Origin: Apostichopus japonicus
Lineage: Eukaryota > Echinodermata > Holothuroidea > Aspidochirotida > Stichopodidae
Direction: 5' to 3'
DNA: 64,000 bases
NCBI RefSeq assembly: GCF_037975245.1
Contig: NC_092569.1
Span: forward strand, 1,715,501-1,779,500
Positions 1-64,000 of the stretch are shown here, piece by piece (position 1 is the stretch's first letter; each line of letters opens with the position of its first letter). A program made the position numbers and the translations under genes. The notes beneath the pieces were generated by a model, which had not been told where the DNA came from, did not search any database, and saw only the letters and a list, made by a program, of their open reading frames with translations.

Positions 1-658
1 AGATCTTAATAGATAGCTAGGAACTGTAACCAACTGTTTTATTTTAGTTGCTTTATAGAGGAAAGTGGAGATCATCTGCTTAAGCCCTGTGTCCAATGAA
101 TAGTTTATTAAAACCGTAATAGCCGCAAGGAAATAACACCACAATCACTTCTCTTGACAGATTGATAGATCTTGATAGATAGCTAGGTACTGTAACCAAC
201 TGTTTTATTTTAGTTGCTTTATAGAGGAAAGTGGAGATCATCTGCTTAAGCCCTGTGTCCAATGAATAGTTTATTAAAACCGTAATAGCCGCAAGGAAAT
301 AACACCACAATCACTTCTCTTGACAGATTGATAGATCTTGATAGATAGCTAGGTACTGTAACCAACTGTTTTATTTTAGTTGCTTTATAGAGGAAAGTGG
401 AGATCATCTGCTTAAGCCCTGTGTCCAATGAATAGTTTATTAAAACCGTAATAGCCGCAAGGAAATAACACCACAATCACTTCTCTTGACAGATTGATAG
501 ATCTTAATAAATAGCTAGGAACTATAGCCAACTGTTTTATTTTAGTTGCTTTGTAGAGGAAAGTGGAAATTAGCTGCTTAAGCCCTGTGTCCAATGAATA
601 GTATATTAAAACCGTAATAGCCACAAGGAAATAACACTACAATCACTTCTCTTGACAG
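1..658. repeat. 166-bp tandem array ending at an exon acceptor
   Basis: Four copies with an exact 166-bp period; the array continues off the left edge. Each unit ends tctcttgacagATTGA, identical to the acceptor plus first five exon bases of the visible exon 1. Earlier copies therefore place decoy AGs ending at 160, 326 and 492, with the true one at 658. The fourth copy is the most diverged. Confidence 0.95.
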
Positions 659-811
659 ATTGACGAGGTGAAGATTCTCGGTAAAGATAGATACCTGGTT
701 GCTCATACCACAGAGACGCTGCTCTTGGGGGATCTCGCTTCCAACAAACTCAGCGAAGTACCCTGGCCAAACACAGGTGGCAACGAAAAGTTCTTCTTTG
801 AGAACGAAAGT
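659..811 (+). CDS. IFT172: IFT172 visible exon 1
   Basis: Residues 1-51 of the visible part, phase 0 at both ends, WD40 region with [16 protein letters not shown]. The acceptor tctcttgacag is the last copy of the 166-bp array that precedes it. The donor is gtgagt. Confidence 0.95.
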
Positions 812-3800
812 GTGAGTGTAACTCCAGCATTTATGCTGATTTTTCACTCAAACTTTTAGACTGGACTGAGAATGTAAGGGTTTTCCAATTGTCTGAGTTT
901 ATTAAAAACAAAGTAAAATAGTTTATCTAGCATTTCGCTTTCCTCGAAGGTTTACTTAATTTCTTGTGTTTGCTTTCTTTGTTGATTCTGTCTTGTTGTA
1001 TTGATCACACTGTTGAATATGAATCGCAGTATACAATCACCATGGTAACAAACATTGATCAACAACCTTTGTTCTTGTAGTACCCATCATATGTACTTTT
1101 CATATTGTAAGTTTGTATCATATAAAGCTCCCTGTACCATTTTTTGTGAGAAATTATGTGAACTAACTAAAAGATGAAATGGAGTTGTGTTCCTTTCATA
1201 TTTATTTTTTGATGTTATTCTTTCCCTCGTCTTGCAGGTTTGCATGATATTCAACGCCGGAGAGCTCTCTCTCATCGAGTACGGCAATAACGAGATTCTT
1301 GGGTGTGTTAGGACAGAGTTCATGAACCCTCACTTGATCAGGTGATTATTATAAGAAAAAATTTTGTTTTTTTGTGCCAAGCTTGTTATGTGTGTCATTT
1401 TATGCAATATGAAATTAGCTGTTAATCACTAGAATTTCAGACAAGCCAATGTATAGAGCAGTCTTTTAAAATATCAACACCTTCTTTTGTTCAAGTCGCC
1501 ATCTCTATTTATGGAGGTCAATTTTCCGTTAAAAAGAAGTAGAAACTAAACTTGGCTGATATGTCTCAGGGGAGATTATTTCAAGCTGACAAAATAGATT
1601 TGATGTATTGTTCTTTTTATCTGTAATTTTTTAATCTAGACTTTTTCTCTTTCAACATCACTCTCTAACAAACAGTGTCAGACTAAACGAAAGAAAACAA
1701 CGCAACATCGTAGACAACAAGAAGATGGCGTACCTGGTTGATCTGAAGACCATCGCGATACTGGATCTGATCTCGGGATTCAATCTGGCCTCGCTGCAGC
1801 ACGATACCAAAGTAGATTGGTTGGAGATGAATGAGACCGGGAGGATTCTTCTCTTCAGAGACAAGAGGATGCGAGTGAGTCCGAAGAGATCATTCAAATT
1901 CTCTTTGAGATTGGCAGTGTTTGCGACATGATTGTGTTTCACAGTTTGATTTAATATTTGATCAATTTTGATGCAGTCTGATTCCCAAATCATGTGTTCA
2001 CAGTTTGAGTTAATTTTGATCAATTTTTGATGCAGTCTGATTCTAAAATGATGTGTTCAAATTTTGATTTAATATTTCATCAAGTTTGATGCTGTCTGAC
2101 TCCAAAATCATGTGTTCACATTTTGAGTTAATTTTGATCAATTTTTTTTTATGTAGTCTGATTCTAAAATGATGTGTTCAAAATTTGATTTCATATTTGA
2201 TCAATTTTGATGCAGTCTGATTATAAAATCATATGTTCAAATTTTGAGTAAATTTTGATCAATTTTTATGCTGTCTGTTTCCAAAATCATGTGTTCACAG
2301 TTTGAATTAATTTTGATCAATTTTTATGCTGTCTGCTTCCAAAATCATGTTTTCACATTTTGGGTTAATTTTGATGAATTTTTGATGCTGTAATAGCTCA
2401 TTCATCCCTCGCAGAATTTTTATCATGTTTGATTCTGTCTCTTAAAAAGTGTCTTATATTTGTCGTGTTTTGTGAGATAATATAAAGCTTTCCTGCATAT
2501 GCCTTCTTGTATTAAAATCATAACCTATTAACTTGCTTTCTTCTCTCCTTTCTCAACACAGTTGTACATGTTTGATGTTTTGAATGAGAGCAAGGCGACC
2601 ATTTTGAATTACTGCAGTTATGTTCAGGTCAGTCAAACCTAGATGTCCCGTAGAACTTTACGGTTAAAATTCAGATGTTTAATTATTTCTATTCCAACTT
2701 TGCAATGGTGTCTCTTATGACACCACCTGGTACTGTATCGCTGTGCTACCAGGGGGTAGGAAGTGGGGAAGGGTGCACAACATCAGAGGGGCACTTTCTC
2801 ATTCCACAACCACCACTCGTTATGCTACAAACCAATACACACCGGCCATATTACTCAAATATATATGATGTGTTAGTATGCTATCAACACTATTATAGTG
2901 CATGTGACTCTTATAAAAATTAACAAAGGCTTAAGATATCCAATGGACAGTTCTTCATCAAAGGGGCACATTTTATTTGCCAGTTGTGCACATTTGCTAT
3001 TTTGGAAAAAAAGTGGGGGGGGGCACGTGCCCTCGGTGCCCCTCCGGCTCCCACCCCCCTGTGTGCTACTATTTCAGTTTGTTTGGTTGGTTAGGATGCG
3101 AGCCAAACTGGGTTTGTGTTTTTTTGTTTTTTTTTGAGCTCCACTGAATAAGGATAGTTTAGTATAAATGCTTTACCTTATTGTTACCAGCTGTCAGTAA
3201 GTAATCACAGCTTAATCGATCAGTGAATGAGGTTTATAAATAATATTTAAATGTTATAAATAACAAAAATATAAAAAATACTTCTACTTGATTGTCATGG
3301 AATTTTACACTGACAGTTTGCCACAAACTACAAAATCTATTTGTCCAATGGTATGCCTCTAACACACAGTAGCTTTTGCCATAAAAAAAAATAGAATTAA
3401 GTTTTAATAACAATATCGTGTTTTTTTTTACATATGTTCCTTTGTTATAGTGGGTCCCGCAGAGCGACGTGGTGGTGGCACAGAACAGGGGCAACCTCTG
3501 TGTCTGGTACAACATTGACCACCCTGAGAAGGTCACAATGTTTCCCATCAAGGTAAGTAATACTTTATTCACGAAACAGGTCAAAAAGTGTCGGTTTCCA
3601 ACGAGGACCTGGTTATACTTTAAAGGAAACAATGCTATGAAAGCCTTAGATGCTGTTCAAACATAGGAAATGAGTTTTGAGTTCCTAAATCTTTACATTG
3701 AGGGAACATTGATATACTATACATCAATACCAAGTAATGAAATAAGGGACTAAATAAACAGGTCAATATATCAATATATACCGGGTATGTCATCAATATA

Positions 3801-6800
3801 TACCGGGTATGTCATCAATATATACCGGGTATTTCATCAATATATACCGGGTGTGTCATCAATATATACCGGGTGTGTCATCAATATATACCGGGTATGT
3901 CATCAATATATACCGGGTATGTCATCAATATATACCGGGTATGTCATCAATATATACCGGGTATGTCATCAATATATACCGGGTATGTCATCAATATATA
4001 CCGGGTATGTCATCAATATATACCGGGTATGTCATCAATATATACCGGGTATGTCATCAATATATACCGGGTATGTCATCAATATATACCGGGTATGTCA
4101 TCAATATATACCGGGTATGTCATCAATATATACCGGGTATGTCATCAATATATACCGGGTGTGTCATCAATATATACCGGGTGTGTCATCAATATATACC
4201 GGGTGTGTCATCAATATATACCGGGTGTGTCATCAATATATACCGGGTATGTCAGCCAAATCACAGTCATGCCACCCACACCAATATAAGTTACATCACA
4301 TCCGATATAACAGTAGCATTACTGATGACGTAATATTTTATGTCATCCATATATGATAGTTCTGATAATAATCTTTATACAGTCATAATGTGTTCTGTTA
4401 TTCAGTAGAACTGAGTTTAACAAACCTCCAAAGAATCATATTTTACATTATCACTGCTAGCTGTTTGATGTCTATTCTTAATGACCTCTGACTCCATTAC
4501 ATTTATAAATCTCATTGCCAGAGTTTATGTACTTCTTAATTTGATGACCAAAGCTTCCTTCCGCAGTATAACAAGGACAATGGTCTAGTTGTCCGTTGTC
4601 AAGAAACAAAACAAATCACCATGGCTGCATTTCCCTCTCTTTCTATTATTATGATTATTATGATTATTATTTTATTTTTATTTTTATTTTTTTGTAGGGC
4701 GACATAGTAGATTTAGAGAGAGTGGATGGTAAGACAGATGTGATTGTCAGTGAGGGAGTCACGTCCATCTCGTACACCTTAGACGAGGGCCTGATAGAAT
4801 TTGGAACAGCCGTGGACGATGGAAACTACACCAGGTAAAAATCAGGATCATTTAGAGCCAGTTTGCAAAATCTAGCGATATTCAAATAGAGACCAGTTGC
4901 AGATTTGCATATAATAGGAAACCTTCAAATTTTACGAATCTTTCTCGAGCTGAAAATGGATGACATGGTGCCAGGATGGTGTGAGAGGATTGAATCTGGG
5001 GGTCAAAGACATAGAGGGGTTATTGGGGCATTTGTCAGAAAAAGGGGCACTTATTATTTATAAAAAGAATTGGGCACCTTTCAGTATTTTACAGAATTGG
5101 GGGCACATGAATATGCCACAAGCTCAACCACTCCTTCATTCAACAAATGGTCACTTTTAGTTGAACAAAAAAAAGCGTACATTTCATTTACGAGAAAGAG
5201 CGCTTTTCGTTATAACAAAATGGAAAGTTTAGTTGAGGGAACAAGATTTTTGTAGAATTTAGGCATCAAAAGTGGTGCACTTTTCCAATTGTAGCATTTG
5301 TTGCTCTTTTCCATTCCAGCTCTCAATTTTGTGGGCATTGTTCACTATTTTACATTTTTCTTGACTTAAATGCTTGTTACATATAGTTACCAGTTTTCCT
5401 TTTTATTGGTTGTAAGTCTTTTGTTTTTTGTCAATCTTCTTTCAGAGCTGTTGCATTCCTGGAGACGCTGGAAATGACTAACGAGACTGAAGCAATGTGG
5501 AAGACTTTAAGCAAGCTTACTCTCGACGCCAGACAATTGAACATCTCAGAGAGATGTTTTGCTGCCCTCGGTGACGTTGGAAAAGCACGATACCTTCAGA
5601 GCCTCAACAAAATGGCTGCTCCGATAAGTCAGGAAACGGTAGGTTTATAGAGTTAAACACCCAACTCTTGAATTGATTTTTTAGATTTGTTCGCACATTT
5701 GTTCTTTATGTTGAGACACGCACTTCTTAAACCACTGACGTGACTGACCTCTTGTTTATTCATATAAATGACTGAAATATTTAGCGATAAAACACTGTTA
5801 TCAAAGACTGCTTATGTACTGCAAAAAGCCTGTGTAGGTTGTAAATGTATAAACTAGAGGGCCTGCATTTCAAACCAAGGCAAACGGAAACAAACACAGC
5901 TTAGACTACATTAAAAATAGACAGATTGACGGACAACTAAACTGGACCAATGCTCTCTAACTTATACAATGATATATGAAGTCAAACATGTCCCTCAAGC
6001 TAAACTGGACCAATGCCCTCTAACTGATACAATGATATATGTATTAAAACATGTCATTCAAGCTAAACTGGACCAATGCCCTTTAACTAATACAATGATA
6101 TATGTAGTAATTCATGTCCCTCAAGCTAAACTGGACCAATGCCCTCTAACTAATACAATGATATATGTAGTAATTCATGTCACTCAAGCTAAACTGGACC
6201 AATGCCCTCTAACTGATACAATGATATATGTATTAAAACATGTCACTCAAGCTAAACTGGACCAATGCCCTCTAACTAATACAATGATATATGTAGTAAT
6301 TCATGTCACTCAAGCTAAACTGGACCAATGCCCTCTAACTGATACAATGATATATGTATTAAAACATGTCCCTCAAGCTAAACTGGACCAATGCCCTCTA
6401 ACTAATACAATGATATATGTAGTAAAATATTATAGCAAAACATGTCACTCAAGTTTTTGAAGAATATTAGTAATAAATAGTCAAGTTCCATGTTTTGTTA
6501 GAGTCAAAGTGAATCCAAAATTATCATTTTGAAAAATTTTCACTTTGTGTTGCGCTATTTTAGCGGCTCTATTAGAAGGAGATGAGAATAAAAATAAGGG
6601 ATTTCAGCTTGGCTGGAATAACTCTTGGCTATACAGTGTTATATATGTCTCTCCATTTCCTTTGACCTGACAGGGTGAAGACGGCACAAACCATTACACG
6701 ATCAGGGCCAAACTAGCCATCTTGAAAAAGGACTTTCAGGAAGCAGAGAGGATTTACTTAGAGCAGGTAATAATCCAGTTTAATGTTCAGTTATAGAGTT

Positions 6801-9800
6801 ATAGATAATTATAGAGTTATAGATATAATTCAGGAAGCAGAGAGGATTTACTTAGAGCAGGTGAATGGTCCAACAAATTTAATGTTCAGTTATAGATAAA
6901 TATAGAGTTATAGATATAATTCAGGAAGCAGAGAGGATTTACTTAGAGCAGGTAATGGTCCAACAAATTTTAATGTTCAGATATATATAATTATAGAGTT
7001 ATAGATATAATTCAGGAAGCAGAGAGGATTTACTTAGAGCAGGTAATGGTCCAACAAATTTTAATGTTCAGTTATAGATAATTATAAAGTTATAGATATA
7101 ATTCAGGAATCAGAGAGGATTTACTTAGAGCAGGTAATGGTCCAACAAATTTTAATGTTCAGATATATATAATTATAGAGTTATAGATATAATTCAGGAA
7201 GCAGAGAGGATTTACTTAGAGCAAGTAATGGTCCAACAAATTTTAATGTTCAGATATATATAATTATAGAGTTATAGATATAATTCAGGAAGCAGAGAGG
7301 ATTTACTTAGAGCAGGTAATGGTCCAACAAATTTTAATGTTCAGATATATTTAATTATAGTGTTATAGATATAATTCAGGAATCAGAGAGGATTTACTTA
7401 GAGCAGGTAATGGTCCAACAAATTTTAATGTTCAGATATATATAATTATAGAGTTATAGATATAATTCAGGAATCAGAGAGGATTTACTTAGAGCAGGTA
7501 ATGGTCCAACAAATTTTAAAGCAGCATTTTGCGTCCTTTTCTATGATTTTTCTCAACCTCACTGACTCCACTATGCCATAACGACATACATAACTAGCTT
7601 ATCTATTTAAATCTTACTTCATATGGTGGCATAAAAGTCGAAAAATTTGCAACTTTCAACTTTGTTTTTCTCCAAGATAATTACCGTTAGAACCCAATAA
7701 ACCTCGCCCATAATATGAATATTTAAACACTGTGAACGTCATTGACCAATACGTAACCCAACACCAAGCTTGATTTGTGTACAGTCTATATGGTAGTTGT
7801 ACCAGAGAGTTCCATTACATCTCCCTGGTTGTACCAACGCAAAGTCTTGAATCTATTTTTAGCAATGGCTCATAACTAAACCTGCATCTCTGATTGGTTG
7901 AATTCAAACTAGTGGGTTTGGCGGAACTGTATGCGATTAATTTTAACTGTGGAATTTGTCGAGGACACTCTTCTCATTATCTGCAAATATCCTTAATTAC
8001 TCGCCAATTATCGTTGTTTTACAGGGAAAAACTTGGCTAATATCTTAGTTTGCTGTTTTGTGATTGATATAAATTGATGGACATGTCAAAAAAGTAGAAA
8101 ACGGCGACCAAACGCAAAATGCTGCTTTAATGTTCAGATATAGATAATTATAGAGTTATAGATATAATTCAGGAATCAGAGAGGATTTACTTAGAGCAGG
8201 TAATGGTCCAACAAATTTAATGTTCAGTTATAGATAATTATAAAGTTATAGATATAATTCAGGAATCAGAGAGAATTCACTTAGAGCAGGTAATGGTCCA
8301 ATAGAGTTTAATGTTTTGTTTATAGAGTTATAGATAATTATAGAGTTATAGATAATTAATATAGATAATTAGTAAGTTATAGATAATAACCTAGTTATTA
8401 TACAGTACAGCTTCAAATAAAAAGTAACAGAATTGACTACTTTGTAACTTATAAATATGCAAATGTTTGTTGTCAGGTGTTTCACATTGCCTGTGTTACA
8501 TTGTTATGAGAATTTAATTCAAAGATTGCGACACCTTCTACCCCATCCCTCCACATCCACCCTCTCCCTCCACCCCCGTCTCTTCAGACTTAATTGAATT
8601 CCTCATGAATTCCGGCAATACAGCCACATAACACATCGGTGTTTTTTTTTTCTCTCTCTCTCTCTCGTTTCCCAGAATGCAATTGATGAGGCGATGGAGA
8701 TGTACCAGGAGCTACATAAATGGGACGACGCCATCGCTGTAGCAGAGGCAAAGGTCAGTATAAAAATTAATTATTCTTATTATTATTTATTATTATTATA
8801 ATTATTAAATATTATAATTTATTTATTAAAGATACTCAAAGTACACAAATCTCATAACTTTCATTCATAATTCTGAATTTTGCGACATATTTCTGGTTCA
8901 TACATCTATGTTATCCGGTTTGTTTTATCGATGCTCGATGCATCACAGGGTCACCCGGAGCTCGAGACCCTCCGTCAGAACTACTACCAGTGGCTGATGG
9001 AGACAGGCCAAGAGGAGAAAGCCGGTGAGCTCAAGGAGAACGAGAGAGATTTCCACGCAGCAATCAACCTCTACATGAAGGCATCGATGCCGGCCAGAGC
9101 AGCTAGACTGGTCACGACCAACGAAGAACTCATGAATAATAAAGACCTAATCGCAAGAATTGCTGCCTCTCTGATTAAAGGAGAATTCTACGAGAAGGTA
9201 AGCTAGATCACTCTGGACTCAGTTTTCCATTTGCGTTTACCCATTGGTTGTATCTCAGATGGTAATTTGTGGTGGTGGTGAAAATGTTGGTGAATTTCAT
9301 TAATATTTCTTGGTCAATGTCACCTTTAGCCAGGGCGAGAAACAACCAACTTTCAAAATTGATGTAATTCAGGGGTCTGCAAGTAATTTCCTGAAATGAC
9401 ATCAGTTGGAGCAAAGGGCCAGAGAGCACTAAAATGTGCCTTTTCCTAGAATGAGCAAGTCAAGTAGGCCTTAGGGGCCTGCATACTTGATAAATGTAAG
9501 TCTTAGTGGATCAGAGTTGGGATGACATAAGAATTGTCTTTATTTATTTCATCCGTCATTCACATTTTGCACTTATTTTTTCTTTCTTTTCTGTTTGGTT
9601 TAGGCCGGAGAGCTCTTTGAAAAGACCTGGGAGGAGGCTAGAGCCTTGGAATGTTACAGAAAAGGTCATTCCTATCGAAGAGGTTTGTAGCCATAGCAAC
9701 TGTTTGTGCTTTCAATTCCGAAAATTTTTACAATCTTTCAACAATTGATGAGTTTAGTTAAGTTTATCATGTTATCATTTGCTTTTCGGAAAACTGTTTA

Positions 9801-12800
9801 ATCACATGTTGTGACTGGCTCGGAGATATTTTAACCAGATGACGACCGGCGTATCTTCACTCCTCTGAGTATTGGTTGTGTAAGTAGATAATGAGGAGGG
9901 CTAGCTCTTCTATCTGATGGGGTATTTTCCAGGACCAGAAATGAAAGTGAAAATAATATCACATTCCTGGCAATATTCTGGTGGTCATTCCAGGAAATCC
10001 AGAGATTCGGTCTCAGAGCCACAAAATGACTTCCTGACCGTTGGGGTTTTGCTATTTAAACTAAATTAATAGATTTGGTCCTGTACTCACTATGAACTTT
10101 ATGGTGAACATTCAATCTACACTCTTTTTGCTGTGAAATAGGAATGTGATTAATAGTATTTAAAAGGACTTTACTGTGACAGAGAATGTGAAATGAATAC
10201 AATAGCAAGACAAAATATTGCAAACTGGCAGTTAAATCCCCATTTGAATATCTTGCACTTCCCTCGAGATATGGTTTATTGAATATGACCTATTTTTGAA
10301 AAGCTTAAGCTTCAACTACTTCAGGAATTGGTTCATAGAATGAGGTCTGTGATGTCATCTGGGCAAATACTCTTCAAAAGCTTTACTAAGGCTATAAATA
10401 TCTACTTATAAATTTATCCTTGAAACCTAATATATCTGGAATGTTCGCTTTGCCGTTAAAGTTCTCTGTACTTTTTAAGTTCATCAAAATGTATCTTTTT
10501 TATAGAAATATTCTTTTCCTCTGTGGATCAAAGATTGACAAAATCATAAGAAAATCAAAAACATATTCAGCTGAAATTCCCTGATGACATCATTCATTCT
10601 GTTGTTACAACATATCGCAAAATTTGAAAACTCATTTCTTCATGATACGAAATGCTATGAGGACGAGGTTTCTGCCCCTAAAGATTCAGAAAAGTCTTCA
10701 GCAAGTTTGCTAATCCGATCACCTTCAGCCACCAAAAAATCCTTGTAAACTCCAAGCTCCCAACTGTTCATTAGCTCTGAACATATCCCCCAAGAATCTG
10801 CACATCTCTTTTCCCAAGCTGATGGTAATGACTTATAATTTGCTTTCTCCAGCTGTGGAATTAGCCCGTTCCTTCTTACCAGAGGCGGTGGTGAAGTTGG
10901 AAGAGGAATGGGGTGATTATTTGGTCTCACAGAAACAGCTAGATGCGGCCATAAATCACTACATTGAAGCTGGGTATGTATCCATTTCACATTTAGGACA
11001 GTTCTATGTGGTATGTTTTGAAATAAGGTGACCATGTTTTGTTCGGGAATACCAAGGACATAATACTGTATGTTAACTCCCTCGTGTTGACATCAAGCTA
11101 TGGTATCTGTTCTGTGCAATTAAAACCGAGGGGTGGGATCTTGAAGGCATCTCAGTGTCTGGTGGTGTTATGTTGGAAGGATGATGATCAAATGACAGTC
11201 AAACAAAAATCAAAACAAGTGAAGAACAATTAACAATTTACCTTTGTCTGCTTAACATTAACAATTTGGAGGAAGCAATAAACCTTGCGCAAGATCGTCA
11301 TGCTTGGCGGAGGTTAATCACTGAGCATGTTGGATAGACGAGACTCAACTTACTACTACTACTACTTTGTCTGCTGAAATTGTAGTAGCTAGATGGCCAA
11401 ATCACCACATAGTAATCCCACTGTATTTATAACTACTTTTGTTGGATCTATGTATTATATCTGGAAGTTTTCTTAAAACTTTGTAAAATCAACAAGATGT
11501 TCACATAAGATAAAAAAGAGAGGGGGAGGGGGGGGACAAGTCCAGGGAAATTAGAATGTGTGTAAGCCTAAGTGTATCAAACCTGATGGTTTAAGTGTGG
11601 TAGGATCTTTGTCACATTTTGGCTGGACAAGGGTTACAAACAAGCTTACTGCTTACACAGAGAACAATGGAGAAACAACACAATTAAACTCTTTGTTGTA
11701 CGGTTATGTGGTTTGAAGTACGTTGGAAAAACAAGAATGCAACCAACACATCAACCTGATTAAATTCCATTAATTATTCTTCTCTTTTATTACTGCTTAT
11801 TTACTTTCCATGTTTTCTTCGTTACATGCATGTGTCCTTACATTCTTGTGCTATTCACAACCCTTTTCCCTTTTTTTTTTTTCTCGGTTTGCTTCAGTGA
11901 CATATACAAAACAACTGTTAAAATAGACGAAACCTTTAGTCTTTCTCAGACTAAAACATATTGATCTTAGCTGTGTTTTACTATAAATTGTATTTCTTTC
12001 CATCCTTTTGGCAGGGCTGCGAAGAAAGCCATCGAGGCGGCCATTCACTCCCATCAATGGAATAAAGCCGTCCAGATTATCGAGATCCAAGAGGCTTCTG
12101 TCGGGGAGGAATATTACCCCAAGATTGCCAAGCACTATAGCTCGATCAGAGACTTTGAGGTGAGAAGATAATCACAGATGATGAGAGTATCTTCTGTTGG
12201 CTTTATGTCGCCTGATCAGTAGTCAAAATAAAACAAAACTGTGAGCAAACGGCTTATCCACTAAAGAGCCTGTGTAAGAGAATGTGTAAAGGTAAGAGGG
12301 CCTGATGTTTCGATCCTAGCAGGATATTCTTCAGAGGCTTACTACGTGTTAGTTTAAATCTGAGATAGTATCAGATATATTCAGAGGCAGAGAGGTTAGA
12401 GGATGGGAGAAGGGGAGGATGATTGATGAGTGAAAAGCCATGAAGTAATATTTATCATGAACCAATTAGTAATGTACCATTAGTGATCAAAGTGCATTTG
12501 TGTTACATATTTTATTTTAAGGATTTGTATGAAAGATGTGACTTCAAATGTTCTTCCTTCTTAGATTATCTCTTTTTTAATCCTTCCTCCTTCCCCCCCA
12601 CCCACCCCCCCCCACTCTATGCCTACTTCCTAGTTTATGTACAACTGTCTCCTATTTAATTCTTCTATCCCCTTAGACTGCTGAGAGATTCTACATCCAG
12701 GCAGGCCTTAGTAAGGATGCCATTGATATGTACACAGCAGCAGGAAAATGGGAGGCGGCTCATAAGGTGAGGAATTCATTCTTTTCTTGCTAAAACACTA

Positions 12801-15800
12801 TTTATACCCGATTTTCAGGCACACTTCTATCATTTATGATGATTATAGCATTTCAAAGTGCTATATAATCACCTCAAATTTCTGTGACTACATTTTCAAT
12901 CTTTCATTCATTTGATCACTTTCACCGCTGCTTTTCGTCCGACAGCTCGCGGTCCAGTTTATGAAAGGAGAAGACGTAGCAGTATTGTACATCAGCCAGG
13001 CCCAGCAGTTGGAGAGTCAAGGAAAATTCAGAGAAGCAGAGAGGTATAATCCTTCAAGCACGAGTAGATTAAACGCCACATCTTTTAAAGTTTCCTTAAG
13101 GTCTTCAAGATTGGCCACAAAGTTATCAGCATGCTAGCTTAGCTGAACAGTTACAATTTACTACTTTCCTAAAGATTCTTACCCCCATGCACTCCCCCAC
13201 TGCCCCCTCCCCATCTTACCCAATTAAGAAGCATTTAATTTAGACAATTAATATATCAAAAATGGGGGGATAAAAGTTTTGAGGATCGAAGTAATATGCA
13301 TTTTGGAAGTTTGGAGAATCAAGTGACCAATTTTTTGACTTTCTAGCATATTTTGTCATATTACAGATGACCTTGACAATTAAATGATGCTAACTACTTT
13401 ATTTACATTGTACTTTTTTTTTGCTTATGTAAGTTCTACCTATTCAGTTCCAACATATGTTTCTGCAATGCAGTTGAACACGTACCAAGCATTTGTTATT
13501 CTAAACAAATATTAAACTGTTGCGCTAAACTCCCAACAGGTATATAAACGGTGAGAATATCAACAATTCCCTGAATGATTTTGTTGTTTATTACAGATTG
13601 TATTTGACAGTAGAAGAGCCAGACCTGGCTATCACCATGTACAAGAAGCAACGCCAGTACGACCACATGATTAGAATCGTGAAACAGTTCCATCCTGACC
13701 TCCTACAGGACACACATATACACCTAGCCAAGGTATCAAGCTATGTTAAATAAACATCACAGTATTTATTGTTTATCACAGTTAAGTATATCCTAATACT
13801 CCATCAGGTATGGGGAGGGAGTGGGATGCCATACTCATTCCCCTAATAATAATAATAATAAATGCAAATTTATATAGCGCCAATATCTAGAGGAAAACCA
13901 ATGCTCAGTGGCGCTAGTGCTCAGGGAAGGCAGTCAAAAATAGATGTGTTTTGAGTCTGTTTTTGAAAATGTTAACGTTGGGTGCCGACTTGATGTGCAG
14001 TGGAATTGAGTTCCAAAGAGTAGGAGCGGCATTAGAGAACAATCTTTGACCAAATGACTATCAATGTGGTTCGCTACTCTTACCCCTAGAAATGTTCTGT
14101 CATCCCCACCTCTAGGAAAAGTTCTCTACCTCTACCTGGGTTGCCTTATGGTCTTTGTTTGGGCTACCCTAGGGTTATTTATGGGAAGCAGTGAGGGCAT
14201 GGGGGGGTGGGGTGGGGTAGGGGGAGAAGTACCAACAGATTCACAGCCACAAAAGGAAAGTAGGACGTGGCTGTTCTATTAACAACCTCATGTTCCATGT
14301 TATTGTTATTCCATATTATTGATACCTGATAATTTGTTTTGTTGCAGGGAACTTTTCAGGTATTTTTTTTCTGTAATTACCACATGTGTTTTGTTCATAG
14401 TAATCAACCAAGAGAAAGAACAGTTGAGTTGAAATATCAGTCAATAAAACAACACACATTTACCAAATAATAATTCATTCCAAATATAACATTCCTTTGT
14501 TTGTCTCTTCAGGAACTTGAAACAGAGGGCGCCCTACGACAAGCTGAACATCACTTCATCCAGGCAAAGGACTGGAAAGCGGCTGTCAATATGTATCGAG
14601 CTAACGACCTATGGGATGAAGCGTTTCGGGTAAACAATGTGAAACTTGATTGTCCATCAATGAGAAATTTTATTCAAGGCCCACCCAACCTCAAGATTTG
14701 TGAAAACTTGAAAAGGAAAATCTGTGTTAAATTCATGTGCTCACGATCTGTTGCAATGCATTGTAATGCAGATTGGTTGGTACTCAATTTGTGTATAAAT
14801 TTCTTGTTAATAGTGATTTAATTAATATTATAACTAAATAATATATAAATAATTATATAACAAGTGATTCTTGTTAATAGTAATTTTTGTTATATGGGTA
14901 AATATTTTGCAATGAGTGCTGTCAATATTATACCGGTGCTGTGGCCGAGTGGATAAAGGCAGTTGCATTTGAAGCAATGAGGCTTAGCAATCTGGATGTT
15001 CCGGGTTCGATACCCGGCCGGGTCATAGTAAGGTGGGTTTTGTATCCAAAAGCAATCTACAGTTTTCCCATCTGAAATGACTTTCTAAAATTGCAAAGAT
15101 TCCAAATTTGAGTTAAAATGTTGAATTGGAAGCCACCTGACGTGAAAGTTGTAATCCATAAGCCCTTGCAGGTTTCTCCCACATTTATGGTCGCTTATGC
15201 GTCGTAAAAAGTAACTGCTGATTATTATGATGGTTATTATTATTAATATTTAAGCTTTTCTTGTGAGGTTGTGTTTATTAATTTCTAGAAGTGTCTTCTT
15301 CTTCTGCTGCCAGGTTGCTAAGAGCCACGGTGGTCCCAATGCCTCTAAACAGGTTGCTTATCTCTGGGCAAAGAGCCTAGGTGGGGATTCGGCTGTGAAG
15401 CTGCTGACCAAATTTGGACTGTTGGAATCTGCTATTGACTATGCAGCAGAGAATTGGTAAGATAAAATAACTGATAATCACTTTTAATGAGAATTTCAGG
15501 AAATTTATTTTCTGATATCTAATTAGATATTTTGCTTTAACATATGACACAATTATCAAGGTTGTAGCTCACATTTGTAGCATTTTAAAGGTCAAAATTA
15601 GCATTTTTAGAATTTTATGTCATGCAATTAATTTCTGCTATCATCTGGTTCGTAATCAAATATATTTCCTTCCGTGGTTTAGCGCCTTTGACTTTGCGTT
15701 TGATTTGGCCCGTACCTCCATGAAGAACAAGATGCCCGAGATCCATCTCAAGCATGCCATGTACCTGGAGGATGAAGGCAAGTTTAAAGAGGCTGAGAGT

Positions 15801-18800
15801 GAATTCATCAAAGCTGGAAAACCAAAGGAAGCTGTACTCATGTAAGTCTTATAAATTTGGGTTTGAACTGCTGGTGTACACTGGCATAGATAGACAAACT
15901 TTCCCACAAACTTTATTTTATTGAATTATAGATTACATGGACTTGCCTTTTATCTTTTAGATGAATGGAAAGCCTATATATTTTTTCATATTTTTACAAG
16001 AGAACTGGCACTGTTTTGAACTACTTTTATAGAAGAAAAATAAGACAAACTTTCCCACAAACTTTATTTATTAAATTATAGATTAGATGGACTTGCCTTT
16101 TATCTTTTAGATGAATGGAAAGCCTATATATTTTTTTCATATTTTTACAAGAGAACTGGCACTGTTTTGAACTACTTTTATAGAAGAAAAATAAGACAAA
16201 CTTTCCCACAAACTTTATTTATTAAATTATAGATTAGATGGACTTGCCTTTTATCTTTTAGATGAATGGAAAGCCTATATATTTTTTTCATATTTTTACA
16301 AGAGAACTGGCACTGTTTTGAACTACTTTTATAGAAGAAAAATAAGACAAACTTTCCCACAAACTTTATTTATTAAATTATAGATTAGATGGACTTGCCT
16401 TTTATCTTTTAGATGAATGGAAAGCCTATATATTTTTTTCATATTTTTACAAGAGAACTGGCACTGTTTTGAACTACTTTTATAGAAGAAAAATAAGACA
16501 AACTTTCCCACAAACTTTATTTATTAAATTATAGATTAGATGGACTTGCCTTTTATCTTTTAGATGAATGGAAAGCCTATATATTTTTTTCATATTTTTA
16601 CAAGAGAACTGGCACTGTTTTGAACTACTTTTATAGAAGAAAAATAAGACAAACTTTCCCACAAACTTTATTTATTAAATTATAGATTAGATGGACTTGC
16701 CTTTTATCTTTTAGATGAATGGAAAGCCTATATATTTTTTTCATATTTTTACAAGAGAACTGGCACTGTTTTGAACTACTTTTATAGAAGAAAAATAAGA
16801 CAAACTTTCCCACAAACTTTATTTATTAAATTATAGATTAGATGGACTTGCCTTTTATCTTTTAGATGAATGGAAAGCCTATATATTTTTTTCATATTTT
16901 TACAAGAGAACTGGCACTGTTTTGAACTACTTTTATAGAAGAAAAATAAGACAAACTTTCCCACAAACTTTATTTATTAAATTATAGATTAGATGGACTT
17001 GCCTTTTATCTTTTAGATGAATGGAAAGCCTATATATTTTTTTCATATTTTTACAAGAGAACTGGCACTGTTTTGAACTACTTTTATAGAAGAAAAATAA
17101 GACAAACTTTCCCACAAACTTTATTTATTAAATTATAGATTAGATGGACTTGCCTTTTATCTTTTAGATGAATGGAAAGCCTATATATATTTTTCATATT
17201 TTACAAGAGAACTGGCACTGTTTTGAACTACTTTTATAGAAGAAAAATGATCTGAGAGATGTTTTTTTGGATTCAATTTATTTTATATATGTCATTTTAT
17301 CTAAGGTACGTTCACAATCAAGACTGGGACTCCGCTCAGAGAGTGGCCGAGTCTTTCGACGCAGACAGCGTGTCGGATGTCTTGGTCGGTCAGGCCAGGA
17401 GTGCCTTTGAACAGAAAGAATTCCAGAAAGCAGAGTCCTACCTTCTGCGAGCACAGAGACCTGAATTAGCCATTAAACTCTACAAGGTTTGTGGTCATTG
17501 CATTGGTTTGGGTGAACAATGTTAATATCATGCTAAAGATTGGATTTGCATTCAATTATCTTGCCTGGACGGTCTCCAAAGTTGAAGTTGTACGTACTCA
17601 CTAGATTACGAGTATGAGTACGTACTCGTTAGAACAGGAATATGAGTATGGATGCACTGCAATATGCTGCGATATACCTTTACTCATCACACATAGTAAC
17701 ATTTCATGTGGCGTCCTTACCTTATCTCTTATACAGAATGTTGAGATGGGGAAATCTCCTTGGTATGAGTACAAGGTTCTAGGCATGAAGTTGATTACTG
17801 AATTTTGTGCTAGTTCCTATTAATATGAGTAAGGACACAAATCTAAAAGTAAGGACTAACTGCAGTCTGCTGCGATACACTATCATTGACTTCACGGAAT
17901 AATATCTGACGTGGTATCTCATTCTCTTCTGTCTTATTCAGAATGCTGAGATGTGGCAGGATGCTCTGAGAGTTTGTAAGGAGTACATCCCTCATAAACT
18001 ACAGTCACTACAAGATGAATATGACAGGGAGGTCCTCGACAAAGGCACAAAGTTAGTATCTGCCCCCCCCCCTCCCTCACTCCCTCAACCAACCCCATTT
18101 TCATATTCAATTTAAGCTTCCAGTGATGGTCAGAGGAGTCCTCTGTGGATGTGGTAGTTTTGAAAGTTTGTAATTTTCATTACAGTTATTTCTATGCTTT
18201 GTAACATCTGCATTGCTCTGCTGTTGGAAGTGAGTGCTTTCACCTCCTAGTATATTTGAAGAGGTGGGCAGGTGATACTAGAGTACATTCCTGTTTTTTA
18301 GATAGGTGGTCTTATGCTGGAGGTCAAAAGGTAAAAAAAAAAACCCAGTAAAAAGGGTGTCAGCATAAATTTCGAAATGATAATGAATTGGATCTGTGTT
18401 CATAATAATTCTTTTTCACAAACACACAAGAAAGGCTTGATATTTAGCCAGTGTTCTTCCAAGAACTTTATGAATGAAGTTTATAAGGAGCTAATGGATG
18501 GTCGTGTTATCCTTGGGTTTCTAAACAAAACTGAAACAAAAGATCTCCATTTGTAACTGGTGAATCGATTGGTTCATCCTGTCCTCTAAGTACCAACGTG
18601 TGTTAAAAATTTCTCCTTCTGAAGTAATACCTTAGTAGGACTAAGTGTCTGGCATCGAGAAACCGTGGATTGTGATAACAGTCACATGATTCAACATAAC
18701 TCTCGCTACAATAAGCTACTTCAAAAGGATTGTCTGGTAGCCCTAAGATTTTACCTTAAAAAACGATAAATAGTTTATTTATAATAGGCAATCTTCTGTG

Positions 18801-21800
18801 CGTGTACACACGAGAGTGTATTTGCTGCGGAAATAGGAGTGCTAACTACAAATCGCTCGTTTTGCCTATTTGCCTGCACTACGTTAATCACCAAATTGAT
18901 GCATTCGAACAAAACGGTGCTTTTGGTGAGAAACTGTTGAATTTGAAAACCATATTTCTACAAGAAGAAAACGTCGATTGGGGACAATTTTCATGTGGTT
19001 AGAAAGAGAAAAATAATAACTACAAGGACAGTGTATCAAAATCTTCCACCAGACAATTCCTTTAAACCTGAATTTCATTTGTCTCTCTCTCTCTCGTTCA
19101 CTCAGAGGAGTAGAGACTTTGATCAGTCAGGCCAAGGAATGGGAGGCATCAGGAGAGTACTCCAGAGCAGTCGATTGTTATCTCAAAGTCACCCAACGAC
19201 AGACCTCAGATACGAGGGTTCTAGAACAATGCTGGTCAAAGGTCAGTCAATTGTCTTCACCGAGTGGATAGTAAATATCACCCTGTTCAACCTTCATTGA
19301 TTGGGATTAAAATGTATAGAAATTTAAGAGAAGAATTTTTATAAATGCTAAGAAAGCAAATATATTATATGGTGTACAAGAGTGCAATAATTCCTTTTTG
19401 CTTTTGGGTGGTCATATGGCTTGGCTGCCTTTCATTGGGGGTGGGAGGGGTAGGGAGGGGTGGGTAGCCATCAGGCAATTGCTTGTAAACTGAGTAGTGA
19501 ATATGCTAGTGAAATTAAGATGTTCCTGGTGTTTCCAGAAATGTTTTTTGCACGAATGGTGATGAGAACACATTTTCAACCATTTATTTTGCTGCATTTG
19601 AAAATACAATATTTTTCTGCTGATGGAAACATTGCAATTTGTCAACTTTCATTCTTTCTTTCTTTATTATTTAATTTTTCAGGCTGCTCAGCTGTCGATG
19701 AAGTTTTTGGATTCGTCTAAAGCAGCAGACGTAGTGCAGATAGTGGGACCTAAACTAGCAAATATTGAAAAGTACAACACCGTAAGTTTGTATTATGCTA
19801 CAGTTAGTACAACACCATAAGTTTGTATTATGCTACAAAATAGTACAACACAGTAAGTTTGTATTATGCTGCAGATAATACAACACCGTAAGTTTGTATC
19901 ATGCTACAAAATAGTACAACACAGTAAGTTTGTATTATGCTGAAGATAATACAACACAGTACGTAAGTTTGTATGATACTACAAAATAGTACAACACAGT
20001 AAGTTTGTATTCTGCTGCAGATAATACAACACCAAAAGTTTGTATGATGCTACAAAATAGTACAACACCATAAGTTTGTATTATGCTACAAAATAGTACA
20101 ACACAGTAAGTTTGTACTATGCTAAGATTAGTACAACACCATAAGTTTGTATGATACTACAAAATAGTACAACACACTAAGTTTCTATTCTGCTGCAGAT
20201 AATACAACACCAAAGTTTGTATTATGCTACAAAATAGTACAACACCATAAGTTTGTAGTATGGTACAGATTAGTACCACACAGTAAGTTTGTATTATGCT
20301 AAGATTAGTACAACACCATAATTTTGTATTCTGCTTCAGATAATACAACACCGTAAGTTTGTATTATGCTACAAAATAGTACAACACAGTAAGTTTGTAT
20401 TATGCTAAGATTAGTACAACACCATAAGTTTGTATTCTGCTGCAGATAATACAACACCGTAAGTTTGTATTATGCTACAAAATAGTACAACACAGTAAGT
20501 TTGTATTGTGCTAAGATTAGTACAACACCATAAGTTTGTATTCTGCTGCAGATAATACAACACCGTAAGTTTGTATTATGCTACAAAATAGTACAACACA
20601 GTAAGTTTGTATTGTGCTAAGATTAGTACAACACCATAAGTTTGTATTCTGCTGCAGATAATACAACACCATAAGTTTGTATTATGCTACAAAATAGTAC
20701 AACACAGTAAGTTTGTATTATGCTGCAGATAATACAACATCGTAAGTTTGTATTATGCTACAGTATCCTGTAAGGTTGTGAATCAACCTGTACATTCTTC
20801 ACTATACATCCAGTGTACATCTCAGAAATAATAAACAGATACCCTGGAGTATTGCTTCATAATGGAAACGGATAACATAAACAATGTATAGAGCTTAATT
20901 TTGTAGGCTTGACTCTGAAATAACAAGCAGGTACTTGTATTTGTTTATTCTAAACTTGAAATGTGGTTTTCAGAATGAAAGTCAAGGTTCAAAGTGTGAT
21001 ACTTCTTCAATTTAATGCAGTCTTTAATTAATTAACTAAATAATTAATACAGTGGGAATAAAAAATTTTCAACGTTGATTTGGCCATATAACTTCACCAG
21101 TTTTTAGCACAGAGAAATAAACTTTTCTCAAAGTCCTTCAGCCATACTGGTCTCACACTAAGATTGATGCTTTTAATTTCAAATCTTGTATCATTTTCAT
21201 GTAGATGCTCTTGAATAACGTTGTTGTCCCCACAAAATTGAGTTGGAACTCATAAACTTTGACCGCTTCGTCAGACTGCACCTTATCCTACTTTCTTCAG
21301 ATCAAATATCGTAACCCACAAGTGAAACATATCCAGCTGCTTACAACCTATAAAATGCAGTACCTCCAAGATTTTGCTGTGCAACTTTATACCTGTTATT
21401 AAACATTGTAGCAAGAAACTTGCTCACCCACATGTTCACAATTTTAATATTGTCAATAATCTGCTGTCACGTTTCATTCAGGCCGCAGAGCTGTACCTCG
21501 GTACGGATCTGATCAAGGAAGCCATCGATGTGTTAATGGCCGGAGGAGAGTGGAACAAGGCTAAGAAGGTAGCCAAGGAACTGGAACCGCGGTATGAACG
21601 TTACGTGGACGAAAAGTACAAGGAACATCTGAAGAACGAAGGCAAAGCTGAGTCTGTGAGTAAACGTTATCATTGTCATGTATTTTATGTTGTGTAGTTA
21701 AATGTGACCTATTGTATGTTCTGGTTATAATGTACTGTTTTGGAATGCTATTGACTTGTGATCTAAGGATTACAGGTTCTAGCCCTGGCCAGATCATTGC

Positions 21801-24800
21801 ATTGTGTCCTTGGGCAAGGCACTTTATCTCCATTGCCTCTCTTCACCCAGGTGTATAAATGGGGACTTGCGAGGTGACTTGTAAATATAGTTGCGTGCGC
21901 CGGTTTGTGGCTGCACCCTATGGGAAGTCCCCCAGGGGACACGTGGCTGTGATGCACTGTGGTGCCCCAGGAGAGATTGTTTGAATTGTGCACACTTTGG
22001 TGTGTAGGTGTGACAAGTTACCAATGACCAGGGTTAAGTACAGCATGGCGAGACTTTATTGTAAGTTGCGCTATATAAGAACTGAGAATTATTATTATTA
22101 TTAATAGAAAACTCTAGAAATGATCTACAATTATGAGGAAAATTTTGAAAGGCATTCATTTAACTTTCATTTTTTATCAGCTGGTGGGGGTGGACGTCAT
22201 CGCCGCCCTGGACATGTACGTCGAAAGAGGTGAATGGGAGAAGTGCATCGAAACCGCCGAGAAGCAGGGACACAAGGTCCTACATAAATATGTAGCCTTG
22301 TACGCCAGCCACTTGATTAAAGAACACAAAGTACCCAAGGCATTGGAGTTATATGTCGCTCACGGTGCCCCTCCTAATCCTCAGGTGAGAACTTGTCTAT
22401 ATATTCGTATTGTCAGATGTGAATCTCAGATATGTACTTTGTTAATCTGGGTTAGACATATATACAGCTCCTATTCCACATCCCCAGTTCTTAATACTAA
22501 AAGTGATTCTAAATGTGTTCACTTACCTGGGCCAAGCTATAGCAACCCTTCCACCCTTTTCTACCCTCAAAGTATGCTTGTATCTTTATCACCTCCCCAT
22601 CCCTTTTAAATATTACCCTCTCTTCTTAGCCTTATTCTCTTACCCCTCTAATAGTATCTCACCCCTTTCTTCCTGCCGTTAGTCTCATTATGATGTCCTA
22701 TAGTTTGTTACCCTTATCTCTTACCCTAATCCTACCCCTTCTTCATACCTTCACCCTGCTCATAAATCCAGTTCTAATATTATCTCACCTCTTTCTCTGA
22801 GGTTAGTCTCATTCCGATGTCCTATAGTTTGTTACCCTCTGTTATCCTCTTCATAACTTCCCTTAACCATCGCCCTGCTCATAAATCCAGTTCTAATTTT
22901 ATCTCACCCCTTTCTCCGAGGTTAATCTCATTCCGATATCCTATAGTCTGTTACCATTAATCCTAATCTCTTACCCTAATCCTACCCCTTCTAATATTCT
23001 CCCACTGTTATCCTCTTCATAACTTCCCTTCACCATTACGCTGCTCAGAAATCCAGTTCTAATTTTGTCTTACCCATTTACTGAACTTCATTCCATATTC
23101 TCCTCCAAATTATAATAATACACGAACCAATGAAATGATCTGTCTAATAATAAGAAATATCAAAGATTTTCAAATTTTCTTCACATTAATTATGGATCAA
23201 CTTATATACAGTACTGATATCTCGAGACTGAATCATTTTTTAATGTTGTTATCTTTTACCAAAAATTTAATCAAATTAGTTTATGAAGGCTTGCACTACA
23301 TCAACAAATTCCTCAATTTCTTCTTAACTCGTACATAGAATTTCAACATTTACAAGAGGCTGGTTTCAGACATGCTGGCTGCAGAGAACACCGATTCTGC
23401 AGATGCTTACAAGATGTGGGCGGACCTTAGAGACGTTTTACTCAACTTGGTAGGTGATTTCTGTTAATTATCAAGATTTTTTGGGGTAATGTTTATGTCA
23501 AGTCTGCCAGCTGTTGGAACATTGATGAAATTTGAAAGTTTGGTGGTGTGTACATGATTCTTTTCATTAATTTGGTTGGTTTGATCATGTATTACCTGGA
23601 TGGAGAGAAAATTAAACTTCTGAGCGAGCCACAGTGACATTTTAGATTCACTTCGCAGACGGCAACAGTCAAGGAAGTACCTACTACCATAACCAAAATG
23701 GAAGTACTATATTATATGGGAAATAAAATAATTTTTTTTTTTGGGTATGGAAATATCCTGACAAGCTGTATATATATTGGCGTAAAAATTAACTTAAATT
23801 AAATGAGGCAAGCAATTGCGAGATCGAACTAGCTCCATGAGTTTCGGTTTCCACATCCTCTTGTTGATATTGAAGCTGTCACTTTTGAATGCAATGTGCT
23901 ATGTTTTGTTTAGGCTCCTAGCCCCTAACGCTCCCTTGCATATAAATATGGTAATATTGATCCCTTGCATATAAATATGGTCATATTGATCCCTTACATA
24001 TAAATATGGTATTATTGATCCCTTGTATATAAATATGGTATTATTGATCCCATGCACATAAATATGGTATTATTGATCCCTTGTATATAAATATGGTCAT
24101 ATTGATCCCTTACATATAAATATGGTAATATTGATCCCTTGCATATAAATATGGTCATATTGATCCCTTACATATAAATATGGTAATATTGATCCCTTGC
24201 ATATAAATATGGTCATATTGATCCCTTACATATAAATATGGTATTATTGATCCCTTGTATATAAATATGGTCATATAGATCCCTTACATATAAATATGGT
24301 AATATTAATCCCTTGCATATAAATATGGTCATATTGATCCCTTGCATATAAATTTGGTATTATTGATCCCTTGTATATAAATATGGTTATATTGATCCCT
24401 TACATATATATAGTAATATTGATCCCTTGCATATAAATATATTTATCTTTTGCATATAAATATGGTATTATTGATCCCTTGTAAATAAATATGGTATTAT
24501 TGATCCCTTACATATAAATATAGTAATATTGATCCCTCGCATATATATTGATCTTTTGTATATAAATATGGTATTATTGATCCCTTGTATATAAATATGG
24601 TTATATTGATCCCTTTCATTTAAAAATGGTAATATTGATCCCTTGCATATAAATATAGTAATATTGATCCCTTGCATATAAATATATTTATCTTTTGCAT
24701 ATAAATATGGTATTATTGATCCCTTGTGAATAAATATGGAAATATTGATCCCTTACATATAAATATAGTAATATTGATCGCTTGCATATACATATAATGA

Positions 24801-27800
24801 TCTTTTGTATATAAATATGGTATTATTGATCCCTTGCATATAAATATGGTATCATTGATCCCTTATATATAAATATAGTAATATTAATCCATTACACATA
24901 AATATGGTATTATTGATCCCTTGCATATAAATATGGTAATATTGATCCCTTGCATATAAATATGGTATTATTGATCCCTTGAATATAAATATGGTAATAT
25001 TGATCCCTTGCACATAAATATGGTAATATTGATCCCTTGCATATAAATATGGTATTATTGATCCCTTGCATATAAATATGGTATTATTGATCCCTTGAAT
25101 ATAAATATGGTATTATTGATCCCTTGCACATAAATATGGTCATATTGATCCCTTGCATATAAATATGGTATTATTGATCCCTTACATATATATGGTATTA
25201 TTGATCCCTTGCATATAAATATGGTATTATAGATCTCTTGCATATAAATATGGTATTATTGATCCCTTGCATATAAATGTGATAATATTGATCCCTTGCA
25301 TATAAATATGGAATTATTGATCCCTTGCATATAACTATATGGTATTATTGATCCCTTGCATATAAATATTGTAAAATTGATCCCTTGCATATAAATATGG
25401 TATTATTAATCCCTTGCATATAAATATGGATATATTGATCCCTTGCATATAAATATGGTATTATTGATCCCTTGCATATAAATATGGATATATTGATCCC
25501 TTGCATATAAATATGGTAATATTGGTCCCTCGCATACAAACATGGTAAAATTCCCCATAATATTCCCCATACGTGTCACACAATCTCATGTAAACGCCAT
25601 TGAACAGTTTATATAGTTACGCCCTTCGTCTCGTTCTTTCTAACAGTGTGATAATCTGGCCAAGGCATCTGGTGTTGATTCTGCTCAGAGGGAAGAGTTT
25701 GACAGTATGCTGATGATATCACATTACTATGCTACCAGGAGTGCTTGCATGGGACAAGAGAGCCTGGTATTCATATCCTTTCATTTTATCTGTTTTCCAT
25801 TTTCATAATTACTCCAGTAACTAAAAAATTTCATTACTTACCTGCAAATCTTATTTATATGAATTGTCATTTATTATATTAAACCTTAAATAGGCAAAAT
25901 ATCCTTTGACAAAGTTCTAAATGGTGGTGGCATTGGTTTTGAAATGTTGTCATATTTTCTTAATTTTTTTCTTAATACACCTGTTGTTGCATAATGGATC
26001 AATCGAACAGTGTAGGTAGTGCTCAAGTGTATTTGCTTTATTGCTACATGACAATTACATTGTTTATTTTTGCAATGGTTACATCGTTACATGAGACATG
26101 GGAGTTTTCCTGTGATGTTGCAGACACAACCACCTGCTATAATTCATACCAAAAATACCAAAAAATCATACCATCTTAGTAGAAACAAGTACAGTATAAA
26201 TATAAATCATGTTGATAATTAAGTTCATTTGAATCATTGACGAAACATATCATGATATATCGAATCTAAAGATTTTCAAAACTTATCATCATTTATTTCT
26301 TCTTTTTAATCGTGATTTTAATCAATTATTCTCAAGTACCTTCTCAAGGTCCTTCTCTTCAGGAAGGGAAATTTTACTTTCTGACATCCTGTTTATATAA
26401 GTCTGTAAACAGTTTGAAGAAATACAATTTTCTATTTTCAAATCTTTTCAGGAATCTCTTGTGGCTAAGCTGTCCATATCCCTGTTACGTCACACTGATA
26501 TCGTACCGGCTGACAAAGCCTTCTATGAAGCAGGTTACCAGGCCAGATCTCAAGGGAAGCTAAATATGGCCTTTGTATTCCTTAACAGATTTCTGGACCT
26601 GACAGAGGTAAAAAAAAATATATATTGATAATTTTGCTGCATCATTTTTGTTGAAGAAGATGCATTTAATTTCATTAATAATGAGAGAATTGGGGGTGGG
26701 GGGATGGGTAGGGGTGGGAGGAAAATACAGAAGTATTAAAAAATAATCTCTTAAACATGAAAATTTGCAACAGGTTTGCCTACATTGTGATGAACTGAAA
26801 TACTAGCTTCTAGTAATAAATAACAGAATTTTGACCAATCACACCTTTGTAAAGTCAAGTCAAGCCATTTGTCAGTATATTCCAATAATCCTCCTGAATT
26901 TTCCTGAATAATGTTCTCGACAGTGAGTTTGTTCACGGCATTACTGTAATAGGCCATGGTGATTCAAGGAATAACTCGCTTCCAAAAATTGAACTATAAA
27001 TATTAATCTGGATTTTGACAAGCTTTTGTTTAGCTACTGAGTGTTTTCAGGTTTTGCTCAGTAAGCTGACACCAGGTGCATAGATGGAGAGGATAGAGTG
27101 GGGGATGGGTGGGGGGTGGGGGTGGTAATAGGTGGAGGCAGGAACAGGGTTCTTGCTGTCTATTCTGTCAACAATGATGTAACATTGTCTTTGGTACATT
27201 AGGTAGTTTCATTACTGTATGTATCAGTGTTATCATTGTAAAAACCAGTGAAAAACAGGTAAGTAAGGTGTCAGCCATCCAGCTCTCCTCAAGGTCATTT
27301 CGACAGCAAATATCAAAATGTTTTTTATTCTTATGCTCCGCTCTTCACAGGCTATTGAAGAGGGCAGTCTTGATATGTTAGATCACAGCGACTTTCAGGA
27401 CACGGATATTCCGTTTGAAGTACCCTTACCAGAGAAACAACATGTACCTGTAAGTAACCCCCTACCTCTCACCCTACCCCTCACCTTCACCATACCCCTC
27501 ACCATACCTCCTCTCTCAACCTTCCACTATGTTGCTTCCCTTCCCCACAGCCACATATGAAAAGTGAAACGTTTCAACTTTTGAAGTTGTTTAATTTAGC
27601 ATCCCTTTTCATGAACGTTTTCAATCTTTCAGTTGACTTGCGAACACTATTTACATTACCATGGGATAAGAAAATATGTGAAAGTTTAAGCTAAATTTAT
27701 TTCCAACATTCTAATGAGAGAGAAAAGTTTGGCAACATGATATTAGTTATGGAAAATCTCATAAAATTCCTTTTGTTTGCAAAGATTGAATATTTCTTTT

Positions 27801-29751
27801 AATAATAAAAATTGGCAACAAAGTTGTTCTCTGTTTGATATGATGAATTCTTATATCTCAATCAATATTTATGTTTAATCTATTTTAAATTCTAATATCT
27901 TCAAATTTTTTTTTTGATCAATTCAAAAGGATGAGAAGAAAGAAGAGGTGAAGGAATGGGTCCTGTCAGTGTCCATGGATCAGAAGGTGGAGCAGGTGTT
28001 AGACTTGGACGAGAGGGGTGTGTACGTGGCCTCACTCATTGCCAGTAACACCGGCATGCAGTCACTACCCTGTGTTATATCAGGTATGTAGCCATCCTCT
28101 CATAGAGGATTTAACAGATTTCTCATGTATGTACCCCTTTTCTTGGGACGGGGGTTGTGTGAGGGAGGGGAGGAAGAAGGTAGATTTTAAAAGTGCAATA
28201 GACTGACTGTTCAAAACTTAACATCAAACAATTAAGGGATAACAGTTTTTGCTTTCAATTCATAATTCCAAACTCTGATGTTGGAAAAGATGATAGGTGT
28301 TCATGGGAAGATGGGTAGCTCGTCTCAGTCAATTTCAAACAGCAGGATTAGTTTTGTATCATTGTTTCTAACAATTTTGTATCAATGTATCTAACACAAG
28401 GAGTGTTAGCTCAGTGGTTAATGCCGGTGCCTTTCAATCATAAGGTCCCGAGTTCGAGTCACTCCAAGATTAATGTATGTCGTCCAGTTACAGAGTTGTT
28501 GACAATTCATAATCATGGACGTTATATATGAATCTTAGAGACTGCCTTCGGTCAGCTTGTGGCTTTGATAAGCCAGTGGTGGCTTCTTCGCGAGTTCCTG
28601 CTTGCAGGAGGACCTAAAATACATACATACATACTTGTGTTACACTAGTTAAAAGCATGCTCAGCCATATTGCTATGCTGTACTTTCATGTCACACTTCA
28701 AAGCACTCATACTAACAGTACATGCAGTATGAATATCCTGTTTCTATTGGATATAAAGGAACTGTTTGTACTGTCAGTACGAATGCTTTGAAGCATGCTG
28801 TGAGAGACAGTATAGAGTGGTATTAGCATTGCAAAATTGTCCCTTCTGGCTGTCCTTAGAATTGGTATTCAAATGAAATTTTCATCTTATAAATATTCAT
28901 GTCAAGAATTTCCATTTTGTGTTCAGGTTATCCTGTGTTGAGAAACAAGTTGGAATTCAAGAAGAAGGACAAACTGGCCAATAAAGATGACTGGAATAAA
29001 TTCCTAATGGCAACAAAGGTTTGTTGATGTCATTTTTGTATGTTGATGTCTATGTTGATGTTGATGTCATTTTTGTATGTTGATTTGATACAAAATAAGT
29101 GCAAACCAGCGCTGCATTCAATGTCCAAAGATGGCTATTCATGATTCATATTTCTGTAGCAAAGAGGGTCTGAAGGGGGCCGGTTTGAGTTGTAGGGGGG
29201 GGGGGCAGGGCAGTCGGAGGTGGAGGATTTGGCATAATAAAAGACATGTTTTAGTGCTATCATTAGACATTCCAAATACAATTTTCAATATTTGCACACT
29301 CCTGTAGAGTGTGATTTCTTATTGTTCAATAGGTTTGTATTTCATCCATTACTTGCGAGAGATCGTAAATTTTGGGGAAAGTAGTACCTCATTCAGATAG
29401 TGTTATTTGTTGGCTACCAATCAGCACCAAATGGAGATCATTTTAGGCCATCAGAATAGGAATAGGGAATGCATAGTCAAAATATAAAGGTATTCCATAT
29501 TGAGTTTTTTTCCAGATTGTTTAGTTAATCCATTCTCTCTATTGTTTAATGTATTTTGGTCTGTCTGTCCGTCCGTCCATCTGTCCATTTAGCTACTTGT
29601 AGTCATCATTTTCATGCCTCATCCTGTCAAGGTCATTTTGTTTTTATTTTTGTTCTGTTAGATGTCTCACAGCACAGAGTGCCAGGATGTCCTTAAGTTT
29701 GTAAGCCAGTGGTGTGGAGGGACTCCAAGCCCCTCTTACACCTTCCAGTAA
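659..29751 (+). CDS. IFT172: IFT172, intraflagellar transport protein 172 (3' 32 exons; 5' end outside window)
   Basis: IFT172 is a peripheral (B2) subunit of the IFT-B complex. It moves along the ciliary axoneme and takes part in the anterograde-to-retrograde switch at the ciliary tip. I chained 32 exons by GT-AG sites and phase. They total 4,188 nt, giving 1,395 residues plus TAA with no frameshift or internal stop. Vertebrate IFT172 is about 1,750 residues, so roughly 350 N-terminal residues (first WD40 propeller) are missing upstream. Residues 1 to about 250 continue the second WD40 propeller. The rest is the TPR-like alpha-solenoid (repeated A-x-x-x-Y and [16 protein letters not shown] type helices). 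The C-terminus has the family motifs [17 protein letters not shown] and the terminal [14 protein letters not shown]. Coding sequence looks intact and under constraint, so the gene is probably functional. Introns not listed separately hold nothing I recognise beyond AT-rich DNA and short homopolymers. Identification rests on recalled family sequence, not on a search. Confidence 0.96.
1238..1341 (+). CDS. IFT172: IFT172 visible exon 2
   Basis: Residues 52-86, encoding [16 protein letters not shown] and [10 protein letters not shown]. Acceptor cttgcag, donor gtgatt. Ends two bases into a codon. Confidence 0.94.
1676..1874 (+). CDS. IFT172: IFT172 visible exon 3
   Basis: Residues 86-152, including [22 protein letters not shown] and [20 protein letters not shown], all typical of the second IFT172 propeller. 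Acceptor aaacag, donor gtgagt. Confidence 0.95.
1938..2392. repeat. 59-bp minisatellite in intron 3
   Basis: About seven to eight imperfect copies of a unit containing gttcacagtttga, ttttgatcaattttt and gatgcagtctgattc. Variants differ by point changes and short indels. Units contain acceptor-like tgcag and cacag but do not match either flanking exon. Confidence 0.9.
2562..2627 (+). CDS. IFT172: IFT172 visible exon 4
   Basis: Residues 153-174 ([18 protein letters not shown]). Exactly 22 codons. Acceptor caacacag, donor gtcagt. Too short to stand out as an ORF; supported by frame and family match. Confidence 0.93.
3451..3552 (+). CDS. IFT172: IFT172 visible exon 5
   Basis: Residues 175-208 ([20 protein letters not shown], then [14 protein letters not shown]). 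A WD blade strand with the family's VAQN-x-LCVWYN motif. Acceptor gttatag, donor gtaagt. Confidence 0.96.
3769..4253. repeat. 22-bp minisatellite in intron 5
   Basis: About 22 near-identical copies of catcaatatataccgggtrtg, with the main variation at one a/g position (gggtatg or gggtgtg). The g-variants cluster at the two ends. The unit has no stop in any plus frame, which produces spurious long ORFs. Confidence 0.97.
4698..4834 (+). CDS. IFT172: IFT172 visible exon 6
   Basis: Residues 209-254, with [20 protein letters not shown], end of the second propeller. Acceptor tttgtag, donor gtaaaa. Confidence 0.95.
5446..5638 (+). CDS. IFT172: IFT172 visible exon 7
   Basis: Residues 254-318, including [20 protein letters not shown] and [18 protein letters not shown]. 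This is the start of the alpha-solenoid. Acceptor ctttcag, donor gtaggt. Confidence 0.96.
5938..6448. repeat. 63-bp minisatellite in intron 7
   Basis: Eight copies with core aagctaaactggaccaatgc. The period is a multiple of three and stop-free in one frame, so an artefactual ORF of 163 codons runs through it. Two unit subtypes (gtagtaattcatgt and gtattaaaacatgt) largely alternate, a higher-order pattern. Confidence 0.95.
6674..6766 (+). CDS. IFT172: IFT172 visible exon 8
   Basis: Residues 319-349, ending [15 protein letters not shown], phase 0. Donor gtaata. The last about 36 nt of this exon and its donor are reiterated in the intron that follows (see 91-bp array). Confidence 0.96.
6767..8340. 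repeat. 91-bp array made of exon 8 end plus its 5' splice site
   Basis: Units repeat at 91 bp. Each carries the final exon 8 sequence (attcaggaagcagagagg through ttacttagagcag) followed by gtaatggtccaac. GT decoys start at 6,861, 6,952, 7,043, 7,134, 7,225 (aag form), 7,316, 7,407, 7,498, 8,200 and 8,290. A 607-bp MITE interrupts the array. Intervening AT-rich filler contains in-frame TAG/TAA. Confidence 0.97.
7520..8126. mobile_element. 607-bp MITE with 15-bp TIR and TTAA target duplication
   Basis: Ends AGCAGCATTTTGCGT and its reverse complement, flanked by TTAA at 7,516-7,519 and 8,127-8,130. The surrounding array supplies the empty site (caaattttaatgttcag). No ORF, so non-autonomous. TTAA suggests a piggyBac- or Kolobok-like mobiliser; a TA duplication with a one-base-longer TIR on each side fits equally well. 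Confidence 0.85.
8676..8753 (+). CDS. IFT172: IFT172 visible exon 9
   Basis: Residues 350-375 ([20 protein letters not shown], then AVAEAK), a solenoid helix pair. Preceded by a TC-rich polypyrimidine tract ending cccag. Donor gtcagt. Confidence 0.96.
8949..9197 (+). CDS. IFT172: IFT172 visible exon 10
   Basis: Residues 376-458, the longest exon in the window, with [20 protein letters not shown] and [19 protein letters not shown]. Acceptor atcacag, donor gtaagc. Confidence 0.96.
9604..9682 (+). CDS. IFT172: IFT172 visible exon 11
   Basis: Residues 459-485 ([20 protein letters not shown], then GHSYRR). The donor gtttgt is weak but required by frame: one base joins the next exon to make AVELAR. 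Confidence 0.92.
10662..10860 (-). other. antisense coding-like segment, function unknown
   Basis: The reverse strand is open for the last 66 codons before a stop, with a composition that looks protein-like (…[20 protein letters not shown]…[20 protein letters not shown]…). It abuts the exon 12 acceptor. It could be chance, a decayed retrocopy or a transposon fragment; I do not recognise the protein. The overlying plus strand is also open for about 30 codons, which weakens the case. Confidence 0.25.
10853..10973 (+). CDS. IFT172: IFT172 visible exon 12
   Basis: Residues 485-525, with [20 protein letters not shown] and [14 protein letters not shown]. Acceptor ttctccag, donor gtatgt. Confidence 0.95.
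12015..12159 (+). CDS. IFT172: IFT172 visible exon 13
   Basis: Residues 525-573, with [20 protein letters not shown] and [16 protein letters not shown]. Acceptor ttggcag, donor gtgaga. Confidence 0.95.
12222..12345. repeat. dispersed repeat, first copy (related to 43168-43324)
   Basis: Shares with the later copy a series of blocks in the same order: caaactgcttatccacta-type, gagcctgtgta, gagaatgtgtaaa, and gatcctagcaggat. Diverged about 10-15% by eye. Probably an old non-autonomous transposon. It lies in intron 13. Confidence 0.7.
12677..12766 (+). CDS. IFT172: IFT172 visible exon 14
   Basis: Residues 574-603 ([20 protein letters not shown], then [10 protein letters not shown]), one complete solenoid repeat in 30 codons. 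Acceptor cccttag, donor gtgagg. Confidence 0.96.
12946..13043 (+). CDS. IFT172: IFT172 visible exon 15
   Basis: Residues 604-636, with [20 protein letters not shown]. Acceptor cgacag, donor gtataa. Confidence 0.95.
13597..13732 (+). CDS. IFT172: IFT172 visible exon 16
   Basis: Residues 636-681, [20 protein letters not shown] and [14 protein letters not shown]. Acceptor attacag, donor gtatca. Confidence 0.96.
13843..14052 (-). mobile_element. 3' fragment of a retroelement, antisense
   Basis: Begins with (ATA)n then tatatagcgcc, the reverse complement of the GCGCTATATA plus (ATT)n tail seen in the SINE at 21743-22104. The following sequence is non-coding. Interpreted as a SINE or LINE 3' end inserted opposite to IFT172 in intron 16. 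Confidence 0.55.
14513..14629 (+). CDS. IFT172: IFT172 visible exon 17
   Basis: Residues 682-720, [20 protein letters not shown] then [19 protein letters not shown]. Acceptor cttcag, donor gtaaac. Confidence 0.96.
14935..15251 (+). mobile_element. tRNA-derived SINE (type II tRNA head)
   Basis: The head has an A box TGGCCGAGTGG (14942-14952) and a B box GGGTTCGATAC (15003-15013) separated by a long variable arm, as in Leu or Ser tRNAs. A non-tRNA body follows and the element ends in an ATT-rich tail. The acceptor stem does not pair as in a working tRNA, so this is a SINE, in intron 17. Confidence 0.8.
15314..15456 (+). CDS. IFT172: IFT172 visible exon 18
   Basis: Residues 721-768, including [20 protein letters not shown] and [11 protein letters not shown], a strongly conserved family block. 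Acceptor tgccag, donor gtaaga. Confidence 0.96.
15683..15841 (+). CDS. IFT172: IFT172 visible exon 19
   Basis: Residues 768-821, with [20 protein letters not shown] and [11 protein letters not shown]. Acceptor tttag, donor gtaagt. The ATG codon is split across the intron. Confidence 0.95.
15892..17247. repeat. 151-bp highly homogeneous tandem array in intron 19
   Basis: About nine copies with an exact 151-bp period. Copies 2 to 8 appear essentially identical, and only the first and last differ by a few bases. Each unit carries a pyrimidine-rich tatcttttag acceptor-like motif. A 60-codon minus-strand ORF recurs once per unit and is not taken as a gene. Confidence 0.97.
17306..17486 (+). CDS. 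IFT172: IFT172 visible exon 20
   Basis: Residues 821-881, [20 protein letters not shown] and [19 protein letters not shown]. Acceptor tctaag is pyrimidine-poor near the AG but phase and homology fix it. Donor gtttgt. Confidence 0.94.
17942..18051 (+). CDS. IFT172: IFT172 visible exon 21
   Basis: Residues 882-918, [20 protein letters not shown]. Acceptor attcag, donor gttagt. Confidence 0.95.
19106..19241 (+). CDS. IFT172: IFT172 visible exon 22
   Basis: Residues 918-963, [20 protein letters not shown] then AVDCYLKV and EQCWSK. Acceptor actcag after a TC microsatellite. Donor gtcagt. Confidence 0.95.
19683..19781 (+). CDS. IFT172: IFT172 visible exon 23
   Basis: Residues 964-996, ending [12 protein letters not shown], phase 0. 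Donor gtaagt. The last dozen exon bases and the donor are the seed of a long intronic array. Confidence 0.95.
19770..20766. repeat. 35-36-bp array made of exon 23 end plus its 5' splice site
   Basis: About 27 imperfect units of agtacaacaccgtaagttt plus gtattatgctac. The seed is the exon 23 end AAGTACAACACC followed by gtaagtttgtattatg. Around fifteen copies keep a GTAAGT; the others read ataagt. A longer sub-period of roughly 107 bp appears between 20340 and 20700. Confidence 0.95.
21482..21655 (+). CDS. IFT172: IFT172 visible exon 24
   Basis: Residues 997-1054, [20 protein letters not shown] and [20 protein letters not shown]. Acceptor cattcag, donor gtgagt. Confidence 0.96.
21743..22104 (+). 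mobile_element. SINE with conserved CCTTGGGCAAGGCACTTTA core
   Basis: B-box-like GGTTCTAGCCC near 21,775, followed at once by the core ccttgggcaaggcacttta and tcacccaggtgtataaatgg, motifs seen in widespread animal SINE families. The 3' end is ttgcgctatataag and (ATT)n. Lies in intron 24, same sense as the gene. The family name is not assigned. Confidence 0.75.
22181..22384 (+). CDS. IFT172: IFT172 visible exon 25
   Basis: Residues 1055-1122, [20 protein letters not shown] and [20 protein letters not shown]. Acceptor ttatcag, donor gtgaga. Confidence 0.96.
22600..23100. repeat. degenerate pyrimidine-rich repeat in intron 25
   Basis: Three or more diverged copies built from tcataaatccagttctaat, tatcctctt and taccctaatcctacccct, spaced 120-167 bp apart. 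Strong strand asymmetry (C/T on plus). Confidence 0.7.
23339..23449 (+). CDS. IFT172: IFT172 visible exon 26
   Basis: Residues 1123-1159, [20 protein letters not shown] and [15 protein letters not shown]. Acceptor acatag, donor gtaggt. The upstream tract is AT-rich, not strongly pyrimidine. Confidence 0.94.
23933..25545. repeat. 29-bp minisatellite in intron 26
   Basis: About 55 imperfect copies of cccttgcatataaatatgg plus tattattgat. Variation lies mainly at gca/aca/gta and tatt/aata positions. The largest array in the window; each unit contains a TATAAATA string. Confidence 0.97.
25647..25766 (+). CDS. IFT172: IFT172 visible exon 27
   Basis: Residues 1160-1199, [20 protein letters not shown] and [20 protein letters not shown]. 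Acceptor taacag. The donor gtattc is weak but is the only one that keeps phase and family length. Confidence 0.9.
26452..26607 (+). CDS. IFT172: IFT172 visible exon 28
   Basis: Residues 1200-1251, [20 protein letters not shown] and [15 protein letters not shown]. Acceptor tttcag, donor gtaaaa. Confidence 0.95.
27351..27449 (+). CDS. IFT172: IFT172 visible exon 29
   Basis: Residues 1252-1284, [20 protein letters not shown] then [13 protein letters not shown], one of the most diagnostic IFT172 blocks. Acceptor ttcacag, donor gtaagt. Confidence 0.97.
27930..28083 (+). CDS. IFT172: IFT172 visible exon 30
   Basis: Residues 1285-1336, [20 protein letters not shown] and the C-terminal domain proper. 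Acceptor caaaag is weak at positions -3 to -6 but has an oligo-T tract upstream. Donor gtatgt. Confidence 0.93.
28400..28634 (+). mobile_element. tRNA-derived SINE with (ACAT)n tail
   Basis: A box TTAGCTCAGTGG (about 28406-28417) and B box GAGTTCGAGTC (28450-28460), then a body containing gcgagttcctgcttgcagga. Ends in an acatacatacatac microsatellite. In intron 30. Confidence 0.8.
28662..28852. mobile_element. foldback MITE copy 1
   Basis: Starts CAGCCA and ends TGGCTG, with long internal complementarity around cttcaaagcac...gtgctttgaagc-like arms and gtactgtcagtac. Same family as 36948-37138 and 37153-37341 (shared tactaacagta, aggaactgttt and attgtccc blocks). Confidence 0.65.
28927..29018 (+). 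CDS. IFT172: IFT172 visible exon 31
   Basis: Residues 1336-1366, [20 protein letters not shown] then [10 protein letters not shown]. Acceptor gttcag, donor gtttgt. Confidence 0.95.
29662..29751 (+). CDS. IFT172: IFT172 visible exon 32 (terminal coding exon)
   Basis: Residues 1367-1395 plus [23 protein letters not shown] followed by TPSPSYTFQ. Matches the conserved C-terminus of the family, so the end of the protein is complete. Confidence 0.97.
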   Translation: MSHSTECQDVLKFVSQWCGGTPSPSYTFQ

Positions 29752-30405
29752 AAGATGCCAACTTCAACCAACATCTTTAGACATTTTCTTGACAGCAGAA
29801 GATATACTTGTGACAACTAGGTTTTGTAGCGTCTTTAGCCAAATTCTTCAGCAATGCGTACCTCCATTTCTTGTGTTGCAGGAATTGGACGTAGGTATTC
29901 AGACTAAAATTGAGTATGAAACTTAAAAGGGTCGTCCTTGATGGTTTGCTTGAAAGTTAATTCATTTTGCTATATTTGTAATCGATGTTATGGCTGTTAA
30001 CAAACAAGAAAGCAGAAATATTGAGTTTTAATTTAATATTTCCTAAGTAATAAGACATTTGATATGAAATGGAAGAAAAAAAATCACCTTGGGTTTGTAG
30101 CTTGGATAATTCCAAAAACTTTGAAAAAAGTTTTGGATTTGTCCCAGAAACTTTCATTAATCATGCTTTAATCCACCATTTTGCGGTTTTGGAATAGCAT
30201 AAAATTTGTCATTTATGTGCAACCGTAATGGTGAATATTGTATCGTGACCTTTGACCTGCAAGGATAAACTCAGAGTGTGACTTCCTGTGGCGATAAAAA
30301 GACAGGTGGAATGTCTGCTTATATTGACCTCACAGGAAGTACTTGAAGTGTGAAGTTTCAGTCGTGTAGAAATCTTTGCGATAGAACAGAAAATTTGACT
30401 TTTTG

Positions 30406-30411
30406 AATAAA
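30406..30411 (+). promoter_or_regulatory. candidate IFT172 poly(A) signal AATAAA
   Basis: First AATAAA downstream of the stop, which would give a 3' UTR of about 680 nt. Other AT-rich candidates exist near 30,647, so the actual cleavage site is uncertain. Confidence 0.35.
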
Positions 30412-31491
30412 AGGCTCATCCAAGTTAAAAGAACAGTTGTTCTTGAATTGATGGCAACATTCTTGAGTACATTTAATAGGTCAAGTCCAACAGTGGGAGG
30501 TAATAATTAATAACTTCCCTCCTTGGAAGGGAAAAATGGTTGTGTCCAGGAACGAAAGTCTTTTTTTATAAATCATATCTTTCATGCTTTAACCATTATT
30601 GAATATGTACTACATGAGACTGACACCCTAGTAAAGAAATGATTGGAAATAAATTCCCCCAAATGGTAAGCTTAAGTGGATCAGTAGGTACAGTTCAATA
30701 TTTGAGGATACCTTGATTTTCAAGAAAAGATAGATGTATCAGTGAGATAAAGTGAATAATGGAATGTGGGAATTTCACATCTTAAATCTGCTTTAAAAAT
30801 TGTCAGTTTTCTTTTGACAGAAAGGAAAGAAAATTCCAACACAATGGATCGCTTTCAGTCGATAAATGTTACAATTTCTTTTTATTGATTCTCTTTAAAT
30901 TATAGCTAAAAGTGATGTGAAAAAAGTAGATTTGTCTATTCAAGATATATATATATAAGTGATATAATGAATTGTTAATTTGTAACCCAACACTGAAACA
31001 CCTTGACTTTTAATTCATTTACTTGAATGTTAAATGTAGTTTGTAGTCTTATTAAATATTGCATTCTTGACATGTTTAGGTGTCTTTGTCATAATTTTGT
31101 TGCTTAGATGTCTTAAGCTGGTCCCTGGGGTTATGGGGGCCAGAGAGATGGGGGCTAGATGAAGGCAACCCTCATTGAAAGGAGACACAAACCTAACATT
31201 TCATTCTAAGCTTATCTGACAGATCTTTGTGAATAACAATAAGATAATTCTCACTGCATTTGGGAGATACTTTAGTTTAAAAGTGGTCTCTAAGAGCTGT
31301 CACTTTGCAAATCTGTGTCACTGGGATCCAAACCTTTTACTTTTCTTTGGAATTTTCTTTCCCTATTTCCACAGTAAAATGTTGACAGTGTTGCCATAGA
31401 AATTAATGCAACCATTATGTCACGTTAAGAGGTTCAGTATTTCAGAATTCAGCATTGGCGAAAATCATCTCAATTACAAGAAAATAAACAT

Positions 31492-31497
31492 TTTAAT
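31492..31497 (-). promoter_or_regulatory. candidate poly(A) signal ATTAAA for the minus-strand gene
   Basis: Nearest hexamer variant downstream of the minus-strand stop that I could find. Using it would place the 21-bp minisatellite in the 3' UTR. Weak evidence. Confidence 0.2.
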
Positions 31498-31516
31498 AAC
31501 AATGAAGTGGATGTGG

Positions 31517-31772
31517 CCTGATGATGCCACACTTTGACCTGATGATGTCATACTTTGGCCTGATGATGTCATACTTTGACCTGATGATGTCATACTATGC
31601 CCTAATGATGTCATACTTTGGCCTGATGATGTCATACTTTGGCCTGATGATGTCATACTTTGACCTGATGATGTCATACTTTGGCCTGATGATGTCATAC
31701 TTTGGCCTGATGATGTCATACTTTGGCCTGATGTCATACTTTGGCCTGATGATGTCATACTTTGACTTGATC
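31517..31772. repeat. 21-bp minisatellite between convergent genes
   Basis: About twelve copies of cctgatgatgtcatactttg plus one base; one copy is 3 bp short. Open on both strands because the period is a multiple of three. Lies between the 3' ends of IFT172 and the minus-strand gene. Confidence 0.95.
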
Positions 31773-32065
31773 AAGTCTTACAGCCTTGTGTATGAAGGAA
31801 TAAACACTGTGATATCTCCCACATGGAATTAGATTTCCATCACTCTTTTGGGGGCGCTGTTCATTATAGCTATCTCATTCACATAGACCAGTAGTGATGG
31901 TTAGGTTTCTATCTCCTTTAAGGGCATTTGCTCCCAGTCTACGGCAGCAGCCAGTGAAGAACACTACACAAAGAGTTTTACTAGTGATAACCCAGTTTAT
32001 ACAACTCGATGCTAATATTGTGTAATACAGTATACAGTTTGAGAAGTAAAATTCTCTTAAGGCGT

Positions 32066-33943
32066 TCATAAAAAGTTATTGGCACCTCGAATGACACCAT
32101 CAAAGTTCTTTTCATGCGGATTGCTTCCACGTGGCCTTTGGGAGAGTATAGAAGGCACATGGGGGTGTCTGGATAATGAAAGGGGTGCGCTCGCTGGGTT
32201 TGGTAGATGCCCGCGGTTGGTAGGATGGGAGTGTATAGAGTCCATGCTCTTAATGAGATGGGAGTGTATCTTTCCTAACTTGTACCCATTGAACGGGCCA
32301 GAGCGTTCCCCCCAAAAGTTTGTCGGGTGAGATTGTTGAACATGGCCGACGGGGCTGTTATGTCTTTGGAAGATGTTTAATTCTGCTCCAGAATTTGCAT
32401 TCAAAATTTCCAGTTTTCGCATAAACGGGTCCGCACCATTTCCATCGTCTTCCCGGATCTCGGTTTGGAAAAATCGCTTCCCTTGATAGTTTGGTGTACG
32501 AGCCTCTTGATGATGAGTACGGGGACAGTTGCCATGGTGATCCATGTAGCGAAGACAACGACAAGTTTCACTTTTTGTCCTCTTCGGCGTTTTATGTGAG
32601 TTTCCATGGACTGATTGTAAGTTGGTTACAGGTTTCCCTGACCTTGTGTGCATATTCAATCGAGAAGCCCACACTCCAGATGTGCTTTCTAAAGTCGTTT
32701 TATCGATTGGTCGTCTTCTGTCATGTGACCAAAATATCAGAGTTTTCACCCCTGCAGGTGTAGTGGTGTTACCCTGCTCGTATCCTCCCGAAGTCAACCT
32801 CCTTGAAACATTTTCGAGATGAAGTTGCGAAAAGCATTTCGGGTGTAATCTCGTGGCATTAAGTTGTCCTCTTAATTCTGTATTTTCGCGATTTTGCCAG
32901 AATTTTAGCGAGACTTTACTAGTACTTGACAAATTGTGTATCCTTTCGGTTATTGTCACCTTCGGTACATGGAGAGAAAATTCGCTCTCAGAGTCACTTT
33001 CGGTGGGATTATTGACAATTTTCGGGAAATGCTCGATTTCCTTTTCGACCTCATCATCATCATTGCCATTTTCCAGATCTTCGGTTTCTTGTTCAAATTC
33101 TTCAATATTTTCGGAACTTTCGGAAGGAACTTTCGGAATGTCACAGACATTTAATTCCGGTCCAGGTTCCGTCTGGCTAGCTCGAGTTTGAAAAGTCAAT
33201 TTTGACTCATTCGGCGTGTCATGCAAGGTTGATGTCTCTTCAGGATGGTTGCCTGGTGACGGGATCTCTTCGTTTACGTCACGATTTCTTTCAGCCGATA
33301 AGGCGGCAACCTCAGGTAGATCGTACTCCGCTTCCATCAGTTCACTGTTCCCTAAATTCGAAGCCTCCACACGTCCTGAACTGTACGGCTTGTACTGGTA
33401 AAGTGAGTTTGCGCAGAAAGAAATACTGGAAAGAGAAAAACAAAAATGTCTTATCTTAGCCATCTAAATATGACGTGACCTTCAATATAAAGAAGTAAGA
33501 AATATCCAATGCTTGACCAGGATATTGAGTTCAGTGGAACGTCCTGTTATTCAAAAAAAAAATTAATTGATTGCCAACCGGCATAACGTATAAGCTCACA
33601 GCTATTCAGAAGTTTCTCTTCATACAAACTAAAAACTATTCTCAATTTAGATTCTTTACATTGACAGGCGTTCGCTGAAACATATTTACATTGTCCCAAG
33701 TAAATACAATGAAACCAGTCATGTTTCTTTCTTTTTCGTTTTGTCTTCTATTTTTTTTTTCTTGAGAATATGACAAATATGGTTAATTGTCTCTGAAAAC
33801 AACTCATTTCTCAGCAATTTCACATGCGATTTCCGTTTGTGACGGTCGGGCGTATACTGCAGTTCAACACGGTATTTAGGAACAATATTTAATTTACCAT
33901 ACACTCACAAAGAACTGTTAAAGATTGGACAAAGCGTCACCAT
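32066..33943 (-). CDS. uncharacterised protein, two-exon model
   Basis: I do not recognise this protein. The reverse strand has an unusually long ORF (465 codons) in an otherwise stop-rich region. A good acceptor (tttctctttccag) lies just inside its 5' end. A donor (TTT|gtgagt) upstream follows a 35-nt segment with an ATG, and the phases match. The spliced product is 464 residues: exon 1 33943-33909 (MVTLCPIFNSS), intron 33908-33426, exon 2 33425-32066. The first about 25 residues are fairly hydrophobic, possibly a weak signal sequence. Residues 118-146 are strongly acidic (EFEQETEDLENGNDDDEVEK). The C-terminal half is basic and rich in His, Asn, Ser and Arg, with KTPKRTK near 290. No known domain or transmembrane helix seen. 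Base composition is richer in CpG than the flanks. Alternatively translation starts at an ATG at 33463 without splicing. Tail-to-tail with IFT172. Confidence 0.55.
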
Positions 33944-36900
33944 TGCCGTGAGCAACTTTGCTTCATTAATAAATCCGTGGTTTCAATTTCGCATGGCTTT
34001 TCCATATAGGCTAACATGCAAATTTACTTTCCTGAGGGTTTGGTGTCACGATAAGGAGGCACAACTTGAGTACCTACGTCATCGAATGAGGCCGCCAATG
34101 GACCACCAGTGGTTATCCTCAAACAGTTTGGGCCGCGGACTGTGGTCTGGGCTAGCCGCTCACAAACGGCCCAAGCCATTGCATTAGATGGACCCTGATC
34201 ATGTAATTTTACCTGTTCTGATATACCGTAGTATCTGATCTATATATTGTAGGTTGTTTGTATTGATTTTAGTAAATATTTGATACGTAATCCTGTGCTA
34301 GCGGGAGGGGTGAAGGGCCTAGTGGACTGTAGTGGCAATGAGTCGATGTCCCGAGCCTGTGGGATCAAGAGGTTGGAGACTACATATGGGGGAAAGAGTA
34401 ATGTATTCTCTTACAATATACTTTTAAGGCAAAATGCAGATTTCAAAAATGGGGCCATTGTGGCCGCATAATTGTCCCTGGGGTCCCGCTATCTGGCTCT
34501 ATAGAGACGTCACTGGATACAATTCGAGGCTGCGATTCATTCAAACAAAAGGAGTGACGTTAGAGGGTGCGTGGATATATATGTGAGGCTATATAAATTA
34601 GGTCTTCACACAAGGTTGTCCTAACAAATACTTTTATTGTTATGAGTGGCGTTGAAAATTGGGGTAGGCCTATACTCCTGGACACCACCCACCAGTACTC
34701 CCCTGGAAAACAGATAATCAGGAGAGTTTCTTGACTTCGTCAATTGCAATATTATTTTGAGGATAATATTCGTTTTTTTGTGTAATATATCATCACCGGG
34801 GGAACAAAACGTAAGCTACACACAAAAAGCTGTTTACAGATCTTGAAATAACACTTTCATACACTGTATTGTAGCCATCAAATCTTCACAAAGGCTTACT
34901 GTATTTTCTAACTCAAACCTGGAATTTCCCTGAGTCTCATAATAAGGTCAAAAACGGTCAGAACGTCTAGGAATTTATCTCTCTTTGTTGGTAAATAAGT
35001 TTATCAGACGACACCGTGCACCGCATTGAATTCCCAGCAATACTTTCAGGTCGTCCGACTTTTGACCCCGAGATTGATTCTAGGATACACCGTTTCCCTA
35101 GAAACGGAAATATGTGGGTTTCGGTAGTGTGTGAGGTTGTATACACCTAATAATGTATGAGGAATGTACACCGTACTACGCATGGAGCTGCTATAGTCGA
35201 GAGCATTAGTAACAGCTTGATGTTATGATGATGTGCCCCATAATTAGGTATGGGTACAATCATCAACCCCTATACGTCACGCCCCCCCCCCCGTGCACCC
35301 CAGATATACTCCATACTCACAAAAGATACTGTAAGTTTTGAGATGGGTCTGGGACTATGCTACAATGGATTTGCGCTCATACAAATAACTTACATTATGT
35401 TACAAAGTGTTTTACACATTTGAAAAGGATATAAAACAGTAGCCACAAACTATTATGGTGAGATGCAGTGAAAATTATATACATGTAACACATCGTAACC
35501 GAGACAAACATCAACATCCACAGCGTGAGTCGAGTCCCCCCTGCTTAATTGTTAGTTTAGCAAGAGTGGAAAGAGGGGGTCCGGAGGGGTGTGCGAACCT
35601 GTTCGGAAGCAGTAAGGGGCTATAAACGTAACCATCAATTATATCAAGTATTAGGCGGTAAGACAGGGGTTCCACCACCCCTTCCAGTCGCAGTCCCCCA
35701 CCCCTCTTTTACAAATTCATGTCCTTACACATGATTACATCGTTGTGAGAAAAAAAACCCATTGTGAACAATTACTTAAAATCCTCATTAAATGAAATAG
35801 GCACGGCTTATACGCTCTCAAAAATGTGTGAACTTACCATATAAAGTTATAAATTGTATTTTTTTTTAAAGATATTCGCCAGCTAGTCTTCTTTAGTTAG
35901 CAACAAAGGATCGGCGATAACGTTCGCCAGTCCAGTTTCGACAACCGACAGAAAATGACCGCTCAAATTAGTTCCATTTTCCTCACCAGTATATTAATAC
36001 AACCAAAACAAAGATGGCTTTTCCCCAACTCGTTGATTTATAGTGCGTGCATACGTCTTCAACTATGTTAACGGAGCAAGTATCATTATAAAAGTGATAG
36101 CACGTCCTATGCACCCCACTGTGAATGTTCCAAGTCTATTAGGTGGTGGTCTGCAGGTTCTGTATTGATCGGCCGGTAATCCTTAGAAACACCGGAATGG
36201 TGTTGTCTGGTGTTTTAGCGATCAGCTATTCTTCCTCGGATTAGAGAGAATACATTCATGACAATACATTGTCTGAAAGTTCAAAATATTATCGATTCTT
36301 ATAACCGATCCCGGTTCCAAAGTGTATGGACGCGTTTTGTGAATGCTTGGTCAAGTAGAATTCTGACGCTACAATAGAACGAGGGATCTGCTGCTAGGCA
36401 ATACAGCAAAAGTCAAGGTTAGCCGTATTGGACTATATGTAAAGACTGATTATGGTATTGAAAGGGTTTTCGAATAGGGTAATCAATTTACCTGGTACGT
36501 GTTAATTTGTAATCAATCAACTTCTGGCATTAGGCTAGAGGAACCTCTCATCTCCCCCCCCCCCCATCCCCTCCATGCAAAATATGAATTTTAAGTTCAT
36601 ATACGTACACTGTGTAGGAATGTGACTGGTTCAAATGCAAAAAGTGGGCCTATGTGAAATTCGACCCCAAAGTGTGCTATTATATATAATACCGGGGCAT
36701 GCGCATACTTTCAGATGATGATGGACAAGAAGCTATTCCATGGTTATTAGTTCATCCAAGAATAAACCCGTCTATATGCATATTCATTTGCTAAGAAAAA
36801 GTCATCAACCAAGATAGAGCCTGGGTCCAACTCTCCCCCCCCCCCCACCCCCCAAAAATGATCCATTCTCAACCCCAGTCCCCGGTACATTGAAACTGGA

Positions 36901-36947
36901 CCGTGTTACAGGACATGAATATTCATCAACCTTGGCCAACAATAAGC
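33944..36947. other. non-coding upstream DNA of the minus-strand gene
   Basis: Presumed promoter side of the minus-strand gene; an octamer-like ATGCAAAT (34015-34022) lies about 70 bp from the proposed ATG. Otherwise unique-looking sequence with G/C homopolymer runs near 35281 and 36548. No supported exon or mobile element. Confidence 0.4.
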
Positions 36948-37138
36948 CAGTTGGGACAATTTCCTTATGCTAATACCTCTCTAAACTGTACTTCAATATC
37001 ATGCTCTCAAAGCACTGGTACTAACAGTACAGACAGTTCCTAACCTTGATCTGTTAGAAACATGATATTCATACTGCTCGTACTGACAATACTGAAGCGG
37101 GACATGACACTACATTATAGAAAAGATTGTCCCAACTG
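36948..37138. mobile_element. foldback MITE copy 2
   Basis: Termini CAGTTGGGACAAT and ATTGTCCCAACTG are perfect inverted repeats of 13 bp. Internal complementarity continues (tactaacagtac against gtactgacaatac). No ORF. Confidence 0.8.
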
Positions 37139-37152
37139 GGTGCAACAATAAG

Positions 37153-37341
37153 CCAGTTAGACCTTTTTTTTATAAACTGTTCTTTCATATCACGCTTCAA
37201 AGCATTTGTACTAACAGTATATCATGTTTATCTGTGGTAAACGCTAGGAACTGTTTATACTGTCAGTATGAGTGTTTTCAAGCATGTTTTGTGATGACAG
37301 TATACAGTGGTTATAAGCATTAAAGAAAATTGTTCCAACTG
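37153..37341. mobile_element. foldback MITE copy 3, tandem to copy 2
   Basis: Starts CAGTTAGACC, ends TTGTTCCAACTG. The segment caacaataagc stands directly before both this and the previous copy, so the pair looks like a tandem duplication including a short flank. Confidence 0.75.
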
Positions 37342-38500
37342 GGCTGCTTCAACACTTGAATATGCGTTTATAACGTTCTGAGACCGGCAATTCGAAATCA
37401 TGTGTATAAAAAGTGCAGAAAATGTAACTTCAAACCTCAGAAATAACACATACAGCAAAATTTGAATGTAAATATAAGATAAACTTTTGCATGCCTTTCT
37501 GACTAAGATAATGTGTTGTATATATTCCCTTTCCGATTGAGGACTCGTGATATTCATATGACGTAGAATCGTCATCGCTCACAATCTCAATGTAAGGGAC
37601 CTGGGCTTGAGAGTGGAACAGTTAATTCTTCCATCATTGTTATATGTACTGCATGGAATTTAGGACAAATTTGAAAACAAATCATCTACTGCAAAAAGCT
37701 TTCCTTTGATGAAGAGGACACGAGGACCGTTTGCCGAGCCAAACTGAAGACGATGCTGCTATGTTGCTGTCGTTTCCTAACACTGATTCCGATATGTTCA
37801 TGACAACGACAAATTGAATAGCGCCCTCATTTACTGCACCAGGATCATATATACAAAGAGCGAATTTGGCCAACTGAAATGCAGGCGCCATGTTGTTACC
37901 CAACAACGCGCGTGTTCTAAAAATAGAATCCAACGTATCTTAATAGGTTATCTCACGCACATTAACAATGAGTAAAAACTGTACGAAAAGATCAGTTGAT
38001 TAGAAAATAGCTGTTTAAATAAAACTTCAGAATGTTAGTTGGGGATGTGGTACTGGAATCTAAGAGCAAAATCAGGATTTTTCTTACCTCTAACAATCCT
38101 GTACACCAGTAACACTTTTTTTATAACTTTATTTTATCTTTTCTAATTTTTTATGCTTTATATATTGTTGGTGGTACAGGTAGACTACTATGGGGAGGGG
38201 TGAAGAAAGGGATTGATTCTGAAACATGCCACGATATTTTAGCATTATCGCCGATAGTTTCTTAAAGACGTGGGAGAGTAACTGTACGAAAGTTAGACCA
38301 TTAGACCTACTGTGTGAGGTTTGTAATGTTGATTTTTCTGGGGGAGGGGTGTGGGGAATCTTTAATTGTTTCCCAGGATGTCATCCGGCTAGAATAGAGC
38401 AAACGGGCCTAACGTTAGATTAAACCTACTCACATCTCGCCAAAAAAAATGAATTAGCTGCTGCCTTCAGGTTACACGCCGAGCTTTAATTTCCCAGCTT
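37342..38500. other. non-coding DNA, nothing recognised
   Basis: Contains an open minus-strand stretch (37682-37933, 83 codons) with no splice-supported neighbours and no familiar motif, so it is not called as an exon. Confidence 0.4.
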
Positions 38501-38720
38501 TTGCGTTTCGTTGTTTTGCTAGAGTAACAGCACAGAGCGCAAGGCAGGTGTATCACGTGATCAGATTTGACCAATCGCAAGCTTTCCTTCTTTCAACACG
38601 GATTTTGCCAAACTCTGCACCATGCCAGTCCACTGGTACAGCGCTACAAATTCTGTGAGCGCTACCGCTGTACTTCCTGTTTCATCTCTTCCGCATGAAC
38701 CGTATAAGTTTACTCAGTTT
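38500..38720 (+). promoter_or_regulatory. promoter-like cluster (E-box, CCAAT, ETS-like)
   Basis: Within 130 bp: CACGTG (38554-38559), CCAAT (38571-38575) and an ETS-like ACTTCCTG (38672-38679), in a locally CpG-richer stretch followed by more CpGs to about 38,810. Could be the start of a plus-strand gene whose first intron fills the rest of the window. No TATA box or coding exon confirms it. Confidence 0.35.
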
Positions 38721-41700
38721 AGTACGACTACGAGTACGAAAGCAACCCGAGAGTAAGCTTCCGTCAAAATTTCGTGGAAGTGAAATAACTGCAGAAATTT
38801 CGAGCGCTGAAAAAGTTAACATTCTGAATTTCTAAGGTTTGCTCTTTTCGAATTTCATTGGTATTAAAGGCTTTCCAAATAATTACTGATCCTAGCCAGG
38901 GCCTAAAGCTATTGCTGACTTAGCCTAACGTTACAGTTTGTCCTACGCTTCGGTTGAGGCCTAATCTTATTTGTTAAGTTATAGTTATACCATATACTAA
39001 CTGACGTTGACCTGACTTTACTAGTAAGAGTTACGCAGACAGTAAAAACGGTAACTGCAAAAAGAAACAGAAAACTTGTTGAGAACATCATTTGCCTTAC
39101 CGAACAGTCATATTAATTCTTTGAAAGTAGCATAGTTGTAGTGTTTCTTTCTGTTAAGTTCTCGTTAAGACCCCTCGGGTATCACAGCGAGGATGTTGGT
39201 ATATACGCAGCGCAGCAGTGCTATAGTAACAATGCGTGGGCAATCTTAGTTTTAAATACCTCAAGAATAGGGCTCTATTTATCGGCCAAGGATTGTGTAT
39301 TCCAGTCTTTTATAGTCCTAGGATAGAAACTATACTGAAAAGCATGATGATTATGTGGAATTTGAGTAAAGCGGCCACGTCTCCCGGGTTTCAAGAAGGG
39401 ATTAGGCCTAGTCTCGTTTGGGACTGCAACTACTCGTCAGTCATATTAGCCTAAGTTAGCTTATATACATCTAACTTCTTTAAAACTAAAGGAGCTTAAG
39501 GAATAGCCTAAATCCATAACTACAAAAATTCCTCTTGGAAGTTGGAGTCTAGCTCACAGCGATAGCCTGGTCTAAAGCTAGACATAGTTAAAGTTGGAAT
39601 CCAACTTTAATCCAACTTGGATTAGGTCTATATCTGATGGATTTATTCACTTAACTCCGCATAGCCTAGCCTTCCACAAGTTCTAGGATATAACTTCAGC
39701 AGTTTCTATCAAAGTTAGGCCTTGTTTCATGTATTGTTAGGTGAAACAGAACAAAAGTACCTTTACAACTTGGCTACCCAATAGCAGTCACATGCAAACT
39801 TTCCCTTGGCAACGTAAATATCTTCTTTGCTGCACATCCTCTTAAGTCTTAGTAAATGCAGATCGTTGATAGCTGCCTGCAATATATATGACAGTACAAT
39901 TCAACAGATTTGGACTAATGTAGCACAGCTGCTATGGTATGTAATGTACTGTCATAGAACTATAGGCCTACATTTTCTTGTAATTTGCTAACTACTGTGA
40001 AAACCAGATGGCAAAAGTCATAGGCTAGATACGAACGTTACCATAATAGGATTGGATGTTCCTTTTAGTTTTCACCTAGGCACTGTCTCCCAATTTCAAA
40101 TCAAAAGAATCTAGAGTTTCCATAGTCAGGCCAAAGTAAGGCTAACTTCAAGAAAATGAATTTAACAATTTGGTCAACTAAATACACTAAATACAGTAGG
40201 TTTTATCCTACTTAAAACATAGCGTATGAATTAGTATTGTATTGGCAGGCAATTTCACTATGCCTAACACAGTCTGACATAAGACTGCTCTTATTCCTTA
40301 CGTAAGACTATCCTAATGTATGTAATTGCACTAAGTTTTGTCTTTAACATAAAGTATTAGCTAGTCAATAATTATACAAAGCCTAAGTGTGTGCAAGTAT
40401 GGTAGAAATCATCTACCAACAGAGAATAACATCTCTAACTATTTAAATTAGTGCTATTCAAAGCACATCCATGAATATTCCCCAGTGTTTATATATATTG
40501 GAGATATTAATCATTAGTGTCTTTTGATGTTAGCATCACAGGTGAATGTAGCCACGTACACAGGAAAATATGTTCAATGATTTTCAATGGGCCGGTTTTC
40601 AGAAGTGAAACTATAAAGATTGTGTTTTAATCTGTGGTCCTTGTTGAATTCATTTTACCTTGTGTGCATATCTACCACAATCTCATGATTTGGTGTTCTG
40701 TACTGTTAAGTGAGTGAACTATTTAGCAATGTAACATGTTTTTCTGGACCAAGGAGAAGGATGTTTTTCTGCAGATAACCAGATTATAAGCTACCTTGTT
40801 CAAGTTGCAATAACTTAAATCTTTATAGCAAACTAACCCAGGCATGTCTTCAGTAATCTTGCTTTGCATCCAACTTTGCTATTTGAAAAAAACCTCATTT
40901 AATCAGGATTTTTCTTTTTGATGTGCACATGTGCACAACACTTTATGTATTTATATAGCTGAACAAATTATGTAGCTAATAGCTATGATGGTGATTGCAC
41001 TGAATACTAACTTCATGCAAATATATGTACATAATTAGAATACTCTTAAATTTATGCATGTCTGATCTGTTGTTAGATGTTGACACATGTCGACTGTTGG
41101 CAAGTTGAAGGGCAGAACGTTTCCAGTTATGGTGATGTCTGTCAGAGCTACATATATATCATGTGTTTGAGTAAAGAAGAAAGTCAATTTTCAATAGATC
41201 TAATCTGCTATGTACTTCCATGTAAATCATTCATTTGGATAGTTTCAAAGCACTTGAATTTGTTCTGATTTTGTTTCCATGATGATATTTCCCATCAGAC
41301 AATTACACTTGAGCTCATTCATTCATTATGTCAGTATACTGTGTAAATGCTCATTAACAATTCTATGTACCAATAGAAGGCATACAGAACATATAATTCA
41401 CTTTCAATATGAGTATCAACACTTGGCTAATAATATCCCTAGCCAGGGTTTACCCTGCCAATCACTCCTCGTGCACCACACTGTGTTGGCAAACTGAAGG
41501 TGTGCAGTCCTGAGTTCCCTGCTTTCAAGCAAGAGATGAAGAAGAAAGTCAGAATGAAGAGATACTCGTTATGTAGGTTCATTTTGGAAGAGGGAGTACA
41601 TATACATGACATGAAATATATGAATGGTCTATTTAAAATGCTAAAATATTAGGGTCAGTCATGCATCAATGCTATCATGATAGACCTGAACCTAGGTCAA

Positions 41701-43167
41701 GCCTTGGTTTAGCAAAGTAAAAAGAATCAGAGTGAAATATATGAATACATGTTCTATTTAAAATGCTAAATATGAGGGTCAGTCATGGAACTATCTAGGC
41801 CATCAGTGCTATCTTTGTAGACCAGTACCTAGGTCAAGCCTTGGTTATTTAGCATATTTAATAGAATCAGAGTGACTTTTTCTCTAGATATCATTTTATC
41901 CATATACTGTATGCCTCGTATCATTACTACAGTACATATACTGTAGCATTGTCCAAATAATATATTAAGTACAGCCGGCCCTACATGAAGCCAACTATAT
42001 GTTAATATATATATGTTTTGATTCAGAGAGCTAAACTCCTAATTAAGAGGAAAGGTGACAGTGACCTAGTTAAGTGAATTGGGAGGGGTGGGAGAGGGGA
42101 ACAGGGCTTAATCTTACCAAGTTTTACAGATTGCGTACATGGGATGGGTGGACATTTTGAGATTACACAAATACTCTAAAGATCCTTGTTGTCTGTAAAT
42201 TAATCATAACAACCTGTCTTTGTTTTGGCCATAGGTTTGATATAGTTTCTTCTAATATCACACACAACCATATGTCGTGGGTCGTTTGTACTACACAATT
42301 ACAATTTACAAGGAATGCAATCTTAACATTACAGATCTAATCTGTCGTTTACATGTCATATTTTCTCATTATTATCCTAAATTTACTAGTTTGCACTTTT
42401 TCCAGCTTTTGTCTCGGTACTTCCATCTGGAAGCAAGTAAAGGTCAAACGTATTGAAAAATATAAACTCCACTGTTTCATTTCCTTGGTTGTCATGGCAA
42501 CCCTCATGACCGTTCGTTGCACTACATCAATTCATTTAAATGAAACCAAGATACTGAAAGTGTTTGAGGTATTATGATTGGACTCCTGGTACTGTTAGCT
42601 GCACTTGATTGCTTTAAAAATTAATTAACCGAATTACAAGTGCCCTTTCGTGAAGCCTGATTGGAAGAATATCGTCTTTCTATGCATACATGTACATGTA
42701 CATATCTTTGCGAGCTCTGCTGTGTGGTCTGCACTGTACGTATAATTTGCTGGAACTTTGCGTCCAGACATTTTTAAGAAACATTCAACACGTGCTGTGT
42801 CCCTTCAACTTATCTGGGAATTGCAATGCCAAATGCGATGCAAAATGGGCATATATTGCTCTACAGGTGCAGAGATGTACAGTATAAAATAGTTTTATAC
42901 ACAAGATCCATAGTGTTTTATAGTGACAAAATTCAGATGCTTTAAGAACTGTAACTCAAAGTTTAAGGGTTGTATTTTGAATAAAAGCCAACAATGAAAG
43001 CTAGATATATATACAGTAAATTATGTTTTGCTTTCTCAGAAGTATCGCATCGATTGAGCAGTCTGCAAACTGTTAAGCCCATGACCCATGAGCTTCCATG
43101 TCAACTGAGCCATGACCAACCAAATCCCCTCTCCCACCGTACTCAGGAATCAGATACTTGTAAAGCA
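38720..43167. other. non-coding DNA, includes a 2-copy duplication at 41605-41873
   Basis: No supported exon. A roughly 135-bp tandem duplication is visible (ctatttaaaatgctaaa, gagggtcagtcatg, cctaggtcaagccttggtt in both halves). Many small taggcct-type words near 38.9-40.3 kb. Confidence 0.5.
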
Positions 43168-43324
43168 TAATCAAAATAAAATAAAACTGTTAGCAAACTG
43201 CTTATCCACTAGAGAGCCTGTGTAGGAGAATGTGTAAAAGTAAGTTGGCCTGACGTTTTAATCCTAGCAGGATCTTCAGAAGATCCTGCTAGGATCGAAA
43301 CGTCAGGCCAACTTACTTTTACAC
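43168..43324. repeat. dispersed repeat ending in a 46-bp-arm palindrome
   Basis: 43168-43270 aligns with 12222-12325. 43232-43277 and 43279-43324 are reverse complements apart from two adjacent bases, around a single central A. The arms contain ggcctgacgttt and atcctagcaggatcttc. Confidence 0.9.
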
Positions 43325-46300
43325 ACTTATAAAGCATGAAATCTAACTTTGACAGTGGACTTTGGCAAGCTCCTAAAGCTATACAAATCTAAAAAAAAAT
43401 CCAACGTCTTGAAAAATAATAGGGACCCTCTGAAACACTATTGGCTCACCCCAAACAAGATCATTTGCTGATATCGTCCATATTTGACATCCACGATTAA
43501 TTTTGCAAATTATGCTTTATCCAAATAAAATGAATGAACTGCATCATTAATTGTTTATCATTATATCAGCAACATCCTTAGGAGGCTACTGCATGGAGGT
43601 AGGAGTTGGGTCAACTGCAGGAAATGGTTTAGTGCTCAGCTTTTGTGTAGGTTGTTAGAACTGTCTGAGACCAGTCTCTTATGAATATTATGGTTCCTGT
43701 GAAGTTAATACATAAAAACAATGTATCCAGTACAGTACTATACTGTACATCTTTCCAGTTGTCTAGCAAGATGACCATTTTGCATAGCATGCTAATTTGC
43801 TATGACACACCTGTAGATAAATGATTTATTGCAATGTGCGTCATTTTACAGGTCTCTGTGTTAAACTGTTAATAAAATTATTTTTGAAATCTCAGACTTG
43901 GTTTATTCTCCATTTATAGGTGAGAAGTAAAGGCATTGAAGACTCGCCCCAAAGCACATGCCGGGCTCTGAAAAAGTTAACTTTCCGTTGCTTGCAAGTG
44001 AAGTTTTCTGCTTGTCGCTTCAAAATGCAGACAGTAATGAAATGTGATACCTTGTTATCTTTAGCTGGACCTGAGATGTCCATCGCTGTATCGTTTGTAC
44101 ACTGTGCTGTGTGTATTGACCGCAGCTGTATGTAATGACTTTACACTAGTGTCTAATTACCGACGTTAGCAAGCTGCTTGCGTATTTTCTGGGATCGATG
44201 GTGGTGTCTAACACTTCTGTTACACCTCATTCGAAACTAGGTCAGATTACTGGCATTACAGGTAGACATTTCTTTTTGTGCGAGTCTTCACACCCTTTAA
44301 GCTAGACACAACATACAGTAATTGTCATTCAAATGTGTATAAGGTTATTTATTTCAAGTTTTAGGGGGGTTCCTCTAGTCTTTATCATTAAATTGACATC
44401 GTTGACTGTATATATATAAACGATGTTTAGTCATACCTGTGAATGACCTTCTCTCATGTCCTGTGTAGTGACTCATGAGAAGTCATTGGCAACTTTGTTA
44501 CATTATGGAAGCAATTTTCTGTCATTAACTGGAGTGGTTTGTTTACATTAGGCTTCCATATGGTAGCACTCACATCTAGAGTGTGGCATCCATCTTTACA
44601 CATAAATGTACATCTAATTGAGTGCATGCTCAGGACATTTATAGATTGATAGAATTTGAGGGGCAACAAAGGCAAAATGAGGAAGTGTCACCTCTCCGTA
44701 AATTAACGGATCAATTTTGGGTGTCCCGATCGTTCGGTGAAACAGGAAAGCCTTTTATATAGAAAGAGGTAAAAGCAGGAAGTTGCTACTTTGTTTCATT
44801 GGAAAAGTAACAGCTCTCTGGTGAAAGTAACAAGAGGCAGTTGCATGCAAGTTATGTTAATTACTCACTTACATGTCTCCTCAAAACCTTGGTACTCTCA
44901 ATCTACCATGAACCCGGTAACCTTTCTAACCTTATAAATACACTCTTGGTGATTAGTCATTATTTACCATTCAGTGATCCTATGACTCAATCTAACAACC
45001 AAAGTGTCTACAAGTGTGTTTTCAAGTAGAGTATTCAAATCCACTTTATTTGGTATCCATCCAGAATCCATTCAGTGTGCTCCCTCATGTCTGAGCTTGT
45101 ATCCATTGTACTGAACAGCTCAATCAGTATCATTTTTGAATTTGTTTACTTTTTGGAGGGGGTGGGGGGAGGGTGGGAAGCAGGGGAGGGAGGGTGGGAA
45201 GCAGGGGGAGGTGGGTGGGTTCTAGCTCCTGCTTTTGCCCATTGTTAATGGACTATTTGGGACATGTGTACCAGTTGCCTGAATTGCTGCCATTACCCCC
45301 CTCTCGCCCACCCCCCCCCTCGACTTTGAAACCAGATACTGTTTGTGTGTACCAACAATATCGTTCCCCTTAGCCTCTTACAAAATCACAGAAGAGATAA
45401 AAAAACGACCTCAACCACATATTCTCAACTTCTCACACTTTGCTCTCGGATTCATCAGATATGACACCTCCCAAATTGGAATTTTTTTATACCAGCTGCT
45501 CTTCTGTTATGCGAAAAATGTCCGTGTTCAGATGATTTTAAGTCTTGTTTGCCGTAATCATCTTTGGTCAGTTTGGGTGTCTGTCTGGCCAATACATGCT
45601 CAATAGTCCATGTATCATGATGTTGTTGAGTACACATGATATACCATATACACTGTATTTACTTTACACCTCTCACCTATCTCCACTCAAAATATGCACT
45701 TTTACTTCTAAACGTACCCTAACCTGCAAAAAATTGGTTAAAACGTATGTGTGCTGTTTCAGAAAGTTTAGAGTGCATGAAAGTAAACAGCATGTGAATT
45801 GAAACTATAATGGCTTGTGGAATTGACGTAGTAAACTGGTTTCAATTTATTCTGTTGGTAGCATACATAGTAAAAGTAATTGATTCTTCATATTCCATAT
45901 TGACTTGTTAGGTGGCAGAAATATTTTAGGCTTTCCAAAGTGTTACGGTTTAAAGTACCCTTTTGAGTTGATTGGCAATATTTTTCCCAAACATTTAGAT
46001 TTTCCATTTCTTGCATTTTGAGTCAGACTAGAAAGTATCCTGGTGGCAAAAACAAAAACAGGACTGAAACAAATTTAGTAAATATGCACTCATAACCATT
46101 TTATCTGGTGAAAAAAATCTAAATACATAATAAATAAACAGAAATTTATTTCAACTTAAAATACTTAACAATAATTTGTAACTTTAATTTCTTTCATATC
46201 ATGGTGAACACATCAGTTCTATCGTCATGGTAATTGGGTCACTTAGCAACTGTCCAGATTGTGTTAGCAGCATGTTCAGAGTGCTGATTGATTTTAAATT

Positions 46301-47262
46301 TGTTTCTTCTAATTCAGTTGTGGTTTATGTTTGACCCTTAGGTGGTCAGTAACCGCATGTAATATATTCATTAACTTAAAACTTAATTATTAACGTCATT
46401 TAAAAGAGCCTTAGTCTGTATTGTAAATCATGCCGGGAATTAAAGGGAATCTAAGGGATTTTACAGTAGATGCACCTTGGTATGGCTGAAAAAATCAGAA
46501 ACAAACAATTCCCCATCAAAACATCAGCAATGACTCAATCCGTTGCTATGGCTACGAAGGTAGCTTTTTTTCTGTGATATTACTTAAGTACTACTAGATA
46601 GGTTTGAGCTAGGTTAAGTTACCTCATTTACATCTTACTTACTCTCCTAGGGTATTCATAAGTAGTAGTACCCAGATCAGCCTAGCCTACATAACGACTG
46701 GTAACATTCTTACCCTACACCACCCATGAACCTCTACAAAGGTCACTGCCATCTTCCTTCCAAATCTACCTTCCGAATCTACCATTCCAGTAATGGATAC
46801 ATATGCATATTTAACACATTTTTCCAGTCTTTTAAAATCAATATGTTGGACTAATAATTAACTGTAATTGATACTACATGTACTGTAGATTGAACTCTTC
46901 AGTCATGTACATGCCATGTACAAGGAAGTATAAACATCACATATTTACACGTCTGACTTGGAAACATGTTAGTCGAGGTCATTGATCTTTTCAGGACAGA
47001 CATAACTTAGAAATCAATAATGTTGATGTATACATAGAAGTGATCAGAGATTATAGCATAATTTGTCTTGTCTGTTAGGGTCCTGAATCCACATTGGGTT
47101 TCCTAGGAAACAAAAATAGTAGCTTTTTGCCTATTAAAGAGCTTTGTTGTTGAGATTTAGATTTTATCTTCACCCTCATCCCTCCTGAAGCAGTTCTGTA
47201 CTCAAGGGCATACATACTAAATTCGGTGCGATGTCTAGAGCTCTTTGAAGGCCATGGTGATT
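43325..47262. other. non-coding DNA, nothing recognised
   Basis: Several ORFs of 60-90 codons on both strands lack splice-supported partners and familiar motifs. G-rich and C-rich tracts at 45156-45217 and 45295-45320. Confidence 0.4.
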
Positions 47263-47270
47263 GTCTCAAT

Positions 47271-47708
47271 TAGGGATGCACCGGATATCCGGTCCGGCCG
47301 GACTATCCGGCCGGATGGTGAGCAAATATTCGGTTCCGGTTCCGGCCGGATATTTTTCAAAATCCGGCCGTATCTTTTTCAAATTAGGCCTGAATTATTC
47401 CTTAAAAAGGTGTTGGTATTAACTTAAATCACTGTAAACTATTTCCAAAAATTAATAAAAACATTCAAAGTAAAGAAAAATTAGGTTTAACATGTTTAAT
47501 TTAATTTTCTCAATGGTCTGACCCACTGTTTCTAAAGATCAACCAAAATAATACTCCTTGTTTCGTACTCCTACTTCTTATTAATGATTTTCTTTTGTGT
47601 AATGAAAAAATCCGGTTCCGGCCGGATTTTATCCGGCCGGATTTCATGTACTATCCGGCAAAATCCGGTTCCGGCCGGATCCAAAAATTTGGATCCGGTG
47701 CATCCCTA
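47271..47708. mobile_element. hAT-type MITE, 438 bp, with 8-bp target duplication
   Basis: Terminal inverted repeats TAGGGATGCACCGGAT, flanked by a perfect 8-bp duplication gtctcaat (47263-47270 and 47709-47716). Both ends are packed with CCGGCCGGA words and the middle is AT-rich and non-coding. The TIR start and 8-bp duplication are hallmarks of the hAT superfamily. Perfect TSD suggests a fairly recent insertion. Confidence 0.93.
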
Positions 47709-47716
47709 GTCTCAAT

Positions 47717-50700
47717 GTCTTGCTATTTCAAATTGCCCAACACAGTTTTGAGAATTTCTTAGGTACCGTACTTTCGTTGAGGGTTTTTGAATCAACAAAT
47801 TATTCTCCGGCATTGAGGGTTGCTCATGTTATACAGTTAGATGCCTCTTTGAGGATAATATTAGCAAATTCCCTGAGGCTAAGAGCACATTCCTTGAGGC
47901 TAAGTGATTGTGTTGAAGTTTGAGTTTCAGTGACCATTATTTGACCTTTCTGGCATATTTAGAGGTTACCACGATCCATCTCTCTCATTTCTCCCAAACA
48001 CCATACCACATACCCTATCCCTCTCTGTGCGTGCCATCTCTGCCTCTCAAACACCATCATACCCTTCTGCTCTGCCTACCCCTGTTCCTCCCCAACACCG
48101 TCATTCCTTACCTCTCTCTGCACCTCTCTGCCTGCTTCATCACCATCATACACCTCTGCTCTGCTCTTTCCACCCCCTCTTTCCTCCCCAAAACCATCAT
48201 TCCTCACCTCGCTCCACACCTCCCTGATCGCCTCATCATCATCGTACCTTGCCCCCCACCCCCCCCCCCCCCCCATTGCCTCTCTGCCTTCCCCAACACT
48301 ATCTAGATAAAACATCTCACTCTGGTCAATTACGGAATTGTCATCTGTTCTCTCCCCCCCCCCCCCCCTTTTAGTTTATACTGCAGCATATGCCTGATGC
48401 TTGACTGTGTTTTAATTTCATGGTTTATGAAGGTTTTAGTAGGATGTAATCAATTTTCAAACATCACCTGTCTCGGAGATGAAAAGTTGAAATTACCTCG
48501 TAAAAAGTCTAAATAAGCTGCTTGATTTAAAGTGTAAGTTACGGTAGAAGTTAGAAGTGACCTTACTTTTATGCGTATGTGATCACGTTCGTTCGGGTTT
48601 TACAGTTATACGAGCAAGCACAATCAGGGGTTTATATTTAAAAATCAAATGCTGATGAGAGATGAACTAGAAGAGCAAAAGTAGAGAATGCTATTCAATG
48701 TTGTCTGGGTCTGGCTAATTAAAATTAGATTGCTGTGTAGCCCTCCATTTTTTTTCAACAAGGGGTGCACTCCAATGCAGTGCTAAGTACTACTACAGGT
48801 CATATAAGTGGAATCTTTCTATTAGCATAAGGATTGCCAGGCAATCATATTATCACAGTTTTGTTTCATATATGCCCCATAATACGTCTTCTTTTACACT
48901 AAAATCTTAAAATTTCGAGGATTCAAAAAATCGATACAAAATCCAACATATGATGAAAGACTGAAATTTTTACAGTATACGAAAAGTTGAAATTAAGACA
49001 TCAAGTAGTAGAAATTTTCACAATTTCCAATCTGGCAATCTTTGCCAGCATCTTCAAAAGTAAAATTCTTTCGGTGAAGACCCTAGGACTCCATTAGTTT
49101 CTGCCACCCCCCCCACTTATTGACAATTTCCGAAGCAGTTATGTATCTGATTTTAAAATCTGTCATCTGGATAGGCTACTATTGCACATGTATACAAAAG
49201 GCCAGATTGACATTCTTAAAAAATTTCACCTTTTTCTCTTGTTGAACAAAAAACCGTGGCTGTTTAAACTAATGAATGCTTTTAAGTATGGTGTGGATGC
49301 AAGGAAAAGTGGGGGGGGGGAGGGGCATATGGTTTTGGTCGGGGTGTACATCTACCCATATCAACTACACCCTCAAAATTAAAAGTTGTACTTAGCACCA
49401 CCTTGTGTGTAGACCAAACATAACTTGTTGTCCTTTGGACAAAGACAGACATATGTTAATGGCTGTCCACACCTGATGGAATATTGACCATATTTTGCAT
49501 ATCGGACAACCCTTTACCAACCAGCAGTCCTACTCTGTGTCATGTTAGTTGGTCACTTGATACATGGTGTGCGGTGGATCTTGATATGATGCATTCTCAC
49601 CCAGATCTTAACTGCCTGTGCAAGCTATCAGGTTATCGGTTTACCATGATAGGATTGCTTAGAGTGAGAACCAGTGGCTTCATGGCAGTGAGCTTCCCGC
49701 TGGGGTGGGAGAGCGTGTTTTGCCCTGGGTTAATAGCCAGAGACAAAGATTTTGTCAGTACTACGTAGGAATCTGGCATTTTGAACAGGAGGCAAAGGGA
49801 ATGTGAACCTATTTTTTAGCATAAGAACGAGAGTAAACAACAAATGGTATCTGGATACAGAGCCAGTATACATGTTACTCACACACATGCGCAAGAGTCA
49901 AAAAGTTGACCTTAAAAGTATGTTTTTGTTAAGCCTTAGGGCTAAATTCCTGGTATTGCAGAATTAGCACTGCAGTAGTCTTCTGTTGAGATAATCAGGG
50001 ATGACCCACAGTAGGATTAATAAATAGGGTGTATCAGACCATACATGGTTATGTACTGTGTTTAATATAAAGTTATTGGCAAGGTGGAACTATTCAAATG
50101 ACAGGTGAGGTATAATTAGAAATATAAGTAGCACCAGAAACTTGTCAGGAGGTATTCTTTCTATCAGGAACCCAAAAAAAAAAAAAACAAGGGAAAGAAA
50201 AAGGTTTTTATTGTAATTTCAAATTCCCTTTTAGGAAGTAACAAGGAACATGTGATGGATTTATAAAATGGAACAAATCTCAAAGTTAATGTAAAATTTT
50301 GCTTGAAGACTCATTTTATACAGTCGTGTTGTAACATTACAAGTATACAAACTAGGCCAAGAACATTAAAAGTTTAGCTACTTGCTATATAACGCAAACT
50401 TTTGATTGAAGAAATCAACTGGCTATAAACATAATGTTCTCAGTCGCATTTTCCTGAATTATTACATACATCAGTTACCGGTACAAGAGTTTGAGAGCAA
50501 CCCGATACTACCCGTTGCCTATAAGTAGTCAAAATGAGACTTATTTTAGGTGGGGAAATCTTGGAATGATGTATGTTTAATGACGTATGTTCTTCATGTC
50601 TACCAGCAGAAAAGAGACCTTATACTTCCTCTAATGGCAAATGGCAATAAATTGGCTTTTAGCCAGTAAGTAGCCCAAACTTTGAAGCACCTGCAAACTT

Positions 50701-51336
50701 TGCTTACTTAATATTTAATTACAGTATGCATTTCTGATGTAATTTTGGGGTAGGAGGAGGGGGGCAGAAGAGGGGGGTGAACTGGTGGTACAGATTTTGC
50801 CTACAAGTTTTCAGGTAGATTATCATTCTTTTAACAGTTATTGACCAGATTTTGATAAGATTCATCGCAAAAATGTACTTTTTAAGTAAGTATATGGATA
50901 CTTTACCTGTACAGTATTAACATGTATGCACGTGTAATTGAAAGCAATACAATGCCAGGCCTCTGAATCTATCCGACCATTCGATAAACAAGTTTTGAGG
51001 CCAAGCTCGTAGACCAGCTGCCTCGGAGAGTAGCAAAGGAAATCAGTATTTCCTGAAGGCACGCTTTGTTTCAGATAATTTCATCAGGAAACCTGCAAGT
51101 ACTCTTCAAAAAAGGATGTACAGTGTGTACTGTATATATATATAGAGAGAGAGAGAGATTGTAATATTCAATTGCACTGTGAGTCGATAAGAATATATAC
51201 TGTAATGTAAGTCAATAAGAATAAGTATAAAAGTACATACTAATGTAAGTTAGGTTACAGGTGCTGTACACTTAATTTAACTTGATTTGTTTTGTATTTT
51301 TATTTCTACTTATTATTGTTTTATTCTTCATCATGT
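47717..51336. other. non-coding DNA with pyrimidine-rich tract
   Basis: 47964-48370 is a C/T-rich degenerate repeat (accatcat, cctctctgc, ctcccc words) with C runs up to about 16 at 48249. No supported exon elsewhere in the stretch. Confidence 0.5.
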
Positions 51337-51402
51337 AAAGCGCATATGAATATATATATGTTATAGTATTTGCGCTATATAAGGAACCATAATAATAATA
51401 AT
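51337..51402 (+). mobile_element. retroelement 3' tail
   Basis: Ends tgcgctatataag (51371-51383) plus (ATA)n, the same 3' end as the SINE at 21743-22104. The upstream body is not recognisable, so probably a heavily truncated or decayed copy. Confidence 0.5.
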
Positions 51403-51653
51403 ACATACTCAAGTGGTTATATATATGTTAGTACCTGTATTTAAGAATTTCTCGGCCAACATGTAAGAACATACTGTACTGTAGTGAAAGTTGACATTGT
51501 GAAATGTTTTTATTGGCAGGTAGAGAAAGAGGGGGTAGACAAATTGTGGATTGTTTCTGTACATGCTATGGCCTATTCCAAGGGTTGTAGTACTTGTACA
51601 ATAACAAACTCCATAGAATGTACTATTACAGATATGACATATATATAGATATA

Positions 51654-53715
51654 TGGTCAATTCCATGATAAGGTCAACATCATACCAAAAAATTTAAAAT
51701 CATTGTACATTAAAATTGTATAAGTTTCCAATAAATAGAATACTTGTAGTTACTAAAAATAATTTTTTCACCCCCAAAACCTCATTTGTTTGATTATGGG
51801 GTCGGTAATAACAAATGGTTCCCGTAGAAACTAAATTATGAAAAATACAGTGAAATTTCATTTTGTGCAGATTTGTACATAGTAATCATAGGTATCATCA
51901 GTTTTTTGGACTAATTATATTTGCTATAGCATAGTGCTCACTTTTTAGCTTCAATTTTTTTTCTACATCAAGGCATTAGACAGTAGTGGTGAATTGAAAA
52001 CACCCTCGATTTACTGTCACGCGAGTCACAAAATTTACTGTTTTTGTTTTTTTTCTCCTTGCCTGCACAATATTTTTTCTCCAAATAATGAATATCAAGT
52101 CTTCACATAGATACCAAAAGGATTACTGAATTTCCCTTTCCAGAAGATATTCAAATTTTGCGGAAAATCACCCTTTACGAATGTCACGCGAGTCACGTCA
52201 CGCGAGTCACGTCAATTCAAGATAGTGTTTCTACCTATTAACTGTGTGTTGGACTAATTATATTTGCTATATAGCATAGTGCTCACTTAATAGCTTCAAT
52301 TTTATTTTGACATCAAGGCATTAGACAATAGTGGTAAATTGAAAACAGTAAACATCCTTGATTTACTGCCACGTGAGTCACAAAATTGACTTTTTTTGTT
52401 TTTTTCTCCTTGCCTGCACAAAAGTTTCACTCCAAATAATTAATTTCAAGTCGTCACATAGATACCAAAAGGATTACTGAATTTTGCTTTTCAGAAGATA
52501 TTCAAATTTTGCAGTAAATCACCCTTTACGAATGTCACGCGAGTCACGTCACGCGAGTCACGTCAAATCAAGATAGTGTTTCTACCTATTTACTGTGTGA
52601 AAATTACAGGGATGTTATAGTTTGATAAATGAATCACTGATTAAAGATATCATATGCATTCCCCTTTAATTAGGCAACTTGAATAAAATGGGCACACATA
52701 ATGCAACTAATTACAATAATTTTATTTGAAATATCAGAATTTAAAATCATGAATATTTATTCGCAATATGCCTATTTTATCACCACATTTGAAAAGTTAG
52801 CACATGTCATTGATTTTTTAGTAATATACAAAAACATAATCTAAATTTGTATCTGGCAATGCCATGTGCTATGACTTGACAACCTTTAGGTTTTAACTGC
52901 TCAATCATTCCCAAAATCCTATGAGGGAATGTATCTTCTCAAATATTACACTTTTGGTTTATTCAAATATGATAAATGAGAATGGTAATTTGAATCACAT
53001 TTTGATAGATCTCTTTCTTCTATAGCTCTCAAATGAGTGACTTCAACAGACTAAATATTGTTATAAATATTAATTGACAAGATATATTGCCTGAACAACT
53101 GTACTACCCGTACAGTATGTTACCTTCTGTCTGCAATCATGAAGGTAACTCGGGGACATTAATATCATCTGGACATTAACAAGGGAAGTACCTTTTGGAC
53201 ACTTTCTAGACCAATGAATGTTATATTTCACTTTGCAAGATCAATACCTTCGATTCATTACTGCATTTGGTCTAGAACTATCCGAAAAGTGAACTTGTCA
53301 CGCGAGTCACGTTTTCTTGTCACGCGAGTCACAATACATCTTCCTCATTATTTTCATGCGTTACAACATTTTTTCAAAGTTGCATAGCAATTGAGGTAGA
53401 GGTGTTTTTCAACTTCGGTATGATTATAAAAATTGATTGGAAATATTTTAGTAAGACATAAGAAATCGAACATTTGTGTGTGTATTCTGATTTTTGCTGA
53501 TAGTAACTGTCACGCGAGTCACGTTTAGTTTTTCGCCAATTTCACCCCCAATACTTGAGGTATAAATATTTTTTCTCTACTGTTGTAAGCATTAAGGCGT
53601 TCCTTCACTGCTACATGAATGCTTTTCTCCCAGGTAATTTCTTTATTTGTTTAATGATATCAAATAGAGAGGAATTTTAGTAAAAATGTCACGCGAGTCA
53701 CCATGGAATTGACCA
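51654..53715. mobile_element. 2.06-kb TIR element with ten internal GTCACGCGAGTCAC motifs
   Basis: Ends TGGTCAATTCCATG and its reverse complement, flanked on both sides by TATA (TSD TA or TATA; the shared inverted block with flank is 19 bp, 51649-51667 and 53702-53720). Nine exact copies of GTCACGCGAGTCAC plus one variant (52368-52381) all point the same way. An internal 343-bp direct duplication (51908-52250 and 52251-about 52600) includes three of them each. No ORF of note, hence non-autonomous. Superfamily not assigned. Confidence 0.85.
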
Positions 53716-53720
53716 TATAT

Positions 53721-56160
53721 GCTGAATGGCTGTTTATGACTTTCACAATGACTTTTGTGTTTTGCTTGTAACATACGTGTGTGATTCATAGTCCGTTACA
53801 AGGCAGTGACATTAATGCGTACCATAACAGTCCTACGTGGATAATCCATGCTATTTTCTCTATGTTGTACGTGAGATCCCATTGTCAATAATCTTATGTA
53901 TTTCAATTTAACTTTGATTGTCCCCTAAAAGATTATGTAGAATTGTTTCCCTTTGGCAGTGACATTCTAAGTAAACATATCATCAACACGTCTTCACACA
54001 GAAGGAAGGAAGCTTGACTCTCTCCGTGACTTGAAAAGCTGATAAAAATCTGTATCCGTGCTGGTCATGTTTGCTATGTCTTTTAACGATCAGCATCAGA
54101 GTTTCGTGACTTGCTGAAGTATGTGACAACCATATAAAATTGTCATTTTTATTGCAGTTGAGCTACCCACAAATCATTCTGTTCTGTTTTACATTAGTAG
54201 GAATTTTAATGCAATATTAGTTCAGTGGTCTGTGTAGTAGTTTGCTAATCCTCCCCCCCCCCTCCCCTCCGGCTCTCTCTCAAGTGGATACAGTTAATAA
54301 TAATCTCTCTGTCAATATATTCAATATCACATACCTACATTTATCTTAAAAAGTACATGTCAAAAATGGTCACTCTGTGATCAATGCAGCACCCAAACCC
54401 ACCCACCCATCCGCCGCCCACCCCATCCACCCCGCCCTCTTGAAGTTCAAAATGGGAGCTGAGTTCGTTTGAGCTCTCTGACAAGTAATTGCATTGCCCT
54501 ATTATCGTTAGGGACAAAGGAAAGTTGAACTATGCTGTGCACTATTCAATGATACATGTCAGTGCATTTATATATGATGGTACTGAAGCATGTATACCGA
54601 CTGACAATAGGACGAGCACTACACTGTAGTAACTGTTATTATATAGTCAGTGTATTATCATTTCCATACAGTACTTATAATGCAGCTCACTATTACATTG
54701 TTTTCCTTTGACACTCCTTCGGTTTATACAGTATTCGGTGTGTCCATGGAGACATTCTCCATTGAACCGGCTTCTTGTCTTGAAGGTCACGCTTCATTGA
54801 CCCCCGGTTAATTACATCATGGGTAGTGATTAAGAAGTAACGCATGGCGAGTTCTCTTCCATATGTACAGGATAAAAAAATGAAAAGAAGGAACCAAAAA
54901 ATGGGGGGGTGGGGGAGATTTATACCCATGTGCTGAAGTAATTAAAATGATATTTCATTCATTTTGTGTTTGATGCGAAAGTCACCTAGATTCATATGAA
55001 CTATGTATGGTAGTACTAAGGCTGCTAATGAAACAAAACTGCTAAAGAACCAAAACGGAGACAAAAGATTAAAAAAAGATCTAGTCACTATTCTATATAT
55101 GGGATTTTTGTTAAAGGGAAAATAGAGCGATGAGATTGGATAGGTACTGTCACCGGGAAGGGTTGGTAAACCTGTCAGGGATGGTTCGGGGAAATATTCA
55201 CGGCTGCTGTATGCAAACAGTACTGCCACTGTGTGCAGCACAGTATATAGATAAACTTACAGTGTAAAGTTATCAAACGATCAGTAACAATGAGTTTTAA
55301 TTGTTGTCGTGCTTTAGTCCTATTTTTACCTGTCTCCAGTCTTCTATACACCCTCCTCATCTACCTAACAGACTAACTTGGTAACGTTTTAGCAATATCT
55401 ACACCCCTGGGAAGTTTTGTGGTATTTGATGGGGTTAGAATCTTGATAAAACTTTTCATTTTTTGAAATATTTATCATTATTATTTTTTGAAATAGTTTA
55501 TTAGACAGTAGCATCCGTCCATGGATATAACATTCACATCCCCCCCCCCCTAATGGAAGGCTAATACACAGTATATATTGCAAGAATCTAGGACAACACA
55601 TGGAAATTTTTGAGTTTGTTTCCGCCACTCTAACTTGAGTTATTTTCCTGTATTAATTAATATGTGTAGACGTTGCAAAACACAGGTCTCTGAAGGCGTG
55701 TGTAGTATCAAACAGACAGTGGTAGTAGTAGCAATGATTCTGATGATAAGAATCCTTATTAGCGGGTGATGTTCCATGATGGTGAACATCTTTATCGGGG
55801 AATAATTCAAGAGTTATAAAGATATTGGGGCGAGCAAGGCAGGAATAAGGTTATCAATCAATAAGGCAAACTCTGCAGGGACAAAATTTCTAGACAAACA
55901 TCCAATTAAACAGGTTAATGGCTTTTGGTAAGATGGCACAGTTGGAACGTGAATGATGTCGGTTGTGGACACTTTTTCACGTGCAATGTTTGACAAGTTG
56001 GAGTGGTTTATTTTAACAATAAGCTTGGTCGGCAGAATGAAGGATGACGGAAATGTTGCTGCTCAATTAAGTGTAGTATATATACCTATCATGGTTAAAT
56101 TGTGTTAGCAATCCCCTAGACATATGATGTACACAAGTCATATGATATTGAAGTGTGATG
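53721..56160. other. non-coding DNA, nothing recognised
   Basis: Stop-rich on both strands apart from isolated open stretches under 100 codons on minus. Homopolymer tracts near 54246, 54903 and 55540. Confidence 0.4.
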
Positions 56161-56760
56161 GTGTGTTGCAGTGGCGTAGGAAGGTACTTTTGAGTGGGGG
56201 GACTGAAGACTGATGGACGGTCTGGGGGAGGGGTCTAAAGGGAGGGGGTGTCCCCCTCCCCTTTGGAAATTTTTGCATTTCCAGGTGGCCTCAGATGCAA
56301 TTTGGTGCAATATAGCACACTTCAACACCCACTCCATTTTGTAAACTTAATTTTGTATTTTCACCTGGCCTTAGATGCAATTTGGTGCTCCAAATGAGAT
56401 TTTTTTTCTCATTTGGAAATGAAAAAGGGGTTTTCTGACTTGCGAAGCGGGGGGCGGAATGATACTTCCGCCCCTCCACATTTTTCACTGGGGGGCTGGC
56501 GCCCCCCCAGCCCCCCCGGTTCCTACGCCCTTGGTGTGTTGTCGGTTAGAAAAGGTCCATAATTAACTTGTTGAAGGGAAGGGTGGGTGTGGGGCGGTGA
56601 AGAACTTAGGAGGAGGGGTTTGGTTAGCAATACCCTAGATATATCATGTACAGTATACATATGTACACATGTATGTACACAAGTCATACAATATTGTAGT
56701 GTGATGGTGTGTTGTCGGTTAGAAAAGGTCCAAAATTAACTTGGGAGAAGGGGTGGTGGT
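56100..56760. repeat. local duplication with one filled and one empty site
   Basis: The flanks of the MITE (agcaat-ccctaga, acacaagtcata, atatt-agtgtgatggtgtgttg, tcggttagaaaaggtcca, aattaacttg) recur at 56625-56742 without the insertion. The duplication preceded the transposition. Confidence 0.88.
56169..56533. mobile_element. hAT-like MITE, 365 bp, with 8-bp target duplication
   Basis: Termini CAGTGGCGTAGGAA and TTCCTACGCCCTTG (12 of 14 positions complementary), flanked by gtgtgttg at 56161-56168 and 56534-56541. A paralogous empty site with a single gtgtgttg is at 56707-56714 in a duplicated flank. G/C-rich ends, no ORF. Confidence 0.9.
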
Positions 56761-57739
56761 GGGGTGGTGGTGGTGAAGGTGTATAGAAAGAGGAGGGTTT
56801 CCTTTTAGTTTCTTGGTGCATTATTGCTTATTGCACAAATGCATTTGCGAACTTTCAGAAATATCGGTAACAAAGCTATACGGGGGGGGGAAGGGGGTAG
56901 GACGGGGTAGAGGCATATTATGGAGAATTAACTGGTGTAGAGCAAGAAGGAACCTTTTATAGTGGTAGAAGGACAACCAGCAGCAGCATATGTACAAGTA
57001 ATTGATAAACATTTTAGTTATGATATATTTTTTTTATCAGATTTTACTTTCACTTTAACATGTTTTGACTAAACCCATTGACTGACAGTATCGTATTTCA
57101 TGATGTTTGCCAACACCGGGGAACTTACTGTTCCTTTCTGAGGGAGTTCCCTTTGCTTTAACATAACGGAAGGAGTTTCCTCAGATTGTAAGCTTACAGT
57201 GCACAGATCAATTGTCCATGGACACACTATGGGAAGATATAGGTTTTAACTTCCATCAAAAGGACTTGCTTATTATCTTGTGACACCTTATTCGTACAAC
57301 AATTGATGGGGTATTTTCTTTGTTCCCGATATGCCTACTGTACCAGCATAGCCCTTTATAAACTGTATACTGTTCATATAGTGTAACTGGTGTGAGGAAG
57401 TGCATTGAATTTTGAGTGTTATTTCCTTCTTGGGTTCAGTACTTATACAGTATAGTGGTGGAGGAGAAAATAGTACCGTAGTTTGCCATGTAAAAACACA
57501 CACACACACGTGTGTATAAGCCATTTAATTGAAATGACAGTGGTCGTCTGTAATATTTCCGGTTACAATAATGGTTTGATGCATGTTGTTAATTAGACCG
57601 TGGTCATATTCGCTCATGTGATAGGTGTGTAATTGTACTTAATGTACACTCTACATTCAGAACAGCAGGCGGAACTTTGTGTACAGTATTCATGTGACAT
57701 CATGACCTTATGTAATTGGCACATAAGATAGTATGTTCT
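56760..57739. other. non-coding DNA, short (CA)n near 57494
   Basis: G-rich tracts and a short CA microsatellite; no supported gene. Confidence 0.4.
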
Positions 57740-58091
57740 AATTTACACAGTGCGTTCATGACAGCCAAGTGCATGATACATTTATGTGACCATGGTCTGC
57801 TATCTTGGTTCCTGTGACAGTGTGTTGTATGTGCACTGCATATTCATGACAGCAGCCAATATCATGGTACATTTATGTGACCATTGTCTGTTATGTTTGT
57901 TCCTGTGACAGTGTGTTGTATGTGCACTGCATATTCGTGACAGCAGCCAATATCATGATACATTATGAGACCATGGTCTGCTATCTTGGTTCCTGTGACA
58001 GTGTGTTGTATGTGCACTGCATATTCATGACAGCAGCCAATTGCTTGCTACATTATGTGACCATGGTCTGCTATCTTGGTTCCTGTGACAG
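57740..58091. repeat. 90-bp tandem repeat
   Basis: About four copies; cctgtgacag starts at 57811, 57902, 57992 and 58082 (spacing 91, 90, 90). The unit contains ttgtatgtgcactgcatatt and gaccatggtctgctatcttg. Confidence 0.93.
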
Positions 58092-59999
58092 CAAATATGC
58101 TAGATATTCAAATATGGACACCTTCTGTCTAACTGTATTTATTTACAACCTTCAAGGAAAATTTTCCTAACTGGTACATTCAGTCATCTTGTGTGTTCCT
58201 TTAAAGTCTGAGAACAATTTTGGAGAGTAATGACCTCCAGGAAAGTACTTTTTGAAAACATCAAACAATTATAGCATGCTATAATTGTGGCCTATACTGA
58301 CTACCTTTAAGTTATTCCCTATTTGCCATCTACTGTACCTATTAACACACTACTTAGGCTGTGTTTTAATAGTACTACGGTCCTTCCTCATTATCCCACA
58401 CCCCTGGGAGACTGCCCATTTTTTGTTTCACCTGACTTTACTACCATTCTGAAGTCGACACACTGAGAACCCAGTGAGAACCTTGGCCTTGCTTAAATTT
58501 TGACAGGACTTGATAAACTGAATCTATTGTAGCATTTGCAGGTTAAGAGGAACAGACTGCAACTTCCATGTTTGCTAAGTAAATAGATTTTATCACCTTA
58601 CATAGGCAATGCTTATTGGGGATGTCCTGCATTTATAGGCCAATGTGATCATAAACATAGGTTAGGGACGAAATTTGTCAGTTGTGCTCCAATAAACAAG
58701 TACATCTAGGCTTAACAGTAGTTGCATATTGTAGTAAACCAGTCATGATCTTGGCATATCCAAAGTATATACATCAACAATGTTATTTCCTTGTTTCAAT
58801 TCTACAGTACAGTGTCATAGCTAGCTGTACATACATATAGTAACTGCACATTCTAATATACTGTAGTTAGCTGTAGAAATGTTGTCAATGCAGGCAGGCT
58901 CTGGAATATTAGGCCCTGCACTTGCGAGGAATTTTGCATTTTAGACTACAGTAGTGTAACATTAATTGTATGAGGGAGGGAAGGGAACACGGTTATTCCT
59001 GAAGAAAGACCAATTTGGGAACGGAAGAAGTATGAATCTTTACAGTGTTCATCATGTTTATTATTAGATTTTTGGGGGAGGTGGGGAAGGTGGGGGGAAG
59101 GTGGGGGAGGAGAGAGTGGGTTCTCTTCCCTCTCCCTCCCTCTCCTATTGACAATGATGGCCTTGGCACCCATGCTAACCCTCCTAAGAGTCTTAAACAT
59201 GCTCTAAAGGTCACCCGTACAGAAGCTTCATATACTGTAACAACCCTAAGGTATGCCTGACCTAGCAGCCATTGACATAGGGACTCCCCACACCCCCTCC
59301 CCCTCAAAAAAAATTCCCCCCCCAAAAAAATTACAGTACTTAATGTTTTTAACCAAATTTCCTGAAATAGCAAACACCATTATTACATTTGATCATTGTC
59401 AATCAGTCAAAGAAGTGGGATAATGATGTCCCACCTTTCCACCCCCCACCCCCTTCCCCCGCCTCCCTTCATCTGCCACTCCAGTTCAAAAAGATCTCTA
59501 TCAACTCTTACCCCAAACTTAAACGGTAACTTTCAGCACATGTATGTATGTGAAGTTTCCCACAAGGAAGGCTCCTACAATGCTGTATGATTGCATTGTA
59601 CAATTGACATGGGTCTGTTATCAATGTACAGTAATCTGTATCAAGTGACACTCTTTTCATTATTTTTGTAGGGAGAGTGGTCTACTCAAGTGAAATACCA
59701 CCAATATATAACATTAGGGTCAAACTGGATTGGTGATTGGTAGTGTCTGATAGTTCCTCAAAATATTTGCAATGAAAAAGGACACCACTTAAACAGGTGA
59801 ACTTTGGAATGCACAAGGGGGGAGGTAAAATGAACTTTGGAAGATGTACTGCAAAAGGAGACAGATTTTTGGAAGGCTATTGTTACGTTATATTCACTAA
59901 TAATTTTATGCACTAATAATTTTACCGGTTACCAACCAAATCGTATATTGACCAGACCTCCCCCACCCCCCCACCAAAAAAAAACAACATGTAACATTA
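58092..59999. other. non-coding DNA, nothing recognised
   Basis: G-rich tract 59072-59120 and C-rich tracts 59288-59330 and 59440-59465. Open stretches here reflect low complexity rather than coding sequence. Confidence 0.4.
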
Positions 60000-60138
60000 C
60001 AGATTTACTTATTTACTTCGTTCCCCACTTACCTGTCTCCCCACAACCTGTGCACCACATTCTACCGTGTCTAGAATGCCCTGGTAATCTTTTAACACTG
60101 TACACCCTCACTGGCCCTAATGGCCTTCCTTCATTTTT

Positions 60139-60191
60139 GGTTCCTTGCGTTAGCAAAAGGAACCTATGCAGTCAGGTTGGCGTGTGTGTGT

Positions 60192-60230
<39 letters not shown>

Positions 60231-62809
60231 TGTGTGTGTGTGTCTGTGACACTTGCTTGGGTACGCTCTATCTCATTAAGGGAATGTTGGATTGAGGCCA
60301 AACTTGGACTATAGATCCGCCATATGGAGAAGGTGTGCCCTATTGTTTTTGGTGCCCACAAAGGTCACCAAAGGTCAGTTATGGTCCAAAAACCGAAAAT
60401 ATTAAAACTGCAATAACTCCCAGTGCCAATGTGCGACAAGATCGATATTTTGGGAAAAGTTGTTAACTGGTTAGGGGAACATTTTCAAACTTAACGGTCA
60501 TGTGATCCGAGGTCACCAAAGGTCAATTAATGATAAAAAACTAGTTTTTTTGCGATAACTTGAGAACGAAATGTCCGTTAGGGTTGGGAGTTGCTTCAAT
60601 GTTATCCAATTGTTGACCCGCATCTGGGTGACCCTTGACCTCAATTTGACCTCTGGTGACCTTTACGTGTTTTTGGGGAATTTTACAGTTTTGATGCTAT
60701 TTTCAGATGTCAAAGGTACCTTCTGATCATAAAAGTCAAAGGGTTGACCCCGTGTGACCTTTATGTGCGAAGTTATATGGGGTCAAAGTTTTTCGGTCCG
60801 AGTTAGGATGGTTGTACAGACTTTTCGTTTTGTTTTTTGGAATCAGGAGATTAAACTTCATCTGAAACCAAGGTCAAAAGGTCAAAGGTCACATTAGAAA
60901 AAATGTGCTTATTTTGGGAGGAAACGAGCAAAAAAGAAAATGTTTGGTTTTGATGCTAGATTTGGATATCAAAGGTACCTTCCGATCAAAAATGTCAATT
61001 GGTTGACACCCGTGTGACCTTCGTGTGCGAAGTTATACGAGGTCAAAGTTAATTTTCAGACATTTAATGCAACAACTCCCAGTTCCAAGGTGTGACATGG
61101 TTGATATTTTTGGACAAGTTGCAAATGGTATAGGGGAATATTTTCAAACTTAACGGTCATGTGATCCGAGGTCACCAAAGGTCAATTAATGTCAAAAAAC
61201 TAGTATTTTGGGGGTAGAAAATGGGCAAAGAAAAAAATGTTTGATTTTTTATAGTTTGATGCTCTAATTTAGGTCTCATCAATCAAAAATGTCAATAAGT
61301 TGACCCAAGGTGACCTTTGTATGTTAAGTTATATGAGGTCAAAGTTAATTTTCAGACATTTAGTGTAATAACTCCCAGTGCCAAGGTGTTACACGGTTGA
61401 TATTTTGAAACAAGTTGCAAATGGTATAGGGGAATATTTTCAAACTTAACGGTCATGTGATCCGAGGTCACCAAAGGTCAATTAATGATAAAAAACTAGT
61501 ATTTTTGCGATAACTTGAGAACAAATTGTCCATTAGGGTTGGGAGTTGCTTCAATGTAATCCAATTGTCGACCCGCATCTGGGTGACCCTTGACCTCAAT
61601 TTGACCTTTGGTGACCTTTTTAGTGTTTTGTGGATTTTTACAGTTTTGATGCTATTTTCAGATGTTAAAGGTAACTTCTGATCATAAATGTCAATGGGTT
61701 GACCCCCGTGTGACCTTCGTGTGCGAAGTTATATGAGGTCAAAGTTAATTTTCAGACATTTAATGCAATAACTCCCAGTTCCAAGGTGTGACAAGGTTAA
61801 TATTTTTGGAGTAGTTGCAAATGGTATAGGGGAATATTTTCAAACTTAACGGTTATGTGATACAAGGTCACCAAAGGTCAATTAATGATAAAAAACTAGT
61901 ATTTTTGCAATAACTTGAGAACAAAATGTCTGTTAGGGTTGGGAGTTGCCTCAATGTAATCCAATTGTCGACCCGCATCTGGGTGACCCTTGACCTCAAT
62001 TTGACCTCTGGTGACCTTTCCGTGTTTTGGGGATTTTTACAGTTTCGATGCTATTTTCAGATGTCAAAGGTAACTTCTGATCATAAATGTCAATGGGTTG
62101 ACCCCCATTTGACCTTCGTGTGCGAAGTTATTTTAGGTCAAAGTTAATTTTCACACATTTAATGCAATAACTCCCAGTGCCAAGGTGTGACAAGGTTGAT
62201 TTTTTTGGACAAGTTGCAAATGGTATAGGGGAATATTTTCAAACTTAACGGTTATGTGATCCAAGGTCACCAAAGGTCAGCTAATGTTAAAAAAGTAGTA
62301 TTATGGGGGGAGAAAATGGGCAAAGAAAAAATGTTTGAATTTTTACAGTCATGCTCTATTTAGGTCTCACCGATCAAAAATGTCAATTGGTTGACCTCCG
62401 GGTGACCTTTGTGTGTGAAGTTACATACAAGTTCAAAGTTAATTTTTTGACATTTAATGCAATTAAATCTCAATGCCAAGGTGTGACATGGTTGATATTT
62501 TGGGACAAGTTGTGAATGGTGTGGTGGAACATTTTGAAACTTAAAGGTCATGTCATCTGAGGTCACCATTGTTATCATATCTGTTGACACGCTTGTAGGT
62601 CTCTTATATTTCTAACATTTTCGACGCCATATTTAGATCTCAAAAATGCCTTTTAATAAAAAATCCGATCACATTTTGTGATCACAAAAGTGTTGGCTAT
62701 AGTGTTGGTTTCTTTATGGGAACATGTAGGACCACAATTACTTGGACTATTTCAGCCCAATCTTGCTTGATAATATATGTGTATTGTCATATACCCCAAG
62801 CAAGGAACC
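60139..62809. repeat. complex tandem repeat, dense in AGGTCA half-sites, GGTTCCTTGC ends
   Basis: Bounded by GGTTCCTTGC (60139-60148) and its reverse complement (62800-62809). After a (GT)n tract, long blocks recur at roughly 300-400-bp and mixed higher-order spacing: aacttaacggtcatgtgat (60492, 61148, 61444 and, as ggttatg, 61844 and 62244), acccgcatctgggtgaccc (three times), gtgtgcgaagttat (several). About 37 AGGTCA/TGACCT hexamers by eye. Confidence 0.85.
60182..60244. repeat. (GT)n microsatellite
   Basis: About 30 GT dinucleotides with a few GTAT interruptions, near the left end of the AGGTCA-rich element. Confidence 0.97.
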
Positions 62810-63040
62810 ACAGTGCCCTTGGGCTCTTGTTCTACCCACAAAGTGTCTCACTGTGTTTTTCGGAGTTAGGAAAATTTTTGACACTTTGTGGGTAGAAAAA
62901 TGAAGGAAGGCCATTAGGGCCAGTGAGGGTGTACAGTGTTAAAAGATTACCAGGGCATTCTAGACACAGTAGAATGTGGTGCATAGGTTGTGGGGAGACA
63001 GGTAAGTGGGTCACTCGTAAATATATAAACCAGTAAGTTT

Positions 63041-64000
63041 TATAATACCTGTCTTCTCGCAACTTATGTACTCTCTCTCTCTAACATGTGGACTATCTGA
63101 GTGACCTGGTAGAAATTTTTAGGAGACAGGTGTAAGTTTGTAGCTCTTAATTATTAGTACACAAACCTGGTTACAAGTATTTTGGGATTTTTTTATCGTA
63201 TCAGCAAATAAGGACGCTACATATTTACAGGCATTCTTGGAACAGTTTTTGACTGAATAACTTTCTTGTGTAAGGTTGAGGAAGATGTGGTAGAGGTATC
63301 ACTATTTAGGGATAGTTTTCAAGTCTCTGAATTATGGCCCAACCACAGGGTCATTTGTCTACTGGAAGATGGGGGACCATCTGGCAAGCAATTACTGTGG
63401 GAGCAACTATGGTATTGATTGTTTTTGATCATGTGTGACAGATTTAGACTTTGCTCTTTGGTGATAGTAGACTGGTATTTGTAACTAGAATGCTCAATCT
63501 GAAATATTAGAAGTTAGAATTTTGTAGAAAGGGGCAGGGTTTGGGAAAAGAGGGCGGGACTGGCCGCCCCTGTAAAACAGCGAAGCTAGGGCACTGGGCC
63601 ATCTGCCCTATATATTGTGTAGAGCATTCACAAAGTATGGGCAGTGATACAATCGTAGGTCGTAAAATAAACACAATTGGTGTTCGTTCGGGACACAAGC
63701 CCTTTTTACGAGACGCATACCTTTTATTGGGAGTTGCTTCTGTAGGATGCAAACTGTTTTGTTCAGTAACATTACTGCTACAGGTATACCTATAGTGGAC
63801 AACAATTTGTAACATTTCGTTTCTTCAAGAAACTTCCACAAACGATTTAAATTGAACCGGATTCTTGAAACAGACGAAGAAACTGAGCTAGAGATGTGTT
63901 TGTAAAGCTTTTGAAATGGTAGAGGAGAGGAAGGGAGAAGATATTGACCCAAGGGGTGCAGCGTAGGTGCAGTGCAAAGGTTTTAATGATGGTTTTAAGT
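63041..64000. other. non-coding DNA to window end
   Basis: 63045-63115 is a weak further inverted copy of the adjacent arm (acctgtcttctcgcaactt). No supported exon in the remainder. Confidence 0.4.

Follow-up and report, generated by a model that had tools for sequence, protein, structure and literature searches.

Ten decoy 5' splice sites in a minisatellite spanning an exon-intron boundary of the sea cucumber IFT172 gene

Minisatellite-like repeats that span an exon-intron boundary have been described in amphioxus as 'mirages' (PMC3087553, PMC3902484). In the accessible portions of these reports, repeated copies of the AG or GT accompany a single authentic copy at the exon, the units measure 10-72 bp in Adh3 and 150-160 bp in the globin genes, and regular splicing is reported as undisturbed and array length as unstable. 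The minisatellite of human IFI6 (6-16; Turri, Cuin and Porter 1995) provides multiple splice donors, and two downstream repeat units are used as donors, according to the passages that cite it in PMC4526556 and PMC2572611. Gain of an intron by a boundary-crossing tandem duplication is described for potato RdRp in the available part of PMC4974935, and variable internal tandem repeats at exon-intron boundaries are described for human segmental duplications in that of PMC2812944.

An array with the features of a mirage was found in IFT172, a cilium gene of the sea cucumber Apostichopus japonicus, in the window analysed here (a stretch of 64,000 nucleotides). It is a minisatellite-like tandem repeat whose unit spans the intron-exon boundary with its splice signal and whose many copies keep the AG or GT. 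The 91-bp unit joins 32 nt of exon end to 59 nt of intron across the 5' splice site, and is present in eleven copies: a true one, whose exon-derived part (6735-6766) is the last 32 nt of the exon and is followed by the true donor (GT at 6767), and ten decoys in the following intron. Tandem Repeats Finder reported the array at 6735-7519 (8.6 copies, 94% matches) with a second part at 8126-8315, where its call ends within the diverged unit starting at 8258. Together with the unit starts (Table 1), this call confirms the proposal of an earlier note that the intron repeats the 3' end of the exon and its donor ten times with a 91-bp period. The same note had given the feature as 6674-8340 with a repeat every 91 bp, but the array is not continuous: an inserted element occupies 7520-8126 and cuts the unit starting at 7466. 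Its label 'exon 8' is right for the count within the window but not for the gene, in whose model this is the 14th exon.

The decoy GT dinucleotides lie at 6861, 6952, 7043, 7134, 7225, 7316, 7407, 7498, 8200 and 8290, and all ten are intact. CAG/GT is kept in nine of them, as had been claimed; the exception at 7225 reads CAA/GT (a G-to-A change at -1) and not, as first given, aag in place of cag. The donor sequence is GTGAAT in the first decoy and GTAATG in the other nine. When scored alongside the 37 donors and 37 acceptors of the gene model, nine of the ten decoys fall within the range of the modelled donors, in line with their initial description as near-consensus. Use of any decoy GT would take in an in-frame TAG, also as predicted, although at codon 10 after the true donor and not at about codon 18. 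The protein predicted across the true junction aligns without gaps to IFT172 of PDB entry 8bd7_S, with no extra residues at the junction in this alignment, which fits the exon-side donor being the one used. Five other open frames in the window were scanned against Pfam and gave no family at E 0.01.

Table 1. Positions of the arrays, the exons and the inserted element in the window.
Feature	Position	Strand	Remarks
Sister array A, 166-bp unit, 8.9 copies	1..663 (window -802 to 663; L004:8198-9663)	+	Begins upstream of window
IFT172 exon, first 5 nt within array A	659..811	+	
IFT172 exon, array-bearing	6674..6766	+	8th in window, 14th of gene model
91-bp array, first stretch	6735..7519	+	True unit 6735; decoy units 6829, 6920, 7011, 7102, 7193, 7284, 7375, 7466
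Example of latent 27-nt in-frame exon, EAERIYLEQ	6834..6860	+	Between ATAATTCAG and GTGAAT
Inserted non-coding element, 607 bp	7520..8126	.	Inverted ends; TTAA at 7516-7519 and 8127-8130
91-bp array, second stretch	8127..8348	+	Remainder of interrupted unit; decoy units 8168, 8258
Next IFT172 exon	8676..8753	+	Acceptor CCCAG/AATGC
IFT172 exon, last 11 nt and donor (GT at 19782) within array C	19683..19781	+	
Sister array C, ~35-bp unit, donor 19781/19782	19771..20762	+	27 decoy units in 36-bp reading

The inserted element is bounded by a TTAA target duplication, and its ends are inverted over 15 bp, or 19 nt when the TTAA is counted; its longest open stretch has 52 codons. When its flanks are joined they restore a 91-nt unit with a single mismatch to the neighbouring one. 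Forty scored matches were obtained in the genome (92-100%, the element itself included) from 1653 first-look candidates, and TTAA was present on both sides of the three copies that were read. With its target duplication, inverted ends, many genomic copies and lack of a long open frame, it can be classed as a TTAA-target MITE, which, judging by the target site, may be linked to piggyBac. The 91-bp unit itself, searched against the 671.6-Mb genome, gave 12 matches, all within this array, in a search that skips very common words and is no proof of uniqueness. An origin of the unit from a dispersed repeat finds no support in these matches, only the 607-bp insert being dispersed. The first reading of the locus had missed this element, the two sister arrays and the latent 27-nt exon.

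Two further splice sites of IFT172 lie inside arrays of their own. The true acceptor at 658/659 sits in the last copy of array A, preceded by eight upstream copies of that acceptor, and array C covers a donor. Within this gene alone three arrays against an expected 1.65 do not amount to an enrichment (p = 0.23; the gene had itself been picked for one of its arrays). A survey covered 82 exon matches chosen by family score (dynein, myosin, CCT), with arrays sought within 60 bp of the match edges. Seven arrays over splice sites were found among these matches, that is at 7 of 158 exon ends (about 4%, in a small sample), once three matches (L077, L080, L081) that lie in a single intronless frame and account for six ends had been dropped; with these included the count is 7 of 164. 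Arrays near but not over a splice site (L071, L073, L085) were left uncounted, and L008 and L011 lead to one shared array, which was counted once. In-frame joining confirmed the junctions for three of the seven (L014 and L028, with three copies each, and L011); those of L009, L034, L065 and L069 are deduced from where the family match ends and from the presence of a canonical site. The real site is the exon-side copy in arrays A and C and in all seven survey arrays, and the sampled arrays hold up to 38 decoys. This small sample suggests that arrays over splice sites are not rare in the A. japonicus genome.

The 91-bp array is very probably a minisatellite born across the exon-intron boundary of IFT172, which would drift neutrally with the exon-side copy still in use. 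A segment of about 91 bp straddling the boundary would have been duplicated in tandem, and the resulting minisatellite would have grown through slippage or unequal exchange. The exon-side copy would remain the real end of the exon, and the intronic copies, with their copied donors, would drift like the rest of the unit. Consistent with such drift, mismatches over ten arrays are equally frequent in the exon-derived cells (115 of 1730) and in the intron-derived ones (326 of 4939), 6.6% in both, with no difference that would point to selection on the exon-derived part. The deciding cue would not be local strength, since in a simple matrix some IFT172 decoys score above the true site; the spliceosome may instead be guided to the exon-side copy by where it lies and by its exon context, through the order of synthesis and through exon definition that starts from the upstream acceptor. 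The same process would have caught the two other IFT172 splice sites and about 4% of exon ends in the survey.

Against this explanation stands the number of spanned ends in the survey, which exceeds plain chance capture (7 against 2.35 expected from uniform seeding). The better keeping of splice dinucleotides outside array C, set out below, also speaks against it. The excess of about threefold would fit splice sites being preferred, and not just tolerated, birthplaces of minisatellites, with the spliceosome picking the exon-side copy though decoys, judged by scores from the three arrays of IFT172, can equal or beat it locally, a view that we hold to be less likely than not.

It is unlikely that the units hold latent or regulated micro-exons, each formed by an AG (ATAATTCAG/GAAG), 27 nt in phase 0 (EAERIYLEQ or a close variant) and the decoy donor, so that every unit used would add nine residues and no stop. 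All ten decoy units carry the 27 nt in phase and free of stops, nine of the ten donors score within the range of true ones, and a similar model has been proposed for amphioxus globin introns in the accessible reports on mirages. However, the latent acceptor is poor (score 1.5): only three true acceptors out of 37 score below it, and 23% of 1603 AGs elsewhere in introns reach it. Introns from unit to unit would be of 64 nt when the shortest modelled IFT172 intron has 179 nt, and over the ten arrays conservation is no higher in the exon-derived part than in the remainder.

That the copies are retained because they do something useful, such as offering U1 additional binding sites that aid exon definition or slow the splicing of this intron, is in our judgement quite unlikely. 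Outside array C the GT or AG is kept by the decoys in 98 of 99 units, and the splice dinucleotides there are better kept than random adjacent columns (1 mismatch against a mean of 13.6, p = 0.026, in a post hoc split), which would fit some role of the copies. A cruder count also gave fewer mismatches at the dinucleotides (7 of 224 against 436 of 6663, Fisher p = 0.037), but related copies enter it as if they were independent and array C is taken as a 71-bp double unit, and the column permutation is preferred. Over all ten arrays this permutation finds the dinucleotides not special (15 against a mean of 19.3, p = 0.44) and gives no sign that decoy dinucleotides are purged; moreover, GTAAG is present in only 15 of the 27 decoy units of array C, and in arrays that are young and homogenised most columns would be preserved in any case.

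The earlier note had also seen in the array a possible intermediate of intron gain through duplication of an AGGT segment. The unit does carry AG/GT, and a boundary-crossing duplication made a new intron in potato, as far as described in PMC4974935. This reading is nonetheless very improbable and the claim is not supported: such a gain involves an AGGT duplicated inside an exon with a new intron as the result, whereas here the duplicated AG/GT is the old boundary, the copies all lie within one existing intron and the match to IFT172 of the PDB is gapless, with no residues added. An assembly artefact is the least credible reading, for although repeat arrays are a usual site of assembly errors, the units differ among themselves by substitutions, a dispersed element interrupts one of them cleanly, other loci show the same pattern, and an array of 1.6 kb should lie within the reach of HiFi reads if this assembly is the A. 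japonicus one described, in the available part of PMC10344927, as made from PacBio HiFi reads.

With near-identical splice sites arrayed next to a single real one, such loci offer natural experiments on the choice of the spliceosome among equals. RNA-seq data that already exist could serve to measure the position rule across many genes, provided that a few percent of exon ends bear arrays of this kind; should the rate of about 4% hold, splice-site competition would be put to a natural test in thousands of genes. The locus would also show that a structure described in amphioxus is present in another deuterostome phylum. Searches of an open-access library aimed at echinoderms or sea cucumbers returned only a PGBD5 paper, which treats amphioxus. 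The host and the frequency may be new, the kind of structure being already published for amphioxus.

Set against the known systems, as far as their accessible descriptions go, the IFT172 arrays resemble the amphioxus mirages in their boundary-spanning unit, in affecting both 5' and 3' boundaries and in their copies of AG or GT, and 91 bp is bracketed by the reported unit lengths; they differ in their host, an echinoderm and not a cephalochordate, in the presence of three arrays in one gene and in the sample-based frequency. The unit of the IFI6 minisatellite is short, about 12 nt. There too an exon is followed by tandem units that provide several donors, but two downstream units of IFI6 are stated to be used as donors, whereas use of an IFT172 decoy, seen here in genomic sequence, would bring the TAG at codon 10. 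In potato RdRp the duplicated segment likewise crosses an intron-exon boundary, with a new spliced intron as the outcome, whereas in IFT172 the copies remain in an existing one. The human boundary repeats are also minisatellites at exon-intron boundaries; these act on recent paralogs, where they can give rise to new introns that transcripts support, whereas the IFT172 array is known from the genome.

The array with the 91-bp period (array B) lies in IFT172, on the plus strand of the window. The peptide joined from the three exons around it matched chain 8bd7_S, 'Intraflagellar transport protein 172' (E 7.8e-46; best stretch of 133 residues, gapless), and exons could be placed from human residue 14 to 1749 by tblastn with a human IFT172 query. 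The splice model built after this placement contains 37 introns. A ferritin exon of this genome is identical to PDB 7vhr_A, an entry from the sea cucumber Apostichopus japonicus, at 89 of 90 aligned residues, which fits that species as the probable source.

Features of the IFT172 locus and of the surveyed exon loci (window positions unless a locus is named)
Feature	Position	Strand	Details
Window	G000:C9:1715501-1779500		genome of 671,581,487 bases, 35 contigs
Exon copied in array B	6674-6766	+	donor CAG|GTAATA
Next exon	starts 8676	+	
Array B, 91-bp period	6735-7519; second stretch 8126-8315		Tandem Repeats Finder
Inserted non-coding element, 607 bp	7520-8126		inverted ends, TTAA duplication on both sides
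Array A, 166-bp unit	-802 to 663 (L004:8198-9663)		8.9 copies
Array C, ~35-bp unit	19771-20762		unit repeats the final 11 nt of an exon (end 19781) and its GTAAGT donor
Survey loci L009, L011			array over acceptor
Survey loci L014, L028, L034, L065, L069			array over donor

Each unit of array B spans the exon-intron boundary, with the final 32 nt of the exon, the donor and 59 nt of intron; of the eleven copies, one forms the real end of the exon and the other ten are found inside the intron. Unit-by-unit reading placed the GTs of these intronic copies (decoys) where the earlier note had put them, with CAG|GT kept in nine of the ten, the decoy at 7225 being CAA|GT and not, as had been claimed, a change of cag to aag. 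The stop predicted upon decoy use stands for simple alternative donors, although the in-frame TAG is codon 10, and not about codon 18, when reading on past the true exon. All 12 matches returned by a genome search with the unit fell at this array locus. When the flanks of the inserted element are joined, a 91-nt unit is restored with a single mismatch to its neighbour. The insert is confined to one unit, so array B must have had units on both sides before the element arrived. The 40 copies scored, of 1653 first-look candidates in the genome and with this one counted, are 92 to 100% identical to it, and the two others that were read also carry TTAA on both sides.

Two sister arrays cover other splice sites of the gene. 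The exon at 659 has its true acceptor in the last copy of array A, whose eight upstream acceptor copies retain the AG and a near-identical tract, and GTAAG is present in 15 decoys of array C. Counting arrays with a period of 20 or more and two copies or more, and the two stretches of array B as one, 3 of 12 arrays in IFT172 span a splice site, against 1.65 expected with uniform seeds (p = 0.23). Arrays make up 26% of the modelled intron sequence. A 151-bp array (15892-17248, 9 copies, 99% matches) occupies most of the intron 15842-17305 and leaves its splice sites untouched. Outside the gene, the window holds arrays at 51906-52599 (351-bp unit), 57772-58091 (90-bp) and 61282-62302 (400-bp). 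A 465-codon open frame on the minus strand of the window (32066-33463) was assigned to no family in a Pfam scan at E 0.01.

Whether IFT172 is special was addressed by a survey that covered three Pfam families over the whole genome. Exon matches were ranked on family score, irrespective of repeats, and the best were taken: 28 of 81 listed for dynein AAA_6, 28 of 70 for the myosin head and 26 of 57 for TCP-1/cpn60. Each exon was taken with about 1.5 kb on either side, and arrays were sought up to 60 bp from the match edges, with part of the exon ends mapped. Arrays spanning an exon end were seen at 7 of the 82 sampled matches (dynein, myosin and CCT genes), that is, at 7 of 158 ends (4.4%) with three matches of one intronless frame left out; the junction was confirmed by in-frame joining in three of the seven, and at L069 the true donor is followed by 38 array copies. 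About 10% of the sequence sampled lies in arrays. If the 65 distinct arrays were seeded uniformly over the 221 kb, 2.35 spanned ends would be expected (p = 0.01 for the seven seen; 1.77 and 1.58 at cut-offs of 2.5 and 3 copies). This excess is suggestive, because the uniform null takes no account of the exclusion of arrays by coding exons, which would raise the expectation somewhat. Since all three families are conserved, the sampled rate need not apply to all genes.

Mismatches over ten arrays were equally frequent (6.6%) in exon-derived (115 of 1730 cells) and intron-derived columns (326 of 4939). The splice dinucleotides carried 15 mismatches, where random adjacent columns average 19.3 (p = 0.44); with array C removed, in a split made post hoc, these values are 1 and 13.6 (p = 0.026). 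Outside array C, GT or AG is retained in 98 of 99 decoys. Over the three IFT172 arrays, local scores computed with a rough matrix of the sites of the 37 modelled introns, the tested site omitted, show no preference for the true site. In array B the true donor, at 7.2, takes rank 18 of 37, while the first decoy reaches 9.2, eight others 5.3 and the last group, a single decoy, 1.6; in array C the true donor takes rank 35 of 37 with 4.2, and nine decoys reach 6.2; in array A the true acceptor scores 7.6 and the decoys 7.1 to 7.6. By sequence, the decoys at L069 (GTAGTA) look weaker than the true GTAAGT, only IFT172 decoys having been scored. A score of at least 5.3 is reached by 7.7% of the 1783 intronic GTs of IFT172 (array copies counted), so that good-looking unused sites are common.

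These arrays most likely arose by tandem duplication of a boundary-crossing segment and its subsequent expansion, with the intron-side copies drifting and the exon-side copy held by the protein. Units might also be spliced in as micro-exons, a route that the earlier note missed: every unit has ATAATTCAG ahead of the exon copy, followed by 27 nt in phase and a donor, the stretch being open in ten of ten. This is unlikely, however, as the latent acceptor is poor, with a score of 1.5 that only three of the 37 true acceptors fall below and that 23% of 1603 other intronic AGs equal or exceed. By inference from known splicing rules, exon definition together with the order of synthesis would best account for why the exon-side donor is chosen.

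The most interesting part of the finding is the frequency of boundary-spanning arrays, for which the literature consulted gives no genome-wide figure; the open-access literature searched contained no report of such arrays in echinoderms or sea cucumbers. The kind of structure is already known. PGBD5 and troponin C are further cases of the structure published for amphioxus (PMC3902484), and in human IFI6 two downstream repeat units are described as acting as donors (PMC4526556).
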